Below, one piece after another: positions 1 to 64,000 of a DNA stretch of 64,000 nt. The position numbers and the translations under genes are program-made. Numbering within the stretch: the first letter of the stretch is position 1; each line of letters starts with the position of its first letter. The notes below the pieces were generated by a model. That model was not told where the DNA came from, ran no database searches, and worked only from the letters and a program-made list of their open reading frames with translations. Origin of the DNA: Robiginitalea sp. (GTDB lineage Bacteria > Bacteroidota > Bacteroidia > Flavobacteriales > Flavobacteriaceae); contig JAHECA010000012.1 of assembly GCA_024642005.1 (NCBI GenBank), forward strand, positions 1 to 64,000, read 5' to 3'.

Positions 1-511
1 AGTCAAAGCTGTCCTCGCCCATAAAGTCAACATCGGGGGTATAGGTTACCGTGTCGTCGCTCGGGTCGTCGGGCGTACCGTTGTCGTTAACCGTAACGGT
101 GCCGTTTGCCGGGTCGGTCACTGTCAGGGTGCCTGCCGTGGGTACGTTCGTATCGTTGGCCAGCACATCGATCTCGACGGCCAGGTTCACTTCCGTATAG
201 GCCTCGTCGTCTTCGGCCTGCGGGAGCGTGCCCGTTTCAACCACCGTTACCGATACCGTGGCCGTGTCGCAGCCTCCGCCGATCCTGCACAGGGTATAGT
301 CAAAGCTGTCCTCGCCCATAAAGTCAACATCGGGGGTATAGGTTACCGTGTCGTCGCTCGGGTCGTCGGGCGTGCCGTTGTCGTTTACAGTAGCCGTGCC
401 GTTTGCCGGGTCGGTCACCGTCAGGGTGCCTGCCGTGGGTACGTTCGTATCGTTGGCCAGCACATCGATCTCGACGGCCAGGTTCACTTCCGTATAGGCC
501 TCGTCGTCTTC
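1..511 (-). repeat. Tandem 297-bp (99-codon) near-identical coding repeats
   Basis: The sequence from position 1 recurs at 298, a period of 297 bp that keeps the reading frame. The aligned parts (1-214 and 298-511) differ only at scattered sites, most of them around positions 77-96 versus 374-393. Each unit encodes one cadherin-like domain. The array starts at about 511 and continues past the left edge, so the copy number is unknown. Near identity at DNA level points to recent duplication or gene conversion, and makes the array prone to slippage and assembly collapse. Confidence 0.9.
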
Positions 512-1903
512 GGCCCTCGGATACGTACTACTGGGGGTATCAGGGTCCAGGTAATCCGGCGTTCCGTCCCCATCGGCATCGTCGTTTGTGGGGTCTCCGT
601 CACCGTCGGCATCTTCGTCAGGGGTGGGCACCCCGTCTCCGTCGTCGTCAATATCGCGGTAATTCACATCTTCGGTGCCGTCGGTATCGGGCAGGTCTGT
701 GGCCGGGTCGTCTATTTCGTCGTTCACATCAAAACCGTCGTTCGCATCAGCGCCCTCGTACCCGTTGTCAAGGCCGTCGCCATCGGTGTCGCTGCCGGTG
801 AAAGTCCAGTCAGGCTGACCGTCAAAGTTGAAGTCGTTGCCCTCGTTGTTGTCGGGAATCAGGTCGTTATCTGTATCGTTGTCAAGGTAGTCGGGAGCAT
901 CGGTCCCATCGGTATTCTCAGGAGTAATGCCTGCATTGCCCGACCCCTCGTAGGCGTCGTCAAGTCCGTCCCCGTCTGAATCGGAGCCGCTCGGGGGCAC
1001 ATAGCCCGCGGTAGGCTGGCCTTCCACGTTGTCGGGGATGCCGTCGTTGTCGGAGTCGATATCGCGGAAGTCCGGCTTGCCGTCCTTATCGGAATCAACC
1101 GGTTTGCACCCGCAAAGCTCATCCGTATCATATTGGTCGTCCAGGCCATCGTGGTTCGAATCGATCCCACTGGGTGCGTGATAATCGAGGTAGTCCTGGG
1201 CCTCAATATTGTCGAGGATCCCATCATGGTCCGTATCGATATCCCGATAATCGGGGTGGGCATCGCCGTCTGTATCCTTCGGGGCGAGGCCACTGCCCTC
1301 CCCCGGGTAATTTTCGTATGCATCGTCGAGTCCGTTGCCGTCTGTGTCAACCCTGCTGGGTTTTTTGTATCCGGCAGTGGGCTGGGCCTCCAAGTTGTCA
1401 TGGATGCCGTCTGCGTCTGAATCAATATCGCGGAAATCCGGAATCCCGTCCAGGTCGGTATCAACCGGGATCAACCCCTCGCAACTTCCCGGGGAGGCTT
1501 CATAAGCGTCATCCAGGCCGTTCCCATCAGAATCAATGCCCGAGGGGGCCACATAGGCCAGGTTTAACTGGGCCTCAATATTATCGATAAGGCCATCGTT
1601 GTCAGAATCGATATCGAGGTAGTCTGGCACACCATCCCTGTCGGTATCTGTCGGGGAGGTATGGCATTGGTTGTCACCGTCTAAATTAGCGTCTTCCCGG
1701 CTATCAATGATGCCATCGTTATCGTCGTCTATGTCGACATTATCGGGTACGCCATCGTTGTCCGTGTCTGGATTCGGCATTTCAACCCGGGGAGCCGGCA
1801 TAGCCGAAAAAGCCGCTGCCGGGGCAATGCAGAGCGAACCGAACGTAAAAATCAGAACACCAAGGTGTTTTGGAAAATTTAGGTGTAGGTAAAGGTTTTC
1901 CAT
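1..1903 (-). CDS. Large secreted TSP3-repeat / cadherin-like repeat protein, C-terminus beyond left edge
   Basis: Reading from an ATG at 1903, the frame stays open for 634 codons to the window edge, so only the N-terminal part is present. Residues 1 to about 34 form a signal peptide ending in an Ala-rich stretch. Residues about 45-520 are an acidic series of thrombospondin type 3-like calcium-binding repeats (DxDxDGxxD motifs, with alternating 'D-DNDG-PD' and 'GLDDAYE' units). After that come cadherin-like/Big_9-type domains of 99 residues beginning 'AEDDEAYTEV' and containing 'VLANDT' and 'YTPDVDFMGEDSFDY'. Such proteins in flavobacteria are usually type IX-secreted adhesins with a C-terminal sorting domain, which would lie outside the window. 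The function beyond surface exposure and Ca2+ binding is inference. Confidence 0.85.
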   Translation of the reverse strand, partial: MENLYLHLNFPKHLGVLIFTFGSLCIAPAAAFSAMPAPRVEMPNPDTDNDGVPDNVDIDDDNDGIIDSREDANLDGDNQCHTSPTDTDRDGVPDYLDIDSDNDGLIDNIEAQLNLAYVAPSGIDSDGNGLDDAYEASPGSCEGLIPVDTDLDGIPDFRDIDSDADGIHDNLEAQPTAGYKKPSRVDTDGNGLDDAYENYPGEGSGLAPKDTDGDAHPDYRDIDTDHDGILDNIEAQDYLDYHAPSGIDSNHDGLDDQYDTDELCGCKPVDSDKDGKPDFRDIDSDNDGIPDNVEGQPTAGYVPPSGSDSDGDGLDDAYEGSGNAGITPENTDGTDAPDYLDNDTDNDLIPDNNEGNDFNFDGQPDWTFTGSDTDGDGLDNGYEGADANDGFDVNDEIDDPATDLPDTDGTEDVNYRDIDDDGDGVPTPDEDADGDGDPTNDDADGDGTPDYLDPDTPSSTYPRAEDDEAYTEVNLAVEIDVLANDTNVPTAGTLTVTDPANGTATVNDNGTPDDPSDDTVTYTPDVDFMGEDSFDYTLCRIGGGCDTATVSVTVVETGTLPQAEDDEAYTEVNLAVEIDVLANDTNVPTAGTLTVTDPANGTVTVNDNGTPDDPSDDTVTYTPDVDFMGEDSFD

Positions 1904-2282
1904 ACGTGATGGTTTAGGGGTAAACGCGTCACCAAAATATAATTAAGCTATAGAGCAAAGTCGATTTGGGGCGACCTAATACCGTTGCAAGATAGCCCTA
2001 AAAACGGGAGTGGCCATAGGTGGTTTAACCTAAATTTGGTTTCTTCCTTCAAGCGCTTTTTTATTCGTCCAAATACAGTTTTCCAGCCCATTACACCTTC
2101 ATTCATAGTTGTATAACTGCGCTTGAACGGACAGGCAGAAATCAGGAAATCCGCAATTGTGTTCCGTTCGTCGATTCGTCCTTCCAGGTGAAAACAAGAC
2201 TGGGCAGTTCTGCCTTATTCGCGCCTTGTTTTGCTGCTAGAACGCCCGGTTTTTGGTATTTTTGCACAAATTTTATTCCCGA
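1904..2282. other. Gene-free interval between divergent adhesin gene and prfC
   Basis: No convincing coding frame lies in this interval. On the minus strand a weak promoter-like pair for the adhesin gene may lie at 1933-1959: TTTG, then about 14 bp, then an AT-rich TATATTTTG-like box. On the plus strand the prfC promoter lies at 2230-2264. The rest shows nothing I can name. Confidence 0.5.
2230..2264 (+). promoter_or_regulatory. Bacteroidetes-type promoter of prfC
   Basis: TTTG at 2230-2233 and TATTTTTG (TAnnTTTG class) at 2257-2264 are separated by 23 bp. Transcription would start near 2270, only about a dozen bases before the GTG at 2283. This places an upstream in-frame TTG (2253) inside the promoter and argues against it as the start codon. 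Confidence 0.6.
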
Positions 2283-3872
2283 GTGACATTCAAACAAGAA
2301 ATTGCCCGGCGCCGGACCTTCGGCATTATATCCCACCCCGATGCCGGGAAGACCACCCTGACAGAAAAGCTGCTCCTTTTTGGCGGTGCGATTCAGGAGG
2401 CCGGGGCGGTCAAAAGCAATAAAATAAAGAAAGGGGCTACCAGCGACTTCATGGAAATCGAGCGGCAGCGGGGTATTTCCGTGGCCACCTCGGTGCTGGC
2501 GTTCCTTTATAAAAATCACAAGATCAATATCCTGGATACCCCGGGACACAAAGATTTCGCCGAAGACACCTTTCGCACCCTTACGGCTGTTGACAGCGTG
2601 ATCGTGGTAATAGACGTGGCCAAAGGGGTGGAAGAACAGACCGAGAAACTAGTGGAGGTATGCCGCATGCGCAACATCCCCATGATCGTGTTTATCAACA
2701 AGCTCGACAGGGAGGGGCGCGACGCCTTCGACCTGCTCGACGAGGTGGAACAGAAGCTCGGGCTAACGGTAACCCCCCTGAGCTTTCCCATCGGCATGGG
2801 CTACGATTTCAAAGGTATTTACAACCTGTACGAGAAGAATATTAACCTCTTCAGCGGCTCCAGCAAGAAGAAGTTGGAAGAGACCATCTCCTTCGACGAC
2901 GTGTCGAACCCCGAGCTCGAAAAACTGATCGGCCCATCGTCGGCCCAAACCCTGCGCGACAACCTGGAACTGGTAGAGGGGGTGTACCCCGCCTTTGACC
3001 GCCAGGCGTACCTGCAGGGCCATCTGCAACCTGTTTTTTTCGGCTCAGCCCTGAACAATTTCGGCGTGCGCGAGTTGCTCGACTGCTTTGTGCAGATCGC
3101 GCCCCCGCCCCGCCCCAAAATGGCCGAGGAACGCCTGGTCGAGCCGTCTGAGACCCAGATGACGGGGTTTGTGTTCAAGATCCACGCCAATATGGACCCC
3201 AAGCACCGCGACCGGCTGGCCTTTGTGAAAATCGTTTCCGGGACCTTTGAGCGGAACAAACCCTACCTGCATGTCCGATTGAACAAACAGCTGAAGTTCT
3301 CGAGCCCGAACGCCTTTTTCGCCGAAAAAAAGGAGGTGGTCGACCAGTCTTTCCCGGGCGACATCGTGGGCCTGCACGACACGGGCAATTTCAAGATAGG
3401 CGATACCCTAACCGAGGGTGAAGTACTGCATTACAAAGGGATCCCCTCGTTTTCTCCCGAGCACTTCCGCTACATCAACAATGCCGACCCCATGAAAGCC
3501 AAGCAACTGGCCAAAGGCATCGACCAGCTCATGGACGAAGGGGTGGCCCAGCTGTTCACCCTCGAGCTTAACGGACGCATGGTAATCGGTACGGTGGGGG
3601 CCCTGCAATACGAGGTGATCCAGTACCGGCTCGAACACGAATACGGGGCCAAATGCACGTATGAACCCTTTCCGGTGCACAGGGCCTGCTGGGTGGAGCC
3701 GGAAGACCCAAAGAGCCCTGAATATCAGGAGTTTTTACGCGTAAAGCAGAAATTTCTGGCAACCGACAAGCGCGGGCAGCTGGTGTTCCTGGCCGATTCG
3801 GCTTTTTCGCTGCAAATGACGCGCGACAAATACCCGGGGGTAAAACTGCATTTTACGTCTGAATTCGAATAA
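2283..3872 (+). CDS. prfC: Peptide chain release factor 3
   Basis: RF3 is the translational GTPase that removes RF1/RF2 from the ribosome after termination. From the GTG start the protein is 529 aa, the usual length. The G1 loop HPDAGKTT is at residues 18-25, DTPGH at 85-89 and NKLD at 139-142. The RF3-specific stretch 'KIKKGATSDFMEIE' is intact, followed by domains II and III. The start was chosen because family members begin with 'FKQEI' just after the initiator, and because a TTG ten codons upstream falls in the promoter. The gene stands alone, with a 60-bp gap to the next plus-strand gene. Confidence 0.96.
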   Translation: MTFKQEIARRRTFGIISHPDAGKTTLTEKLLLFGGAIQEAGAVKSNKIKKGATSDFMEIERQRGISVATSVLAFLYKNHKINILDTPGHKDFAEDTFRTLTAVDSVIVVIDVAKGVEEQTEKLVEVCRMRNIPMIVFINKLDREGRDAFDLLDEVEQKLGLTVTPLSFPIGMGYDFKGIYNLYEKNINLFSGSSKKKLEETISFDDVSNPELEKLIGPSSAQTLRDNLELVEGVYPAFDRQAYLQGHLQPVFFGSALNNFGVRELLDCFVQIAPPPRPKMAEERLVEPSETQMTGFVFKIHANMDPKHRDRLAFVKIVSGTFERNKPYLHVRLNKQLKFSSPNAFFAEKKEVVDQSFPGDIVGLHDTGNFKIGDTLTEGEVLHYKGIPSFSPEHFRYINNADPMKAKQLAKGIDQLMDEGVAQLFTLELNGRMVIGTVGALQYEVIQYRLEHEYGAKCTYEPFPVHRACWVEPEDPKSPEYQEFLRVKQKFLATDKRGQLVFLADSAFSLQMTRDKYPGVKLHFTSEFE

Positions 3873-3932
3873 TCCCGCAAAGGGTTTAAAGCTACCCGGC
3901 CGGCTGCTCCGGCCCAAAAGGCATCCGATCCT

Positions 3933-4310
3933 ATGAAAAACAAGGGAAGCCTGGTATTTATCGTAACCCTGTCGCTGCTTATAGGGGGGCTGCATTTTGT
4001 GATCGGGCCGCACTACCAGGGCCCTTTCAGGCCATTCGTTACCGGCTACCTGATGGACCTGTTGCTGCCCATGGACGTTTACCTGCTCGCGCAGGTAGCC
4101 CTGCGCAAGGAATATTCCGTTTCCAAAAGCCGGCTGCTGGGCGCGCTGGGTACATTCGGCATAGGACTGGCAGTCGAAATCCTGCAGCTAAAGGGCGTTC
4201 CGCTGTTCGGCAGTACCTTCGACCCCGTCGACCTGCTGATGTATGCCCTGGGCACCGGCCTGGGTTTTGGAATCGACCGGACCCTGATCAGCCGTTGGGA
4301 GAAGCGGTAG
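3933..4310 (+). CDS. Small VanZ-like / DUF2809-type membrane protein
   Basis: This 125-aa protein has about four predicted membrane helices (roughly 7-27, 35-57, 70-90 and 98-118). It also has the motif pair typical of VanZ-like proteins: an E-x-x-Q ('VEILQLKG') followed by 'FDPVDLLMYALG'. The family has no firmly established biochemical role; in VanZ itself it is linked to teicoplanin resistance. It lies 60 bp after prfC and converges with the next gene, so it may be read from the prfC promoter. Confidence 0.7.
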   Translation: MKNKGSLVFIVTLSLLIGGLHFVIGPHYQGPFRPFVTGYLMDLLLPMDVYLLAQVALRKEYSVSKSRLLGALGTFGIGLAVEILQLKGVPLFGSTFDPVDLLMYALGTGLGFGIDRTLISRWEKR

Positions 4311-4314
4311 CTGC

Positions 4315-4683
4315 CTATTTCTTGAAGACGAAGTAAACGGCCAGTATCAGGAATACGGCTGCGATCCCGTGGTTGGGCCTTAGGGTCTCCGTTTTGAAAA
4401 AGATAACGGTAAAAAGCGCAAAAACCACCAGGGTAATTACTTCCTGCAATACCTTGAGCTCGACCAGGCTGTATGGGCCGCCATTGCCCTGGTAACCCAG
4501 CTTGTTGGCCGGCACCTGGAAAAGGTATTCGAATAGCGCAATTCCCCAGCTGATCAGGATAACCGCCAGCAGGCTGAGCTTGTTGAACCACTTCCATTCG
4601 GCAAACTTCAGGTGGCCGTACCAGGCCAGGGTCATGAAGGTGTTGCTGAACAGGAGTAAGACGATAGTGAAGATCCCTTTCAT
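4315..4683 (-). CDS. DMT-superfamily small membrane protein (DUF486)
   Basis: This 122-aa protein has four hydrophobic helices. The conserved features of DUF486 are visible: 'SNTFMTLAWYGHLKF' near the N-terminus, a central 'SWGIALFEYLFQVPANKLGY', and 'SLVELKVLQEVITLVVF'. Members resemble half-size drug/metabolite transporters, but the substrate is unknown. It converges with the preceding VanZ-like gene (4 bp between stop codons). No promoter of the TAnnTTTG class is obvious upstream. Confidence 0.85.
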   Translation of the reverse strand: MKGIFTIVLLLFSNTFMTLAWYGHLKFAEWKWFNKLSLLAVILISWGIALFEYLFQVPANKLGYQGNGGPYSLVELKVLQEVITLVVFALFTVIFFKTETLRPNHGIAAVFLILAVYFVFKK

Positions 4684-4855
4684 GGCTGCGGATTTTTGTG
4701 GCGCAAGTATACGCTTTTCGCCGGTTGCCGGGATGGGGCGCTGATAGGAAGTTGCTGGTTGGGTGCTTATCTTTTTTCCGGGGGTTGAGGGGCTTTATCC
4801 GCTAAGGTTTACTGTAAGGGCCTGCAAGACTGACCGGACACCTGGGAACGGGGCG

Positions 4856-4889
4856 GGCGGGCAGTGATTTCATGAGGCACCTGCCCGCC
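4856..4889 (-). terminator. GC-rich hairpin downstream of XRE regulator, weak terminator candidate
   Basis: GGCGGGCAG (4856-4864) and CTGCCCGCC (4881-4889) form a perfect 9-bp stem with a 16-base loop. It lies just after the stop codon of the minus-strand regulator at 4907. There is no T-run, so it may be an mRNA-stabilising hairpin rather than an intrinsic terminator. The rest of 4684-4906 shows nothing else. Confidence 0.35.
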
Positions 4890-4906
4890 TGCTTGCTGTT
4901 TGGTGC

Positions 4907-5098
4907 TTAAGCCAGGATAAAAACCTCCTCAATCGGCAATCCGAAGACTCTGGCAATGGCATGCGCCAGCTGAAGGGAGGGATTGTATTTGCCCTTTTCG
5001 AGGAAAACGATGGTCTCCCGCCTCACATTTACCTTGCGGGCCAGTTCTTCCTGGGTGAGGCCATCGCGGGCCCGGAGTTCCTTAATCCGTGTTCGCAT
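4907..5098 (-). CDS. Small XRE-family helix-turn-helix regulator
   Basis: From the ATG at 5098 the protein is 63 aa: '[20 protein letters not shown]', a compact Cro/C1-type HTH (helix 2-turn-helix 3 at about residues 13-35, '[12 protein letters not shown]'), then '[21 protein letters not shown]'. Upstream in-frame ATG codons exist, but they would translate the end of the preceding gene in another frame. The gene overlaps the 3' end of the membrane-protein gene by 17 bp, so the two are co-translated. The pairing of a tiny XRE protein with a small integral membrane protein is frequent in bacteria; the target is unknown. Confidence 0.85.
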
Positions 5099-5495
5099 CC
5101 CGCACCCCGGTTTTGGAGTAGTAGATCCAGAACCCCACAAAGAGGACCCCCATGCCAAGCAGGCCAACCCCCACGGGTAATTCAGGGCGAAGTTCGGAAT
5201 CCACCGCGAAGATCGCTATAAACATCCACAGGTAAAACGATCCCGAAAAGGCGCTGGCCGCCGCTTTGAGTTTAATTTGCTGGCTCAGCTCGTCCTCGGC
5301 GGGCAGGCCGCGTTTCTGATCCCGGATGCGGCGCTTCCCGATCACGAAACTGAAAATTACCACCAGAAGCACCAGGGCAGCGATCGCGTACTCGGTCAGA
5401 GTCAGGGGCTCGCTTTGGGCATAAAGCCACAGGGCTACCGAAAACGAAACCGTTCCGGCCAGCACGAGTATAAGGGCAGTGCGCGTATTTTTCAT
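5082..5495 (-). CDS. Four-helix membrane protein paired with XRE regulator
   Basis: This 137-aa protein has hydrophobic segments at about 7-27, 33-53, 83-100 and 106-125. The charged loop between the second and third reads '[26 protein letters not shown]'. The composition resembles DUF2178-like proteins that are commonly encoded beside short XRE regulators. It is first in a two-gene minus-strand operon with the regulator overlapping its 3' end. I cannot assign a function; sensing or regulating the partner at the membrane is only an inference from context. Confidence 0.75.
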
Positions 5496-5596
5496 CTTAT
5501 AATGTTATTTATTTCTAACACTAAGTTAGATATATTTAACTATATGTGCAACAATTAAGGAAACTATTGGGTGTGTACCAAAGGAAACCCGGCTCG

Positions 5597-6363
5597 TCAG
5601 TTTGCCGGGGATGCTACCAGTACCTGGTCCATCTTTATCGCCAGAGAGCCCCCGATGAACACACTGTTGTCATCCGATCCGCCCTCCGAACGGAATACCG
5701 GGTAGCAACTGCCCATCCAGCGCATTTCCAGCCGGCAGACATGAGCCGGGGCCGGTGCATAATCCAGGTTCCACGACACCCCTGTGGTGCGAAAACCATT
5801 CGTGTCGCTCACGGGGATGATCGCCCCCGCTGCATCCTGGTAATATTCCAGCCGCACCCCGGCGAGGTAATACGGACTGCTTTCGGTCGACAGCGAGCGG
5901 GTCAATGTCCAGTTATCCATGGAAACCGCGCTCTCAAAGCCCAGGTGAGAGGGCAGAACACCGGCGTCGATCCAAAGGGTGTTGCCCCGGTTAAGGGCCA
6001 GGCCCGCCCAGGCCTCGAACACATTTCGGAGCACGCCGGGTTCTGCCTGGTAGTTGTCGTTGGCGTAGGTCCCTGCTTGCAGTGTAAACCGCGCCCGGTA
6101 CCTGGCATGGTCCAGATGCAGGCCCAACAGCCCCAGGTTCAGGTTGATCTCGTTGTGGCGGTTATGATTGAAGAAGAATGCCTGCCGGTAGGGACCATCC
6201 GGTTTATTAAATCATACACATAAAAGACATCTGCGAAGCCGTGAACGCCCATCGAGGGAGGCTCCTTCCAGGCCTCGTCGGATTGGGCGGGGAGGTCGTA
6301 TGCACTGGCCCAGAAAAACAGAAGGGCCAAACTGCGCGATGGCCATTTTGACAGCAGTTGCAT
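5597..6363 (-). pseudogene. Decayed OmpL-like porin (BBP2-type outer-membrane beta-barrel)
   Basis: Two frames together encode one family member. 6363 to about 6210 gives a signal peptide ending 'DLPAQ' and 'VHGFADVFYVYDL'. The second frame gives 'NKPDGPYRQAFFFNHNRHNE', 'LQAGTYANDNYQAEPGVL', 'GVLPSHLGFESAVSMDNWTL' and 'SSPYY'. Adding one base in the AAA run at 6209-6211 (TTT on the coding strand) restores 'YDFNKPDG', the family sequence. A second lesion is a deletion: around 5841-5866 'SSPYYLAGVRLEYYQD' passes directly into the C-terminal part ('IIPVSDTNGFRTTG'). The roughly 150 residues of barrel normally between them are missing, so both together are incompatible with a working barrel. The tail after 'SLAIKM' is also about ten residues longer than usual. 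Confidence 0.8.
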
Positions 6364-6455
6364 TTTTCAGGCTCTGGATTAGCGTATAGTTAATATAGTG
6401 GTAATCCAGCGAATTTACGCCATCAGGCGCTGGTGGTCTTAGTGCAGCGTAAATC

Positions 6456-6479
6456 AAAACCGCGCCTCACGGCGCAGTT
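6456..6479 (-). terminator. Probable terminator of the DUF3467 gene
   Basis: On the minus strand, just after the DUF3467 stop, AAC-x-GCGCC and GGCGC-x-GTT form a stem with a GTGA/TCAC loop (6460-6479, one mismatch). It is followed by TTTT and an AT-rich tract. The plus strand also reads into a T-run (from 6478), so it could act in both directions. Confidence 0.55.
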
Positions 6480-6485
6480 ATTTTT

Positions 6486-6803
6486 TTAAGCTTCCCCAGT
6501 GGGCCCGAAATTCAGGGGAATCGGAGGCTGGTCGTAATCCTTGATATTGCCGTGGGCCTGCTCGAACCGCTGCACATTTTCTCCCAGCGCCTTCAGGAAT
6601 TTCTTGGCGTGCTGGGGGGTCAAAATGATGCGGCTCTGTACCTTGGCCTTAGGCCGGCCAGGCATGATACTGATAAAATCGATCACGAATTCCGAGACCG
6701 AATGGTTGATGATGGCCAGGTTCGAATAAGTGCCTTCGGCGGTCTTTTCGTCCAGTTCGATGTTGATCTGTTTCTGCTGGGATTTTTCCGGAGTGTCTGC
6801 CAT
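6486..6803 (-). CDS. DUF3467 protein next to rpoC
   Basis: This 105-aa soluble protein matches the DUF3467 family: 'INIELDEKTAEGTYSNLAIINHS' at about 13-36, then 'EFVIDFISIMPGRPKAKVQSRIILTPQHAKKFL'. The ATG at 6803 is 49 bp from the rpoC stop. The gene is a standard rpoC neighbour in flavobacteria but its role is unknown. A strong hairpin terminator lies between it and rpoC, so expression must come from read-through or from a promoter that I could not identify. Confidence 0.85.
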   Translation of the reverse strand: MADTPEKSQQKQINIELDEKTAEGTYSNLAIINHSVSEFVIDFISIMPGRPKAKVQSRIILTPQHAKKFLKALGENVQRFEQAHGNIKDYDQPPIPLNFGPTGEA

Positions 6804-6816
6804 GGTGCTGTGAATT

Positions 6817-6844
6817 AAAAACCCCGGCCAGAAGCCGGGGTTTT
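6817..6844 (-). terminator. Strong intrinsic terminator after rpoC
   Basis: AAAACCCCGGC (6818-6828) and GCCGGGGTTTT (6834-6844) form an 11-bp stem with a 5-base loop. T-runs flank it on both strands. It directly follows the rpoC stop (6853) and ends 14 bp before the DUF3467 start. Confidence 0.85.
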
Positions 6845-6852
6845 CAAAAGAT

Positions 6853-11151
<4,299 letters not shown>

Positions 11152-11191
11152 TACAGTATGGTACTAAAATTAGTTGTGTGGTGTTTACAGC

Positions 11192-14100
11192 TTATTCTTC
11201 CAGGCGGATGTCGAGACCCAATCCTTTGAGCTCGTGCATCAGCACGTTGAAAGATTCCGGCAAGCCGGGTTCCGGCATGGTTTCGCCCTTGACGATCGAT
11301 TCGTACGTCTTGGCCCGGCCGATCACGTCGTCGGACTTGACGGTCAGAATCTCGCGCAGGGTAGCCGAAGCGCCGTAGGCCTCCAGGGCCCAGACCTCCA
11401 TCTCCCCGAAACGCTGGCCTCCGAACTGCGCCTTACCGCCCAACGGCTGCTGGGTGATCAGGGAGTACGGGCCGATGGAACGGGCGTGCATCTTATCGTC
11501 GACCATGTGGCCGAGTTTCAGCATGTAGATAACCCCAACCGTGGCCGCCTGGTGGAACCGCTCTCCGGTACCCCCGTCGTACAGGTAGGTATGTCCGTAT
11601 TGCGGAATCGAGGCTTCCTCGGTAAGGCTGTCGATCTGCTGGATGGTAGCCCCGTCGAAAATCGGGGTGGCGTATTTCTTGCCCAGCTTTTGCCCGGCCC
11701 AGCCCAGCACCGTCTCGTAGATCTGGCCGATGTTCATCCGCGAGGGTACCCCCAGCGGGTTCAGCACAATATCAACGGGTGTACCGTCTTCCAGGAAAGG
11801 CATGTCTTCATGACGCACGATACGCGCCACGATCCCTTTGTTCCCGTGGCGTCCGGCCATCTTGTCGCCCACTTTCAGCTTGCGCTTCTTGGCGATGTAC
11901 ACCTTGGCCAGCTTCATGATGCCCGCTGGCAGTTCGTCTCCCACCGAAATGGTGAACTTGTCGCGGCGCAGGTTCCCCTGCATATCGTTCAGCTTGATCT
12001 TGTAGTTGTGCAGCAGGTCTGCAACCAGGATATTGGTCTGGGAATCGGTGGTCCAGCTTCCGCCCACAAGGTGTGCGAAATCGTCTACCGCATTCAGCAT
12101 TTTCAGGGTGTACTTCTTGCCCTTGGGCAGTACCTCCTCGCCCAGGTCGTTCATTACGCCCTGTGAGGTTTTCCCATTCACCAGCTGGAAGAGCTTGTCG
12201 ACCAGCACGTCTTTGAGCTGCTGGAACTTCACTTCGTATTCCAGTTCGAGCTTCGAAATGGCTTCCTTGTCTTCAGAGCGCTTGCGCTTGTCTTTGATGG
12301 ATCGCGAGAAGAGCTTCTTGTCGATTACCACCCCGTTGAGCGAGGGCGGTGCCTTCAGGGAGGCGTCTTTCACATCGCCGGCCTTGTCGCCGAAGATGGC
12401 CCGGAGCAGTTTCTCTTCCGGGGTCGGGTCCGATTCCCCTTTGGGGGTGATTTTCCCGATCAGGATGTCGCCCGGTTTCACCTCGGCCCCGATGCGGATC
12501 ATCCCGTATTCATCGAGGTCTTTGGTGGCTTCTTCCGAAACGTTCGGGATATCGTTGGTAAGCTCTTCGGCCCCCAACTTGGTATCGCGCACTTCCAGGG
12601 CGTATTCGTCGATGTGGATCGAGGTGAAGATGTCTTCGCGCACCACTTTTTCAGAGATCACGATGGCATCTTCGAAGTTGTATCCCTTCCAGGGCATGAA
12701 CGCCACTTTCAGGTTCCGGCCCAGGGCCAGTTCCCCGCTTTCGGTGGCATAACCCTCGCAGAGCACCTGCCCCTTTTTCACCTTGTCGCCTTTGCGGACA
12801 ATCGGCTTCAGGTTAATGCTGGTCCCCTGGTTGGTCTTGCGGAATTTCACCAGTTCGTACGTCTTGGAGTCTTCTTCGAAGCTTACCAGGCGCTGCTCAT
12901 CGCTGCGCTCGTATTTGATCACGATGCGCTGGGCGTCAACCGATTCCACTACCCCATCGCCTTCGGCGTTGATCAGCACGCGCGAATCGGTGGCTACCTG
13001 GCGCTCCAGGCCGGTGCCCACAATGGGCGATTCGGGCTTGAGCAGCGGCACGGCCTGCCGCATCATGTTCGACCCCATGAGTGCCCGGTTCGCATCGTCA
13101 TGTTCCAGGAACGGGATGAGCGAGGCCGAGATGGAGGCGATCTGGTTGGGCGCCACGTCGGTGTAATTTACATCTTTCGGGTCGGTCAGCGGGAAGTCGC
13201 CTTCCTCACGGGCAATGACCTTGTCGGTATCGATGGTGCCGTCGTTCTTGAGCGGAATGTTGGCCTGGGCAATCTTCATGCCCTCTTCCTCCTCGGCGCT
13301 CAGGAACCGGTAATCACTCAGGTTTACCTTGCCGTTATCTACCTTGCGGTAGGGGGTTTCCAAAAAGCCCATGGTGTTTACCTTGGCAAACACAGAGAGG
13401 GAAGAAATCAGACCGATGTTCGGACCTTCAGGGGTCTCGATCGGGCAGAGCCTTCCGTAGTGGGTATAGTGTACGTCTCGCACCTCGAACCCGGCCCGTT
13501 CGCGCGAAAGACCGCCCGGCCCGAGGGCCGACAGACGCCGCTTGTGGGTTATTTCCGCCAGCGGGTTGGTCTGGTCCATGAACTGGGAGAGCTGGTTGGT
13601 GCCGAAGAACGAGTTGATCACCGAAGACAGGGTCTTGGCGTTGATCAGGTCGATGGGGGTAAACACCTCGTTGTCGCGCACGTTCATCCGTTCGCGGATG
13701 GTGCGGGCCATACGGGCGAGCCCCACGCCGAACTGGGCAGAGAGCTGCTCCCCTACCGTCCGAACCCGGCGGTTGGAGAGGTGGTCGATATCGTCGATCT
13801 CGGCCTTGGAGTTGATCAGCTCGATCAGGTATTTGATAATGGTGATGATATCTTCCTTGGTCAGCACCTGCTTGTCCATGCCGATATCGAGCCCCAGTTT
13901 CTTGTTCATCCGGTAGCGGCCCACCTCGCCGAGGTTGTAGCGCTGGTCGGAGAAGAAGAGCTTGTCGATGATGCCGCGGGCCGTTTCCTCATCGGGCGGC
14001 TCGGCGTTCCGCAGTTGGCGGTAAATATGTTCAACGGCTTCTTTTTCCGAGTTGGTCGGGTCTTTCTGAAGCGTGTTGTGGATAATGGCGTAATCGCTCT

Positions 14101-15001
14101 GGGCGTTGTTTTCCTTGTGGAGGAGGATGGTCTTTACGTCTGCATCGAGAATCAGGTCGAGGTGTTCCTTTTCGAGCAGGGTATCGCGGTCGAGCACGAT
14201 CTCGTTCCGCTCGATGGAAACCACCTCACCGGTGTCTTCGTCCACGAAGTCTTCGTGCCAGGTGTTCAATACCCGGGCGGCCAGTTTGCGGCCCAGTACT
14301 TTCTTGAGGCCGGCCTTGGATACCTTCACCTCTTCAGAGAGGTCGAAGATCTCCAGAATGTCTTTATCGCGCTCAAAGCCTATGGCGCGGAAGAGCGTGG
14401 TAACCGGCAGTTTCTTTTTCCGGTCGATGTAGGCGTACATCACGCTGTTGATGTCGGTGGCGAATTCGATCCAGGAACCCTTGAACGGGATTACCCGGGC
14501 CGAATACAGCTTGGTGCCGTTGGCGTGGAACGACTGTCCGAAGAACACACCCGGGGAGCGGTGCAGCTGGGAAACAACCACGCGCTCGGCCCCGTTGATC
14601 ACGAAAGTCCCGCTGGGGGTCATATAGGGAATGGTCCCGAGGTATACGTCCTGGACGATGGTCTCAAAATCTTCGTGCTCCGGATCGGTGCAGTACAATT
14701 TCAGGCGTGCCTTCAGCGGCACACTGTAGGTAAGCCCGCGCTCGATGCATTCCTGAATGGAATACCGGGGAGGATCGATGAAGTAATCCAGGAACTCCAG
14801 CACAAACTGGTTCCGGGTATCCGTAATGGGAAAGTTCTCCATGAAGGTGTTGTACAACCCTTCGTTGGCCCTTTCGTCAGACTTGGTCTCAAGCTGGAAA
14901 AAATCCTGAAACGACTTGATCTGAATGTCCAGGAAATCCGGGTAGTCCGGAATATTCTTGGCGGAGGCAAAGCTTATTCTTTCAGTTCTCTGTGTGACCA
15001 T
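11192..15001 (-). CDS. rpoB: RNA polymerase subunit beta
   Basis: This 1269-aa protein has all conserved beta regions. In the rifampicin-binding cluster ('[20 protein letters not shown]') the key residues are wild type: D476, H486 and S491 correspond to E. coli D516, H526 and S531. Rifampicin sensitivity is therefore expected from the sequence. The C-terminal '[19 protein letters not shown]' is present. The gene is separated from rplL by 128 bp containing a long hairpin, consistent with partial uncoupling of polymerase from ribosomal-protein expression. Confidence 0.99.
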
Positions 15002-15070
15002 CTATGGACAGTATTTTTTCGTGAATAGTGCGGTAGGCGGTATATAACTTTATATACATACTATAAAAGG

Positions 15071-15107
15071 GTTTAGGTCTAGCCGCCAAAAGGCGGAAGA
15101 CCTAAAC
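15071..15107 (-). promoter_or_regulatory. rplL-rpoB intergenic hairpin (attenuator candidate)
   Basis: GTTTAGGTCT (15071-15080) and AGACCTAAAC (15098-15107) form a 10-bp outer stem. Inside, CCGCC (15083-15087) pairs with GGCGG (15092-15096) around an AAAA loop. On the minus (coding) strand it is followed by CCCTTTTATAG, a short imperfect T-run. A partial terminator between rplL and rpoB is a known device in other bacteria; its activity here is inferred. Confidence 0.65.
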
Positions 15108-15129
15108 CTAAACCATCTGGTTGACGCAA

Positions 15130-15513
15130 TTATTTAAGCTCAACTTCTGCTCCTGCTTCTTCCAATGATTTTTTGATACCTTCGGCTTCGTCTTTGGAGA
15201 TAGCTTCTTTAACAGCTTTAGGAGCGCTGTCAACGATGTCTTTAGCTTCTTTCAGACCAAGTCCGGTAAGTTCCTTAACCAGTTTTACCACAGCCAGTTT
15301 AGACTGACCGGCGGCTTTCAGGATTACGTCGAATTCGGTTTTCTCTTCGGCGGCTTCACCGGCGTCACCTCCGCCAGCAGCCGGTCCGGCTACAGCCACG
15401 GCGGCAGCCGCAGGCTCGATACCGTATTCTTCTTTCAGGATGTCGGCCAGCTCATTTACTTCTTTTACGGTGAGGTTGACCAACTGTTCTGCGAATGCTT
15501 TCAAATCTGCCAT
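15130..15513 (-). CDS. rplL: 50S ribosomal protein L7/L12
   Basis: At 127 aa this is the normal length. It has an N-terminal dimerisation helix ('[26 protein letters not shown]'), an Ala/Gly-rich hinge (about 34-55), and the C-terminal factor-binding domain '[13 protein letters not shown]' with '[17 protein letters not shown]'. It forms the ribosomal stalk with L10 and recruits translational GTPases. It is 54 bp downstream of rplJ in the same minus-strand operon. Its codons are more AT-rich than those of neighbouring genes, as expected for very highly expressed genes. Confidence 0.98.
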
Positions 15514-15567
15514 TTTTTCTATCGTTTAAAATCGTTTTGAAATTTATACTTAGGTTTTAGTGCGTAC

Positions 15568-16086
15568 TTATTCTTTTTCGGAAAGGGTTTTCAGGATTCC
15601 CGCCAGTTTGCCACCTCCCGACTTCAGGCCGGAGATAACATTCTTGGCCGGTGATTGCAGCAGGGCCACAATATCCCCGATCATCTCTTCCCTGGACTTG
15701 ATACTGATCAGTGCGTCCAATTTATCGTCGCCGATGTAAACAGCTTCCTCGATAAAGGCGCCCTTGAGCAGCGGCCGGTCAGACTTCTTGCGGAAGGTCT
15801 TGATCAGCTTGGCCGGGGCATTGCCGGTATCGGAAATCATCAGCGAAGTATTTCCTTTCAGGATTCCGGGCAATTCCCCGAATTCCTTTTCGGAAGCTTC
15901 CATAGCCTTGGCCAGCAGTGTGTTTTTCACTACGGCAAGCTTGATATTTGCTTTAAAGCAGGCTCTGCGCAGGTCTGAGGTCGTCCCGGCATCCAGGCCG
16001 GAAATATCGGCCAGGTAGATCACCGGGCTTGCGCCCAGCTGCGTGGTCAGATCCTGGATTACAGTTGCTTTTTCTTCTCTGGTCAT
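15568..16086 (-). CDS. rplJ: 50S ribosomal protein L10
   Basis: This 172-aa protein begins 'MTREEKATVIQDLTTQLGAS', the conserved L10 N-terminus that binds 23S rRNA. It ends with an amphipathic helix ('VISGLKSGGGKLAGILKTL') that carries the L7/L12 dimers. It starts 17 bp after rplA, so there is no room for a long independent L10 leader as found in E. coli. Any autoregulation by L10 would have to act on sequences within rplA. Confidence 0.97.
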   Translation of the reverse strand: MTREEKATVIQDLTTQLGASPVIYLADISGLDAGTTSDLRRACFKANIKLAVVKNTLLAKAMEASEKEFGELPGILKGNTSLMISDTGNAPAKLIKTFRKKSDRPLLKGAFIEEAVYIGDDKLDALISIKSREEMIGDIVALLQSPAKNVISGLKSGGGKLAGILKTLSEKE

Positions 16087-16103
16087 CTTAGTTCTTTATA
16101 GGA

Positions 16104-16793
16104 TTAGACCGCTTTCGGATCCAGTTGCACGCTAGGGCTCATGGTGCTGGACATGTAGATGCTCTTCATGTACACTCCTTTGGCCGCGGCGGGCTTCAGT
16201 TTCACCAGGGTATCGATAAGTTCCTTGGCGTTCCCGGCAATTTTGTCGGGAGAAAAGGAAACCTTGCCGATTGCCGCATGCACGATCCCGGTTTTGTCAA
16301 CCTTGAAATCGATCTTTCCGGATTTAACTTCAGATACGGCTTTGCCGACCTCCATGGTCACGGTACCGGTTTTTGGGTTCGGCATCAGACCGCGGGGACC
16401 CAGAATGCGTCCGAGCGGGCCGAGCTTGCCCATAACAGCCGGCATGGTGATGATCACGTCTACATCGGTCCAGCCTCCTTTGATCTTGTCGAGGTACTCA
16501 TCGAGCCCAACGAAATCGGCTCCTGCTTCCTTGGCTTCGGCCTCCTTTTCAGGAGTAACCAGGGCCAGAACTTTTACGTCCTTCCCGGTGCCGTGGGGCA
16601 GGGTAACCACGCCACGCACCATCTGGTTCGCCTTCCGGGGATCTACCCCAAGGCGCACCGCCAGGTCTACGGAGGCGTCGAATTTTGCGTTGGAAACTTC
16701 TTTGATGAGCTCGGAGGCCTCGGTCACGGAATAGAGCCTATTGCGATCGATCTTAGCCCGAGCCTCTTTTTGCTTCTTGGATAATTTTGCCAT
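16104..16793 (-). CDS. rplA: 50S ribosomal protein L1
   Basis: This 229-aa protein is the usual size. It has the conserved '[16 protein letters not shown]' in domain I, '[17 protein letters not shown]' and '[26 protein letters not shown]' in domain II, and the C-terminal '[16 protein letters not shown]'. L1 forms the E-site stalk, and in many bacteria it represses its own rplK-rplA mRNA. It lies 20 bp after rplK. Confidence 0.98.
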
Positions 16794-16813
16794 CTTAAAA
16801 GTGCTTTTCAGTA

Positions 16814-17251
16814 TTAAAAGGGACGTTTCCCGGTAACCTTCAGGCCCATGGAACGGGCTGTTCCCGCAACCATATTCATTGCAGATTCCTCTGTGAAGGC
16901 GTTCAGGTCTACCATCTTGTCTTCGGCGATGGTCCTGACCTGATCCCAGGTAACAGTGCCCGCCTTTGAACGATTCGGTTCGCCGGATCCCTTTTTAACT
17001 TTAGCCGCTTCCAATAGCTGCACTGCCGCCGGAGGTGTCTTTACAACGAAGTCGAACGACTTGTCGCCATAAACGGTGATAACAACAGGCAATATCTTGC
17101 CCTGTTTGTCCTGCGTACGCGCATTGAACTGCTTGCAGAACTCCATGATGTTAACGCCGGCAGCACCTAAAGCGGGTCCAACCGGTGGCGACGGGTTCGC
17201 AGCACCTCCCCTAACTTGTAGTTTAACTACTTTACTTACTTCTTTTGCCAT
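16814..17251 (-). CDS. rplK: 50S ribosomal protein L11
   Basis: This 145-aa protein has the N-terminal '[35 protein letters not shown]' that contacts the GTPase centre. The C-terminal RNA-binding half contains '[26 protein letters not shown]' and '[10 protein letters not shown]'. It is the first ribosomal-protein gene after nusG, separated by a 153-bp leader-like gap. Confidence 0.98.
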
Positions 17252-17276
17252 TGTTTAAATTAATTTACTTCTCTCC

Positions 17277-17294
17277 GGCCGGTCCCATCCGGCC
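17277..17294 (-). promoter_or_regulatory. Hairpin in the nusG-rplK leader
   Basis: GGCCGG (17277-17282) and CCGGCC (17289-17294) form a perfect 6-bp stem with a 6-base loop, about 25 bases before the rplK start. The whole 17252-17404 gap has no coding frame and is a plausible site for L1 autoregulation. I could not match it base by base to the L1 rRNA site, so the role is speculative. Confidence 0.35.
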
Positions 17295-17404
17295 TGAGTT
17301 TTTACCCCCGCTCCCCGTCCGGGTAACAACCGGTTAAGCAGCGTGGGAAGGGTAAAAGCGAGTTAATTTGGAAGCAACTCTACTTTTAAGCGTAACATTT
17401 ATTT

Positions 17405-17956
17405 TCAGACTTTTTCTACCTGCATATAACTCAGCTCCAGCGGGGTCTTGCGACCGAAGATCTTCACCATCACTTCCAGCTTGCGCTTCTCTTCGTTGAT
17501 CTTCTCCACCGTGCCGTTGAAGCCGTTGAACGGCCCGTCGATAACCTTGATGGTTTCTCCCAGTATAAAAGGGATAGCCACTGCATCGGTACTCACGGCC
17601 AGTTCGTCTACTTTCCCCAGCATGCGGTTTACCTCCGACTTGCGGAGCGGCACCGGGTCTCCTCCCTTGGTTTCACCCAAAAAGCCAATCACATTGGTGA
17701 TCGACCGGATAATGTGGATCATTTCCCCCGTCAGGTTGGCTTTCACCATAATGTAACCGGGGAAATAGACGCGTTCTTTGCTAATTTTCTTACCGTTGCG
17801 GATCTGTACCACCTTCTCGGTCGGAACCAGTACCTCCTCCAGGAAATCGCCGAAACCGTGGCGTTCTACCTCGCTTTCGATGTATCCCTTGATTTTGTTT
17901 TCCTGCCCGCTAACGGCGCGAACTACATACCACTTCTTCTCCAGTTCTTCCGACAT
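17405..17956 (-). CDS. nusG: Transcription elongation/antitermination factor NusG
   Basis: This 183-aa protein has an N-terminal NGN domain ('KKWYVVRAVSGQENKIKGYIESE', then 'RVYFPGYIMVKANLTGEMIHIIRSI'). It has a C-terminal KOW domain ('GETIKVIDGPFNGFNGTVEKIN'). It binds RNA polymerase and couples it to Rho or the ribosome. It follows secE by 9 bp in the conserved secE-nusG-rplKAJL order. Confidence 0.98.
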   Translation of the reverse strand: MSEELEKKWYVVRAVSGQENKIKGYIESEVERHGFGDFLEEVLVPTEKVVQIRNGKKISKERVYFPGYIMVKANLTGEMIHIIRSITNVIGFLGETKGGDPVPLRKSEVNRMLGKVDELAVSTDAVAIPFILGETIKVIDGPFNGFNGTVEKINEEKRKLEVMVKIFGRKTPLELSYMQVEKV

Positions 17957-17965
17957 AGCCTCGCC

Positions 17966-18154
17966 TTATCCGATTAATGCGTTAAAGTACAGCTGTATGA
18001 GTTCCGAAAACAAAGAATCTACCGCCCAGGTTGCCAGGGAAAAGAGGATGGAAAAAACCGCCACGACCACCATCAGGTTAGACGATTCTGCCCGTGTGGG
18101 CAGTGTTACGTGGTTTTTCAGCTCTTCGTAAGAATCTTTAAAATAGGTTAACAT
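17966..18154 (-). CDS. secE: Preprotein translocase subunit SecE
   Basis: This 62-aa single-span form is typical outside the enterobacteria. An amphipathic N-terminal helix ('YFKDSYEELKNHVTLPT') is followed by one membrane helix at about 27-50. Together with SecY and SecG it forms the protein-conducting channel. It is 54 bp downstream of tRNA-Trp and 9 bp upstream of nusG. Confidence 0.93.
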   Translation of the reverse strand: MLTYFKDSYEELKNHVTLPTRAESSNLMVVVAVFSILFSLATWAVDSLFSELIQLYFNALIG

Positions 18155-18208
18155 CGGCTGCTGTCGTTTAACTTCGGTGGGACTTTTAAGCCCCTGTTTT
18201 TATTTCTG

Positions 18209-18281
18209 CACGGGTGGAGAGGCTCGAACTCCCGACACCCGGTTTTGGAGACCGGTGCTCTACCAACTGAGCTACACCCGT
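18209..18281 (-). tRNA. trnW: tRNA-Trp (anticodon CCA)
   Basis: This 73-nt cloverleaf has acceptor arms ACGGGTG/CACCCGT, D-arm GCTC/GAGC, anticodon loop CTCCAAA with CCA, and T-loop TTCGAGC. The 3' CCA is not encoded. It lies between tuf and secE, the normal place in this phylum. Confidence 0.97.
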
Positions 18282-18286
18282 AGACA

Positions 18287-18334
18287 CAGTGAAAGGGTTC
18301 CCTCCCGATTAGATCAGGACGGGACCCTTCACTG
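18287..18334 (-). other. Long imperfect hairpin between tuf and tRNA-Trp
   Basis: CAGTGAA-A-GGGT-T-CCC (18287-18302) pairs with GGGACCCTTCACTG (18321-18334), leaving only two bulged bases. A second 7-bp stem, ATCCTTT/AAAGGAT (18345-18351 and 18356-18362), overlaps the tuf stop codon. Neither is followed by a T-run. Processing or stabilisation of a tuf-tRNA-Trp-secE transcript is the likeliest role. Confidence 0.6.
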
Positions 18335-18361
18335 CGTTAGTATGATCCTTTTAGTAAAGGA

Positions 18362-19549
18362 TTAATCCAGAATCTTGGTAACCTGTCCGGCACCTACGGT
18401 ACGGCCTCCTTCACGGATCGCGAAGCGGAGTCCCACGTTCAGGGCGATCGGCTGGAGCAGCTCCACGGTAATGGTCAGGTTGTCTCCAGGCATAACCATT
18501 TCCACGCCGCTAGGGAGCACGATGGTTCCGGTAACGTCGGTGGTGCGTACGTAGAACTGAGGACGGTAGTTGTTGTGGAACGGAGTGTGGCGTCCACCTT
18601 CTTCCTTCTTCAGGATATAGACCTCAGCCTCAAATTTGGCGTGCGGTTTAACTGATCCGGGCTTGCAGATTACCATTCCGCGGCGGATATCTTTTTTCTC
18701 GATACCGCGCAGCAGCAGACCTACGTTGTCACCAGCTTCACCCCGGTCGAGGATCTTGCGGAACATCTCTACCCCAGTAATGGTGGAAGTCAGTTTCTCA
18801 GCTCCCATACCAATGATCTCAACAGGATCGCCGGTTTTGGCAACTCCGGTTTCAATACGGCCGGTTGCAACGGTGCCGCGTCCGGTGATGGTGAATACGT
18901 CTTCAACGGGCATCAGGAAATCCTTGTCCACGTCGCGCTTAGGCATTTCGATCCAGGTGTCAACTGCTTCCATCAGGTCCATTACAGTCTTAACCCACTT
19001 CTCTTCTCCGTTCAGAGCTCCCAGAGCAGAACCGGAAATAACCGGGCTGTTGTCTCCGTCGTAATCGTAGAAAGACAGCAGTTCGCGAACTTCCATCTCA
19101 ACCAGCTCGAGCAGCTCCTCGTCATCAACCATGTCTACCTTGTTCAGGAAAACAACGATGCGCGGGATACCTACCTGGCGGCCCAGCAGGATGTGCTCGC
19201 GGGTTTGGGGCATGGGTCCGTCGGTGGCAGCAACCACCAGGATGGCGCCGTCCATCTGGGCAGCACCCGTAACCATGTTCTTAACGTAATCCGCGTGACC
19301 GGGACAGTCTACGTGAGCGTAGTGGCGGTTAGCGGTTTGGTACTCAACGTGAGCGGTGTTGATAGTAATACCACGCTCCTTTTCTTCGGGAGCGTTGTCG
19401 ATAGAATCAAAGCTCCGCACCTCAGACAGACCGGCCTTGGACAATACGGTAGTGATGGCAGCCGTCAGGGTAGTTTTACCGTGGTCGACGTGTCCAATGG
19501 TACCGATATTCAAGTGGGGTTTGGAACGATCAAAAGTTTCCTTAGCCAT
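18362..19549 (-). CDS. tuf: Elongation factor Tu
   Basis: This 395-aa GTPase delivers aminoacyl-tRNA to the ribosome. G1 GHVDHGKT is at residues 19-26, followed by DCPGH and NKVD. Domain II has '[17 protein letters not shown]', and domain III ends '[17 protein letters not shown]'. A tRNA gene lies on each side. Codon use is biased toward the C- or T-ending codons of highly expressed genes. The 188-bp upstream gap (19550-19737) contains GC-rich hairpin-forming sequence but no gene and no clear promoter box. Confidence 0.99.
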
Positions 19550-19737
19550 TGTTAATGTATTTAATCTTAGTTTATATTAGTGTACAATTCTTACAATACA
19601 TTGAACCGGGAGTCAACCCATTTCCCTTTCGGGAGAGCGGCTCTGCCGCCCGGTTGGGGACCCTCCGGGAACCCTTAATCTACCAAATTCTGGCATCAGA
19701 TGCATCCGGCAAGCCGGCTGCAGGCTGAAATTCTTAG

Positions 19738-19809
19738 AGCCAACGACGGGAATTGAACCCGTGACCTCTTCCTTACCAAGGAAACGCTCTACCCCTGAGC
19801 TACGTCGGC
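19738..19809 (-). tRNA. trnT: tRNA-Thr (anticodon GGT)
   Basis: This 72-nt cloverleaf has acceptor GCCGACG paired with CGTTGGC (one G-T), anticodon stem TTTCC/GGAAG around TTGGTAA, and T-loop TTCAATT. CCA is not encoded. It is upstream of tuf on the same strand and could share its transcript. Confidence 0.96.
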
Positions 19810-19888
19810 TTGTTGGCGCAAGTATGTTCGGTCGGCCCGTCTGAAGCGGAAAGCCCGCAGGCGCCTAAATCGCTTGCCCAAGGTTTAG

Positions 19889-19961
19889 AGCGGGAGACCG
19901 GGTTCGAACCGGCGACATTCAGCTTGGAAGGCTGACGCTCTACCAACTGAGCTACTCCCGC
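19889..19961 (-). tRNA. trnG: tRNA-Gly (anticodon TCC)
   Basis: This 73-nt cloverleaf has acceptor GCGGGAG/CTCCCGC, anticodon stem TCAGC/GCTGA around CTTCCAA, and T-arm CCGGTTCGAACCCGG. CCA is not encoded. It is separated from tRNA-Thr(GGT) by 79 bp and from tRNA-Tyr by a 266-bp structured spacer. Confidence 0.96.
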
Positions 19962-20042
19962 AATTAGTTAAATTCCAATATGTCAATCAAGGTCGTGCGC
20001 CTTGAAATCCGTCTTCAATGAACATCCCGCCTGGGGCGGGTC

Positions 20043-20162
20043 GGTGATCCTGGTTCGGGGAACCAGGAAGGATTACCTCGCTTTCGCTCGGTGATCCTGG
20101 TTCGGGGAACCAGGAAGGATTACCTCGCTTTCGCTCGGTGATCCTGGTTCGGGGAACCAGGA
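20043..20162 (-). repeat. Tandem 47-bp hairpin repeats in the tRNA spacer (2.5 copies)
   Basis: Identical units begin at 20043, 20090 and 20137 (the last truncated after 26 bp). Each contains a perfect 8-bp inverted repeat, CCTGGTTC-GGG-GAACCAGG. On the transcribed (minus) strand a second fold joins units: GGATCACC with GGTAATCC. It encloses GA/GA tandem mismatches and a GC-GAAA-GC tetraloop hairpin. Two further stems precede it on the right-hand (tRNA-Gly) side of the spacer as transcribed: CCCGCC/GGCGGG (20027-20041) and TCAAGG/CCTTGA (about 19985-20003). There is no spacer between units, so this is not a CRISPR. Confidence 0.9.
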
Positions 20163-20163
20163 T

Positions 20164-20227
20164 CAAAGATTTTTTCCTGCGGTCTTTCAAGAGCGAGCTC
20201 TTGACGCCCACCTGGAAAAAATCTTTG
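20164..20227 (-). repeat. Nested inverted repeats abutting tRNA-Tyr
   Basis: CAAAGATTTTTTCC (20164-20177) and GGAAAAAATCTTTG (20214-20227) are perfect 14-bp inverted arms. Inside them TCAAGAGC (20187-20194) and GCTCTTGA (20197-20204) form another perfect 8-bp stem with a 2-base loop. The outer arm touches the 3' end of tRNA-Tyr. The structure could guide 3' processing, or it could be the scar of a small mobile hairpin element. Confidence 0.85.
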
Positions 20228-20309
20228 TGGGGAGAGCAGGATTCGAACCTGCGAAGGTGAAACCAACAGATTTACAGTCTGTCCTCGTTGGCCGCTTGAG
20301 TATCTCCCC
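20228..20309 (-). tRNA. trnY: tRNA-Tyr (anticodon GTA)
   Basis: This is an 82-nt class II tRNA with acceptor GGGGAGA/TCTCCCC, anticodon loop CTGTAAA with GTA in a CAGA/TCTG stem, a long variable arm, and T-arm GCAGGTTCGAATCCTGC. CCA is not encoded. A 14-bp inverted repeat begins directly after its 3' end. Confidence 0.96.
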
Positions 20310-20334
20310 TCCTTTGTATTTTTAAGAACTTCTG

Positions 20335-20408
20335 AGCCGATGGAGGGACTCGAACCCACGACCCCGAGATTACAAATCACGTGCTCTAGCCAGCTGAGCT
20401 ACATCGGC
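20335..20408 (-). tRNA. trnT: tRNA-Thr (anticodon TGT)
   Basis: This 74-nt cloverleaf has acceptor GCCGATG/CATCGGC and anticodon loop TTTGTAA with TGT. The anticodon stem CGTGA/TCTCG carries one T-T mismatch, and the T-stem GTGGG/CCCTC carries another. It is first in the four-tRNA run (Thr-Tyr-Gly-Thr) leading to tuf. Confidence 0.95.
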
Positions 20409-20428
20409 TTTTTAGGCCTTTTTATAGC

Positions 20429-20456
20429 AAAAAAAGTCCGCTATTTCTAACGGACT
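20429..20456 (-). terminator. Intrinsic terminator of hpf
   Basis: On the minus strand AGTCCG (20456-20451) and CGGACT (20440-20435) form a 6-bp stem with a 10-base AT-rich loop, followed by a run of seven T (20435-20429). It lies 37 bp after the hpf stop and just before tRNA-Thr(TGT). Confidence 0.75.
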
Positions 20457-20493
20457 GCAAATGTAGATAATTATTTATTTAAACAAAACTATT

Positions 20494-20811
20494 TCATAAA
20501 AATTTTAGGCTGTTGTAGAGCTTGGGTTTTGTTTTCTTTTTGACCAGTAAACGCTCCAGGGAACCGCATGCAGAATCGACCGCTTCCTCAAAGGATTTAC
20601 ACTGTTTTTTAACCACTAAAGTGTCCTTTGGCACATGCAATTTGATCTCGGCCATCTTGTTTTCTTTTACGGAGGTGTTTTCCAGTCGCAGGAACACTTC
20701 GGCAGTGACCACGCGGTCATAAAACAGGTCGAGTTTGTCGAGTCGCTTCTGAGTGAAATCCAAGAGCTTTCCATCGGCATTGAAATTGACAGACTGCGTG
20801 TTTACATTCAT
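20494..20811 (-). CDS. hpf: Ribosome hibernation promoting factor (short HPF/RaiA type)
   Basis: This 105-aa protein has the beta-alpha-beta-beta-beta-alpha fold of the S30AE family: 'MNVNTQSVNFNADGKLLDFTQKRLDKL', 'AEVFLRLE', 'AEIKLHVPKDTLVVKKQCKSFEEAVDSACGSLERLL'. It binds the 30S decoding region and silences ribosomes in slow growth. Only the short N-terminal domain is present, without the dimerising C-terminal extension of long HPF. It lies 21 bp after xerC. Confidence 0.93.
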   Translation of the reverse strand: MNVNTQSVNFNADGKLLDFTQKRLDKLDLFYDRVVTAEVFLRLENTSVKENKMAEIKLHVPKDTLVVKKQCKSFEEAVDSACGSLERLLVKKKTKPKLYNSLKFL

Positions 20812-20832
20812 ACGCTCAAAAATTAAAGGTTA

Positions 20833-21729
20833 TTATTGGTTGTTGCGGTTTCGCGGATGGGCGGAACCGTGAATGCGTTTTAATTCGGAAATGCTGTTAT
20901 GGGTGTAGACCTGGGTAGAGGCCAGTGAGGTATGTCCTAAAAGCTCCTTGACGGAATTCATATCGGCACCCTGGTTTAGTAAATGGGTGGCGAAGGTATG
21001 CCTGAGGATATGCGGGCTCTTTTTGGTCTTCGCCGATACCTTACTAAGGTATTTGTTTATACTTCTATAAACAAGCGTGTCGTAGACTTTATTGCCTGCC
21101 CCGGTCAGAAAAAAATACGGGGACGACTCGCCCGGAAATTTGGAGGCTCGCACCTCGAGATATTGGTCCAGACGCGGGTGTAATTCGCTGAGCAACGGCA
21201 CCAGCCGCTCCTTGTTGCGTTTGCCGAGGACCTTGAGTGTCCCGGCTTCCCGGTCGTAGTCGGCCAGGGTTAGGCCAATGAGTTCGGCCCGGCGTATACC
21301 GGTGGTGTAGAGCACTTCGATCATCACCTGGTCGCGCAGCTCTTCATAGTGCTCTGCCTGAGGCCAGTCGGCAAGCAGCCGGCGCATTTCCGCTACAGAA
21401 AAGGGCACCTCTACCTTGCGGGCCGACCGCACGGGGCGGTGCCCTGCCAGGGGGCTGGTCTGGATGCGCCCCAGGCGCACCAGGTATTTGTAATAGGCTT
21501 TAAGGGCAGCTGTTTTCCGGTTCACAGACCGGCCGCTGAGCCCGGCTTCCATCAGGGCGATTATCCAGCTCCTGATAAGGGTATAAGGCAGGTCTTCGAG
21601 CTCACTTTCCCCATGGGCTTCGAGGCAATAGTCGGCGAACTCCTGCAGGTCGCCCGAATAGGCCCGCACCGTATGGGTGGAATACTTGCGCTCCAGGGCA
21701 AGGTATTTCTCAAATGACTCCCTCGACAT
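20833..21729 (-). CDS. xerC: Tyrosine recombinase XerC-like
   Basis: This 298-aa protein has an N-terminal SAM-like core-binding domain (1-90) and a C-terminal catalytic domain. The catalytic residues are visible: R146 in 'TTGIRRAEL', H240 and R243 in 'HILRHTFATH', H266 in 'LLGHTSLAST', and nucleophile Y275. Members of this neighbourhood act at chromosome dimer resolution (dif) sites. XerC and XerD cannot be told apart with certainty from sequence alone. It has a possible TACCTTTA box shortly before its ATG and is followed by hpf. Confidence 0.92.
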   Translation of the reverse strand: MSRESFEKYLALERKYSTHTVRAYSGDLQEFADYCLEAHGESELEDLPYTLIRSWIIALMEAGLSGRSVNRKTAALKAYYKYLVRLGRIQTSPLAGHRPVRSARKVEVPFSVAEMRRLLADWPQAEHYEELRDQVMIEVLYTTGIRRAELIGLTLADYDREAGTLKVLGKRNKERLVPLLSELHPRLDQYLEVRASKFPGESSPYFFLTGAGNKVYDTLVYRSINKYLSKVSAKTKKSPHILRHTFATHLLNQGADMNSVKELLGHTSLASTQVYTHNSISELKRIHGSAHPRNRNNQ

Positions 21730-21756
21730 AACCTAAAGGTACAAAAGCCGGGGCAT

Positions 21757-21789
21757 AAAAAAACAACCCCGGCAGATTTGCCGGGGTTG
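21757..21789 (-). terminator. Intrinsic terminator of rpsU
   Basis: CAACCCCGGCA (21764-21774) and TGCCGGGGTTG (21779-21789) form a perfect 11-bp stem with a GATT loop. The minus strand continues into seven T (21763-21757, with one base interruption). It separates rpsU from xerC. Confidence 0.85.
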
Positions 21790-21809
21790 CTTTAAGATGT
21801 GAGCGGGAA

Positions 21810-22004
21810 TCAGAATTCTTCCTGTTCCCTCAGATGCTGGATATAGCGTGCTTTCAGCACTTGCTGACGCCGCTCCACCGACGGTTTGGTGAATTGCTGG
21901 CGCTTGCGAAGCTGGCGCATGGTACCGGTGCGGTCGAATTTACGTTTGAAACGCTTGAGCGCACGATCGATGTTTTCTCCTTCTTTAACGGGTATAATTA
22001 ACAT
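21810..22004 (-). CDS. rpsU: 30S ribosomal protein S21
   Basis: This 64-aa basic protein ('MLIIPVKEGENIDRALKRFKRKFDRTG...') is the full S21 length. In Bacteroidota, S21 together with S18 and S6 helps hide the 3' end of 16S rRNA. This explains why most mRNAs lack a Shine-Dalgarno there. The gene is preceded by an unusually strong Shine-Dalgarno and ends at a strong terminator, so it forms its own unit. Confidence 0.97.
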   Translation of the reverse strand: MLIIPVKEGENIDRALKRFKRKFDRTGTMRQLRKRQQFTKPSVERRQQVLKARYIQHLREQEEF

Positions 22005-22009
22005 GGGCT

Positions 22010-22020
22010 ACCACCTCCTT
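22010..22020 (-). promoter_or_regulatory. Very strong Shine-Dalgarno before rpsU
   Basis: AAGGAGGTGGT (22020-22010) matches the anti-Shine-Dalgarno over at least nine bases, with nine bases between GGAGG and the ATG at 22004. No other gene in the window has anything comparable. In Flavobacterium this arrangement lets S21-deficient ribosomes favour rpsU (established for that genus); its presence here suggests the same feedback. Confidence 0.85.
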
Positions 22021-22038
22021 TCTTTTAGTTTGCGGGGG

Positions 22039-22046
22039 CAAATATA
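22039..22046 (-). promoter_or_regulatory. -7 box of the rpsU promoter
   Basis: TATATTTG on the minus strand matches TAnnTTTG. It would give a start near 22032 and a 5' UTR of about 28 bases that includes the Shine-Dalgarno. No clear TTTG is found at the expected -33 distance. Confidence 0.65.
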
Positions 22047-22071
22047 GGGCGAATCTGCAAATGGGGGCGAC

Positions 22072-23235
22072 TTATTTCAAAATATTTTTGGCGATCACCA
22101 GCTTCTGAATCTCTGTGGTGCCCTCCCCTATGGTGCACAACTTGGCGTCGCGGTAGAATTTTTCGACCGGGAAATCCTTGGTGTACCCATATCCGCCGTG
22201 GATCTGAACGGCCTCATTGGCCACCCTCACACACACTTCCGAAGCGTACATCTTGGCCATGGCGCTGTGTTGGGTTACCGGTTTGCCTGCATTTTTCAGG
22301 AATGCAGCTTTGTGAACCAGCAACTCGGCAGCCTCAATTTCGGTGGCCATATCGGCGAGTTTAAAGGAAATGGCCTGGAACTGGCTTATCGGCTTTCCGA
22401 ACTGTACCCGTTCCTGCGAATACTTCAGGGCGGCCTCATAAGCTCCTTTAGCAATCCCGAGCGAAAGGGCCGCAATGGAGATGCGCCCGCCGTCTAGTAC
22501 TTTCATAGACTGGATAAAACCGTCTCCCACCGAGCCCAGGCGGTTGGCATCCGGAATGCGGCAATCGTGGAAAATGAGCTCGGCCGTCTCGCTGGCGCGC
22601 ATCCCAAGCTTGTCTTCCTTTTTCCCGCTGGTGAACCCGGGGGTGCCCTTTTCAACGACAAAGGCTGTCATCCCACGGCTGTCACCCTTCTCACCCGTGC
22701 GGGCGATCACCACGGCCACTTCGCCGGTAATGCCGTGGGTAATAAAGTTCTTGGCCCCGTTGAGTACCCATTGCGCACCGTCTTTGCGGGCCGTGGTGCT
22801 CATGCCTCCGGCATCGGAGCCGGTGTTGTGCTCGGTCAGGCCCCAGGCGCCGATCCATTCGCCGTGCGCCAGTTTGGGGATCCACCGGGCCTTCTGTGCC
22901 TCATCCCCGAATGCAAGGATGTGGTTCGTGCAAAGCGAATTGTGGGCCGCTACCGACAGGCCGATAGACGGGTCTACCTTGGAGATTTCCTCGATTACCG
23001 AGATGTATTCGTGGTAGCCAAAACCAGAGCCCCCCAGTTCGGTCGGGACCAGCACCCCCATAAAACCGTACTTGCCGGCCTTTCTTAAAAGATCGGCAGG
23101 AAAGGTCTGGGCTTCGTCCCATTCCCGCACGTGGGGTTGAATAAACTGCTGGGCAAAATCCCGGGCAGAATCGGCTACATGCCGCTGGGTTTCGGAATAT
23201 TCGAAATTCAGGTCCGTTTCGCTATCGACCATCAT
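22072..23235 (-). CDS. Acyl-CoA dehydrogenase
   Basis: This 387-aa FAD flavoenzyme performs the first oxidation step of acyl-CoA breakdown. It has the family patterns '[17 protein letters not shown]' and 'AKNFITHG', the substrate/FAD loop '[18 protein letters not shown]', and the C-terminal '[23 protein letters not shown]' and '[18 protein letters not shown]'. The catalytic glutamate position is at 'GEGTTEIQ' (short/branched-chain type). It starts with two ATG codons (23235/23232) and has its own -7 box. The exact chain-length preference cannot be read from the sequence. Confidence 0.93.
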
Positions 23236-23250
23236 CGCAATTCAAATTTT

Positions 23251-24096
23251 TCAAAGGGTCAAATATAACGCAATTCTCTCAATTTTATCGCGTGGCAGGT
23301 CCAATGCCTTCCTAATATCGTCGAGTGATTGAAACGGGCCGTTCTGTTGCCGCCAGGCAACCAGGGCCCGGGCCATGTCGGGGGTGAGGTACAACAGCCC
23401 GGCCAGCTCTCCTGTCGAGGCTGTATTCAGATTCAACCTCCGTATTTCGGGAGCGGTGGCCAACTGGAAGGTGGCTATGAGGCGCTCCGCCACCTCCGGG
23501 GGCAGCCCGTAAACATCGAGCAGTTGCGATGCGTCTTGAAACCCGCCCAGGGCTTCACGGAATTTTAAGATCCGGGCCGAAAGCACGGGGCCCACTCCCG
23601 GCACCTCCCTGAGTTGTTCGGCTGTGGCGCTGTTCAGATCGAGACGGGGAGCCCTGCCGGGCTTCGGGGAGGGGCGAGCCGGGCGGGGCGGAAAGCGAAG
23701 CTGCGGCGTCAGGCGCCTCAGGGTCGAATCGGATAGGCTGGTAACCCGCTGCAGGGTTTTGGCCCCATAAAGGGTATGGCCTGAATCGCGGTAGCTGTAC
23801 AAGGCGTCCAGGGCCCGGGGACTGAGGCCCAGTCGGTATCCGGTGAAGTCACCCAGGTGGTTCGGGTCGTATTGCCTCACGGGCCGGGCGGCCGAAGCGG
23901 CTGAAGTGGCCTGTTTCAGGGAGTCGATCCAGGCCTGTTCATCGGCATTCAAAAGTAACAGGCACTCTTTCCGGCGGGTTGCCAAAACCGGCAGGGTCAG
24001 GCGTACTGCTTCAAGAAGGAGCATCAGCAGCAGGAAATAAAAAACCCCACCCCGCAGGCGCTTCGAGCCAAAGGAGTGGGATTTTGGTCGCCTCAT
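23251..24096 (-). CDS. ComEA-like helix-hairpin-helix protein
   Basis: This 281-aa protein has a short basic N-terminus and one hydrophobic helix (about 18-38), anchoring it in the membrane with the rest outside the cytoplasm. At least three helix-hairpin-helix modules follow: 'FTGYRLGLSPRALDALYSY', 'LDLNSATAEQLREVPGVGPVLSARILKF' and 'LNLNTASTGELAGLLYLTPDMARALVAW'. Such proteins bind DNA non-specifically, and ComEA does so in DNA uptake. A competence role is plausible but not shown. It is followed 15 bp later by the acyl-CoA dehydrogenase gene. Confidence 0.85.
   Translation of the reverse strand: MRRPKSHSFGSKRLRGGVFYFLLLMLLLEAVRLTLPVLATRRKECLLLLNADEQAWIDSLKQATSAASAARPVRQYDPNHLGDFTGYRLGLSPRALDALYSYRDSGHTLYGAKTLQRVTSLSDSTLRRLTPQLRFPPRPARPSPKPGRAPRLDLNSATAEQLREVPGVGPVLSARILKFREALGGFQDASQLLDVYGLPPEVAERLIATFQLATAPEIRRLNLNTASTGELAGLLYLTPDMARALVAWRQQNGPFQSLDDIRKALDLPRDKIERIALYLTL
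23260..23267 (-). promoter_or_regulatory. -7 box for the acyl-CoA dehydrogenase gene
   Basis: TATATTTG on the minus strand (23267-23260) overlaps the last codons of the preceding helix-hairpin-helix gene. Transcription would begin about 17 bases before the ATG. No good -33 TTTG is present. Confidence 0.55.
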
Positions 24097-24124
24097 GGGC
24101 CTAAGATAGGCCCAGGGGCTGCTC

Positions 24125-26188
24125 TCAGGTTGCAGTTTTGCGGTAAAGCAGGTTGTTTTTCAACTTCCGCAGGTATTCGTTCAGATCGGTGCGCACTTCG
24201 CCCGACATGATGTACAGGCCGATGATGTTCGGGAACGACATGGCCAGGATCATCATGTCTGAAAAATCCAAAACGGCACCCAGGCTAACAGACGAGCCAA
24301 TCACCACGAAGATCAGGAACAGCATCTTGTAGATCATTTCAGAGCGGCTGCTCTTGCCGAACAGGTAGGTCCAGGCGCGCATGCCATAGTACGACCAGGA
24401 AATCATGGTAGAGAAGGCGAACAGGAACACGGCGATGCCCAGGATGTAAGGGAACCAGGAAATCTGGCTGCCGAATGCATCTGAGGTGAGCTGAGCCCCC
24501 GCCATGCCTTCTACTTCGTGCATGCCGGTAAAGATGAGTACCAGGGCCGTGAGGGTACAAACCACCACGGTGTCGATAAAGGGCTCGAGCAGGGCCACAA
24601 AGCCTTCAGAAGGCGGGTTATTGGTTTTGGCTGTGGAGTGTGCGATGGCAGCCGAACCGACTCCGGCCTCGTTGGAAAAGGCCGCGCGCTGAAAGCCCAC
24701 CACGAGCACCCCGATTATACCTCCCTTGAGAGCCCCGGGGCTAAAAGCGCCATTAAAGATTGCTGCGAATGCCGGGCCGATATTCTGGATATTCATAAAA
24801 ATAACCGTTAGGGCGGCCAGGATATAGAGGGTTGCCATCAGGGGTACCACCTTCCCGGTTACATTGGCGATGCTTTTGATACCGCCGATGATGACCACCC
24901 CGACCAGGATGGCCGTTACCACGCCGAACCAGAACCCATTGCCCTGCAGGAGCTCATATTGCCCGGCCAGCTGCTCGAACGATTGGTTGGCCTGGAACAT
25001 GTTGCCCCCACCGAAAGAGGCTCCCACCGCCAGGACGGCGAAAACTCCAGCAAGAACTTTCCCAATGCCTTTCAGGTTGCGCTTTTCCAGGCCGTGGCGC
25101 AGGTAGTTCATGGGGCCCCCGAAAACACGCCCGTCGGGCAGGATATCGCGGTATTTAACCCCCAGGGTACACTCTACGAACTTGGAGGACATCCCCAGCA
25201 AGCCACAGACAATCATCCAGAACGTGGCGCCAGCCCCTCCCAGGGAGATGGCCACGGCTACCCCAGCGATATTCCCGAGGCCTACGGTACCCGATACTGC
25301 GGTGGCAAGGGCCTGAAAATGGGTTACCTGCCCGGGGGCATCGGGGTCGTCGTATTTGCCCTTGGCCAGGTCGATGGCATGACGGAATCCCCGCAAATTA
25401 ATGAAGCCCATGCGCAGGGTAAAGAAGGAGGCTCCCAGCACCAGCCAGATAACGATGAAAGGAATGGGCTTGGTAACGGGGTCTCCGTTGGGATGCAGTA
25501 CGACTACCGGCTCGTCGTAAGCGATCTCGGCCAGGTTATGCGCCCCTTGCTGGATTACGTGTTCAGGGTTGTTGGCATTGTAAACAACCTCGCCTTCCTC
25601 TGCCAGGTATTTCAGTTTGCCGTTGGCAGAGCTGGTTACGCGAATATCGCCTCCCTGCCCGCGCGAAAGCACGGCTATTTCTTCCCCTTTGGTCACTTCG
25701 GAGCCTTCCGGTTTCAGCCAGGTTTTAAGCACATAGCGATCCGTATCGCTGGGCGACCATCCCGGAACCGGGATTTTGCGCACATCGGCATGTACCACCG
25801 GATCGTAAATGCCAATAGCGGCGAAAGGATCCCAGAACAGCACGGAACCCAGGGCGTTGACTGCCGGGGTCATGGTGCCGTTAAATATCTCGGTTATCGA
25901 TTCAGAAGGCACTTCATACGATTTCGATAGCGTGGCCCCGGCCGCGTCGGTAATTACGACATTATAGGGTATTCCTTCGACCAGGCTGCTTGAGATATTC
26001 GAAGTAACCGGCGTGCCCTGATTGCTCCATTTATAGGTATAGGGAGGGGTTCCTCCGCTAACCTCCAGGGTGACCATCCCATCGTTGATGTTTTGAGAAG
26101 GGTTCGTGATGGTTTCCCTGACCTGAAGTTCCTGGGCCGACAAGGGCAGGATACACAGGCAGGCCAGAAGGAAGAGGTGAATTTTCAT
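24125..26188 (-). CDS. AGCS-family Na+/amino-acid symporter with fused periplasmic domains
   Basis: From the ATG at 26188 the protein is 687 aa, well above the usual 450-550. Residues 1-18 are a signal peptide ('[19 protein letters not shown]'). About 20-105 is a PKD/SprB-like repeat ('[16 protein letters not shown]'). About 150-210 looks like a biotinyl/lipoyl hammerhead ('[20 protein letters not shown]') but lacks the modified lysine, with 'SSANGKL' in its place. From about 250 a complete alanine/glycine:cation symporter follows ('[26 protein letters not shown]', '[10 protein letters not shown]', '[13 protein letters not shown]'). Longer starts exist upstream, but only this one gives a signal peptide. 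The N-terminal domains are likely periplasmic; their role is unknown. Confidence 0.9.
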
Positions 26189-26361
26189 AGGGGTACAGGT
26201 GGGTTTAGTTGTTCTAGCTTGTTGAGTAAGTCCGAGCAATATCCTAAAAATAGTTGACCCGGTCAAAATTCGGAGGCGTTAAATAAAACGGGGGCAGGCG
26301 AAGTCCCGGCAATTCGGAGTGGCCCTTGAGGGGTTGAACCGGGCCCCGGTGCAGCTTTGCA

Positions 26362-27372
26362 TCAATCCCCTATATGGAACATTTCATTGAGTTTCCGGAT
26401 CTGTTCGGGTCGGCCCAGTACGATTACCTTACTTTTGGGTTCGAGGGGCAGGTCGGCCTCCGGGTTGATGAGATAGGTGCCGTCGGGCTTGATATAGCCG
26501 ATTATGGTGCAGCCGGTCTTGCGTCTCAGGTCGAGGTCGCGAAGGGTATTGCACTCGACGTGGTCGCGGAAGTCTTCAATGCCCACCTCTTCCAGGTTGG
26601 TTGTGCGCTCCCCTTCCAGGGAGAGCTTGTCCATAAAGGTGATCAGGTCGGGCAACACCACGAGGGATGCCATGTGGTCGCCCCCGATCTTGTCAGGCAT
26701 GATAACCTTGTCGGCCCCGGCCAGCTGTAACTTTTTCACGGAGGAAATCAGCGAGGCACGGCTGATGATAAAGAGCTTCCGGTTCAGCTGTCGGGCCGTG
26801 AGCACCACGAAGAGGTTGGCCGCATCGTCAGGAAGGGCGGCGATCAGGTAACTGGCCCGCTTGATCCCGGCCTCCTCCAGCACCTCGTCTTCGTTGGCAT
26901 CCCCTTCGACAAAGAGAAATTCTTCTTGAAATTTTTCAATATTCTCCCGGGTCTTTTCAATGATCACAAAAGGCCTTTTATAGGCCTTCAGGCGTTGGGC
27001 CGCCTGGGAGCCGTTGCGTCCGAACCCGCACACGATAACATGCTGGTTCAGTTTATCGATCTGCTGCTTCACTTTTTTCTTCTTTAGGTTAACCAGGGAG
27101 TTTTTGCTGAGGATGTATTCGGTAATAACCGAGATGGCAAAGGCGAAAATAAAGACGCTGGAAATGATGAGCAGGACGGTGAACAGTCGAGCCTGATCGG
27201 TGAGCGGCTGCACTTCCTGAAAGCCAACGGTGGTTACCGTAATGATGGTCATGTACAGGGCCTCTGTCCAGGAAAAGTCGGCAATCAGCCGGTATCCCAT
27301 CACTCCGGAAATGAGCACTGTCGACACCAGGGCGAGGGCCAGAAAAAATTTCGATCGGAAAAGCCTGCGCAT
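26362..27372 (-). CDS. Two-helix potassium channel with RCK (TrkA-N) domain
   Basis: This 336-aa protein has membrane helices at about 9-28 and 62-87 that flank a pore loop with filter T48-V-G-F-Q-E53, where TVGYG is canonical. An RCK domain follows with the nucleotide motif G116-F-G-R-N-G121 and 'VEGDANEDEVLEEAGI'. A TrkA-C domain ends the protein ('LRDLDLRRKTGCTIIGYIKPDG', 'SKVIVLGRPEQI'). It resembles MthK/Kch-type channels gated by ligands on the RCK ring. The filter substitution may alter K+/Na+ selectivity. The gene starts 2 bp after the PspC gene stop. Confidence 0.88.
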   Translation of the reverse strand: MRRLFRSKFFLALALVSTVLISGVMGYRLIADFSWTEALYMTIITVTTVGFQEVQPLTDQARLFTVLLIISSVFIFAFAISVITEYILSKNSLVNLKKKKVKQQIDKLNQHVIVCGFGRNGSQAAQRLKAYKRPFVIIEKTRENIEKFQEEFLFVEGDANEDEVLEEAGIKRASYLIAALPDDAANLFVVLTARQLNRKLFIISRASLISSVKKLQLAGADKVIMPDKIGGDHMASLVVLPDLITFMDKLSLEGERTTNLEEVGIEDFRDHVECNTLRDLDLRRKTGCTIIGYIKPDGTYLINPEADLPLEPKSKVIVLGRPEQIRKLNEMFHIGD

Positions 27373-27374
27373 GG

Positions 27375-27602
27375 TTACAAGTCGAAAACGGAGGTTCGTT
27401 TGGTATAAATCAGGTCTTTAATCTTAAGCCAGAAGGCCAGGAAAAGGTAAAGGGCGAACCCAAAACCCAGGGTCACGAAGGTGAGGTATATAAATGAAGT
27501 GCGCACCACGCGGGTGCGAATGCCCAGGCGTTCGGCGATACGGCGGCAGACCTCGAAACCCCGTTTCTGGAAATAGTACAATGGCTTGTAAAGGATTTCC
27601 AC
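27375..27602 (-). CDS. PspC-domain small membrane protein
   Basis: This 75-aa protein has an N-terminal 'GFEVCRRIAERLGIRTRVVRTSFIYL' typical of PspC and a single membrane helix at about 38-58. PspC proteins sense envelope stress in some bacteria; short versions like this are common and uncharacterised. The start is a GTG at 27602. A TACCTTTA box at 27614-27607 would place transcription almost at that codon, so the start is uncertain or the mRNA is leaderless. It is co-transcribed with the K+ channel (2-bp gap). Confidence 0.75.
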   Translation of the reverse strand: MEILYKPLYYFQKRGFEVCRRIAERLGIRTRVVRTSFIYLTFVTLGFGFALYLFLAFWLKIKDLIYTKRTSVFDL

Positions 27603-27661
27603 ACTATAAAGGTATTACTTTCCGCTCGAAATTCAGGGTCGCCTATCCGCGATGTCGCCTG

Positions 27662-27973
27662 TCAGTCGATCAATTCCCCTTCCCACTCCAGCATGCCTCC
27701 CATAAGGTTAAAGCAGTTGCCGAAGCCACGGCTGCCCATCAGGGCGCAGGCTTGTCCGCTCCGGTTGCCCGAGCGGCAGTAGATGTAGTAATTTTTGGCC
27801 TTGTCTAGTTTGTCTATCTCTTCCAGGAAGCCCTGCCCCCGGTAGAAATCGATATGTACGGCTCCCGGAATATACCCTTCTTCTACCTCCGCATCGGTGC
27901 GTACATCGAGGATAACCGCGTTCTTGTCGAGCTCCAGGCGGCGGACCCATTCGTCCTGCGTCAAATCTGCCAT
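27662..27973 (-). CDS. Rhodanese-like sulfurtransferase domain protein
   Basis: From the ATG at 27973 this is a 103-aa single rhodanese domain: 'DKNAVILDVRTDAEVEEGYIPGAVHIDF' and the active-site loop C-R-S-G-N-R-S following 'NYYIY'. The cysteine is present, so it should be able to carry a persulfide. The end 'FNLMGGMLEWEGELID' is typical of the GlpE/PspE-like class. A longer in-frame start at 28015 was rejected because it lies upstream of the promoter box. Confidence 0.9.
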   Translation of the reverse strand: MADLTQDEWVRRLELDKNAVILDVRTDAEVEEGYIPGAVHIDFYRGQGFLEEIDKLDKAKNYYIYCRSGNRSGQACALMGSRGFGNCFNLMGGMLEWEGELID

Positions 27974-27993
27974 GTTTCGAAAATTAGTTTGGA

Positions 27994-28001
27994 CAAAAGT
28001 A
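27994..28001 (-). promoter_or_regulatory. -7 box for the rhodanese gene
   Basis: TACTTTTG on the minus strand (28001-27994) matches TAnnTTTG. The start of transcription would be near 27988, 15 bases before the ATG. No clear -33 element is seen. Confidence 0.55.
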
Positions 28002-28124
28002 CGGAAACTTTGCATACCTGCGCCGGGGTTGCCCCTCCCGGAAACTGCCCGGCAAAGGGAGCGCCGGGAAAGGAGGCGTCGGAAGCCATCGCATCCGGTT
28101 TAACAAATTTTAACGCACGGGCTG

Positions 28125-28178
28125 TTGCCGGAATGAATTTTCATCATATATTTGTACATACAAATGTTGTCTATACAA
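28125..28178 (+). promoter_or_regulatory. marR promoter with overlapping palindromic operator
   Basis: TTG (28125-28127), a 19-bp spacer and TATATTTG (28147-28154) form a good promoter. TTTGTA-CA-TACAAA (28151-28164) is a perfect 14-bp palindrome overlapping the -7 box. TTGT-CTAT-ACAA (28167-28178) is a second inverted repeat running into the ATG. The arrangement fits autorepression by the MarR protein, through promoter occlusion. Confidence 0.75.
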
Positions 28179-28627
28179 TGGATGTTGAGAAAATCATACG
28201 AACCAGTTCCCCCCTCCCGCTCAGGCAACGGTCGGTGATTCACCTGGTTTTGGTGAGTAACCGCATCGGCGAAGTGGTGAGCCAGGCGCTGAAACCTTAC
28301 GGGGTTTCCTCCCAGCAGTTCAACGTTTTGCGCATTCTCCGGGGGCAGAAGGACAGCCCTGCCAACCTGAACACCCTGAGTGAGCGGATGGTATCGCGCA
28401 TGAGCAATACTACCCGCCTGGTCGACAAATTGCTGGAGAAAGGATATGCCTCCCGCACGGTTTGCCCCAGTAACCGCCGCAAGGTGGAAATACGGCTAAC
28501 CGAAGAGGGGGCCGAGGCCCTTCGCGAGATGGACCGGGCAGTAAACGACGCTGAAGCCAGGCTAATGGAACAGTATACACCTACTCAACTCGAACAACTC
28601 AACGCCCTGTTAGACCTTATACACTAA
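28178..28627 (+). CDS. MarR-family transcriptional regulator
   Basis: From the ATG at 28178 the protein is 149 aa with the winged-helix core at about 50-110 ('FNVLRILRGQ', 'LSERMVSRMSNTTRLVDKLLEKGYASRTV', 'RKVEIRLTEEGAEAL') between dimerisation helices. Upstream in-frame starts would cross the promoter and were rejected. It is the first gene of a plus-strand unit with a nitroreductase (3 bp later) and a YceI protein. In this phylum such MarR-nitroreductase-YceI groups are common and respond to redox or phenolic compounds; the inducer here is unknown. Confidence 0.93.
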   Translation: MDVEKIIRTSSPLPLRQRSVIHLVLVSNRIGEVVSQALKPYGVSSQQFNVLRILRGQKDSPANLNTLSERMVSRMSNTTRLVDKLLEKGYASRTVCPSNRRKVEIRLTEEGAEALREMDRAVNDAEARLMEQYTPTQLEQLNALLDLIH

Positions 28628-28630
28628 ACC

Positions 28631-29287
28631 ATGCAAAAAACCTGCGAAACACGTTCCAGGGAACACCTGGAAGCCTTGCACTGGCGCTATGCGACCAAAA
28701 AATTCGATCCGTCAAGGCAGCTAACCGAGAAGCAACTTTCGGGCCTGCTTGAAGCTGTGCGCCTGAGCCCTTCGTCTTACGGCCTGCAACCCTACAAAAT
28801 ACTCGTGGTAACCGATCCGGAATTGCGACGCCAAATCCAGGCAGCCAGCTGGAACCAGAGCCAGGTTACAGAGGCATCCCATTTGCTGATCTTCGCACAT
28901 CGCACCGATTTCGGACCCGAGCTCATCGACTCCTACCTGGACGAAGTGGCCGAAACCCGGGGTACCGCACGGGAAGCCCTTGCCGGCTATGGCGAATTCA
29001 TGAAATCGAAACTGCTGGGCCAATCTCCCGAGCAAAAAGCCTCCTGGTCGGCCCGGCAGGCCTATATCGCACTGGGGACCCTGCTCTCGGCCGCATCCGA
29101 ATTCCGGATCGACGTCTGCCCGATGGAAGGTTTTGAACCCGCCCGGGTAAACCAGATCCTGGGCCTGGACGCCCAGCACCTAAGTGCGGTGCTGCTGGCA
29201 CCCGTGGGCTTTCGCTCGGAGGCAGACGCCACCCGGCTAAACCCAAAAGTGCGCAGATCGCACGAATCACTTTTTGCTTACCTGTAA
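28631..29287 (+). CDS. NAD(P)H-dependent nitroreductase-family flavoprotein
   Basis: This 218-aa protein begins with 'LHWRYATKKFDPSR', the FMN-binding R-x-x-x-K-x-F motif of NfnB-like enzymes. Next come 'VRLSPSSYGLQPYKILVVTD' and, later, 'SARQAYIALGTLLSAASEFRIDVCPMEGFEP'. It most likely reduces quinones or nitroaromatics using an FMN cofactor. It starts 3 bp after marR, so the two are co-translated and the regulator probably controls it. Confidence 0.92.
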   Translation: MQKTCETRSREHLEALHWRYATKKFDPSRQLTEKQLSGLLEAVRLSPSSYGLQPYKILVVTDPELRRQIQAASWNQSQVTEASHLLIFAHRTDFGPELIDSYLDEVAETRGTAREALAGYGEFMKSKLLGQSPEQKASWSARQAYIALGTLLSAASEFRIDVCPMEGFEPARVNQILGLDAQHLSAVLLAPVGFRSEADATRLNPKVRRSHESLFAYL

Positions 29288-29327
29288 AACCATTAACAAT
29301 AACAATCCTTTTAAAACAGTTAATCTT

Positions 29328-29918
29328 ATGAAAAAGAATGTATTTACCCTGATCCTCACTCTGGTTGCAGGCGCAACCGTCCTGGCTACCGAACCCGTAA
29401 CCGGCGAAAAGCGTGAAGTGAGCACCGAGAAAAGTACCGTAACCTGGAAAGCCTACAAGGTTACCGGGTCGCACACCGGCACCATTGCCCTGCAAAGCGG
29501 CGCCCTGGTATTCGACGGCGGCCAGCTCAGCGGAGGCGAATTTACAGTCGACATGACCACCCTTACCTCCACCGACCTGGAAGGGGAGTGGAAAGACAAA
29601 CTGGTGGGCCACCTGAAGTCAGAAGATTTCTTTGCCGTGGAAAATCACAACACCTCCACCCTGGTTTTCACCCAGGTGAAGGCCACGGGCAAAAATTCCT
29701 ACCAGGTTACCGGCGACCTTACTATCAAGGGCATCACCAAGCCAGTAACCTTTGACCTGTCGGTGTACGGCAGCAAGGCAACCGCTACCATGAAGGTAGA
29801 CCGGGCCCAGTACGACATCCGCTACGGCTCCGGAAGCTTTTTCGACGACCTGGGCGACAAGACCATCTACGACGAGTTCGATATGGTGGTAGACCTGGAG
29901 TGGGACCCGGCCAGCTAA
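29328..29918 (+). CDS. YceI-family periplasmic lipid-binding protein
   Basis: From the ATG at 29328 the protein is 196 aa with a signal peptide (1-20, 'MKKNVFTLILTLVAGATVLA'). The mature part has the YceI lipocalin-like pattern 'EKSTVTWKAYKVTGSHTGTIALQSG', 'FTVDMTTLTSTD', 'HLKSEDFFAVENHNTSTLVFT' and 'GDLTIKGITKPVTFDL'. YceI proteins bind isoprenoid chains such as polyprenyl quinones. It is the third gene of the marR unit (40-bp gap) and is followed by a terminator. Pairing with a quinone-type reductase is consistent with a quinone-related role (inference). Confidence 0.93.
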   Translation: MKKNVFTLILTLVAGATVLATEPVTGEKREVSTEKSTVTWKAYKVTGSHTGTIALQSGALVFDGGQLSGGEFTVDMTTLTSTDLEGEWKDKLVGHLKSEDFFAVENHNTSTLVFTQVKATGKNSYQVTGDLTIKGITKPVTFDLSVYGSKATATMKVDRAQYDIRYGSGSFFDDLGDKTIYDEFDMVVDLEWDPAS

Positions 29919-29940
29919 ATAACCCTGCAGGCCAGAAAAG

Positions 29941-29972
29941 AAATCGCCGGAAGTTCCCGGCGATTTTTTTTT
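29941..29972 (+). terminator. Intrinsic terminator after yceI
   Basis: AAATCGCCGG (29941-29950) and CCGGCGATTT (29957-29966) form a 10-bp stem with a 6-base loop, followed by T to 29972. It isolates the marR unit from the trp promoter, which starts 8 bp later. Confidence 0.9.
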
Positions 29973-29979
29973 GATCGGG

Positions 29980-30010
29980 TTTGCGCAATTGAATTTGATC
30001 CCTATATTTG
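29980..30010 (+). promoter_or_regulatory. trp operon promoter
   Basis: TTTG (29980-29983), a 19-bp spacer and TATATTTG (30003-30010) match the Bacteroidetes consensus closely. The expected start is about 30015-30017, practically at the ATG of the leader peptide (30017), so the leader would be translated from a leaderless or nearly leaderless mRNA. Confidence 0.8.
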
Positions 30011-30016
30011 GGTTCT

Positions 30017-30073
30017 ATGAAACTGTATACGACTACAAACTGGTGGTGGAACTTCAAGCGCGGAAATTCGTGA
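30017..30073 (+). CDS. trpL: trp leader peptide with three consecutive Trp codons
   Basis: This 18-codon frame reads MKLYTTTNWWWNFKRGNS and then TGA. The three tandem TGG codons are at 30041-30049. It sits 7 bp after the trp -7 box and 29 bp before a hairpin terminator that precedes trpE, the classic layout of ribosome-mediated attenuation. ACAAAC (30035-30040) just before the Trp codons can pair with GTTTGT (30089-30094), extended by GG/CC across a bulge. This is the expected 1:2 stem that a ribosome stalled on Trp codons would disrupt. Confidence 0.88.
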   Translation: MKLYTTTNWWWNFKRGNS

Positions 30074-30102
30074 CCTGAGCCCCTTGCCGTTTGTGCATCA
30101 TA

Positions 30103-30136
30103 AAAAAAGGCTTGTCTGTCACGACAGGCCTTTTTT
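30103..30136 (+). terminator. trp attenuator terminator
   Basis: AAAAAAGGCTTGTC (30103-30116) and GACAGGCCTTTTTT (30123-30136) form a 14-bp stem (one G-U) with a 6-base loop and a terminal T-run, 24 bp before trpE. The upstream GAGCC (30077-30081) can pair with GGCTT (30109-30113), which would break the terminator and act as antiterminator. That alternative fold is short and only a proposal. Confidence 0.85.
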
Positions 30137-30159
30137 AATTGGAATAATCCGGAATAGAC

Positions 30160-31557
30160 ATGGCATACCCCTTAAAGACCTATACCAAAAAAATCCTGGC
30201 CGACACCATCACCCCGGTGAGCGTGTACCTTAAAATCAGGGACCGTTTCCCGGCCAGCATCCTGCTGGAGAGCAGCGACTACCATGCCAACGACAATTCG
30301 TTTTCCTACGTGTGCTGCAACCCCCTGGCATCCATTCGCGTGGAACATGAGACGATTTACCGGGAGTTCCCCGACGGCAGTCGGGAAGAGACGCCCATTG
30401 GCCCCGATACAGATGTCGCCATGGAAATCCACAGGTTTGCGGCCGCCTTCCAGGTTGAAAAGAACGGCTTCAAGTTTATCAATAACGGCCTGTTCGGCTA
30501 TATGGCCTACGATGCGGTGCGCTATTTCGAAGACATCGCAATCGGCAAAAAGGCCGACTCGCCGGCGATCCCCGACATCTACTACGCGGTCTACCAGAAC
30601 ATCATCGCCATCAACCACTTCAAGAACGAGGCCTATCTCTTCGCCCATACCTACGACGGGCCCAACAACCTGCCTTTACTGGAGCAGCTGCTCTCGGTCC
30701 AGACTTTTGCTTCATACCGCTTTCAGAAGGAAGGGGAACGCCGCTCCAACCTCCAGGATGCCGAATACCTCGAGCATGTAGCGCTGGCCAAAAAGCACTG
30801 TGCCCGGGGCGACGTGTTCCAGCTGGTGCTTTCGCGCCGCTTTTCACAGGGTTTTAAAGGGGACGAATTTAACGTGTACCGGGCCCTGCGTTCGATAAAC
30901 CCTTCGCCCTACCTCTTTTATTTTGACTACGGCAGCTTCAAAATCTTCGGCAGCTCGCCTGAAGCCCAGCTCATCGTCCAGAAGGGGAAGGCGGAGATCC
31001 ATCCCATTGCAGGCACCTTCAAAAGGACCGGCAACGACGAGGAAGACGCCCAGCTGGCCAAGCAGCTGGCGGCAGACGAGAAGGAAAATAGCGAACACGT
31101 GATGCTGGTCGACCTGGCGCGAAACGACCTCTCGCGCAACGGCAATACCGTACAGGTGGAAACCTTCAGAGAAGTACAGTATTTCTCGCACGTCATCCAC
31201 CTGGTGTCGAAGGTTACAGGCCTCAAGAAGCCCGACAGCCCAACCATGAAGGTGGTGGCCGACACTTTTCCGGCCGGCACCTTAAGCGGGGCGCCCAAGC
31301 ACATGGCCATGCAGCTGATCGAGCGGTATGAGAAAACCAGCCGTACCTATTACGGAGGTGCCATCGGTTTTATGGCCTTTGATGGCGATTTTAACCACGC
31401 CATCATGATCCGCACCTTTTTGAGCAAGAACCACACCCTGTACTACCAGGCTGGGGCCGGCCTGGTGGCCGCCTCAGAGCCGCAGGCCGAACTGCAGGAA
31501 ACCTACAATAAACTGGGAGCCCTGGATCAGGCACTGGAAATCGCCGAATCGCTCTGA
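30160..31557 (+). CDS. trpE: Anthranilate synthase component I
   Basis: This 465-aa chorismate-utilising enzyme makes anthranilate with TrpG. The Trp feedback motif LLES-x10-S is intact (L35-L36-E37-S38 and S49), so allosteric inhibition by tryptophan is expected. The C-terminal chorismate-binding part contains 'VLSRRFSQGF', 'PEAQLIVQKGKAEIHPIAGTFKR', 'ENSEHVMLVDLARNDLSR' and 'TFPAGTLSGAPKHMAMQLI'. It is the first structural gene of the operon, after the attenuator; trpG starts 1 bp after its stop. Confidence 0.97.
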   Translation: MAYPLKTYTKKILADTITPVSVYLKIRDRFPASILLESSDYHANDNSFSYVCCNPLASIRVEHETIYREFPDGSREETPIGPDTDVAMEIHRFAAAFQVEKNGFKFINNGLFGYMAYDAVRYFEDIAIGKKADSPAIPDIYYAVYQNIIAINHFKNEAYLFAHTYDGPNNLPLLEQLLSVQTFASYRFQKEGERRSNLQDAEYLEHVALAKKHCARGDVFQLVLSRRFSQGFKGDEFNVYRALRSINPSPYLFYFDYGSFKIFGSSPEAQLIVQKGKAEIHPIAGTFKRTGNDEEDAQLAKQLAADEKENSEHVMLVDLARNDLSRNGNTVQVETFREVQYFSHVIHLVSKVTGLKKPDSPTMKVVADTFPAGTLSGAPKHMAMQLIERYEKTSRTYYGGAIGFMAFDGDFNHAIMIRTFLSKNHTLYYQAGAGLVAASEPQAELQETYNKLGALDQALEIAESL

Positions 31558-31558
31558 T

Positions 31559-32128
31559 ATGAAAAAGGTTCTGGTTATCGACAATTACGACAGCTTTACC
31601 TACAACCTGGTCCACTACCTGGAAGAACTGGGGTGCGAGGTGCATGTGAGGCGAAATGACAAACTCGACCTGGAAGAAGTGGCGGCCTACCAGCGTATCG
31701 TGCTCTCGCCCGGGCCGGGCATACCCGACGAGGCCGGACTGCTGAAACCTATTATTGCCCGCTATGCCTCCGAAAAGCAGATTTTCGGGGTTTGCCTCGG
31801 GCAGCAGGCCATCGCTGAGGTGTTCGGCGGCAGCCTGGTTAACCTCGACCGGGTGTACCACGGGGTGGCCACCGATATTTCGGTTGTGCAAAACGACCGC
31901 ATCTTCAAAGGGCTGCCGCGGCGGCTCCGGGTGGGTCGATACCACTCCTGGGTAGTGCACCCTGCGCTTCCCGAATGCCTCGAAGCCACCGCCCTCGACG
32001 ACCAGGGCGAGGTCATGGCCCTGCGTCACCGCCAGTACGACGTATGTGCCGTTCAGTTCCACCCCGAATCGGTGCTGACCCCCGAAGGCAAAGAAATGCT
32101 GGCCAACTGGTTAAATGCAGAATCATGA
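31559..32128 (+). CDS. trpG: Anthranilate synthase component II (glutamine amidotransferase)
   Basis: This 189-aa class I amidotransferase supplies ammonia to TrpE. The nucleophile is C79 in 'FGVCLGQQAIAEVFGG', and the His-Glu pair is in 'VQFHPESVLTPEG'. 'LSPGPGIPDEAG' is the conserved oxyanion-side loop. Its stop overlaps the trpD start (ATGA), so translation is coupled. It is a stand-alone domain, not fused to TrpD. Confidence 0.97.
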   Translation: MKKVLVIDNYDSFTYNLVHYLEELGCEVHVRRNDKLDLEEVAAYQRIVLSPGPGIPDEAGLLKPIIARYASEKQIFGVCLGQQAIAEVFGGSLVNLDRVYHGVATDISVVQNDRIFKGLPRRLRVGRYHSWVVHPALPECLEATALDDQGEVMALRHRQYDVCAVQFHPESVLTPEGKEMLANWLNAES

Positions 32129-33126
32129 AAGAAACCCTCAACAAACTTATCGAGCACCAGCTGCTGAGCCGGGATGAAGCCCGGCAGGCCATGGTGGAAA
32201 TTGCAAGCGGCTCCCAGAATACCAGCCAGATTGCCGCCTTCCTCACCGTCTTTATGATGCGCAGCGTGAGCACCGAGGAACTCGAAGGCTTCCGCGACGC
32301 CCTTCTGGAGCTTTGCCGCCCGGTAGACCTGGGCGGTTGCGAGCCCATTGACCTTTGCGGCACCGGGGGAGACGGAAAAAACACCTTCAACATTTCCACC
32401 CTTGCCTCATTTGTTACAGCCGGGGCAGGCATCCCGGTGGCCAAGCATGGCAACTACGGGGTGTCTTCCCACTGCGGCAGCAGCAACGTGCTGGAATTTT
32501 TGGGTATCCGGTTTTCGAATGAAGCCGATTTTCTGAGGCGCTGCCTCGATCAGACAGGTATCTGTATCCTGCACGCCCCCCTGTTTCACCCGGCCATGAA
32601 ACACGTGGCCCCCATTCGCAGGGAGCTGGCCGTCAAAACCTTCTTCAACATGCTGGGCCCTATGGTAAACCCCGCCTTGCCGAAATACCAGATGGTGGGG
32701 GTGTTCAACCTGGAACTGGCCCGGATGTACGGATACCTTTATCAGAATACCGACAAGAAATACAGCATCCTCCACGGGTTGGACGGTTATGACGAAATTT
32801 CCCTGACCGGGCCGGCCAAATGGATCGGCAACCAGACAGAAACCGTTTTGACCCCGGCCGACTTCGGCATGCCTGTTCTGGAACCGGGAGCCATTTTTGG
32901 GGGCGACAGCATCGAAGAGGCGGCGCAGATTTTCCTGGCCGTCCTGCAGGGGAAGGCTACAGAAGCCCAGCAGGATGTGGTCTGTGCCAATGCCGCACTG
33001 GCCATCGCCACGGTGCGGGGCGGGACCCTGGACGAGGCCGTGTGCCAAGCCAGGGAATCGCTTAAGAGCGGCAGGGCCCTGGAAGCTTTCCGCAAATTGC
33101 AAAATCTGAGTGCCGTCCATGGGTGA
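32125..33126 (+). CDS. trpD: Anthranilate phosphoribosyltransferase
   Basis: From the ATG at 32125 the protein is 333 aa. The PRPP-binding 'DLCGTGGDGKNTFNISTLASFVTAGAGIPVAKHGN' and the 'HPAMKHVAPIRRELAVKTFFNMLGPMVNP' segment are complete. It transfers phosphoribose to anthranilate. An earlier in-frame start lies inside trpG and was rejected because ATG/TGA overlap coupling is natural here. It is followed by a 172-bp gap before trpC. Confidence 0.97.
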   Translation: MKETLNKLIEHQLLSRDEARQAMVEIASGSQNTSQIAAFLTVFMMRSVSTEELEGFRDALLELCRPVDLGGCEPIDLCGTGGDGKNTFNISTLASFVTAGAGIPVAKHGNYGVSSHCGSSNVLEFLGIRFSNEADFLRRCLDQTGICILHAPLFHPAMKHVAPIRRELAVKTFFNMLGPMVNPALPKYQMVGVFNLELARMYGYLYQNTDKKYSILHGLDGYDEISLTGPAKWIGNQTETVLTPADFGMPVLEPGAIFGGDSIEEAAQIFLAVLQGKATEAQQDVVCANAALAIATVRGGTLDEAVCQARESLKSGRALEAFRKLQNLSAVHG

Positions 33127-33200
33127 GTTAACGAATACCGCCGACGGAGCGCCGATGCAAGGCGCATGGTCAGGCGCAAGGGGTTTGCGGCCGGTTGGCC

Positions 33201-33208
33201 TATCTTTG
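33201..33208 (+). promoter_or_regulatory. Possible internal trp promoter before trpC
   Basis: TATCTTTG matches TAnnTTTG in the only sizeable gap of the operon (33127-33298). TTTG at 33184-33187 is 13 bp upstream, shorter than the usual 19. A 14-bp self-complementary GGGGGGC/GCCCCCC (33214-33227) follows directly. It could drive trpCFBA independently of the attenuator. Confidence 0.4.
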
Positions 33209-33298
33209 TGGTCGGGGGGCGCCCCCCTGGGCCAGCCCGAAACCACGCCCGTAAACCGAACACCCTACCCGAACCGACAGGCCCATTAACGCGAGAAT

Positions 33299-34084
33299 AT
33301 GGACATCTTACAGCAAATAGCCGCTGATAAACGGCGGGAAGTGGCCCTCAAGAAAAGGTGCGTTCCGGAAGACCAATTGCGGGGAACGGCCCTCTTTACC
33401 CGGCCGACGCATTCCATGAAGGCCTCCCTGCAAAACCGGGCATTCGGCATCATAGCCGAACACAAAAGGCGCTCACCTTCCCGTGCGGTTATCAACCAAA
33501 ACGTGGCCCTTCCCGCGGTGGTGACCGGATACGAAAAAGCCGGGGCTGGGGCCGTCTCGGTGCTTACCGACGGCACCTATTTCGGCGGTTCTTTAGACGA
33601 CCTGCTGCTGGCGCGGGCCTGCACGGGGTTGCCCCTGCTGCGCAAGGAATTCATGCTCGACCCTTATCAGGTGGTCGAGGCACGAGCCCATGGTGCCGAT
33701 GCCATTTTGCTGATTGCAGCCTTGTTGGATCGATCTGAAATAGCGGCCCTGGCCAACCTGGCCCACGACCTGGGCATGGAAGTGCTCATGGAGGTGCACA
33801 GCGCTGAGGAACTGGAAGAAGCCCTTGTCCCCGGCCTGGACATGATCGGGGTAAACAACCGCAACCTGAAGACCTTTGAAGTATCCCTGGATACGAGCCG
33901 GCAACTGGCCCCGCTGATCCCGGACTCAGCCCTGCGCATATCGGAGAGCGGCCTGGGCGAAGCGTCCCAGCTGCGCGAACTCAAAGCCCTGGGGTACCGC
34001 GGCTTTTTGATGGGGGAATCATTTATGAAACAGCCCGACCCGGGGATCGCCCTGGCCGGGTTCCTGAAAGAACTCCCGGCATGA
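33299..34084 (+). CDS. trpC: Indole-3-glycerol-phosphate synthase
   Basis: This 261-aa TIM barrel closes the indole ring. Conserved pieces are 'IIAEHKRRSPSRAVI', 'VLTDGTYFGGSLDDL', 'LLRKEFMLDPYQVVEARAHGADAILLI', 'MEVLMEVHSAEEL', 'IGVNNRNLKTFEVSLD' and 'ISESGL'. The catalytic Lys and Glu positions of the family lie in these segments. It is a separate protein, not fused with TrpF, whose start overlaps its stop by 4 bp. Confidence 0.97.
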   Translation: MDILQQIAADKRREVALKKRCVPEDQLRGTALFTRPTHSMKASLQNRAFGIIAEHKRRSPSRAVINQNVALPAVVTGYEKAGAGAVSVLTDGTYFGGSLDDLLLARACTGLPLLRKEFMLDPYQVVEARAHGADAILLIAALLDRSEIAALANLAHDLGMEVLMEVHSAEELEEALVPGLDMIGVNNRNLKTFEVSLDTSRQLAPLIPDSALRISESGLGEASQLRELKALGYRGFLMGESFMKQPDPGIALAGFLKELPA

Positions 34085-34734
34085 AACTGAAAGTCTGCGG
34101 CATGAAACACAACCCCCTGGAGGTTGCAGCCCTGAGGCCCGATTATATCGGCTTTATCTTCTGGGAAGGTTCGGCCCGAAATTATTCGGGGCCTTTGCCG
34201 CAGGGGCTGCCCGAACCACCCGGGCGCGTGGGGGTATTTGTAGACGCCACCCCCGCGGCAATCCTGGCCAAATGCCGGGAATTCCGCCTGGCCCTGGTGC
34301 AGCTGCACGGCTCGGAAACCCCGGCCTACTGCCGCGAAATCCGCGACCTGCTTGCCCTTGAATGCAAGGTGCCACCGCTGCTGATCAAGGCTTTTGCCGT
34401 GGGCGACGACTTCGATTTCGGCCCGCTGGAGGCCTACCTGCCACTGGTAGACTATTTCCTGTTCGACAGTCGCGGACCCCTGCCTGGAGGCAATGGTACC
34501 GGGTTTGACTGGAAACAGCTGCAGGGGTACCCTTTCGACAAACCCTATTTTTTGAGCGGAGGGATTTCACAGGAAGATCTGGAGCGGCTGACCGTTTTCT
34601 GCCAGAGTCCGGCAGCCCGGTTTTGCCATGCACTTGACGTAAACAGCCGCTTTGAACGGAGCCCGGGAGAAAAAGACATCGGGCGCCTGAAGCAATTTAT
34701 GGAGGCCGGCCCCTGGTCGTGCCCAAGGCAATAA
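34081..34734 (+). CDS. trpF: Phosphoribosylanthranilate isomerase
   Basis: This 217-aa TIM-barrel isomerase begins '[10 protein letters not shown]', with the catalytic cysteine in the KVCGM motif. '[12 protein letters not shown]', '[17 protein letters not shown]' (catalytic Asp and phosphate loop) and 'FLSGGIS...ALDVNSRFE' follow. Its ATG overlaps the trpC stop (ATGA). It lies 10 bp before trpB. Confidence 0.96.
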
Positions 34735-34744
34735 ACAGTATAAG

Positions 34745-35932
34745 ATGAGTTCATATCACGTAGATGAAAACGGGTTTTACGGCGAGTTCGGGGGTGCCTT
34801 CATTCCTGAAATGCTTTATCCCAACGTAGAGGAATTGCGCACCTGCTACCTCGACATCCTGGCCGACCCGGCCTTCCAGGCCGAGTTCCGGCAGCTCCTG
34901 AGCGATTATGTGGGGCGGCCCACGCCCCTGTATTATTCGGTGCGCCTCTCCGAAAAATACGGCAGCAAGATCTACCTGAAACGGGAAGACCTCTGCCATA
35001 CGGGCGCCCACAAGGTAAACAACACCATCGGACAGATTCTGCTGGCCAAACGCCTGGGCAAGACCCGCATCATCGCCGAAACGGGGGCAGGGCAGCACGG
35101 GGTGGCAACCGCCACCGTCTGCGCACTAATGGGATTGCCCTGTGTGGTTTATATGGGAGCCGTAGACATTGCCCGCCAGGCACCGAACGTGGCCCGCATG
35201 AAACTACTGGGGGCCGAGGTGCGGGCGGCCACTTCGGGAAGCCGCACCCTGAAAGATGCCACCAACGAGGCCATCCGCGACTGGATCAACAACCCAGTAG
35301 ACACGCATTACATCATTGGCTCAGTGGTAGGGCCCCACCCCTACCCCGATATGGTGGCCCGTTTCCAGTCGGTCATCTCTGAGGAAATTCAGTCCCAGTT
35401 GCAGGAAGCCGAAGGGCGCCCCGACCCGGATTACCTGATCGCCTGTGTAGGCGGGGGCAGCAATGCCGCAGGGGCTTATTACCATTACCTCGACCGCCCA
35501 GATGTAAAAATACTGGCGGCCGAAGCGGCCGGGAAAGGCGTAGATACGGGCGAAAGCGCCGCCACCTCAGCCCTGGGCAGGGTTGGGATTATCCACGCCA
35601 GCAAAACCCTGCTCATGCAGACCGACGACGGACAGATTACCGAACCCTATTCCATTTCGGCAGGCCTGGATTACCCTGGGGTGGGGCCTCTGCACGCACA
35701 CCTGTTCGCCACGGGCCGGGCCACTTTTATACCCGTAACCGATGCCGAGGCCATGCAGGCCGGGCGCGAACTGGCCGAACTCGAAGGCATTATCCCGGCC
35801 ATTGAGACCTCCCATGCCCTGGCCCTGCTGGCCATGGGCTCCGTCCCAAAAGGATCGCTCGCCGTAATCAACCTTTCGGGCCGGGGCGACAAAGACCTGC
35901 AGACGTACATCGATTATTTCAAGCTCGCTTAA
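34745..35932 (+). CDS. trpB: Tryptophan synthase beta chain
   Basis: This 395-aa PLP enzyme joins indole with serine. The PLP lysine is in '[19 protein letters not shown]', the phosphate loop is '[13 protein letters not shown]', and the C-terminal motif is '[13 protein letters not shown]'. This is the standard TrpB1 form that works with TrpA, encoded 9 bp downstream. Confidence 0.98.
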
Positions 35933-35941
35933 GCCCATACC

Positions 35942-36730
35942 ATGTCAAGCGCCTCCGCAACACCCGTCAATCGCCTACATACAGCCCTTTCCAAACCAGG
36001 GAAGCTCCTGTCAATCTATTTTACAGCAGGCTTTCCCAGGCTGGAAGACACCGTTCCCATCTTGCGCGAACTCGAGGCGGCCGGGGCAGACCTGGTTGAG
36101 ATCGGCCTGCCTTTCAGCGATCCGCTGGCCGACGGCCCCACCATTCAGCAGAGTTCCACAGAAGCCCTGCACAACGGCATGACCACGGCCCGGCTTTTCG
36201 AACAACTGGAGGGCATCCGCCGGGAAGTGAGCCTGCCCCTGATTCTCATGGGCTACTTTAACCCCGTGCTCCAGTTTGGGGTGGAAGCTTTTTGTCGTCG
36301 CTGCGCAGAGGTGGGGATAGACGGCCTCATCTTGCCCGACCTGCCCCTGGATAGCTACGAAAGGGAATACCGGCCCATTTTGGAGCGGTACGGGCTCAGC
36401 ATGGTTTTCCTGATCAGCCCGCAGACCAGCAATGCGCGCATACGGCAGATCGACGACGCATCCGACAGCTTTATCTACATGGTGAGCTCGGCGAGCACTA
36501 CCGGGGTACAAAAAGGCTTTGGCACTGCCCAACAGGCCTACTTCGAGCGCATCGAAAGCCTCGGGCTGCAGCATCCGCAACTGGTGGGCTTTGGCATTGG
36601 CGACGCCGACAGCTTTCGCGCCGCCACCACCCACGCCAAGGGGGCCATTATCGGCTCGGCCTTTATCCGACTGCTCCGCGAAGAAGGGGTGGCAGGCATC
36701 CGGTCATTTATTAAAAAAATACGGCCATGA
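35942..36730 (+). CDS. trpA: Tryptophan synthase alpha chain
   Basis: This 262-aa TIM barrel cleaves indole-3-glycerol phosphate. The catalytic glutamate is in 'ADLVEIGLPFSDPLADGPTIQQSS' and the catalytic aspartate in 'IDGLILPDLPLDSYE'. The phosphate loop 'GFGIGDADSF' and 'IIGSAFIRLL' are present. It is the last biosynthetic gene; its stop overlaps the start of a small membrane-protein gene. Confidence 0.98.
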   Translation: MSSASATPVNRLHTALSKPGKLLSIYFTAGFPRLEDTVPILRELEAAGADLVEIGLPFSDPLADGPTIQQSSTEALHNGMTTARLFEQLEGIRREVSLPLILMGYFNPVLQFGVEAFCRRCAEVGIDGLILPDLPLDSYEREYRPILERYGLSMVFLISPQTSNARIRQIDDASDSFIYMVSSASTTGVQKGFGTAQQAYFERIESLGLQHPQLVGFGIGDADSFRAATTHAKGAIIGSAFIRLLREEGVAGIRSFIKKIRP

Positions 36731-36957
36731 AAGACTTCCTGAACAGCTGGAAAATGATTATCGCCCTTTGCCTGACCCTGGGGCTGGCGCCCTTTTTGCC
36801 TGAGCCGCACATCTGGGGCAAGCTGCGCTGGGTGGCCGGCGGGGCACGGGACATGGGACCCATGGACTGGTTTGACCTGGTTTTTCACGGCCTGCCCTGG
36901 CTGCTGTTAGTGCGGTTATTGATCCTTGCTGGGGTCAGTTTGCTGCGCAGGAAATAG
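36727..36957 (+). CDS. Small two-helix membrane protein at the end of the trp operon
   Basis: This 76-aa protein has hydrophobic segments at about 9-24 and 48-70 and a conserved-looking linker ('PEPHIWGKLRWVAGGARDMGPMDWFDLVFHG'). Its ATG overlaps the trpA stop by 4 bp, so it is translationally coupled. Similar small proteins occur in other flavobacteria, sometimes labelled transporter-related without evidence. A role in Trp metabolism is suggested only by position. Confidence 0.7.
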   Translation: MKDFLNSWKMIIALCLTLGLAPFLPEPHIWGKLRWVAGGARDMGPMDWFDLVFHGLPWLLLVRLLILAGVSLLRRK

Positions 36958-37067
36958 GGGCCTTCCCGATTTTGACAAAAGAGAACGCCGGCATGCCTGT
37001 GATTTTCGCATCACAAGTGTTACCTTGACAGCCCGATTGCTATGCATCGGCTTAAACCAACTGTTCC

Positions 37068-38570
37068 ATGAAAAAAGGCCTTTTCCTTTTGCTTTTTAGC
37101 GTCTCCCTGATCCTGCACAGCCAGGAGAAAGCCCTACTGGATGCCCAGGTGCGCCATACCATAGAGGAGCTTATCGATTTCGTCTCCATCCCGAATGACG
37201 CGCTGAACCACGCCGACATAAACCGCAACCTCACCTGGCTGACCCGGAAATTCAGCGAGCGGGGTTTTAACACCACCCTGCTCCCCACCTCGGGAGAATC
37301 GCTTTTCTTCGCGGCACTTCCCATGCAAGCGGGCAAGCCAACCCTGCTTTTATACATGCACTTCGACGGGCAATCGGTAGATCCGGCCCGGTGGAGCCAG
37401 CCCGACCCTTATAAGGTAGTCATTAAGGCGTCCGACGGGGCAGGAGGCTGGCAACCGCGCAACCTGGAGGCCCTCGACAATGGCATTCAAGATGAGTGGC
37501 GGCTCTTCGGCCGTTCGACCTCAGACGACAAAGGGCCCATCGTGATGTTGCTGAACGCCATGGACCTGATCAGGAAAAATGAAGCCGAACTCCCCTACAA
37601 CCTCAAGGTGATCCTCGACGGAGAGGAAGAGAAGAGCAGCAAACCCCTGGCCGAGGCCGTTGGCACTTACAAGGAATTGCTGCAGGCCGATTACCTGCTC
37701 ATAGCCGACGGCCCCATGCACTATTCGGCAAGGCCCACCCTGGTATACGGTTGCCGGGGCATCACCACCCTGACCCTGACCACCTATGGCCCCATTCGGC
37801 CGCAACACAGTGGGCATTACGGGAATTACGCCCCCAACCCGAATTTGCAGCTGGCCCAAATTCTGGCCAGCATGAAGGATCAGGAGGGGCGGGTTACCAT
37901 TCCCGGATACTATGACGGCATTAAACTGAGCGATGCCGAGATGGCTGTCTTGCGGGCAGTGCCCGACGACGCAGCACACATCGACGGCGACCTGCAGATC
38001 GGCCGACCCGACCGGGTGGGAGCGTTTTACCAGGAAGCCCTGCAATACCCCTCCCTCAACATACGGGGCATGGCCTCAGGCTGGGTCGGGCCTCAGGCGC
38101 GCACCATTGTGCCGGCCACTGCGACAGCCGAACTCGACCTGAGGCTGGTACCTGAATCGGACGGCACACGCCTCAAGCAGCTGGTGAAAAAACACATTGA
38201 GGGCCTGGGTTACAAGATTACCGACAAGGAACCGGATGCCGAGATGCGCAGCACCGATACGCACTGGGTTACCGTTGGGGAAAGCGAGGTTACCGATGCC
38301 TTCCGCACCCCATTGGACCACCCCTTCGGCAAACACCTGGTGTCGCTGATGGGCTCTACTTTTGGGGAGCCTGTAGTACAAATCCGGATATCTGGGGGAA
38401 CAGTCCCAATCGCCCCCTTCGTGAATGCGTTGCGCATCCCGGCCTTCATCGTGCCCCTGGTAAACCCCGACAACAACCAGCACAGCCCTGACGAGAACCT
38501 GCGCATCGGGCAGATCGGCTATGGCCTGCAAACGCTGGTCGGCATCCTTACCCAACCGTATCAGCCGTAA
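37068..38570 (+). CDS. Secreted M20-family dipeptidase/carboxypeptidase
   Basis: This 500-aa protein has a signal peptide (1-18, 'MKKGLFLLLFSVSLILHS'). The M20 metal ligands are recognisable: H in 'LLLYMHFDGQSV', D in 'FGRSTSDDKGP', E/E in 'VILDGEEEKSSK', D in 'LLIADGPMHY', and H in 'NPDNNQHSPDENLRIGQ'. The lid (dimerisation) domain lies between about 240 and 370. It should cleave peptides or acyl-amino acids in the periplasm. It lies 110 bp after the trp unit with no clear promoter box and converges with ppc. Confidence 0.92.
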   Translation: MKKGLFLLLFSVSLILHSQEKALLDAQVRHTIEELIDFVSIPNDALNHADINRNLTWLTRKFSERGFNTTLLPTSGESLFFAALPMQAGKPTLLLYMHFDGQSVDPARWSQPDPYKVVIKASDGAGGWQPRNLEALDNGIQDEWRLFGRSTSDDKGPIVMLLNAMDLIRKNEAELPYNLKVILDGEEEKSSKPLAEAVGTYKELLQADYLLIADGPMHYSARPTLVYGCRGITTLTLTTYGPIRPQHSGHYGNYAPNPNLQLAQILASMKDQEGRVTIPGYYDGIKLSDAEMAVLRAVPDDAAHIDGDLQIGRPDRVGAFYQEALQYPSLNIRGMASGWVGPQARTIVPATATAELDLRLVPESDGTRLKQLVKKHIEGLGYKITDKEPDAEMRSTDTHWVTVGESEVTDAFRTPLDHPFGKHLVSLMGSTFGEPVVQIRISGGTVPIAPFVNALRIPAFIVPLVNPDNNQHSPDENLRIGQIGYGLQTLVGILTQPYQP

Positions 38571-38600
38571 TTCCGTCCTTTCAGACAACCGCGCAGCTAA

Positions 38601-41147
38601 TCAGGCTGAATTCCGGCTGGCGTTGATGTTTCCGTAAAGGGAGCGGGTTACGATTTTTTCGTACAGCTCGCGGAACTCGGAGTCTTTGCCCAGTTTTTGC
38701 AGGGCGTACTGCTGTATTACCAGCAGGGGCAGCACGATGTCTTCCCGGATCTTGATCGATTCACGGGAAACCGATTCGTCTTCCATTAGAATTTTCGTGC
38801 CCGAAACCAGGAGCAGCATTTTTTTCGACAACAGGTATTCCTGATAGAGGATATTCCAGAATGCCCCGTATTCCGGATCCTTTTTCATGTAACTGGTCAA
38901 TTCAAAATAGCTTTTCTTGAGCGACATCATGCTGTTGAGCATGAGGGCCTGGAAAAAGGGCACCTCCCGGTAGAGCCGCTTCAGGTCAGCCAGACGGCCC
39001 TGGTCTTTCAGGGTTTGAAGGGCAGTGCCGATGCCGAAATAACCGGGCACGTTCTGCTTGAGCTGGCTCCACGAGCCTACAAAGGAAATGGCGCGAAGGT
39101 CGCTGAGTTCCAGTTTTTCCTTGTTGCCGCGTTTCCCGGGCCGGCTGCCGATATTGGCTTTGTTGTAGAATTTCAGCGTACTGCGGTGTTCCAGGTAGGG
39201 CATGAACTTGTCGTGGAGCTTCAGGGCTGTGTACTTCTCATAGCTGATCTCGGAGAGGGCCTCGATAAGCTCCCGGTTGGCCTGGTTAATTTCGTTTTCC
39301 TTACCGAAGATGGTATTCGACAGGCCTGCGGTGAGCAATTGCTCCCCGTTGTGCATGAACTGCTCCACGGTTCCGTAAGTAGAGGTTATGGTCTGCCCCT
39401 GCACCGTGAGCTGGATCTCGTGGTTGGCGATGGTCTTGGTCTGGGCAGCGTAGAACCTGTGGGTCTTGCCCCCGCCCCGGGCAGGCGGGCCTCCCCGGCC
39501 GTCGAAGAAGATCGCCTTGATTTTGTTTCGGCGGCATACCCTAGAGAGGTTTTCCTTGGTCTTGAAAATAGACCAGTTGGCCTTCAGGTAGCCTCCGTCT
39601 TTGGTGCCGTCGGAGAAACCAAGCATCATGGTTTGCACGTCGCCCCGAAACTGCAGGTGGGCGCGGTACTGGGGGATATCGAAGAGGGCCTGCATGATGG
39701 CTTCAGACTCGTCCATGCCCTTCATGGTCTCGAAGAGCGGGATGATATCGAAGGTGATGGCCTTCTCATTCCACCCGCACCAGCGAAACAGGCCGAATAC
39801 AAAAAGTACGGAAAAGATGTCTTCCGAGTTGCTGATGATGTAGCGGTTGCAGCCATCTTCCCCGTTGCGGGCCTGTATCTCGCCCAGCTGGGCAATATTC
39901 ACCAGGGTGTCAGAAACGATCGGATCGTTGTAATCCTTCGGGTTCACAGCGGGCTTTTCCTTCAAAAGCAACCGGGTGAGGGCCTTGGGGCTCAGCTCGG
40001 AGAGCGATTCCCTGATGAAACCGTTTTGTTTTAGCACCGCCTCTACCGTGCGCACATGGCCGCTGTGGTCCTGGCGAATGTCGAGGGTGGCAAAATGCGT
40101 TTTGAACAGCCGCACCTTGTCCATGAAAAAGTCAAGCTCTTTCAGGTACAGCCCGTAATACTCCTGCAGGAGAACTCCCCGCACCTGTTGGAGGGGCCCC
40201 ATGATTTCGTCATAGCTCAGGGTTTTATGGTGGTCGAACATAACCACGTAAACCTTGCCGATCAGATCCTGAAGGGTTTCCTGCACCCCGCGGAAGGAGA
40301 TTTTCCGGGCCAGCTGCTTCAGGTCGTTGTAATAGCACTTCATCAGAGTGGTGCGCAGCTCGTCGGCAACATCGCGGGTAATGTCGGCCGTCACAAAGGG
40401 GTTGCCATCCCGGTCGCCCCCCGGCCAGAAGCCGAGCTTGATGATGTCGGGGTTGTTGTAGGCGTCGTTGCCGATGCTGTTTTTAATATAGGCATACAGG
40501 TCGCCCACAGCCTGGTAATACACATGGCGAAGCGTATAGATAATATTCTTCGCCTCATCGAGGGGGGTGGGCTTGCGGCGGTTGATCAGGGAGGTAAGCC
40601 CGAGCTGCTGCAGGGTTGTATCGATATCGTCTACCCGGTTTTCCAGGATCAGGGCGCGCAGTTCGGCAATGATGTCGAGCACGGCCGGGGTATAAAACTG
40701 GGTGGGGTGTGCCGTGAGTACGATTCGCGCACTAAAGCTCTCCAGCTTCCTGGAGACCTTTTCCCAGCGTTTGTTCTTCTTGGCCAGCTGAAAATAATCG
40801 CGGATCGACAGCGAATCGGTATGCACGTGCAACTTGGGGAAGGCGGCGTCTTCCACGCTGTCGTAGAGCACCACCTGCCGCTCCACGTACTGGATAATGC
40901 GGAACATCAAATCGATGCGCTCGCGCTCCGAGCCGCTGTGGGTGTAGCTCTCGAAAAAGGCATCGAGTATCTCCGTGGGGTTTTTGCCCGATTTCAGGCC
41001 GGCATCGCACTGTCGGAAGAGCAGCGGGATGTAGATGCCCACATTTTCCCCTTCGGTATAGGGCAGGTTCAGGAACAGGCTGTTGTAGATATTAAACTTG
41101 TTCCGAACTGTTTTCTTGAATTCCTTGAGTCTTTCAACCTGGCTCAT
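38601..41147 (-). CDS. ppc: Phosphoenolpyruvate carboxylase
   Basis: This 848-aa enzyme adds bicarbonate to PEP to give oxaloacetate, replenishing the TCA cycle. The catalytic histidine segment is 'VLTAHPTQFYTPAVLDI'. 'GFWPGGDRDGNPFV', 'MLGFSDGTKDGGYLKANW' and 'FFDGRGGPPARGGG' (the mobile GRGG loop) are intact. The C-terminus ends '...NINASRNSA' rather than the QNTG of E. coli, as in other Bacteroidetes. A TACCTTCG box about 30 bases before the ATG is a weak promoter candidate. Monocistronic. Confidence 0.96.
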   Translation of the reverse strand: MSQVERLKEFKKTVRNKFNIYNSLFLNLPYTEGENVGIYIPLLFRQCDAGLKSGKNPTEILDAFFESYTHSGSERERIDLMFRIIQYVERQVVLYDSVEDAAFPKLHVHTDSLSIRDYFQLAKKNKRWEKVSRKLESFSARIVLTAHPTQFYTPAVLDIIAELRALILENRVDDIDTTLQQLGLTSLINRRKPTPLDEAKNIIYTLRHVYYQAVGDLYAYIKNSIGNDAYNNPDIIKLGFWPGGDRDGNPFVTADITRDVADELRTTLMKCYYNDLKQLARKISFRGVQETLQDLIGKVYVVMFDHHKTLSYDEIMGPLQQVRGVLLQEYYGLYLKELDFFMDKVRLFKTHFATLDIRQDHSGHVRTVEAVLKQNGFIRESLSELSPKALTRLLLKEKPAVNPKDYNDPIVSDTLVNIAQLGEIQARNGEDGCNRYIISNSEDIFSVLFVFGLFRWCGWNEKAITFDIIPLFETMKGMDESEAIMQALFDIPQYRAHLQFRGDVQTMMLGFSDGTKDGGYLKANWSIFKTKENLSRVCRRNKIKAIFFDGRGGPPARGGGKTHRFYAAQTKTIANHEIQLTVQGQTITSTYGTVEQFMHNGEQLLTAGLSNTIFGKENEINQANRELIEALSEISYEKYTALKLHDKFMPYLEHRSTLKFYNKANIGSRPGKRGNKEKLELSDLRAISFVGSWSQLKQNVPGYFGIGTALQTLKDQGRLADLKRLYREVPFFQALMLNSMMSLKKSYFELTSYMKKDPEYGAFWNILYQEYLLSKKMLLLVSGTKILMEDESVSRESIKIREDIVLPLLVIQQYALQKLGKDSEFRELYEKIVTRSLYGNINASRNSA

Positions 41148-41292
41148 ACTTTGCTTTTCGAAATTAGCGCTACGAAGGTACGGGAAAATGCCCCGAAAAC
41201 ATTAGCTAAACTGCGGCTTTTAGGGCGAAGCGGAAAGCCCAACACACCCACATCACAAAATTGGCCGGGACGGTCATAAATCCAACAATTCC

Positions 41293-41961
41293 TCAGAAAT
41301 GGGCCCGGTACTGATCTGCCCTAAAATCCATTACCGTGTAATTCGGGTCATTGGCCTTTCGTGCCTTGTATTCGGGGAGAGAGCCAATTGCGCGATTTGC
41401 CGAGCCTGAAGGGGCGGTCAGGGAAACCGTCCGGAGCTCCCGGGGGCCTCCCGGGGGATTTGGGAGGGCAAACCGGTGGATGCGCGGCACCTCATCGGTG
41501 ACCGGTTCAAGGCGTATCCCATTTTCGCGCAGGAGCCGGCGGAACAGGTATTCCGGCCCGTTCTGGCTATTGCCCCCGGTAAGCAACAGGGTGTGCACCC
41601 GGGGATAATCGCGCAGCACTCCAATAAGGTCGCGCAGTTCGATGTCGCGCATGCCCAGGTCGGAGGCGTCGAGGCGCTGGCGGTTAGCCCGTTCCACAAT
41701 ATCGCAGATACCGATCTGCCTGGCCTTCAGGAAGTCAAGGCGCTGGCGCACCGCCTCTTCAGAATTTTCATAGATCAGGCCCAGGTCAAAAATCCGGTCG
41801 AGGATGGGCCAGAGCTGACCGTCCCGGCTCCCGTAACTGAAATGGACGTCTCCGGGCCTGAGCAACCCCTGTGTAAAACGAGGCGGGGGCAGCGTGCCCA
41901 CGATCAGGCGCGTGGCCTCGGGAAACAAAATAGGGGCATGTGGGTGCTGGTGCAAAAACAT
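41293..41961 (-). CDS. Uracil-DNA-glycosylase-fold protein
   Basis: This 222-aa protein carries motifs of a UDG-superfamily branch: 'LIVGTLPPPRF' near residue 20, where UDGs have their GxxPG-like water-activating loop, then 'FSYGSRDGQLWPILDRIFDL', 'IGICDIV' and 'LLLTGGNSQ'. The C-terminus reads 'VSLTAPSGSANRAI', matching the second catalytic loop ('SPSxxN'). A base-excision repair role is likely but the substrate base is unknown. The gene stands alone, 145 bp from ppc. Confidence 0.75.
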   Translation of the reverse strand: MFLHQHPHAPILFPEATRLIVGTLPPPRFTQGLLRPGDVHFSYGSRDGQLWPILDRIFDLGLIYENSEEAVRQRLDFLKARQIGICDIVERANRQRLDASDLGMRDIELRDLIGVLRDYPRVHTLLLTGGNSQNGPEYLFRRLLRENGIRLEPVTDEVPRIHRFALPNPPGGPRELRTVSLTAPSGSANRAIGSLPEYKARKANDPNYTVMDFRADQYRAHF

Positions 41962-42174
41962 GAGTAGGCAAAGGTAGTCGATCGGGAGGTAAGAGGCACT
42001 GGCTTAGCGGTGCTGATGATAAGTGACGCGAAACCGGTTAAGGGCTTTCGGGTAAAAGCGCTGTTGAGCTGAAAGGGGACCTCCCCCCAAAGCCAAGTTA
42101 CGCCTGTCCCCTGCAAGCCCCTAACAGATTAATTCCCTGCATTTTCGTAACTTACTGGAACCAATACAACAGAG

Positions 42175-42303
42175 ATGGGAAAAGGGGATATTAAAACAAG
42201 GCGGGGCAAAATTGCGAACAAGTCGTACGGTGCCCGAAGGCCCCGGCAAATCAGACAGAAGACCTCCGTCGAAAAAAAAATAGCCATCAAAGGCAAGTCT
42301 TAG
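42175..42303 (+). CDS. 30S ribosomal protein THX
   Basis: This 42-codon gene encodes a very basic peptide beginning 'MGKGDIKTRRGKI' and continuing 'SYGARRPRQIR'. It matches the Thx peptide that sits in the 30S head in Thermus and is widespread in Bacteroidetes. AGAG lies just before the ATG. Its stop overlaps the stop of the convergent yaaA gene by 3-4 bp. The tail '...EKKIAIKGKS' is longer than in Thermus. Confidence 0.88.
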   Translation: MGKGDIKTRRGKIANKSYGARRPRQIRQKTSVEKKIAIKGKS

Positions 42304-43061
42304 CGCACAAAAACCGGCTGGTCTTCCCGCTGGGTATGACCCGGGCTAAACCGATAGCCCCCGACATCAAAGCCGAGCAGGTCTTCCCGCGTTTTGGCAT
42401 CCGTTTCCAGGATATAGCGTACCATGGCGCCCCGCGCCTTTTTGGCGAAAAAGCTGATTACCCGCAACTGGTCCTTGCTCCAGTCTTTGAAGACGGGGGT
42501 TACTACTTGTGCCTTGAGCCGTTTGGCGTCGAGGGCCCCGAAATACTCCGCGCTGGCTAGGTTAACCAGCAATTCCCCTTCGCCCATCTCGGCATTCAGG
42601 TGGTTGGTAAGGGGCTTTTTCCAGAATTCATACAAGTTTTTTCGGGTACCCACCTTCAGGGCAGTGCCCATTTCCAAACGGTACGGCTGAATGAGGTCTA
42701 AGGGTTTGAGCATGCCGTACAGGCCAGACAAAATCCGCAAGGTCTCCTGCATGCGGTCAATTTGGGCCGGGGTAAGGCTATAGGCATCGAGCCCCTGGTA
42801 CACATCCCCGCTAAATGCAAAAACGGCGGGCCGGGCATTGTCGGGGGTAAAGGGCAGGGAAAAGGCCTGGTTGCGGTCCCAGTTAAGCTGGGCCAGGTCT
42901 TCTGAAATGTCCATCAGGCGCCTCAGGGAAGCCGGTTTTTTGGATGCCAGTACCTTGTGAATCCGGGAGGCCTCGTTGGCAAAGGCAAACTCAGAATGGC
43001 GGCTTGTGGGCAGGGGGCTTTCAAAATCCAGCGTTTTGGCCGGGGAGATCACGATCTTCAT
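42300..43061 (-). CDS. yaaA: Peroxide stress protein YaaA (DUF328)
   Basis: This 253-aa protein begins 'MKIVISPAKTLDFE', the hallmark of the family. 'DISEDLAQLNWDRNQAF', 'AVFAFSGDVYQGLDA', 'ILSGLYGMLKPLDLIQPYRLEMG' and 'VISFFAKKARGAMVRYI' also match. In E. coli YaaA lowers intracellular iron damage during H2O2 stress and binds DNA. Here it stands alone and converges with the THX gene. Confidence 0.94.
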   Translation of the reverse strand: MKIVISPAKTLDFESPLPTSRHSEFAFANEASRIHKVLASKKPASLRRLMDISEDLAQLNWDRNQAFSLPFTPDNARPAVFAFSGDVYQGLDAYSLTPAQIDRMQETLRILSGLYGMLKPLDLIQPYRLEMGTALKVGTRKNLYEFWKKPLTNHLNAEMGEGELLVNLASAEYFGALDAKRLKAQVVTPVFKDWSKDQLRVISFFAKKARGAMVRYILETDAKTREDLLGFDVGGYRFSPGHTQREDQPVFVR

Positions 43062-43151
43062 GGCAGATCCAATTTTTGGCTAAAATACAATCCCTGCCGG
43101 TTTTCTCACACCTCCTGCCAGCGGAGTTCTTTATAGGCCTATTGACATGGC

Positions 43152-44186
43152 TTATAAATCGTCGCGATGGCTGGCGTAGGCACGCCATTTTTCGATGCAG
43201 GCCTGCATGTCGTCGGGGATGGGTGCCTCAAAGTGCAGATGCTGGCCCGATACCGGGTGGCGAAAACCCAGGGTACGGGCGTGCAGTGCCTGGCGGGGCA
43301 ACAATTGAAAGGCATTTTCCACGAATTGCTTGTACTTGGTAAAGGTGGTCCCTTTTAAAATACGGTCGCCCCCATAGCGGGCGTCGTTGAAAAGGGGGTG
43401 CCCAATATACTTCATATGGGCACGAATCTGGTGGGTACGGCCGGTTTCGAGGCGGCACGAGACCAGGGTCACGTACCCGAGGCGTTCCAGCACCTTGTAA
43501 TGCGTTACGGCCTCTTTGCCCTGGTCCCCTTCGGGGAATACCTGCATCTGCAGACGGTTCTTGGGGTTACGGCCGATATGCCCTTCTATGGTGCCGGCTT
43601 CATCGGCCAGGGCGCCCCAGACCAGTGCCAAATATTCGCGCTCGCTGGATTTGTCGAAAAACTGCTGGGCCAGGTGGGTCATGGCCCCTTCGGTTTTGGC
43701 GATCACGAGCAGGCCTGAAGTGTCCTTGTCGATGCGGTGCACCAGGCCGGGACGGTTATTTGAATTCACCGGCAGGTTGCTGAAGTGGTACGCCAGGGCG
43801 TTTACCAGGGTGCCCGAATAGTTGCCGTGGCCCGGGTGCACTACCATGCCGGCCGGTTTATTCACCACAAGCAGTGACTCGTCTTCGTACACGATGTCGA
43901 GGGGGATGTTTTCGGGATTGAGGAGGTATTCATAGGGCGGGTGTTCAAAAAGAACGCGCACCGTGTCTCCCGGCTTTACCCGGTAATTCTGTTTTACCTG
44001 CTGGTTGTTTACGCGGATGTTGCCCGCCTTGGCGGCCTGCTGTATCTTGTTGCGCGTGGCGTTGCGCACCAGGTTCATCAGGAACTTATCGACCCTGAGG
44101 GGCTCCTGCCCGGCTGCGGCCAAAAAGCTGTAGTGCTCATAGAGCTCGTCTTCTTCCTGTTCTTCCAGGTTGTGCTTTTCCTGCAT
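43152..44186 (-). CDS. rluD: RluD-type ribosomal large-subunit pseudouridine synthase
   Basis: This 344-aa protein has an N-terminal S4 RNA-binding domain ('RVDKFLMNLVRNATRNKIQQAAKAGNIRVNNQ'). The RluA-family catalytic domain follows, with the aspartate in 'HRIDKDTSGLLVIAKT' and 'ETGRTHQIRAHMKYIGHPLFNDARYGG'. RluD modifies helix 69 of 23S rRNA; assignment to RluD rather than other RluA members rests on the S4 domain and length. The gene starts 2 bp after the PASTA protein gene. Confidence 0.9.
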   Translation of the reverse strand: MQEKHNLEEQEEDELYEHYSFLAAAGQEPLRVDKFLMNLVRNATRNKIQQAAKAGNIRVNNQQVKQNYRVKPGDTVRVLFEHPPYEYLLNPENIPLDIVYEDESLLVVNKPAGMVVHPGHGNYSGTLVNALAYHFSNLPVNSNNRPGLVHRIDKDTSGLLVIAKTEGAMTHLAQQFFDKSSEREYLALVWGALADEAGTIEGHIGRNPKNRLQMQVFPEGDQGKEAVTHYKVLERLGYVTLVSCRLETGRTHQIRAHMKYIGHPLFNDARYGGDRILKGTTFTKYKQFVENAFQLLPRQALHARTLGFRHPVSGQHLHFEAPIPDDMQACIEKWRAYASHRDDL

Positions 44187-44188
44187 GG

Positions 44189-44776
44189 TTATTCCGAATC
44201 GGCTTGAATCCGGGCCTGCTCAGGTATGGTGCCGTTGCCGCAGATGAGTTCGATCTTTGAGGTTTTGGGCAGTTTGTCGCCCGGGTTGATGTATTTGCCC
44301 TGGAACCTGATCCGGTATACCATGTCTTTGCCCAGCTCGTCAATATAGGTTACCCGTTCCACCTCGAGGCCCACGGCCCGGAGCATGGATGCCGCGTTGC
44401 GCTGGGTTACCTGGATGATGTCGGGTACAGTTACCTTCTTGTAGCCGGAAGGGTTTACCGTTACGTAGATCTTGCGGTTCACCTTCACCTGGCTGCCTGC
44501 CAGGGGGTCCTGTTCGCGGATCGAAAAACGCGGAAATTCGGGATCGTAGTTGGCGGAATCTACCACTTCATACCGGAGCCCGGCGTCTTCAAGGGTCTGG
44601 CGCATATCGGACACCGACATGCGGGCCAGGTCGGGTACCTGCACGAACTCGCCATGGTGGGTGCTGCTCTTGAGCCACTGCATGACCAGGAAAGCGAGGA
44701 TAACCAGAACGGCTGCCGCCAACCCCAGGTTTATCAGGAAAGTCCTGGATTTCAGAAAGAGGATGAAGTTTCGCAT
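44189..44776 (-). CDS. Membrane-anchored PASTA-domain protein
   Basis: This 195-aa protein has one membrane helix at about 13-33, then PASTA repeats outside the cytoplasm: 'VQVPDLARMSVSDMRQTLEDAGL', 'VTVPDIIQVTQRNAASMLRAVGLEV', and a third partial unit at the end. Unlike Gram-positive PASTA proteins it carries no kinase or transpeptidase domain. It is next to ddl (divergent) and rluD (same operon), an arrangement common in flavobacteria. A link to peptidoglycan precursors is inferred from PASTA and ddl. Confidence 0.88.
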   Translation of the reverse strand: MRNFILFLKSRTFLINLGLAAAVLVILAFLVMQWLKSSTHHGEFVQVPDLARMSVSDMRQTLEDAGLRYEVVDSANYDPEFPRFSIREQDPLAGSQVKVNRKIYVTVNPSGYKKVTVPDIIQVTQRNAASMLRAVGLEVERVTYIDELGKDMVYRIRFQGKYINPGDKLPKTSKIELICGNGTIPEQARIQADSE

Positions 44777-44795
44777 ACCGGGGGGTTTCGTCGGG

Positions 44796-44803
44796 CAAAT
44801 ATA
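44796..44803 (-). promoter_or_regulatory. -7 box for the PASTA-rluD operon
   Basis: TATATTTG on the minus strand (44803-44796) is 19 bases before the PASTA gene ATG. No -33 TTTG is seen. On the opposite strand a TACCTTGG sequence, about 40 bp before ddl, may be a weak divergent box. Confidence 0.55.
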
Positions 44804-44868
44804 GGAAACCCGCTTGTTTTTTGTTTACCTTGGCTCTGGCTTAACCCCCTTTTAACGCGAAACACCCT

Positions 44869-45864
44869 ATGGGCGCACCCAAGAAAATCGCCATCATCAT
44901 GGGCGGCTATTCGAGTGAATACGAAATCTCGGTAAAGAGCGGGCAGGTAGTTTACAAATGGCTCGATCGGTCGCTGTACGAGCCCTACCGCATCCTGATA
45001 CGCAAAGACCGCTGGGTGCTGCTGGCCGACGACGGGGCCGAGCTGCCTGTGAACCGGCACGACTTCAGCGTTAGCCTTGGCGAGAACACCCTTAGCTTCG
45101 ACTGCGTTTTCAACGCCATCCACGGCAGCCCCGGTGAAGACGGTCTTTTACAGGCCTATTTCCGGCTCCTGGAGCTGCCCCAGACCGCCTGCGACTACTA
45201 CCAGGCGGCCCTCACCTTCAATAAACGCGACCTGCTGAGTGTGCTGCAGGCCTATGGCATCCCCTCGGCCATTTCGTACCGCCTCGACAAGGGCCAGCCC
45301 GTAGATGCGGATGCCATCCTGGGCCGGGTGGGCCTCCCCTGTTTTGTGAAGGCGAACCGGGCCGGCAGCAGTTTCGGGGTAAGCCTGGTAAAGGAAGCCC
45401 AGGGCATGCAGGCAGCCATTGCCTTGGCTTTCAGGGAAGATGACGAAATTCTGATCGAATCGGCCCTGAAGGGCACCGAGGTGTCGGTGGGGGTCATCCG
45501 CTACAAGGGAAAAGCGACGGTACTGCCCATTACCGAAATCGTGCCCGATAACGAGTTCTTCGATTACGAAGCCAAATACCTGGGCAAATCCAAGGAAATT
45601 ACCCCCGCCCGAATACCGGAGGAAACTGCGCAAAAAGTAAGGGAAATGGCGGCCCGCATCTATGAAGTACTGAAGCTGAAAGGCTACAGCCGCAGTGAGT
45701 TTATTTTAGTGGCCGGCCATCCCCACCTGCTCGAAGTCAATACCACCCCGGGGCTTACCGAGGCCAGCATCCTCCCGCAACAGGCCGCTGCAGCGGGGAT
45801 TTCCCTGCCCGAGCTCTTTGGCAGCGCCATCGAGGAGGCATTGGCCAAAAATAGCTACCTTTAA
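44869..45864 (+). CDS. ddl: D-alanine--D-alanine ligase
   Basis: This 331-aa ATP-grasp enzyme makes D-Ala-D-Ala for peptidoglycan. It has the N-terminal 'IIMGGYSSEYEISVKSG', 'AIHGSPGEDGLLQAYF', the ATP-grasp core 'FVKANRAGSSFGVSLV', and the Mg2+/product region 'LLEVNTTPGLTEASILPQQAAAAGIS'. It is divergent from the PASTA gene and 24 bp upstream of coaD. Confidence 0.96.
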   Translation: MGAPKKIAIIMGGYSSEYEISVKSGQVVYKWLDRSLYEPYRILIRKDRWVLLADDGAELPVNRHDFSVSLGENTLSFDCVFNAIHGSPGEDGLLQAYFRLLELPQTACDYYQAALTFNKRDLLSVLQAYGIPSAISYRLDKGQPVDADAILGRVGLPCFVKANRAGSSFGVSLVKEAQGMQAAIALAFREDDEILIESALKGTEVSVGVIRYKGKATVLPITEIVPDNEFFDYEAKYLGKSKEITPARIPEETAQKVREMAARIYEVLKLKGYSRSEFILVAGHPHLLEVNTTPGLTEASILPQQAAAAGISLPELFGSAIEEALAKNSYL

Positions 45865-45888
45865 TCTGCTAACCACAACAGGCCAGCG

Positions 45889-46341
45889 ATGAAACGCGCC
45901 ATATTTCCAGGTTCATTCGACCCGATAACCCTCGGGCATTACGACATCATCCAACGGGGTATCGGCCTGTTCGACGAACTCATCATCGCCATAGGCGAGA
46001 ATGCCGACAAGAGCTACATGTTCTCCCTCGAAGACCGCATGCGTTTCATCAGGGAAGCCTTTGCCGAAGAGCCCCGTATCAAGGTAGCATCGTACCAGGG
46101 CCTCACGATCGATTTCTGCAAAGAGGTCGGGGCAGGCTTTATTTTACGCGGCCTGCGCAACCCGGGCGATTTTGAATTCGAGAAAGCCATTGCCCATACC
46201 AACCGGAAATTATCCGAGATCGAAACCGTGTTCCTGCTCACCGGATCGGGCAAATCGTATATCAGTTCCTCTATTGTACGCGACGTTATCCGGCACGGGG
46301 GCGATTACACGCTGCTGGTTCCCGACACGGTGCGGTTCTGA
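45889..46341 (+). CDS. coaD: Phosphopantetheine adenylyltransferase
   Basis: This 150-aa nucleotidyltransferase carries out the fourth step of CoA synthesis. It begins 'MKRAIFPGSFDPITLGHYDII', with the T/HxGH-type TLGH motif. The second motif 'YISSSIVRDVIRHGG' (the ISSSxIR equivalent) is intact. It follows ddl by 24 bp and is probably co-transcribed. Confidence 0.97.
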   Translation: MKRAIFPGSFDPITLGHYDIIQRGIGLFDELIIAIGENADKSYMFSLEDRMRFIREAFAEEPRIKVASYQGLTIDFCKEVGAGFILRGLRNPGDFEFEKAIAHTNRKLSEIETVFLLTGSGKSYISSSIVRDVIRHGGDYTLLVPDTVRF

Positions 46342-46480
46342 ATGTCCGCGCCCTCAATTTAACTTCCTTTTTTCGCAATCTTTTTTTATTTCGTGGTGAT
46401 TAATCCTTCGAAACGGGGAACTCACAACGCCAAAACGGCTGTTCACAACATTGCCTGCCTTGATTCACATTTTTCCTGTT

Positions 46481-48355
46481 ATGTTCGTAGGAAATATCTT
46501 ATACGTGTTGAAGGGCACTATTGAAATACCGCAAGATTTCCTGCTTCGGCAACTGCCTCATCCTACGGCCGTTTTAAACACTCGTCTTGAGTTCCAGACG
46601 GCCAGTGACAGCTGGTTCGATTTTTTCGGCCTGCTGCGTCGCGATGTTGCGGGCAAACCTATCCTGGAGATTTTTCCGGAATCTTCCCCGGAGTGGCGGC
46701 AAGCCCTTCAAGACTGCCTTCGGGGTAAACCGGAGGTAAGCGGCAGCAGGCATTTCATACATCCCGACCAAAAGGAATCCTGGTTCAAATGGGTCTGCTC
46801 TCCGTTCTTTGACACCGACGAAAACCCCGCCGGTATTATACTGCAAATAAGCGACGTGACCGAAGGTGTCAAACAGGAGATCAACCAGGAAAAGGTGCGG
46901 CTTATGCTGGAGGCACAATCTGAAAATGCACGCATCGGCAGCTGGTGGTACGAACAGCATTCCGGGATGCTGGAATGCAGCGCCATGACCCAAAAAATCC
47001 TGGGGGCCGGCGAAGCCGGCATCACCAACATGGAACAGCTCTTCCTGTACTTTCCGGGCGGCTTTTCCCGCAATACCTTCTCTATGGCAGTTTTTCAGGC
47101 CATGGAAAGCGGTAGGCCCTGGAATGAACAACTGGAACTGCTCACTCCCTGCGGCAAGGAATTGCAGATAATCGCCACAGGCCGGCCGATTATAAAAAAC
47201 GGCCGTCAGGTAGGCCTTCTGGGCACCTTTCTCGACATAACCGAATGGCACCGCTCCAACCAGAAAATGCGGGAGAGCGAGGCCCTGCTGCGCACGGTGG
47301 TAGACAACCTGCCCCTGAATGTCTACATTAAAGACCTCGATTTCCGGAAAATACTGGTAAACAAACAGGAGTGTCGTTTTATGGGAGTTTCGCACCCCGA
47401 CGAGCTGCTGGGCAAGGACGATTTTGAACTGTACCCGGAAGAAATGGCGCGCACCTTGCAGCAGGAAGACCTCTACGTGATGGACAACCAGAAGACCATT
47501 CTGGGCAAGGAATCGCTGCTTACAAAAAAAGACGGCTCCCAAACCTATTTCCTGACCTCAAAAATTCCCTTGTACAATGAAGAACAGGAAGTATATGGCC
47601 TCATGGGGATCAGCATGGACATATCCGAGCTGAAAGACAAGGAGACTGAACTGCGCAACCTGATCGAAGTTACCTCCCAGCAAAACAAGAAACTGATCAA
47701 TTTTGCCCATATCGTCTCCCACAACCTGCGCTCGCATTCGGCCAACTTCTCGATGCTGCTCGAATTCCTGAACCAGGAGCAGGGCGAAATGGAGAAACGC
47801 CAGATATTGGGAATGCTCACCCAGGCCTCTGACAACCTGCTCGAGACACTCGACAACCTGAACCAGGTGGTAGCCATCAATACCCAGGTACATCTCGAAA
47901 AAAGCGCGGTTCCTTTGCGCAAGGCAGTCCAAGCCGTTGTAAAAAAGCACCAGGCCACCCTGGCCCGAAATCAGGCAACGGTCTTTACTGAAATACCGAA
48001 AGACCTCACTGTTCGTGTTGTACCTGAGTACTTCGACAACATCCTGGCCAACCTGCTCTCGAATGCCTTGAAATACCGCCATCCCGACCGAGACCCTGAA
48101 ATCAGCCTCGGTGTGGAAAAGGTGCGCGGGTATACGGTGCTTTCGGTTGCAGACAACGGGCTGGGAATAGACCTCAAGAAAAACGGTGCCAAACTCTTTG
48201 GCATGTACAAAACATTTCACGAACACCCTGAAGCCCGGGGTATCGGGCTGTTTATCTGCAAGAACCAGATCGAGGCCATGGGGGGCAACATCAAGGCCCA
48301 CAGCCAGGTAGGTACAGGCACCAACTTCAAAATCTATATCAATGACCGCGACTGA
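46481..48355 (+). CDS. PAS-PAS-PAS sensor histidine kinase
   Basis: From the ATG at 46481 the protein is 624 aa and soluble (no clear membrane helix). Three PAS domains lie at about 15-130, 135-255 and 265-390 ('LNVYIKDLDFRKILVNKQE' in the third). The phospho-acceptor is H414 in 'FAHIVSHNLRSHS'. The ATPase motifs are N-box 'NILANLLSNALKYRH', 'ADNGLGIDL' and 'ARGIGLFICK'. A TTG ten codons upstream was rejected in favour of ATG. Its 3' end overlaps the receiver gene by 14 bp. The signal is unknown; PAS sensing of a small molecule or redox state is possible. Confidence 0.92.
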   Translation: MFVGNILYVLKGTIEIPQDFLLRQLPHPTAVLNTRLEFQTASDSWFDFFGLLRRDVAGKPILEIFPESSPEWRQALQDCLRGKPEVSGSRHFIHPDQKESWFKWVCSPFFDTDENPAGIILQISDVTEGVKQEINQEKVRLMLEAQSENARIGSWWYEQHSGMLECSAMTQKILGAGEAGITNMEQLFLYFPGGFSRNTFSMAVFQAMESGRPWNEQLELLTPCGKELQIIATGRPIIKNGRQVGLLGTFLDITEWHRSNQKMRESEALLRTVVDNLPLNVYIKDLDFRKILVNKQECRFMGVSHPDELLGKDDFELYPEEMARTLQQEDLYVMDNQKTILGKESLLTKKDGSQTYFLTSKIPLYNEEQEVYGLMGISMDISELKDKETELRNLIEVTSQQNKKLINFAHIVSHNLRSHSANFSMLLEFLNQEQGEMEKRQILGMLTQASDNLLETLDNLNQVVAINTQVHLEKSAVPLRKAVQAVVKKHQATLARNQATVFTEIPKDLTVRVVPEYFDNILANLLSNALKYRHPDRDPEISLGVEKVRGYTVLSVADNGLGIDLKKNGAKLFGMYKTFHEHPEARGIGLFICKNQIEAMGGNIKAHSQVGTGTNFKIYINDRD

Positions 48356-48743
48356 TGCTATTTATATTGTGGACGACGATCCGATTACCGTTTTCGGCAT
48401 CCGAAAAATGCTGCAAAGCCTCTATCCGGATCGCCCCATCCATACCTTTGCCAACGGGAGACAGGCCCTCGATGCCGTGAAAGCCGCCAGCGATGCCGGC
48501 AACCTGCCCGAGGTAATCTTTCTCGACATCAACATGCCCATCATGGATGGCTGGCAGTTCCTGGAAGCCTTTATCAGGCTGCCGATTGAGAGCCCAATAC
48601 GGGTCAATATTGTGACCTCTTCCATAGACCCCTTCGATTACAACCAGTGGCAGCACTTCAAATCGCGCTCGCACCACATCATCGATTTCCGCAACAAACC
48701 CCTTAAGCGCGAAGAGCTGGCCGCAATAATACGGGCTGCATAA
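48342..48743 (+). CDS. Single-domain response regulator (receiver only)
   Basis: This 133-aa CheY-like protein has acidic residues in 'YIVDDDPITV', the phospho-acceptor Asp in 'VIFLDINMPIMDGW', the Thr/Ser switch in 'NIVTSS', and Lys in 'FRNKPLKREEL'. There is no output domain, so it must act by protein contact or phosphotransfer. It is translationally coupled to the PAS kinase (14-bp overlap), its likely partner. Confidence 0.95.
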   Translation: MTATDAIYIVDDDPITVFGIRKMLQSLYPDRPIHTFANGRQALDAVKAASDAGNLPEVIFLDINMPIMDGWQFLEAFIRLPIESPIRVNIVTSSIDPFDYNQWQHFKSRSHHIIDFRNKPLKREELAAIIRAA

Positions 48744-48761
48744 GCGGCAGCGGTTTTTTGG

Positions 48762-48769
48762 TACCTTTG
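48762..48769 (+). promoter_or_regulatory. -7 box for the M14 peptidase gene
   Basis: TACCTTTG matches TAnnTTTG, 19 bp after the receiver stop. Transcription would start near 48775, about 24 bases before the ATG at 48799. No good -33 element is visible. Confidence 0.55.
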
Positions 48770-48798
48770 CTTGAAGAAGCTGCCAAAACAAACTGCCT

Positions 48799-50544
48799 AT
48801 GGACCCGCGCAAGTGGTTAGTACCGTGCCTGATGGCACTGCTTGTTTCCTGCGAAAAAAAAGCCGAAGACCAACGGGAAGCCTTCCCGACTCCTTTTGAA
48901 CTGGGCAATGGCAATACCACGGCAACCTATGCGGAAACCCTGGAATTCTACAGGAAGCTGGCCCGGGAATTCCCGGCCATCAACATGCAAACCCTCGGGC
49001 CCACCGACAGCGGGGAACCCCTGCACCTGATCACCTACAATCCGGAGGGCAACTTCAATTTCCAGCGGCTCGGAGCCGACAAGGTCGTGGTGCTCATCCT
49101 CAATGGCATCCATCCCGGCGAACCCGACGGCATCGATGCCAGCATGCAGCTCATGCGCGACCTGGCCTCAGGGTCCATAACCATCCCTGAAGGCGTTATA
49201 CCGGCAGTGGTGCCGGTGTACAATATCGGCGGAGCCCTGCAGCGCAACAGCCATACCCGGGTCAACCAGAACGGGCCCGAACAATACGGTTTCAGGGGCA
49301 ATGCCCGCAACTACGATCTCAACCGCGATTTTATCAAGATGGATACGCGCAACGCGGCTTCCTTTGTTGAACTCTTCCATTTGGTGCAACCTGACCTGTT
49401 CCTGGATACACATGTAAGCAATGGGGCAGATTACAGCTATACCCTGACCCACCTGTTTACCCAGCAGGATAAATTGGGCGGGGACCTGGGTACTTTCCAG
49501 GACCAGACCCTGCGCCCTGAACTCGAAGCGGCCCTGGAGGGGAAGGGTTGGGAAATGACCCCTTATGTGAACGTATACAACCGTTCTCCCGATTTGGGAT
49601 TTACCCAGTTTATGGACTCTCCCCGCTACTCCACCGGCTATGCTGCCCTGTGGAACGTACCCGGGCTCATGCTCGAAACCCATATGCTCAAGCCCTACTC
49701 CCAGCGCGTATCCGGTACCTATGATGTCCTCTACAGCTTCCTCCACCTGGCCGCCCGGCATAAAGAAAGCCTGCAAAGTCTGCGCGACGCCAGCGCCGCA
49801 CGGTTGAAAGGCGGGGCCTATTACCCGCTGGGTTGGGTAATAGACAGCACACGTAGCCGCACCCTGCTCTTTAAAGGGTTCGAATCAGAAAATCCGGTGA
49901 GCCAGGTTACCGGTCTTCCCCGACTCCGGTACGACCCTGCCCGGCCCTATATCCGCGAAGTAACCTACTACGACGGCTTCCGGGCCACCGATTCGGTGCG
50001 CATCCCCACCGCCTACCTCCTGCCCCGCCAATGGGAAACGGTTCGGGATCGCCTTGACCGAAATAATATCCGTTACCGTGCTCTGGAACGCGACACGGTT
50101 TTGGACGTGACCTCATACCGCATAGCCGCCTACCAGACTTACCCGCGGCCGTTCGAAGGGCATTACCCGCACTACGGCACACGGGTAGAGGCAACACGCG
50201 TGCAACAGGCCTTCCGGGCAGGCGACCTGCTTATCCCCACCGACCAGGCAGGGGTGCGCTATTTGCTGGAAACCCTCGAACCACAGGGCGTGGATTCCTT
50301 TTTCAACTGGAATTTCTTCGACACCGTCCTGCAACAGAAAGAGGGGTTCTCCCCTTATGTTTTTGAAGATCTTGCCGCCCGCATGCTGGCAGCCGACAGC
50401 CTGCTCCAACAGGCCTTCGAAGAGGCCCGTCAGGCCGATCCCGAAATGGCTGAAGACCCCTATGCCCAGCTCGACTGGATCTACCGGCATAGCCCGTACT
50501 ACGAGCCCGCGCATCTGCACTATCCGGTTTTCAGGCTGGAATAA
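48799..50544 (+). CDS. M14-family zinc carboxypeptidase lipoprotein
   Basis: This 581-aa protein has a lipoprotein signal with the lipobox LVSC at residues 15-18, so it is probably anchored to a membrane. Zinc ligands are seen in 'NGIHPGEPDGIDASM' (HxxE) and the histidine of 'LDTHVSNGADYSY'. 'NARNYDLNRDFIKMDTRNA' carries the arginine/asparagine pair that binds the substrate carboxylate. The roughly 230-residue C-terminal extension beyond the peptidase domain has no family I recognise. It converges with the NUDIX gene. Confidence 0.88.
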   Translation: MDPRKWLVPCLMALLVSCEKKAEDQREAFPTPFELGNGNTTATYAETLEFYRKLAREFPAINMQTLGPTDSGEPLHLITYNPEGNFNFQRLGADKVVVLILNGIHPGEPDGIDASMQLMRDLASGSITIPEGVIPAVVPVYNIGGALQRNSHTRVNQNGPEQYGFRGNARNYDLNRDFIKMDTRNAASFVELFHLVQPDLFLDTHVSNGADYSYTLTHLFTQQDKLGGDLGTFQDQTLRPELEAALEGKGWEMTPYVNVYNRSPDLGFTQFMDSPRYSTGYAALWNVPGLMLETHMLKPYSQRVSGTYDVLYSFLHLAARHKESLQSLRDASAARLKGGAYYPLGWVIDSTRSRTLLFKGFESENPVSQVTGLPRLRYDPARPYIREVTYYDGFRATDSVRIPTAYLLPRQWETVRDRLDRNNIRYRALERDTVLDVTSYRIAAYQTYPRPFEGHYPHYGTRVEATRVQQAFRAGDLLIPTDQAGVRYLLETLEPQGVDSFFNWNFFDTVLQQKEGFSPYVFEDLAARMLAADSLLQQAFEEARQADPEMAEDPYAQLDWIYRHSPYYEPAHLHYPVFRLE

Positions 50545-50552
50545 ATAAGAAT

Positions 50553-51149
50553 TTACAACTGGGGAGGTTCAAACAGGCTGCGGATGTTGGCATAGGAATT
50601 CTGAAGTGCCAGCTTGATCTTTACAGGGCCTTTCCACTTTACCTTCTCTATGCCCTCACTTGCTTCCCCGACCAATGTGCCGTTAAAATCGGTTTTCATG
50701 GCATACCAATGCACCTCCTTCAGCTTGAATTTGCCATTTCGCCTGAAGACGTGGTAGGTGGTGCGCAAAATATTTTCAATTTCGAGCCCCTGTACCCCGG
50801 TTTCTTCTTCTACTTCCCTGATGGCGCATTTTTCGAGGGGTTCGTTTTTCTTGCAAATGCCTTTGGGCAGGTCCCATTTGTCGAACCTGTAGATAAATAG
50901 CACCTTCCCTTTGGGATTGGTGACCACTCCGCCCGCAGCCACTACCAGGGGAATGTGTTCGGTAAATTTGTTGAGGATCTCGCTGTGGTTGGGATGGTAG
51001 ATAAACGCCTGGGAAAGTTTCTTTTTATACAGGGCCTCCACCGCAGTTTTGACAGCCTTCCCATTCATCGGGAAATACTCGCCATCCCCGGCCTCCCGTA
51101 TTTTGTCGGTCAAAATCAGAGGCCTGTCATTCACAAAAACTTTATACAT
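50553..51149 (-). CDS. NUDIX hydrolase
   Basis: This 198-aa protein has a complete Nudix box: 'GICKKNEPLEKCAIREVEEETGV' (G-x5-E-x7-REVEEETG), preceded by 'VVAAGGVVTNPKGKVLFIYRFDKWDLPK'. The N-terminal 60 residues ('MYKVFVNDRPLILTDK') are family-specific. The substrate (a nucleoside diphosphate derivative) cannot be predicted. It is divergent from pyrE with only 7 bp between the start codons. Confidence 0.92.
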   Translation of the reverse strand: MYKVFVNDRPLILTDKIREAGDGEYFPMNGKAVKTAVEALYKKKLSQAFIYHPNHSEILNKFTEHIPLVVAAGGVVTNPKGKVLFIYRFDKWDLPKGICKKNEPLEKCAIREVEEETGVQGLEIENILRTTYHVFRRNGKFKLKEVHWYAMKTDFNGTLVGEASEGIEKVKWKGPVKIKLALQNSYANIRSLFEPPQL

Positions 51150-51156
51150 TTACCAC

Positions 51157-51798
51157 ATGGTTTTAAACGAAGATACAGCACGTAAAACGGCAGAGCTATT
51201 GTTGCAAATAAATGCAATTAAATTAAAACCTGAAAATCCATTTACCTGGGCATCGGGATGGAAATCACCCATCTACTGCGACAACCGTATAATCCTCTCC
51301 CATCCGGAGATTCGGAAGTTTGTGGGCGAGCAACTCGCCAGGCAGGTTAAGGCCCTTTACGGCAAGCCCGACCTTATCGTGGGAGTGGCCACCGGTGCCA
51401 TAGGCATTGGCCTGCTGGTAGCCGAAAATCTGGGATTGCCCTTTGCCTACGTCAGGCCCGAGCCCAAATCGCACGGCCGCCAGAACCAGATCGAAGGGCA
51501 TGCCGAAGCCGGGCAACAGGTAGTGGTGATCGAAGACCTGGTGAGCACCGGGATGAGCAGCCTGAATGCAGTGAAAGCGCTGCGGGAGGCGGGCCTGCAG
51601 GTGCAGGGCATGCTGGCCATTTTCACCTACGGCTTTGACCTGGCCGGCCAGCGGTTCGCAGCGAGCGGCGTGCCCCTGAACACCCTCAGCGACTACCCGC
51701 ATCTGATCGCCCAGGCCTCAGCAAGCGGTTATATACTCGACAAACAATTGGAAACATTGCGGGCCTGGCGCGCCAACCCGCAGCAGTGGAACTCCTGA
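51157..51798 (+). CDS. pyrE: Orotate phosphoribosyltransferase
   Basis: From the ATG at 51157 the protein is 213 aa. It has 'FTWASGWKSPIYCDNR' (orotate and K-loop) and 'LIVGVATGAIGIGLLVAENLGLPFAYVRPEPKSHG'. The PRPP-binding 'VVVIEDLVSTGMSSLNAV' is intact. An earlier in-frame start would overlap the divergent NUDIX gene and was rejected. It makes OMP in pyrimidine synthesis. The SRPBCC gene starts 1 bp after its stop. Confidence 0.96.
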   Translation: MVLNEDTARKTAELLLQINAIKLKPENPFTWASGWKSPIYCDNRIILSHPEIRKFVGEQLARQVKALYGKPDLIVGVATGAIGIGLLVAENLGLPFAYVRPEPKSHGRQNQIEGHAEAGQQVVVIEDLVSTGMSSLNAVKALREAGLQVQGMLAIFTYGFDLAGQRFAASGVPLNTLSDYPHLIAQASASGYILDKQLETLRAWRANPQQWNS

Positions 51799-51799
51799 T

Positions 51800-52192
51800 A
51801 TGCACATTGAATCACCCGCGGTACGGCTCCGAAAAAGCCGGCAAGAAGTTTACGAATATCTGACCCGCCTCGAGAATTTCGAGCAGCTGATGCCCGACAA
51901 CATCCAGACCTTCGAGGTGCTGGACCCGGATACCTTTCGCTTTGCCCTGAAGGGAATGCCCGAAATCGTGCTGAAGCGCAAACAGCAAAATCCGTACGAC
52001 CAAATCGTACTGGGGGCCGCCAGCGACAAGCTCCCCTTTACCCTGAAGGCCGACCTGAGGGAAGTAGCCCCGCAGGAAACCGAAGTGGGTCTTAGCTTTG
52101 AAGGTGAATTCAACGCCATGATGGCCATGATGATCAAGGGACCCATCACCAATTTCCTGGGTACCCTCAGCCAGAAGCTCTCCGCCATCTGA
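51800..52192 (+). CDS. SRPBCC (START/Bet v1-like) domain protein
   Basis: This 130-aa protein begins 'MHIESPAVRLRKSRQEVYEYLTRLENFEQLMPDNIQTFEV', the pattern of polyketide-cyclase/START-like ligand-binding folds. It ends with a long C-terminal helix ('NAMMAMMIKGPITNFLGTLSQKLSAI'). No catalytic residues are evident. It is co-transcribed with pyrE (1-bp gap), an arrangement found in other flavobacteria; the ligand is unknown. Confidence 0.85.
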   Translation: MHIESPAVRLRKSRQEVYEYLTRLENFEQLMPDNIQTFEVLDPDTFRFALKGMPEIVLKRKQQNPYDQIVLGAASDKLPFTLKADLREVAPQETEVGLSFEGEFNAMMAMMIKGPITNFLGTLSQKLSAI

Positions 52193-52198
52193 TTCCTT

Positions 52199-52930
52199 TC
52201 AGTAGTGCATGCGCACGCCCTGGAAGTCGAAGGTCTGACGCACCCCTTTTTCCACCTCTACAATCAGCTGGCCATCCGGGCTCACACCGCGGATGATACC
52301 CGGGAACTGTCGGCCGTCCGGCCCGCTGAAAGTGGCCGGTCGGTCTTTGCGGAAGAGCCGGGCCTCATACGCCCCACATTGCTCCTCAAAGGCAGTCTGG
52401 GGCAGGTTGCCAAGAGCATGGGCGAGGGTATCACAAAGTTGGTAGAGCAAGCCCTCCAGGTCGAAGTCCCGGCCCGAAACAAGACGCAGGGAGGATGCCC
52501 CCGGCAGGGCAGCAAACGATACCTGATTTACGTTAAGGCCAATGCCGATAATGCTGTGTGCCAGGCGAGTACCTTTCAGGTGGTTTTCAATCAGCACCCC
52601 GCAGAGCTTTCGGGAGCCTGACAGAATGTCGTTTGGCCATTTGATGCGCAACTCGGGTACCGAATGTGCGGCCAAAGCGTCGTAAATAGCCATTGAGACG
52701 GCCATATTCAAGCGAAAGTGATCACTGGCCTGCAGGCTGTCAAACTTTTTCAAGACACTGAATGTAAGGTTTTTACCCTTTTCAGCATGCCAGGCGCGAC
52801 CGGGCTGGCCGCGGCCCTGAGTCTGTTCCAGAGCCCAGACCACCGTGAAGTCGGAAACCGGTTCAGATGTCATTTTGCGCCTCAGGAAACCGTTGGTGGA
52901 ATCCGTGGCATTAAGTTTGATTACTTGCAT
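52199..52930 (-). CDS. birA: Biotin--[acetyl-CoA-carboxylase] ligase
   Basis: From the ATG at 52930 the protein is 243 aa. It has the ligase motifs 'LNATDSTNGFLRR', 'QTQGRGQPGRAWH' (biotinyl-AMP loop), 'IKWPNDILSGSRKLCGVLIE' and 'IIGIGLNVNQVSF'. There is no N-terminal HTH, so this is a group I BirA without repressor function. A TTG start seven codons earlier is possible but less likely. It is divergent from rsfS and converges with the SRPBCC gene. Confidence 0.93.
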   Translation of the reverse strand: MQVIKLNATDSTNGFLRRKMTSEPVSDFTVVWALEQTQGRGQPGRAWHAEKGKNLTFSVLKKFDSLQASDHFRLNMAVSMAIYDALAAHSVPELRIKWPNDILSGSRKLCGVLIENHLKGTRLAHSIIGIGLNVNQVSFAALPGASSLRLVSGRDFDLEGLLYQLCDTLAHALGNLPQTAFEEQCGAYEARLFRKDRPATFSGPDGRQFPGIIRGVSPDGQLIVEVEKGVRQTFDFQGVRMHY

Positions 52931-52991
52931 GGAGTCGGTTTTCAGGCGCAAGCTTATGTTAAAAACCGTACCTGAAAAAGCAAAAAAACAA

Positions 52992-52999
52992 TAACTTTG
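52992..52999 (+). promoter_or_regulatory. -7 box of the rsfS-ftsH promoter
   Basis: TAACTTTG matches TAnnTTTG, 19 bp before the rsfS ATG. The region upstream is A-rich and lacks a clear TTTG at -33. It likely drives rsfS, ftsH and the tightly linked genes after them. Confidence 0.6.
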
Positions 53000-53018
53000 C
53001 AGAAACTAAAACTTTTGA

Positions 53019-53396
53019 ATGCAGAAAAGGAAAGCCAGTGCTGATGAATTGATTGCCTTAATTTTACATGGTATAGAAGAAGTTAAAGGACAAGACATTA
53101 ACCTGCTCGACCTACGGGCCATTGACAATACCGTTTGCGACTACTTCATCATTTGCAGCGGAACCTCCAACACCCACGTCAAAGCCATCGTAAATTCCAT
53201 CCAAAAAACGGTCAGCAAAGCGATTCAAGACAAACCCTGGCATGTGGAAGGCGCCGATAACGCCGAATGGGTGCTGATCGACTACATAAATGTGGTGGTG
53301 CACGTTTTTCAAAAACACATTCGGGAGTACTACGACATCGAAGGCCTCTGGGGCGATGCCCAGGTCACTTTGGTGGAAAGCAGCTATAATCAATAG
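53019..53396 (+). CDS. rsfS: Ribosomal silencing factor RsfS
   Basis: This 125-aa protein of the Iojap/RsfS family has 'IKGQDINLLDLR'-like 'VKGQDINLLDLRAIDNTVCDYFIICSGTSNTHVKAI' and 'DKPWHVEGADNAEWVLIDYINVVVHVF' with the conserved tail 'REYYDIEGLWGDA'. It binds L14 and blocks subunit joining when nutrients are scarce. It lies 5 bp before ftsH. Confidence 0.96.
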   Translation: MQKRKASADELIALILHGIEEVKGQDINLLDLRAIDNTVCDYFIICSGTSNTHVKAIVNSIQKTVSKAIQDKPWHVEGADNAEWVLIDYINVVVHVFQKHIREYYDIEGLWGDAQVTLVESSYNQ

Positions 53397-53401
53397 AAAA
53401 C

Positions 53402-55462
53402 ATGTCAAAAGAGAATAAGACCCAACAAAAAAAGCCGCGTTTCAGCTCCTGGTGGATCTATGGGCTGATCTTCCTTTTTTTGATCGGTTTCCAGATCTTC
53501 GGCAGCGACAGTCTGTCGCCGAGCCATAAGACCACTACCTCCGAATTACAGGAATTTTTGCGCAACGGCGATATCGATAAAATATTGATCATCACCAATA
53601 CACGCCAGGCCAAAGTGTTCCTGACCGAGGAAGCCCTTAAAAAGGACGTGCACAAAGACGTGGCCAGCCAGCCCTTTTCGCTATCTACGGCCAATGCACC
53701 CAATTACGTGCTCGACTACGGCGACCTGCAGAACTTTGAGAATGATATCAAGAAAATAAAGCAGGAGAACAATCTCGACACAGTGGTCGACTACACCACC
53801 GAGTCGAACCTGTTTACCGAATTGCTGTTCACCATTTTACCCTTCGTGCTCATTATCGGCATCTGGATTTACCTGATGCGGCGCATGTCGGGCGGAGCCG
53901 GCGGCGGCGCAGGGGGCCAGATCTTCAACATCGGCAAATCCAAGGCCAAGCTCTTCGACGAGAAAACCGACACCCGTACTTCCTTTAAGGACGTAGCCGG
54001 GCTGGAAGGGGCCAAGGAAGAGGTTGAAGAAATTGTGGAGTTCCTGAAAAACCCCGACAAGTATACCTCCCTGGGGGGTAAGATCCCCAAAGGCGCTTTG
54101 CTTGTAGGCCCTCCCGGCACAGGTAAAACCCTGCTGGCCAAGGCAGTGGCCGGAGAGGCCAAAGTGCCCTTTTTCTCCCTCTCGGGTTCCGATTTTGTGG
54201 AAATGTTCGTGGGGGTGGGCGCCTCACGGGTACGCGACCTCTTTAAACAGGCCAAGGAAAAATCCCCCGCCATTATCTTTATCGACGAGATCGACGCCAT
54301 CGGGCGGGCCCGGGGCAAGAACAATTTTACCGGTTCGAACGACGAGCGCGAAAACACGCTCAACCAGCTGCTCACCGAGATGGACGGCTTCGGCACCAAT
54401 ACCAATGTGATCGTGCTCGCGGCCACCAACCGGGCCGACGTGCTCGACAAGGCCCTGATGCGCGCCGGCCGCTTTGACCGCCAGATTTATGTAGACCTAC
54501 CAGACATCAGGGAACGGAAAGAAATTTTCGAGGTGCACCTGAGGCCCATCAAAACGGCCGAAACCCTCGACCTTGACTTTCTGGCCCGCCAGACCCCGGG
54601 CTTTTCCGGCGCCGACATCGCCAATGTGTGCAACGAGGCAGCCCTGATTGCTGCCCGGAAGGAAAAAAAGGCAGTGACCAAGCAAGATTTCCTGGACGCG
54701 GTAGACCGCATCGTGGGAGGGCTCGAGAAAAAGAACAAGATCATTACCCCTGAAGAAAAGCGCACCATTGCCTACCACGAGGCAGGCCACGCCACGGTGA
54801 GCTGGATGCTGGAACACGCCGCCCCTCTGGTGAAGGTGACCATTGTGCCCCGCGGACAGTCGCTGGGCGCCGCCTGGTACCTGCCCGAAGAGCGCCTGCT
54901 GGTTCGGCCCGAACAGATGAAGGACGAGATGTGCGCCACCCTGGGCGGGCGTGCCGCCGAGAAGGTGATTTTCGACCGGATCTCTACCGGGGCCCTGAGC
55001 GACCTGGAGAAAGTGACCAAACAGGCCCGGGCCATGGTAACCATTTACGGGCTCAACGATGAGATCGGGAACATAACCTATTACGACTCTTCCGGACAAA
55101 CCGAATACGGGTTTACCAAACCCTACAGTGAAGAAACTGCCCAGAAAATTGACAGGGAGATTTCCCTGATCGTCGAGGAGCAATACGCCCGTGCCATTGA
55201 GGTGCTTCGGGAGAACAAGGATAAATTGATTGAGCTGGCAGAGCGACTGCTGGAAAAAGAAGTTATCTTTAAAGAAGATCTGGAAAAGATTTTCGGCAAG
55301 CGGCCTTTCGAAAAGTTTGATAAATTAGGCCAGGAAAAAGCCATTAGCGTACCCGAAGCGGACAAACCGTCAGACGGCCAGGATGCCACCCTGCCGGCCG
55401 GCGCCCCCGAAACAGATGCGCAGACCGAAGCGGAAGAGAATCCCGTGGAGGAGAAGGGTTGA
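53402..55462 (+). CDS. ftsH: ATP-dependent zinc metalloprotease FtsH
   Basis: This 686-aa inner-membrane AAA+ protease has membrane helices at about 17-36 and 140-160 flanking a periplasmic domain. Walker A GPPGTGKT is at residues 236-243, with Walker B '[11 protein letters not shown]' and an SRH region. The zinc site HEAGH is at residues 459-463. The C-terminal 35 residues are an acidic, low-complexity tail. It degrades damaged membrane proteins and unstable regulators. It follows rsfS by 5 bp; a 57-bp gap with a GC-rich short hairpin precedes the LUD gene. Confidence 0.98.
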
Positions 55463-55519
55463 GGGCATCCCCGCCCGGAGCCGCCTAAGGCGGTCCCAAA
55501 AGGGGATTAATTGCACGGA

Positions 55520-56134
55520 ATGGGTTTATTTGACAAACTTTTCGGGGGAGGTAAAAAGGTGAAACGTTCCAAAGAAACGGTTCAGACCCGGGGCGTGCAT
55601 ATGCCCGACCTCAAAATTCCGGTAGACGAGAAATTTACCATCCAGTTCAAAAAGAACGGGGGCAAATTTATCTATTGCGACAATTTCGCGGAGGTTCTGG
55701 AAGCCCTGAAAAACATCATTCACGAAAACAACTGGCAGCAGGCCGCCTTTTTTACGCTGAACCCGGCCCTGAAGCAGCGGTTCGCAGGCGAGCAGATCCC
55801 CTTTTCAGACACCCTTGCCGGCGCCCCTATTTTCTTCACTGCATGCGAACACCTGGTGGCTCAGAACGGTTCCATTTTGGTGAGCTCCAACCAGCTCCAG
55901 GAGTTGAAATTGTACGAAATTCCCGAAAACGTGATCGTTTTCGCCACTACCAGCCAACTGGTAGACAGCATCAGTGACGGCCTGAAAATCATTAAAAAGA
56001 AGTACAAGAACCAGATCCCGGCAAACATCACCACCCTGAAGCATTTTCAACCCACAACTGAGAATGCGAAGGATTTCCTGACCTACGGGAGCAGTTCCAA
56101 GCATCTTTACCTCCTGTTACTGGAAGATCTGTAA
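55520..56134 (+). CDS. LUD-domain protein (LutC/YkgG-like)
   Basis: From the ATG at 55520 the protein is 204 aa. The LUD fold is recognisable from 'CDNFAEVLEALKNIIHENN', 'ACEHLVAQNGSILVSSNQL' and 'ATTSQLVDSISDGLKIIKKKY'. LutC-type proteins belong to the lactate-oxidising LutABC complex, but no lutA or lutB is nearby. Instead it sits between ftsH and cdsA, so a different role is likely. A TTG three codons earlier is an alternative start. Confidence 0.8.
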   Translation: MGLFDKLFGGGKKVKRSKETVQTRGVHMPDLKIPVDEKFTIQFKKNGGKFIYCDNFAEVLEALKNIIHENNWQQAAFFTLNPALKQRFAGEQIPFSDTLAGAPIFFTACEHLVAQNGSILVSSNQLQELKLYEIPENVIVFATTSQLVDSISDGLKIIKKKYKNQIPANITTLKHFQPTTENAKDFLTYGSSSKHLYLLLLEDL

Positions 56135-56135
56135 T

Positions 56136-56939
56136 ATGAAAGAACTATTCAGACGCCTGCTCACCGGCGCCCTATACGTTCTGATTTTGGTGTCGGCCAT
56201 TTTCCTGAGCTCAGACGCCTTCGATTTCCTGTTCATGGTTTTTGGCCTGGCCTGCCTTTACGAGTACAAAAGGCTGGTGCTGCTGCGCGGCTATTATATA
56301 TTTATCGCCTACCTGGCCCTCTGGTGGGTCTTTATCTACCTGACGCGCGACCCCTGGCTCATCCGCACCCTGCTCGTCCTAACCCTGGTGGTGAACCTCT
56401 CGCTTATCGTCTTTCTGTACCGCGAACGGAAAAAACCGTTTACCACGCCCCAAAAATTCCTGATCGGGTTGTTTTACCTGGGAGGCGGGTGCATTTTCCT
56501 GACCATGATCCCCTATAAGGACCAGACCTTTGCGAAATACCTCATCATGGGCATTTTTATCATGATCTGGGTAAACGATTCCTTCGCCTACCTGGTGGGC
56601 CGCACCTTGGGCAAACACCCCCTGTTCCCCAGCGTTTCCCCCAAGAAAACCGTTGAAGGCGCCCTGGGGGGGCTGGTATTCGCCATGGGTGCAGCCGTGG
56701 TGCTGGGCTGGGCAACACCCGTGCTGAGAACTTCCCAGTGGCTGGCCCTGGCGGTAGTACTGGTAAGTATGGGCAACTACGGCGACCTGGTCGAATCCAA
56801 GCTCAAAAGGGCCGCCGGGGTAAAAGACAGCGGGGCCATCCTTCCGGGGCATGGCGGCATGCTCGACCGCCTTGACAGTTTGGTATTTGCCGCACCTTTC
56901 GCATATTTGACATTAATTGCATTGAGTTATGTTTCATAA
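56136..56939 (+). CDS. cdsA: Phosphatidate cytidylyltransferase
   Basis: This 267-aa integral membrane enzyme has about seven helices and makes CDP-diacylglycerol. The signature is complete: 'VNDSFAYLVGRTLGKHPLFPSVSPKKTVEGALGGL' and 'KDSGAILPGHGGMLDRLDSL'. It starts 1 bp after the LUD gene and overlaps psd by 11 bp, so phospholipid synthesis genes are clustered here. Confidence 0.96.
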   Translation: MKELFRRLLTGALYVLILVSAIFLSSDAFDFLFMVFGLACLYEYKRLVLLRGYYIFIAYLALWWVFIYLTRDPWLIRTLLVLTLVVNLSLIVFLYRERKKPFTTPQKFLIGLFYLGGGCIFLTMIPYKDQTFAKYLIMGIFIMIWVNDSFAYLVGRTLGKHPLFPSVSPKKTVEGALGGLVFAMGAAVVLGWATPVLRTSQWLALAVVLVSMGNYGDLVESKLKRAAGVKDSGAILPGHGGMLDRLDSLVFAAPFAYLTLIALSYVS

Positions 56940-57603
56940 GGAAGGACAAAACATTGTTCTGATCAGTTTCTTTTTGGTTTGTGCCGCGAGCCTGGCCGTT
57001 CACTTCTATGTCGAACCGCACTGGCTGCGCATCGGCCTGCTGGGGCTCCTACTCATCGGGCTGGTTCTGATCCTGCAGTTCTTCCGCAACCCGACACGCC
57101 TGGCCCCCATGCGGTTCGACGAAATTGTATCGCCTGTAGACGGGAAGGTGGTGGCCATCGAAGAAGTCGAGGAAACCGAATACTTCAAAGGCCGCCGCAT
57201 CCAGGTATCCATTTTCATGTCGCCTCTGAATGTGCACGTAACGCGTTACCCCGCCAGCGGGGTTATTACCTATTCCAAGTACCACAAGGGCAAATTCCTG
57301 GTGGCCTGGCATCCCAAGTCGAGTGAGGAGAACGAGCGCACCACCGTGGTACTGCGCACCCCTCAGTTCGGCGAAATCCTGTACCGCCAGATTGCCGGGG
57401 CCGTGGCCCGGAGAATCGTGAATTACGCCGAGGAGGGCGAAAGCGTCCACCAGGGCGATGATGCCGGCTTTATCAAGTTCGGCTCGCGGGTAGACCTTCT
57501 GCTCCCGCTCAAATGCCAGGTTACCGTTAAACTCGATCAAAAAGTGAAAGGGGCCGTTACCTGTGTGGCCACGGTGCCCCGAAAGGAAGATGATGCAGCC
57601 TGA
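56929..57603 (+). CDS. psd: Phosphatidylserine decarboxylase
   Basis: This 224-aa protein is the short proenzyme type. Two membrane helices lie at about 9-45, then 'PVDGKVVAIEEV', 'IFMSPLNVHVTRYPASGVI' and the self-cleavage site 'FIKFGSRVDLLLP', where the Ser of GS becomes the pyruvoyl cofactor. It makes phosphatidylethanolamine. It overlaps cdsA (11 bp) and the acyl-CoA-binding gene. Confidence 0.95.
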   Translation: MFHKEGQNIVLISFFLVCAASLAVHFYVEPHWLRIGLLGLLLIGLVLILQFFRNPTRLAPMRFDEIVSPVDGKVVAIEEVEETEYFKGRRIQVSIFMSPLNVHVTRYPASGVITYSKYHKGKFLVAWHPKSSEENERTTVVLRTPQFGEILYRQIAGAVARRIVNYAEEGESVHQGDDAGFIKFGSRVDLLLPLKCQVTVKLDQKVKGAVTCVATVPRKEDDAA

Positions 57604-57856
57604 AGAAATACGCGCCGAATTTTTGCGAGCCGTTGAAGTGGTCAACAGCTACACAAAGCCGTTCCCGGCAGACTTGTTGTTGAAGCTCTACGCCTACTAC
57701 CGCATTGCCAACCAAAACTTCGCCCATCCCGGCAGCAAAACCCCCCTGATCAATGCCTTTAAGGCCAATGCCCTGATCCAGGCCAGGGACCTGACGCCCG
57801 AAGAAGCCATGGTGGAATATATCGAGTTGGTAAAAAAAGAAATCCCCAAGCTTTAG
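57593..57856 (+). CDS. Acyl-CoA-binding protein
   Basis: This 87-aa four-helix protein has the ACBP pattern 'FLRAVEVVNSYTKPFPADLLLKLYAYYRIANQNF' and 'AFKANALIQARDLTPEEAMVEYIELVKKEI'. It binds long-chain acyl-CoA. Two ATG codons are adjacent (57590 and 57593); the second has better spacing from AAGGA. It overlaps the psd stop by 11 bp and converges with the next gene (4-bp overlap). Bacterial ACBPs are scattered in distribution. Confidence 0.93.
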   Translation: MQPEEIRAEFLRAVEVVNSYTKPFPADLLLKLYAYYRIANQNFAHPGSKTPLINAFKANALIQARDLTPEEAMVEYIELVKKEIPKL

Positions 57857-58626
57857 GGAGCCGCTTCGTAGAGGTCATCGGCATCGGCCTGGCAGAGTTC
57901 CAGCAAGAATTGGCCGATCTGTTCGGTAAGAGCCTCGGTAATGCGACGGCCTTTTTCGGCACTGGCCCGGGCCGGGTCGCCCACCCCGGTATCTACCGTA
58001 GCCTGCGACCATTTGCGCTCCGACCAGGCCCATCCTTCACGCAGGGCCTTAATCCTGAATTGGCGCGAGGCACCGCTTCCCCACTCCTCCCGGGGCAGCA
58101 CCAGTTCGGGCCGCAGGTGCAGCAGCAGGCTGGTCTCTACCTCGTCGGCATGGTCGCCCGGGGCTTCTGAATACTTCGTGCGGTCGAGGGCCTTGAACCA
58201 ATTGGTCAGGCAGATCAGCAGGTCGGGGTAGCGCAGGCCCAGTTCGCGCAACAGGGCCTGGAAGTTATTCCCCCCGTGGCTGTTGAAAACCACCAGTTTT
58301 CGCATGCCCTGCCGGCTCAGGGTGGCGGCAATATCGTCTAGGATGGCCAACTGAGTCGATGGGTTCATGTTGATATCCAGGTAGATATCGGCCTGTCCGG
58401 TATTTACCCCGAAGGGAATGGTGGGCAATACCACCACCTTGCCACCCCGCTCCCACGCATAGGCGGCAGCCGCTGCAGCCAGGGCATCGGCCTCGATAAT
58501 ATCTGTGCCGTAGGGCAGGTGGTAATTATGGGCTTCTGTGGCCCCCCAGGGGAGAATAGCTACCTCAAAGCGGGTTTCCTTAAGGGCTTTCCAATTGGTC
58601 TCGGCGAGTATGTAGGGTCGTATCAT
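57853..58626 (-). CDS. Creatininase-family amidohydrolase
   Basis: From the ATG at 58626 the protein is 257 aa. Family metal and catalytic motifs are present: 'ILPWGATEAHNYHLPYGTDIIEADALA', 'IPFGVNTGQ', 'VVFNSHGGNNFQALLREL' and 'GDHADEVETSLLL'. Family members hydrolyse creatinine, or formamide-type bonds in cofactor and riboflavin-like pathways (ArfB, MftE); the substrate here is unknown. It lies 10 bp downstream of the fatty acid hydroxylase gene in the same operon. Confidence 0.9.
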   Translation of the reverse strand: MIRPYILAETNWKALKETRFEVAILPWGATEAHNYHLPYGTDIIEADALAAAAAAYAWERGGKVVVLPTIPFGVNTGQADIYLDINMNPSTQLAILDDIAATLSRQGMRKLVVFNSHGGNNFQALLRELGLRYPDLLICLTNWFKALDRTKYSEAPGDHADEVETSLLLHLRPELVLPREEWGSGASRQFRIKALREGWAWSERKWSQATVDTGVGDPARASAEKGRRITEALTEQIGQFLLELCQADADDLYEAAP

Positions 58627-58636
58627 CAAAATGCTT

Positions 58637-59920
58637 TTAGGAGCGCAGCTCAGAAGTTGCCCGTGGCACCTGCCTGGACGGTGTTTCCACAAATCCAAAG
58701 TACAGGGCGCCGAGCAACGACAGGCCAAAATAAATAGCTACCAGGGTACTGCCGTAGGCCCAGAGCGAGTCGATGCCGAACCAGTCACCCGCGCGGTAAA
58801 TAAGCCACAGGGCGGCCAATGTACGGGCGAGCTCGATCCAAACGGCATAATTTTTCCGGTCCATCAGGCTGGTATAGCCGTAAATTCCCGCAAAAAGCAA
58901 CGCCCCATACAGCATTAAGCCGCTGGCTGGAATCTGCCCGAAATGGTAGAACAGGAAGATGAGCAGCCCCAGGGTGGCGAAGAGCTGGAAAATGGCGTAT
59001 GCCTTGAGCAGCGGGCTGGCAGGGGTTTCGTACCGGTCGAAGTGGTACACGTCTTCAATGCCCTGGCGTGGGAAGCGCTCGGCCACATCGGCAGGGCGCC
59101 AGCCGGTGGGCATAAACCAGATGCGCAGTTTGTCCCAAAAGCTTCGGGTGCGCCAGGCATCGAGCAGCAGCCTCCAGAGGTGCTGAAAGTTGATGAGGAT
59201 GGGGTTCCAGGTGGCTGCCGGCTTGAGCACCCCGTATTGAGGAGGCACTTCGTCGAGTTCTTCCTGAAAAGTGCCAAAAATCCGGTCCCAGAGGCAGAGA
59301 ATCTGCCCCAGGTTCTTATCGATATACTCCGGGTTGATGGCGTGGTGCACCCGGTGTTGTGATGGCGTTATGATCACATATTCAAGCCAGCCCATCTTTC
59401 CGATGTGCTGGGTGTGGTACCAGAACTGGGCAAAGAGGTGGATGGGCGCGAGAATGGCGATGACTTGTTCGGGCACGCCGAGCAGGGCAGCCGGCAACAG
59501 GAGCAACGGAAAATAGCCGAGCAGGTTGGATACGGGCTGCCGCAGGGCACAGGCCAGGTTGAATTCCTCACTGCTGTGGTGGATGACGTGTTGGTTCCAG
59601 AAAAAGTTGACCCGGTGGCTGAGCCGGTGGTTCCAGTACCCGGCAAAATCGATGGCGAGAAAGGCGACAAGCCAGACCACCCAGTTGTTCTTAAGCTCGA
59701 GCAGTGTGAGGTGCTCCAGCAAAAAGGGGTAGGTAATCAGGGCCACGCCCAGCCCCAATGAGTCCTTAACCACATTGGTAAAGCCCGAACTGATGCTGCT
59801 CACGGTGTCCATAACCCGGTACTTCTGGTTTCTGACCAGCGTGCCGTAGCCGATTTCCAGGGCCATCAGCAGCAGGAAAAAGGGAATGGCATACAACAGG
59901 GCGGTGGCGTAGGCTTCCAT
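58637..59920 (-). CDS. Sterol desaturase / fatty acid hydroxylase superfamily membrane protein
   Basis: This 427-aa protein has about eight membrane helices and the His-rich diiron motifs 'HRLSHR', 'HVIHHSSEEFN' and 'HRVHHAINPEYIDKN'. The segment 'HHSSEEFNLACALRQP' resembles alkylglycerol monooxygenase. It probably hydroxylates a lipid using O2; the substrate is unknown. It is the first gene of a two-gene operon with the creatininase-fold protein. Confidence 0.92.
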   Translation of the reverse strand: MEAYATALLYAIPFFLLLMALEIGYGTLVRNQKYRVMDTVSSISSGFTNVVKDSLGLGVALITYPFLLEHLTLLELKNNWVVWLVAFLAIDFAGYWNHRLSHRVNFFWNQHVIHHSSEEFNLACALRQPVSNLLGYFPLLLLPAALLGVPEQVIAILAPIHLFAQFWYHTQHIGKMGWLEYVIITPSQHRVHHAINPEYIDKNLGQILCLWDRIFGTFQEELDEVPPQYGVLKPAATWNPILINFQHLWRLLLDAWRTRSFWDKLRIWFMPTGWRPADVAERFPRQGIEDVYHFDRYETPASPLLKAYAIFQLFATLGLLIFLFYHFGQIPASGLMLYGALLFAGIYGYTSLMDRKNYAVWIELARTLAALWLIYRAGDWFGIDSLWAYGSTLVAIYFGLSLLGALYFGFVETPSRQVPRATSELRS

Positions 59921-60282
59921 GCGTACGAGGTTTTTTCAAAAATAAGAAAACTAAGTTCGAATGTGCTAATGTGTCCATTTGATGATGCGGGAAAACTGGG
60001 GTGCTTAACAACTCATGTTCGGGGCAACCGGCCCCGAACGCAACTGGCCGGGAAGGTGCGGTCGATATATGTACCTTGCCCCCCCTCCCCGGGGGGCCAT
60101 AGCATTAAAGAATTTAAAGCTTTTTCAACATGGGGCTGTTCCATTCCTTTCCTGCCCGGCATCACACGGGTTAAGCTGCCATACTGGGCAATTTAATAAG
60201 GTTTATAAGGCTTTGTTCCAGAAGATTTAACATATATTTATACCTTAATGCATTAAGTTTTTATTGTAAAAACGCATCAATA
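59921..60282. other. Gene-free interval before the DUF3604 gene
   Basis: No gene is supported here. A perfect 8-bp stem TTCGGGGC (60018-60025) / GCCCCGAA (60031-60038) with loop AACCG is present. A C-run then G-run follows near 60078-60100. The promoter-like pair for the DUF3604 gene is at 60212-60240. A TACCTTG-like box near 60070 has nothing credible downstream and may be a relic of a lost gene. Confidence 0.5.
60212..60240 (+). promoter_or_regulatory. Promoter candidate of the DUF3604 gene
   Basis: TTTG (60212-60215), a 17-bp spacer and TATATTTA (60233-60240, one mismatch to TAnnTTTG) precede the ATG at 60283 by about 42 bases. Confidence 0.5.
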
Positions 60283-62217
60283 ATGAAACATTTCTCCTTT
60301 TTCACCGCTCTGGCGTTCATGTATTGTTCAGCCTCGTATTCACAGCATTCTCCTGGTCTTCCATCTCCGAGCAAAGACGACCTTTCCATTCAAAAGGTGG
60401 ACAATTACTCCCCCTATGCCGGAAGGAACTTCCCCACAAATGTTTTCTGGGGTGATACCCACCTGCATACCGGGATGTCGATGGATGCAGGTGCTTTCGG
60501 CGCACGCCTTAAACCGGTGGATGCCTACCGGTTTGCATCCGGGGAAGAGGTTACCTCCTCCACCGGATTGCAGGTAAAACTTTCCCGCCCACTCGATTTC
60601 CTGGTAGTTGCTGACCATTCTGACAACATGGGGTTCTTTCCCCGGCTCTATGCCGGCGATCCGGAAATGCTGAAAGACCCGACCGGGAAGAGGTGGTATG
60701 AAATGGTACGAAAAGGGGGGCAGGAAGGCGTTCAGGTGGCCGTCGAAGTCATTGAAGGATTTTCACAGGGCACTTTCCCTCCCGCCCTCGAGTCACGTCC
60801 GGGGGACGCCGCTTATCAGTCTGCCTGGGAACTTACCATGAATGCAGCCGAACAGTATAACAACCCGGGGACTTTTACCGCCTTCATCGGTTATGAATGG
60901 ACCTCCAATACCGGAGGGAACAACCTCCACCGGGTTATTATTTATCGGGACGGGATGGGCAAGGCGAGCATGTCGCTTCCGTATACCACCCTCAAGCCCC
61001 AGGGCAGCGATAACCCCATTGATCTATGGAAATGGATGGGCGAGTACGAAAACCGTTCCGGTGGACAGGTGCTGGCCATAGCCCACAACGGAAACCTCAG
61101 TAACGGGATCATGTTCCCCATAGTTGATTCATTTACAGGAAAGGAGATAGATAAGAACTATGCAGATACCCGAAAAAGGTGGGAACCCCTCTATGAAGCC
61201 ACTCAGATAAAAGGAGATGGGGAAACCCATCCCTTTCTGTCCCCCACTGATGAATTCGCCGATTACGAGACCTGGGATCAGGGGAATCTGGATCTGTCAG
61301 TCATGAAGAAAAATGAAATGTTGCAGTACGAATACGCCCGGACAGGCCTGCAAACGGGCTTGCAAATCGAACAAAAGTATGGTACCAACCCGTATAAATT
61401 CGGGATGATCGGCTCTACCGACAGCCATACGGGGCTGGCAACTGCAGAGGAAGACAACTTCTTTGGGAAACATTCCGGCACCGAACCCAGTGCCTTGCGT
61501 TATCAGCACCCGATGGCAAAGACGGAAAATGGCACCTATCAAAGTTGGGATATGACGGCTTCCGGCTACGCAGCAGTCTGGGCCCGGGAGAACACCCGGG
61601 AAGCCCTTTTTGACGCCATGATGCGGAAAGAAACCTATGCCACAACGGGTTCTCGCATGCTGGTTCGGTTCTTTGGCGGATGGGATTTCACCCGTGCAGA
61701 TGCGATGAATCGCCTTCCGGCAGATGTTGGATACGTCAAAGGAGTGCCCATGGGGGGCGACCTGCCAGCCGCCCCGAATGCCACGGCTGCACCGACTTTC
61801 CTGGTGGCAGCCCTGAAAGATCCGCTTTCAGGGAATTTGGATCGCATTCAGATCGTTAAGGGGTGGCTGGATAACAGTGGAAACCGGCAGGAGAAGGTCT
61901 ACGATGTGGTCTGGGGAGATGCCGATAAGCGCAAGCCCGGCCGGGATGGGAAACTTCCGGCTGTTGGGAATACAGTAAATTTAAAGGAGGCCACCTGGAC
62001 AAATACCATAGGGGATCCCGAACTGATAAGCGTATGGAAAGATCCAGACTTCGATCCACAATTGCCGGCGGTCTACTATGCCCGGGTTCTGGAAATTCCA
62101 ACCCCGAGGTGGACGGCTTATGATGCTAAGAAATACGGTATCACCATGCCAAAAGAAGCAGAGATGACCACACAGGAACGCGCCTACACCTCCCCGATCT
62201 GGTATTCGCCCAGATAA
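60283..62217 (+). CDS. Secreted DUF3604 (PHP-like metal-dependent) protein
   Basis: This 644-aa protein has a signal peptide (1-20). The DUF3604 core shows metal-binding histidines and aspartates like those of PHP phosphoesterases: 'WGDTHLHTGMSMDAG', 'FLVVADHSDNMGF', 'LAIAHNGNLSNG' and 'IGSTDSHTGLA'. Hydrolytic activity on a phosphate or sulfate ester is possible but not demonstrated for the family. Codon and base composition are visibly more AT-rich than in the flanking genes, which suggests later acquisition. It is monocistronic. Confidence 0.85.
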   Translation: MKHFSFFTALAFMYCSASYSQHSPGLPSPSKDDLSIQKVDNYSPYAGRNFPTNVFWGDTHLHTGMSMDAGAFGARLKPVDAYRFASGEEVTSSTGLQVKLSRPLDFLVVADHSDNMGFFPRLYAGDPEMLKDPTGKRWYEMVRKGGQEGVQVAVEVIEGFSQGTFPPALESRPGDAAYQSAWELTMNAAEQYNNPGTFTAFIGYEWTSNTGGNNLHRVIIYRDGMGKASMSLPYTTLKPQGSDNPIDLWKWMGEYENRSGGQVLAIAHNGNLSNGIMFPIVDSFTGKEIDKNYADTRKRWEPLYEATQIKGDGETHPFLSPTDEFADYETWDQGNLDLSVMKKNEMLQYEYARTGLQTGLQIEQKYGTNPYKFGMIGSTDSHTGLATAEEDNFFGKHSGTEPSALRYQHPMAKTENGTYQSWDMTASGYAAVWARENTREALFDAMMRKETYATTGSRMLVRFFGGWDFTRADAMNRLPADVGYVKGVPMGGDLPAAPNATAAPTFLVAALKDPLSGNLDRIQIVKGWLDNSGNRQEKVYDVVWGDADKRKPGRDGKLPAVGNTVNLKEATWTNTIGDPELISVWKDPDFDPQLPAVYYARVLEIPTPRWTAYDAKKYGITMPKEAEMTTQERAYTSPIWYSPR

Positions 62218-62357
62218 CACAAGATAATGCGGGAATCACACCTGTAAGCGACTCATCTTGTTGCCGGGTGTTTCCCCTTTTCTTCGGGCATAAACTGAAA
62301 CCCTGGGCCAGGAAACTCAGTCGGGATAGCGCATTGGCGCAATGAAAGCTGCAAACC

Positions 62358-63065
62358 TCAGGAGTCCCCTGCGGGAACCCTGAAAATAAAGCCCTGCCCG
62401 TGAATGTTGTCGATCTTCAGGGAGGGGTCGCGGCTCAGGTGCTTGCGCAGGCGCGTCACAAAGACATTCAGGCTCTTGCGGTTGAAATAGTCGTTTCGCC
62501 CCCACAGGCGTTTGAGGATGTCGCTATGGGTGCAAAGCCGGTTCGGGTGGCGCAGCAAAAAAGCCAGCAGTTCGTTTTCGCGCGCGGTCAGGGTAATTAC
62601 TTCGTCGCCGTGGCGGAGCTGCTGGTTCTGTATATCGTACGCATAGGTTCCCAATTTCGGGAACTGTTCCTCTGTTGTCCGGGAAAGGGGTTCGAGACGG
62701 GCCAGTAGCGCCTCGATGCGCACCACAAGTTCTTCCTCGTCAATGGGTTTTTTCAGGTAGTCTACCGCCCCCACCGAGAAGCCCTTCAGTACATCGATCT
62801 TCATCGACCGGGCGGTCAGGAAAATAAAAGGCAGTTCCGGGAAGGCCTCGTGAATCTGTTCGCCCAGGCTAAAGCCATCCAGGCCGGGCATCATCACATC
62901 CAGGACAATCAGGTCAAAACCCTGTTGTTCCAGCAGGGGCATCACCTTTTCGGGCTGCGGTACCCAGCGTACCTCCAGACCTTTCATCCCCAGGTATTCT
63001 GAGAGCAGGTACCCCAGGGATTGGTCGTCTTCGACCAGTAAAATTTTATATCTGCGTGCCTCCAT
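62358..63065 (-). CDS. OmpR-family response regulator
   Basis: From the ATG at 63065 the protein is 235 aa. The receiver domain has 'ILLVEDDQSLGYLL', the phospho-acceptor Asp in 'LIVLDVMMPGLDGF', Thr in 'FLTARS' and Lys in 'YLKKPIDEEEL'. The winged-helix output domain begins near 140 ('ITLTARENELLAFLLRHPNRLCTHSDILKRLWG', 'SLNVFVTRLRKHLSRDP'). It overlaps the 3' end of the kinase gene by 20 bp. A TTG start seven codons earlier is possible. Confidence 0.95.
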   Translation of the reverse strand: MEARRYKILLVEDDQSLGYLLSEYLGMKGLEVRWVPQPEKVMPLLEQQGFDLIVLDVMMPGLDGFSLGEQIHEAFPELPFIFLTARSMKIDVLKGFSVGAVDYLKKPIDEEELVVRIEALLARLEPLSRTTEEQFPKLGTYAYDIQNQQLRHGDEVITLTARENELLAFLLRHPNRLCTHSDILKRLWGRNDYFNRKSLNVFVTRLRKHLSRDPSLKIDNIHGQGFIFRVPAGDS

Positions 63066-64000
63066 GATTAAACAAAGGTAATACAAGGATTATTGCCGTG
63101 CCTTTTCCGGTGCCGCTGTGCACCAGAATCTGGCCCTTGTGGCCCTCGGCCACGGTTTTTACATAGCTCAGGCCCAGGCCGTACCCGCGCACCGCCTGCC
63201 TGTCGCCATCGGCTATGCGGTAATACTTCTGAAAGATCTTTTTTTGCTGGTCGCGTGCAATGCCGGGCCCCTGGTCGCTCACCTCGATCTCGAGCTTCCC
63301 GCCCCGGCGCCGCGCCTCCAGCCTGACAGGAGTACCGCCCCCGTATTTCCTGGCGTTGTCGAGCAGGTTGTTTACTGCGTTCTCAAGGTGAAAGACCGAG
63401 GCTTTCAAAGGCATCGGGCCATCCTCCAGCACATAGGTGAAGGTAATCCCTTCCATAAGGCAGAGGGCGGCAAACTGTGTGCAGACAGACTCCAGGGAGC
63501 CCCGGAAATCGGCCATTTCAAGCGGCATGGCCGCCGAAGACCGCTCCAGCCCGCCGAGTTCGAGCACCTTGTCGATATGGTTCGATATCCGCGCGGTCTG
63601 TTGCAGGATGCTTTCGGTGAGGGGTTGCTCGGCCTGCCGCACCTTCTCTTTCAGGATTTTGGCCGCCAGGCTAATGGAAAATACAGGCGTGCGCAGCTCA
63701 TGGGTCAGGTTGTTGATGAATTCATGCGTGGTGGTAATGGTGCGCTGCTGCCAGTAAAAGGTGCGCAACACCCAGAGCACCGCAACCACGATGCCTGCCA
63801 GGAACAACAGGCTGGGAAGGGTAAGGCCGTTGAGCTGCCGCATGAAATACCCCGTAAGGTCTTCAAATTGCAACTGCAATATCAGGCGCTGCCCCAGGCG
63901 GGCCGGCAGGTAGCCTTCCAATTCGAGCGGGTAGGTCATACCCGCTCCGGGTTGCGCCAAAGATGGGGCCGAGGTCAGGTAAAAGCTGCTGTCGCGCGTC
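63046..64000 (-). CDS. Sensor histidine kinase, N-terminus beyond right edge
   Basis: The frame is open to the window edge, giving 318 codons including the stop. The end of an extracytoplasmic domain is followed by a membrane helix ('LTLPSLLFLAGIVVAVLWVL'). The HisKA H-box is 'EFINNLTHELRTPVFSISLA', with N-box 'LENAVNNLLDNARKYGGG', 'VSDQGPGIARDQQKKIFQKYYR' and 'VRGYGLGLSYVKTVAEGH'. All catalytic motifs are intact. It is translationally coupled to the OmpR-type regulator downstream. Confidence 0.93.
   Translation of the reverse strand, partial: TRDSSFYLTSAPSLAQPGAGMTYPLELEGYLPARLGQRLILQLQFEDLTGYFMRQLNGLTLPSLLFLAGIVVAVLWVLRTFYWQQRTITTTHEFINNLTHELRTPVFSISLAAKILKEKVRQAEQPLTESILQQTARISNHIDKVLELGGLERSSAAMPLEMADFRGSLESVCTQFAALCLMEGITFTYVLEDGPMPLKASVFHLENAVNNLLDNARKYGGGTPVRLEARRRGGKLEIEVSDQGPGIARDQQKKIFQKYYRIADGDRQAVRGYGLGLSYVKTVAEGHKGQILVHSGTGKGTAIILVLPLFNHGGTQI

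Follow-up and report, generated by a model that had tools for sequence, protein, structure and literature searches.

What controls the trpEGDCFBA operon in this Robiginitalea genome, and how would a ribosome reach a leader start codon that lies almost at the predicted 5' end of the mRNA? The window analysed here, 64,000 nt of contig JAHECA010000012.1, carries a short frame with tandem Trp codons, a terminator hairpin and then trpE. We consider it very probable that this element belongs to the Bacteroid-trp family (RF01692) and controls trpEGDCFBA by ribosome-mediated transcription attenuation. The case is built on sequence, conservation, complementarity and predicted folds, from which we infer the ribosome footprint, the timing, the transcription start and the response to Trp.

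The trp leader and operon

The original prediction described an 18-codon frame with three TGG codons, a promoter box and a terminator ahead of trpE, and all of these were found at or near the positions given for them. The leader region has the following features.

29980..29983, + strand: -33 element TTTG, 19 nt before the -7 box, read from the sequence
29994..30116, + strand: match to Rfam RF01692 Bacteroid-trp, 37.1 bits (gathering score 49)
30003..30010, + strand: -7 element TATATTTG, which matches the Bacteroidota consensus TAnnTTTG
30015..30016, + strand: predicted transcription start, from the spacing rule of F. johnsoniae and F. psychrophilum
30017..30073, + strand: leader ORF MKLYTTTNWWWNFKRGNS, 18 codons, ATG at 30017 and stop TGA at 30071-30073; position and WWW run conserved
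30034..30046, + strand: segment 1 of the protector stem (UACAAAC and GGUGG), predicted fold
30041..30049, + strand: three tandem Trp codons (TGG x3), the putative sensor, read from the sequence and conserved
30068..30074, + strand: candidate antiterminator core, 5' strand UCGUGAC, which overlaps the stop codon of the leader; possible extension by GAGCC at 30077-30081
30084..30095, + strand: segment 2 of the protector stem, pairing with 30034-30046, predicted fold
30103..30136, + strand: intrinsic terminator, 14 bp with one G-U, a 6-nt loop and a T run at the end
30118..30124, + strand: candidate antiterminator core, 3' strand GUCACGA, in the terminator loop and the first part of the 3' arm; possible extension by GGCUU at 30109-30113

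The operon follows on the same strand.

30160..31557, + strand: trpE, anthranilate synthase component I; best NCBIfam match TIGR00564, below the curated cut-off
31559..32128, + strand: trpG
32125..33126, + strand: trpD (scanned as 32125-33123)
33299..34084, + strand: trpC
34081..34734, + strand: trpF, matches below curated cut-offs
34745..35932, + strand: trpB
35942..36730, + strand: trpA

Within the window alone, single signals such as the Trp run and the promoter pattern are close to chance. TGGTGGTGG occurs twice where 0.58 are expected, a count of two being reached in 8 of 100 shuffles; the two-box promoter pattern also occurs twice, against 1.07 expected, with 28 of 100 shuffles reaching that number; and TAnnTTTG occurs 34 times against 25.1 expected. 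The leader is, however, conserved across relatives, and this places the element beyond chance. A search of the genome itself with the pattern TTTG-ATG-TGGTGG proved too loose to be of use (73 matches versus 38 in the reversed control), and a blastn comparison of the region with plasmids gave nothing but trpE-like coding matches among the matches listed.

Conservation of the Trp-rich leader

DNA upstream of trpE was taken from 10 genomes of the genus and from 106 further genomes of the family (Flavobacteriaceae), one per genus. Two of 109 family trpE loci (G075 and G088) were left out, the gene being partial or cut at a contig end, and the counts also exclude L002 (a paralogue) and L189, L231 and L235 (almost no upstream sequence). 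The W-rich frame, which the original prediction expected to recur in close relatives, is present upstream of trpE at 113 of the 116 genus and family loci by automatic search, comprising all 10 in the genus and 103 of 106 in the family, and at 10 of 10 further same-family loci. The three misses differ in kind: the sequence of L030 starts inside the Trp run at a contig end, an inserted gene in L096 pushes the leader 529 nt upstream, and at L117 a W-rich leader is absent upstream of trpE. Among named relatives, which partly duplicate the genus and family genomes, 79 of 80 have the leader and the 80th has 1 nt of upstream sequence. Outside the family, the leader was found at 21 of 31 loci from other families of the order, including one (L221) that looks like a chance frame inside another gene. 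It was also found at 32 of 44 class loci, a count of loci and not of genomes (G236 gives two) that includes the weak trpE matches L283 and L284 (33-37% identity) and leaves out G230, whose trpE is at a contig end.

Of the ten misses in the order, eight belong to a single family (f16) with genomes of 0.6 Mb, possibly endosymbionts of insects, in which trpE is kept and no W-rich leader was found (L225, L253, L259-L263 and L265). In other families of the Flavobacteriales the Trp leader is longer and ends far past the Trp run, with a C-terminal part that is alike between genomes, for example LSNSSSGLK.LS or PVL.QY..Q (L207-L210, L213, L214, L216-L220, L256 and L257).

A gene for a GIY-YIG nuclease of ~95-100 aa lies between the trp terminator and trpE at eight loci (L096, L123, L124, L125, L135, L163, L175 and L177), where the leader is 490-578 nt upstream of trpE. 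PF01541 was matched in the three of three tested, and the frames are shorter in L135, L163 and L175. Short TTTCC...GGAAA hairpins flank the gene at the three loci examined. It looks like a small mobile gene that has either settled repeatedly or spread by descent.

Membership in the Bacteroid-trp family

Is this a new class of attenuator? A match to RF01692 in a low-threshold Rfam scan rules this out; a default Rfam scan had missed it. RF01692, named "Bacteroidete tryptophan peptide leader RNA" in Rfam, is a motif listed in Table 1 of Weinberg et al. 2010 (PMC2864571), and its model positions 1-131 align end to end with the window element, upstream of trpE. The window scores below the gathering score (37.1 against 49), as do 9 of the 10 genus genomes, with one above. 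The element is therefore not filed in the family by the curated cut-off, and its homology rests on its place and on genome-wide hits. Upstream of trpE is the best place for RF01692 in 10 of 10 genus genomes at E <= 10; at this threshold the genus genomes also have five weaker matches at other places, and matches turn up in 7 of 14 control genomes, one of them above the cut-off. At E <= 0.001, the model matches 87 of 120 family genomes, 77 of them above the cut-off. Of the 87 matches, 86 precede trpE in the same orientation by no more than 700 nt, and the 87th is at a contig end. Of 20 relatives selected for another scan, 9 pass the gathering score.

The window element shares with RF01692 a Trp-rich peptide leader in the Bacteroidota, the position upstream of trpE, a similar 1:2 hairpin and the GGCUUGUC end. 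Judged by these likenesses and the alignment, it is a member of the RF01692 kind, which is already catalogued. The model stops in the 5' arm of the terminator and thus comes without the terminator 3' arm and without the UCGUGA/UCACGA antiterminator described below, and its first 20 positions align to promoter DNA in the window. A 2019 study states that Bacteroid-trp is conserved upstream of the F. psychrophilum trp operon (PMC6414381), and a 2021 transcriptome of that species reported strong clues for leader-peptide attenuation before amino-acid operons (PMC9723704). Naville and Gautheret (2010) wrote of leader-peptide systems known to them in Proteobacteria and Actinobacteria only. The present analysis supports reading this published family as a complete attenuator whose antiterminator can be identified, a part that is missing from the Rfam model.

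Predicted transcription start and probable near-leaderless layout

In F. johnsoniae, the -7 box has its G at -5, and a distance of 4 or 5 nt from box to start marks probable promoters (PMC6847099); in F. psychrophilum, the box is reported to span -12 to -5 (PMC9723704). This Flavobacterium spacing would put +1 at 30015 or 30016 and make the 5' UTR 2 or 1 nt long. The claim that the leader ATG is no more than about 2 nt away from the 5' end to be expected thus agrees with the promoters of that genus. A near-leaderless layout, with a predicted 5' UTR of 1-2 nt, is probable here and well supported by the sequence, if not proven.

An exact -7 box lies no more than 60 nt upstream of the leader in all 10 genus and in 101 of 103 family leaders, and was detected for just 12 of 21 order leaders and 23 of 32 class leaders. 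The distance from box to ATG is 3-7 nt in 10 of 10 Robiginitalea leaders. Across the family (n = 101) it is 3-7 nt in 32, 8-12 nt in 24, 13-25 nt in 41 and longer in 4, and 10 of the 12 order boxes and 10 of the 23 class boxes are at 3-7 nt. Spacings of 4-8 nt occur in Robiginitalea, Maribacter (13 of 14, one without a box), Allomuricauda (9 of 10, one without a box), Muricauda, Flagellimonas, Arenibacter, Cellulophaga, Eudoraea, Zobellia, Muriicola, Croceitalea, Aurantibacter, Galbibacter and Joostella. Spacings of 16-19 nt are found in Flavobacterium, Aquimarina, Aureibaculum and Aestuariivivens; Pareuzebyella has 30 nt, and 12 further relatives fall between 4 and 19 nt.

An alternative is that the element is an ordinary leadered attenuator, with transcription starting farther upstream and a normal short 5' UTR before the ATG. 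Such a layout would suit what is reported of Flavobacterium, in which most mRNAs are leadered: leaderless mRNAs make up 5.5% in F. psychrophilum (PMC9723704), and 87% of an F. johnsoniae set have leaders >10 nt (PMC6847099). In Bacteroides thetaiotaomicron, 5' UTRs <10 nt are given as ~3.7% (PMC7366714). It would also suit the 41 of 101 family leaders whose box is 13-25 nt from the ATG, as well as the RF01692 consensus, which has ~20 nt ahead of the AUG. The Robiginitalea leaders themselves, however, all have the box at 3-7 nt. In the window, the box is accompanied by a -33 TTTG at 19 nt, the upstream YceI-family gene ends at 29918, the box at 30003 is the sole exact plus-strand -7 consensus between 28155 and 33200, and the nearest one upstream is as far away as 28147. 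In addition, relatives with 13-25 nt spacing have an A-rich stretch before the ATG that is missing at short spacing, the A fraction of the last 6 nt being 0.68 at 13-25 nt versus 0.31 at 4-7 nt (genus, family, order and class sets). On balance, we regard a leadered layout as unlikely at this locus.

The near-leaderless reading can be extended beyond the window, and in this broader form we give it about an even chance. It holds that the Bacteroid-trp attenuator has gone leaderless in Robiginitalea, Maribacter, Muricauda/Flagellimonas, Arenibacter, Cellulophaga, Eudoraea and Zobellia, with a His attenuator of Robiginitalea perhaps nearly so; that loading at a 5'-AUG sets the timing of attenuation; and that an antiterminator in the stop region reads the position of the ribosome. 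The relatives would then form a natural series from leadered to nearly leaderless on one switch, in bacteria reported not to rely on Shine-Dalgarno sites. Such a spacing series would allow the effect of initiation mode on translation-transcription coupling to be measured.

Two further features of the region were noted. By eye, a GC-rich hairpin followed by a T run at 29944-29973 is the likely terminator of the YceI-family gene and would set the trp promoter apart from upstream transcription. A further -7 consensus, TATCTTTG, at 33201-33208 (+ strand) in the trpD-trpC gap may be an internal promoter or a chance occurrence.

Protector stem and terminator

The RNA from 30010 to 30150 is more stable than most shuffled versions of it (z = -2.60; 3 of 200 shuffles were equally stable), and with no ribosome its predicted fold consists of a 1:2 hairpin and the terminator. 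In the 1:2 stem, 30034-30040 is predicted to pair with 30089-30095 and 30042-30046 with 30084-30088, close to the 30035-30043/30087-30094 stem drawn earlier. Alignment A1, which holds the 111 of 113 genus and family leaders in which a terminator was found, was used to follow these helices in relatives. The equivalent of the 1:2 stem is paired in 70.8% of 1027 cells, compared with 28-51% when the arms are slid, and its covariation score of 0.124 (0.080 for shuffled) is above all shuffles; in the 111 leaders, pair types and pairs with two-sided change are not in excess over shuffles.

The terminator is the most regular part of the element. Its central 8 bp are paired in 99.9% of 888 cells, with two-sided changes at 8 of 8 pairs, and an intrinsic terminator was detected after 101 of 103 family leaders. 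An Atu_C9 sRNA match on the minus strand reflects the symmetric terminator hairpin (26.7 bits versus a cut-off of 40) and was set aside.

A candidate antiterminator at the leader stop codon

What, then, would keep the terminator from forming? The original prediction proposed a short 2:3 pairing of 30077-30081 with 30109-30113. This 5-bp helix can form, and it misses what appears to be the core. In the minimum free energy fold of 30063-30124 (-16.3 kcal/mol), it is absent and the helix present is 30068-30074/30118-30124. The 5-bp pairing can be added by hand only and was rejected as the main antiterminator; the core helix together with it, both alone, comes to -13.6. When the RNA is free from 30086 on, the terminator folds instead. 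A mutually exclusive antiterminator is thus predicted from complementarity and folding. The complete terminator (-19.2) is more stable than the antiterminator (-13.6 to -14.2), so that the switch would have to be kinetic, with the choice made during transcription.

Conservation also speaks for the core helix. Of 113 genus and family leaders, 98 have T[CT]GTGA downstream of the last Trp codon, 90 of them at a distance of 18-19 nt. The stop codon varies more in these 98 leaders: relative to the motif's first base, it ranges from 13 nt ahead to 8 nt past it. Since the offset of the motif is fixed while the stop codon wanders, it appears to be an RNA arm, and not the end of the peptide, that is held relative to the stall site. 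The UCGUGA/UCACGA helix is paired in 94.7% of 665 cells, compared with 3.8-55% when slid. Its covariation is weak (score 0.071 versus 0.072 shuffled, a value that 331 of 500 shuffles reach) because the helix is nearly invariant within the family; two-sided changes occur in 4 cells against 0.5 expected, and the 3' strand is partly held by the terminator stem as well. In some family and class members, both strands have changed in step: TCGCAA/TTGCGA in L094, TCGCGA/TCGCGA in L104, GGATTCAG/CTGAATCC in L109, TGAACAGC/GCTGTTCA in L278 and GAGAAGC/GCTTCTC in L212, L223 and L254. In a duplex test that shuffles one strand, 5% of loci are expected among the best 5 of 100 shuffles. That rank was reached by 74 of the 111 loci from the genus and family, by 7 of the 10 additional loci of the same family and by 22 of the 49 from the order and class, a result well above 5% and far from all loci.

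It could be argued that the peptide itself is the signal, with conserved C-terminal residues (NNLRQTS and similar) acting in the ribosome tunnel, and the residues after WWW are indeed similar within genome groups. The conserved nucleotides nevertheless hold their 18-19 nt offset while the stop codon shifts and the peptide ends differ, which points to RNA pairing and makes a nascent-peptide effect very improbable. That a protein or another RNA is the sensor (TRAP, TrpR or a T-box) and the W-rich frame is incidental seems scarcely credible, given that the frame, the Trp run, the distance to the pairing arm and the downstream terminator are conserved together and that the 21 Rfam matches obtained for the region at E <= 10 include no T-box family.

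How the attenuator may work

A conserved short tandem-Trp ORF before a trp gene, with an intrinsic terminator between the leader and trpE, is the arrangement of a ribosome-mediated attenuator, and the steps of its operation may be proposed. With a predicted 1-2 nt ahead of the leader ATG, loading of the first ribosome should be leaderless or nearly so. When charged tRNA-Trp is plentiful, the ribosome would pass UGG-UGG-UGG and reach the stop at 30071. The UCGUGAC strand overlaps the leader stop codon, so that a ribosome at the stop would cover the 5' strand of the antiterminator; the terminator at 30103-30136 would then form, and transcription would end before trpE. When tRNA-Trp is uncharged, the ribosome would stall on the Trp codons and leave just outside it the antiterminator strand, whose first base is 18 nt past the last of these codons. 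Free UCGUGAC could then pair with GUCACGA before the 3' arm of the terminator is complete, allowing read-through into trpE. If no ribosome is present, segments 1 and 2 would pair and hold the antiterminator strand in the hairpin, with termination by default.

A histidine leader in the genus

Upstream of hisG, all 10 Robiginitalea genomes (L293-L302, with L298 from the window's genome) have a leader of 17 residues that contains a run of His, M...HHH...AQAR or AQAW. Judged by eye, the ATG of this leader is 7-8 nt after a TAnnTTTG-like box, which is exact in 4 of 10 (L294, L295, L296 and L300) and reads TACATTTA in the window's genome. A terminator-like hairpin lies downstream, and in the window's genome the end of the frame, GCTCAGGCG, is complementary (with two G-U) to CGTTTGAGC of the hairpin. 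Three his-leader loci gave no Rfam match at E <= 0.05. The his leader suggests, and does no more than suggest, that near-leaderless attenuators are a habit of the genus. At ILVD loci, 15 of 17 of which were examined in the genus, short frames with branched-chain runs were seen in L313 and L315 only.

Comparison with known Trp attenuators

The logic of segments 1 to 4 in the Escherichia coli trp attenuator is also that of the window element. The E. coli trp leader is leadered and has a Shine-Dalgarno site. Unlike in E. coli, the antiterminator strand proposed for the window lies across the leader stop codon and has its partner in the terminator loop.

The original prediction regarded the coupling of Trp attenuation to a leaderless leader ORF as unusual. 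This view does not hold, since leaderless leaders have been published for trpL of Sinorhizobium meliloti and trpL1 of Streptomyces lividans, and the combination is therefore known in two other phyla. For the Bacteroidota, no published report of a leaderless trp attenuator was found in a literature search that lay mostly outside subscription journals. The S. meliloti trpL-trpE(G) system is described as a ribosome-mediated attenuator with a leaderless Trp leader ORF that begins at the ATG; it differs from the window in its 14-aa peptide, its place in the Alphaproteobacteria and its reported roles in trans (PMC7298713). The trpL1 leader of S. lividans (MFAHSTRNWWWTAHPAAH) is described as an 18-residue WWW leader, 'transcribed leaderless' upstream of trpE and followed, as in the window, by hairpins and a U stretch (PMC8079986). 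It differs in belonging to the Actinobacteria and in preceding a monocistronic trpE (PMC8079986). Set beside these systems, the Robiginitalea locus belongs to a family that was already known, to which the candidate antiterminator core and the apparent series from leadered to leaderless leaders would be the additions.
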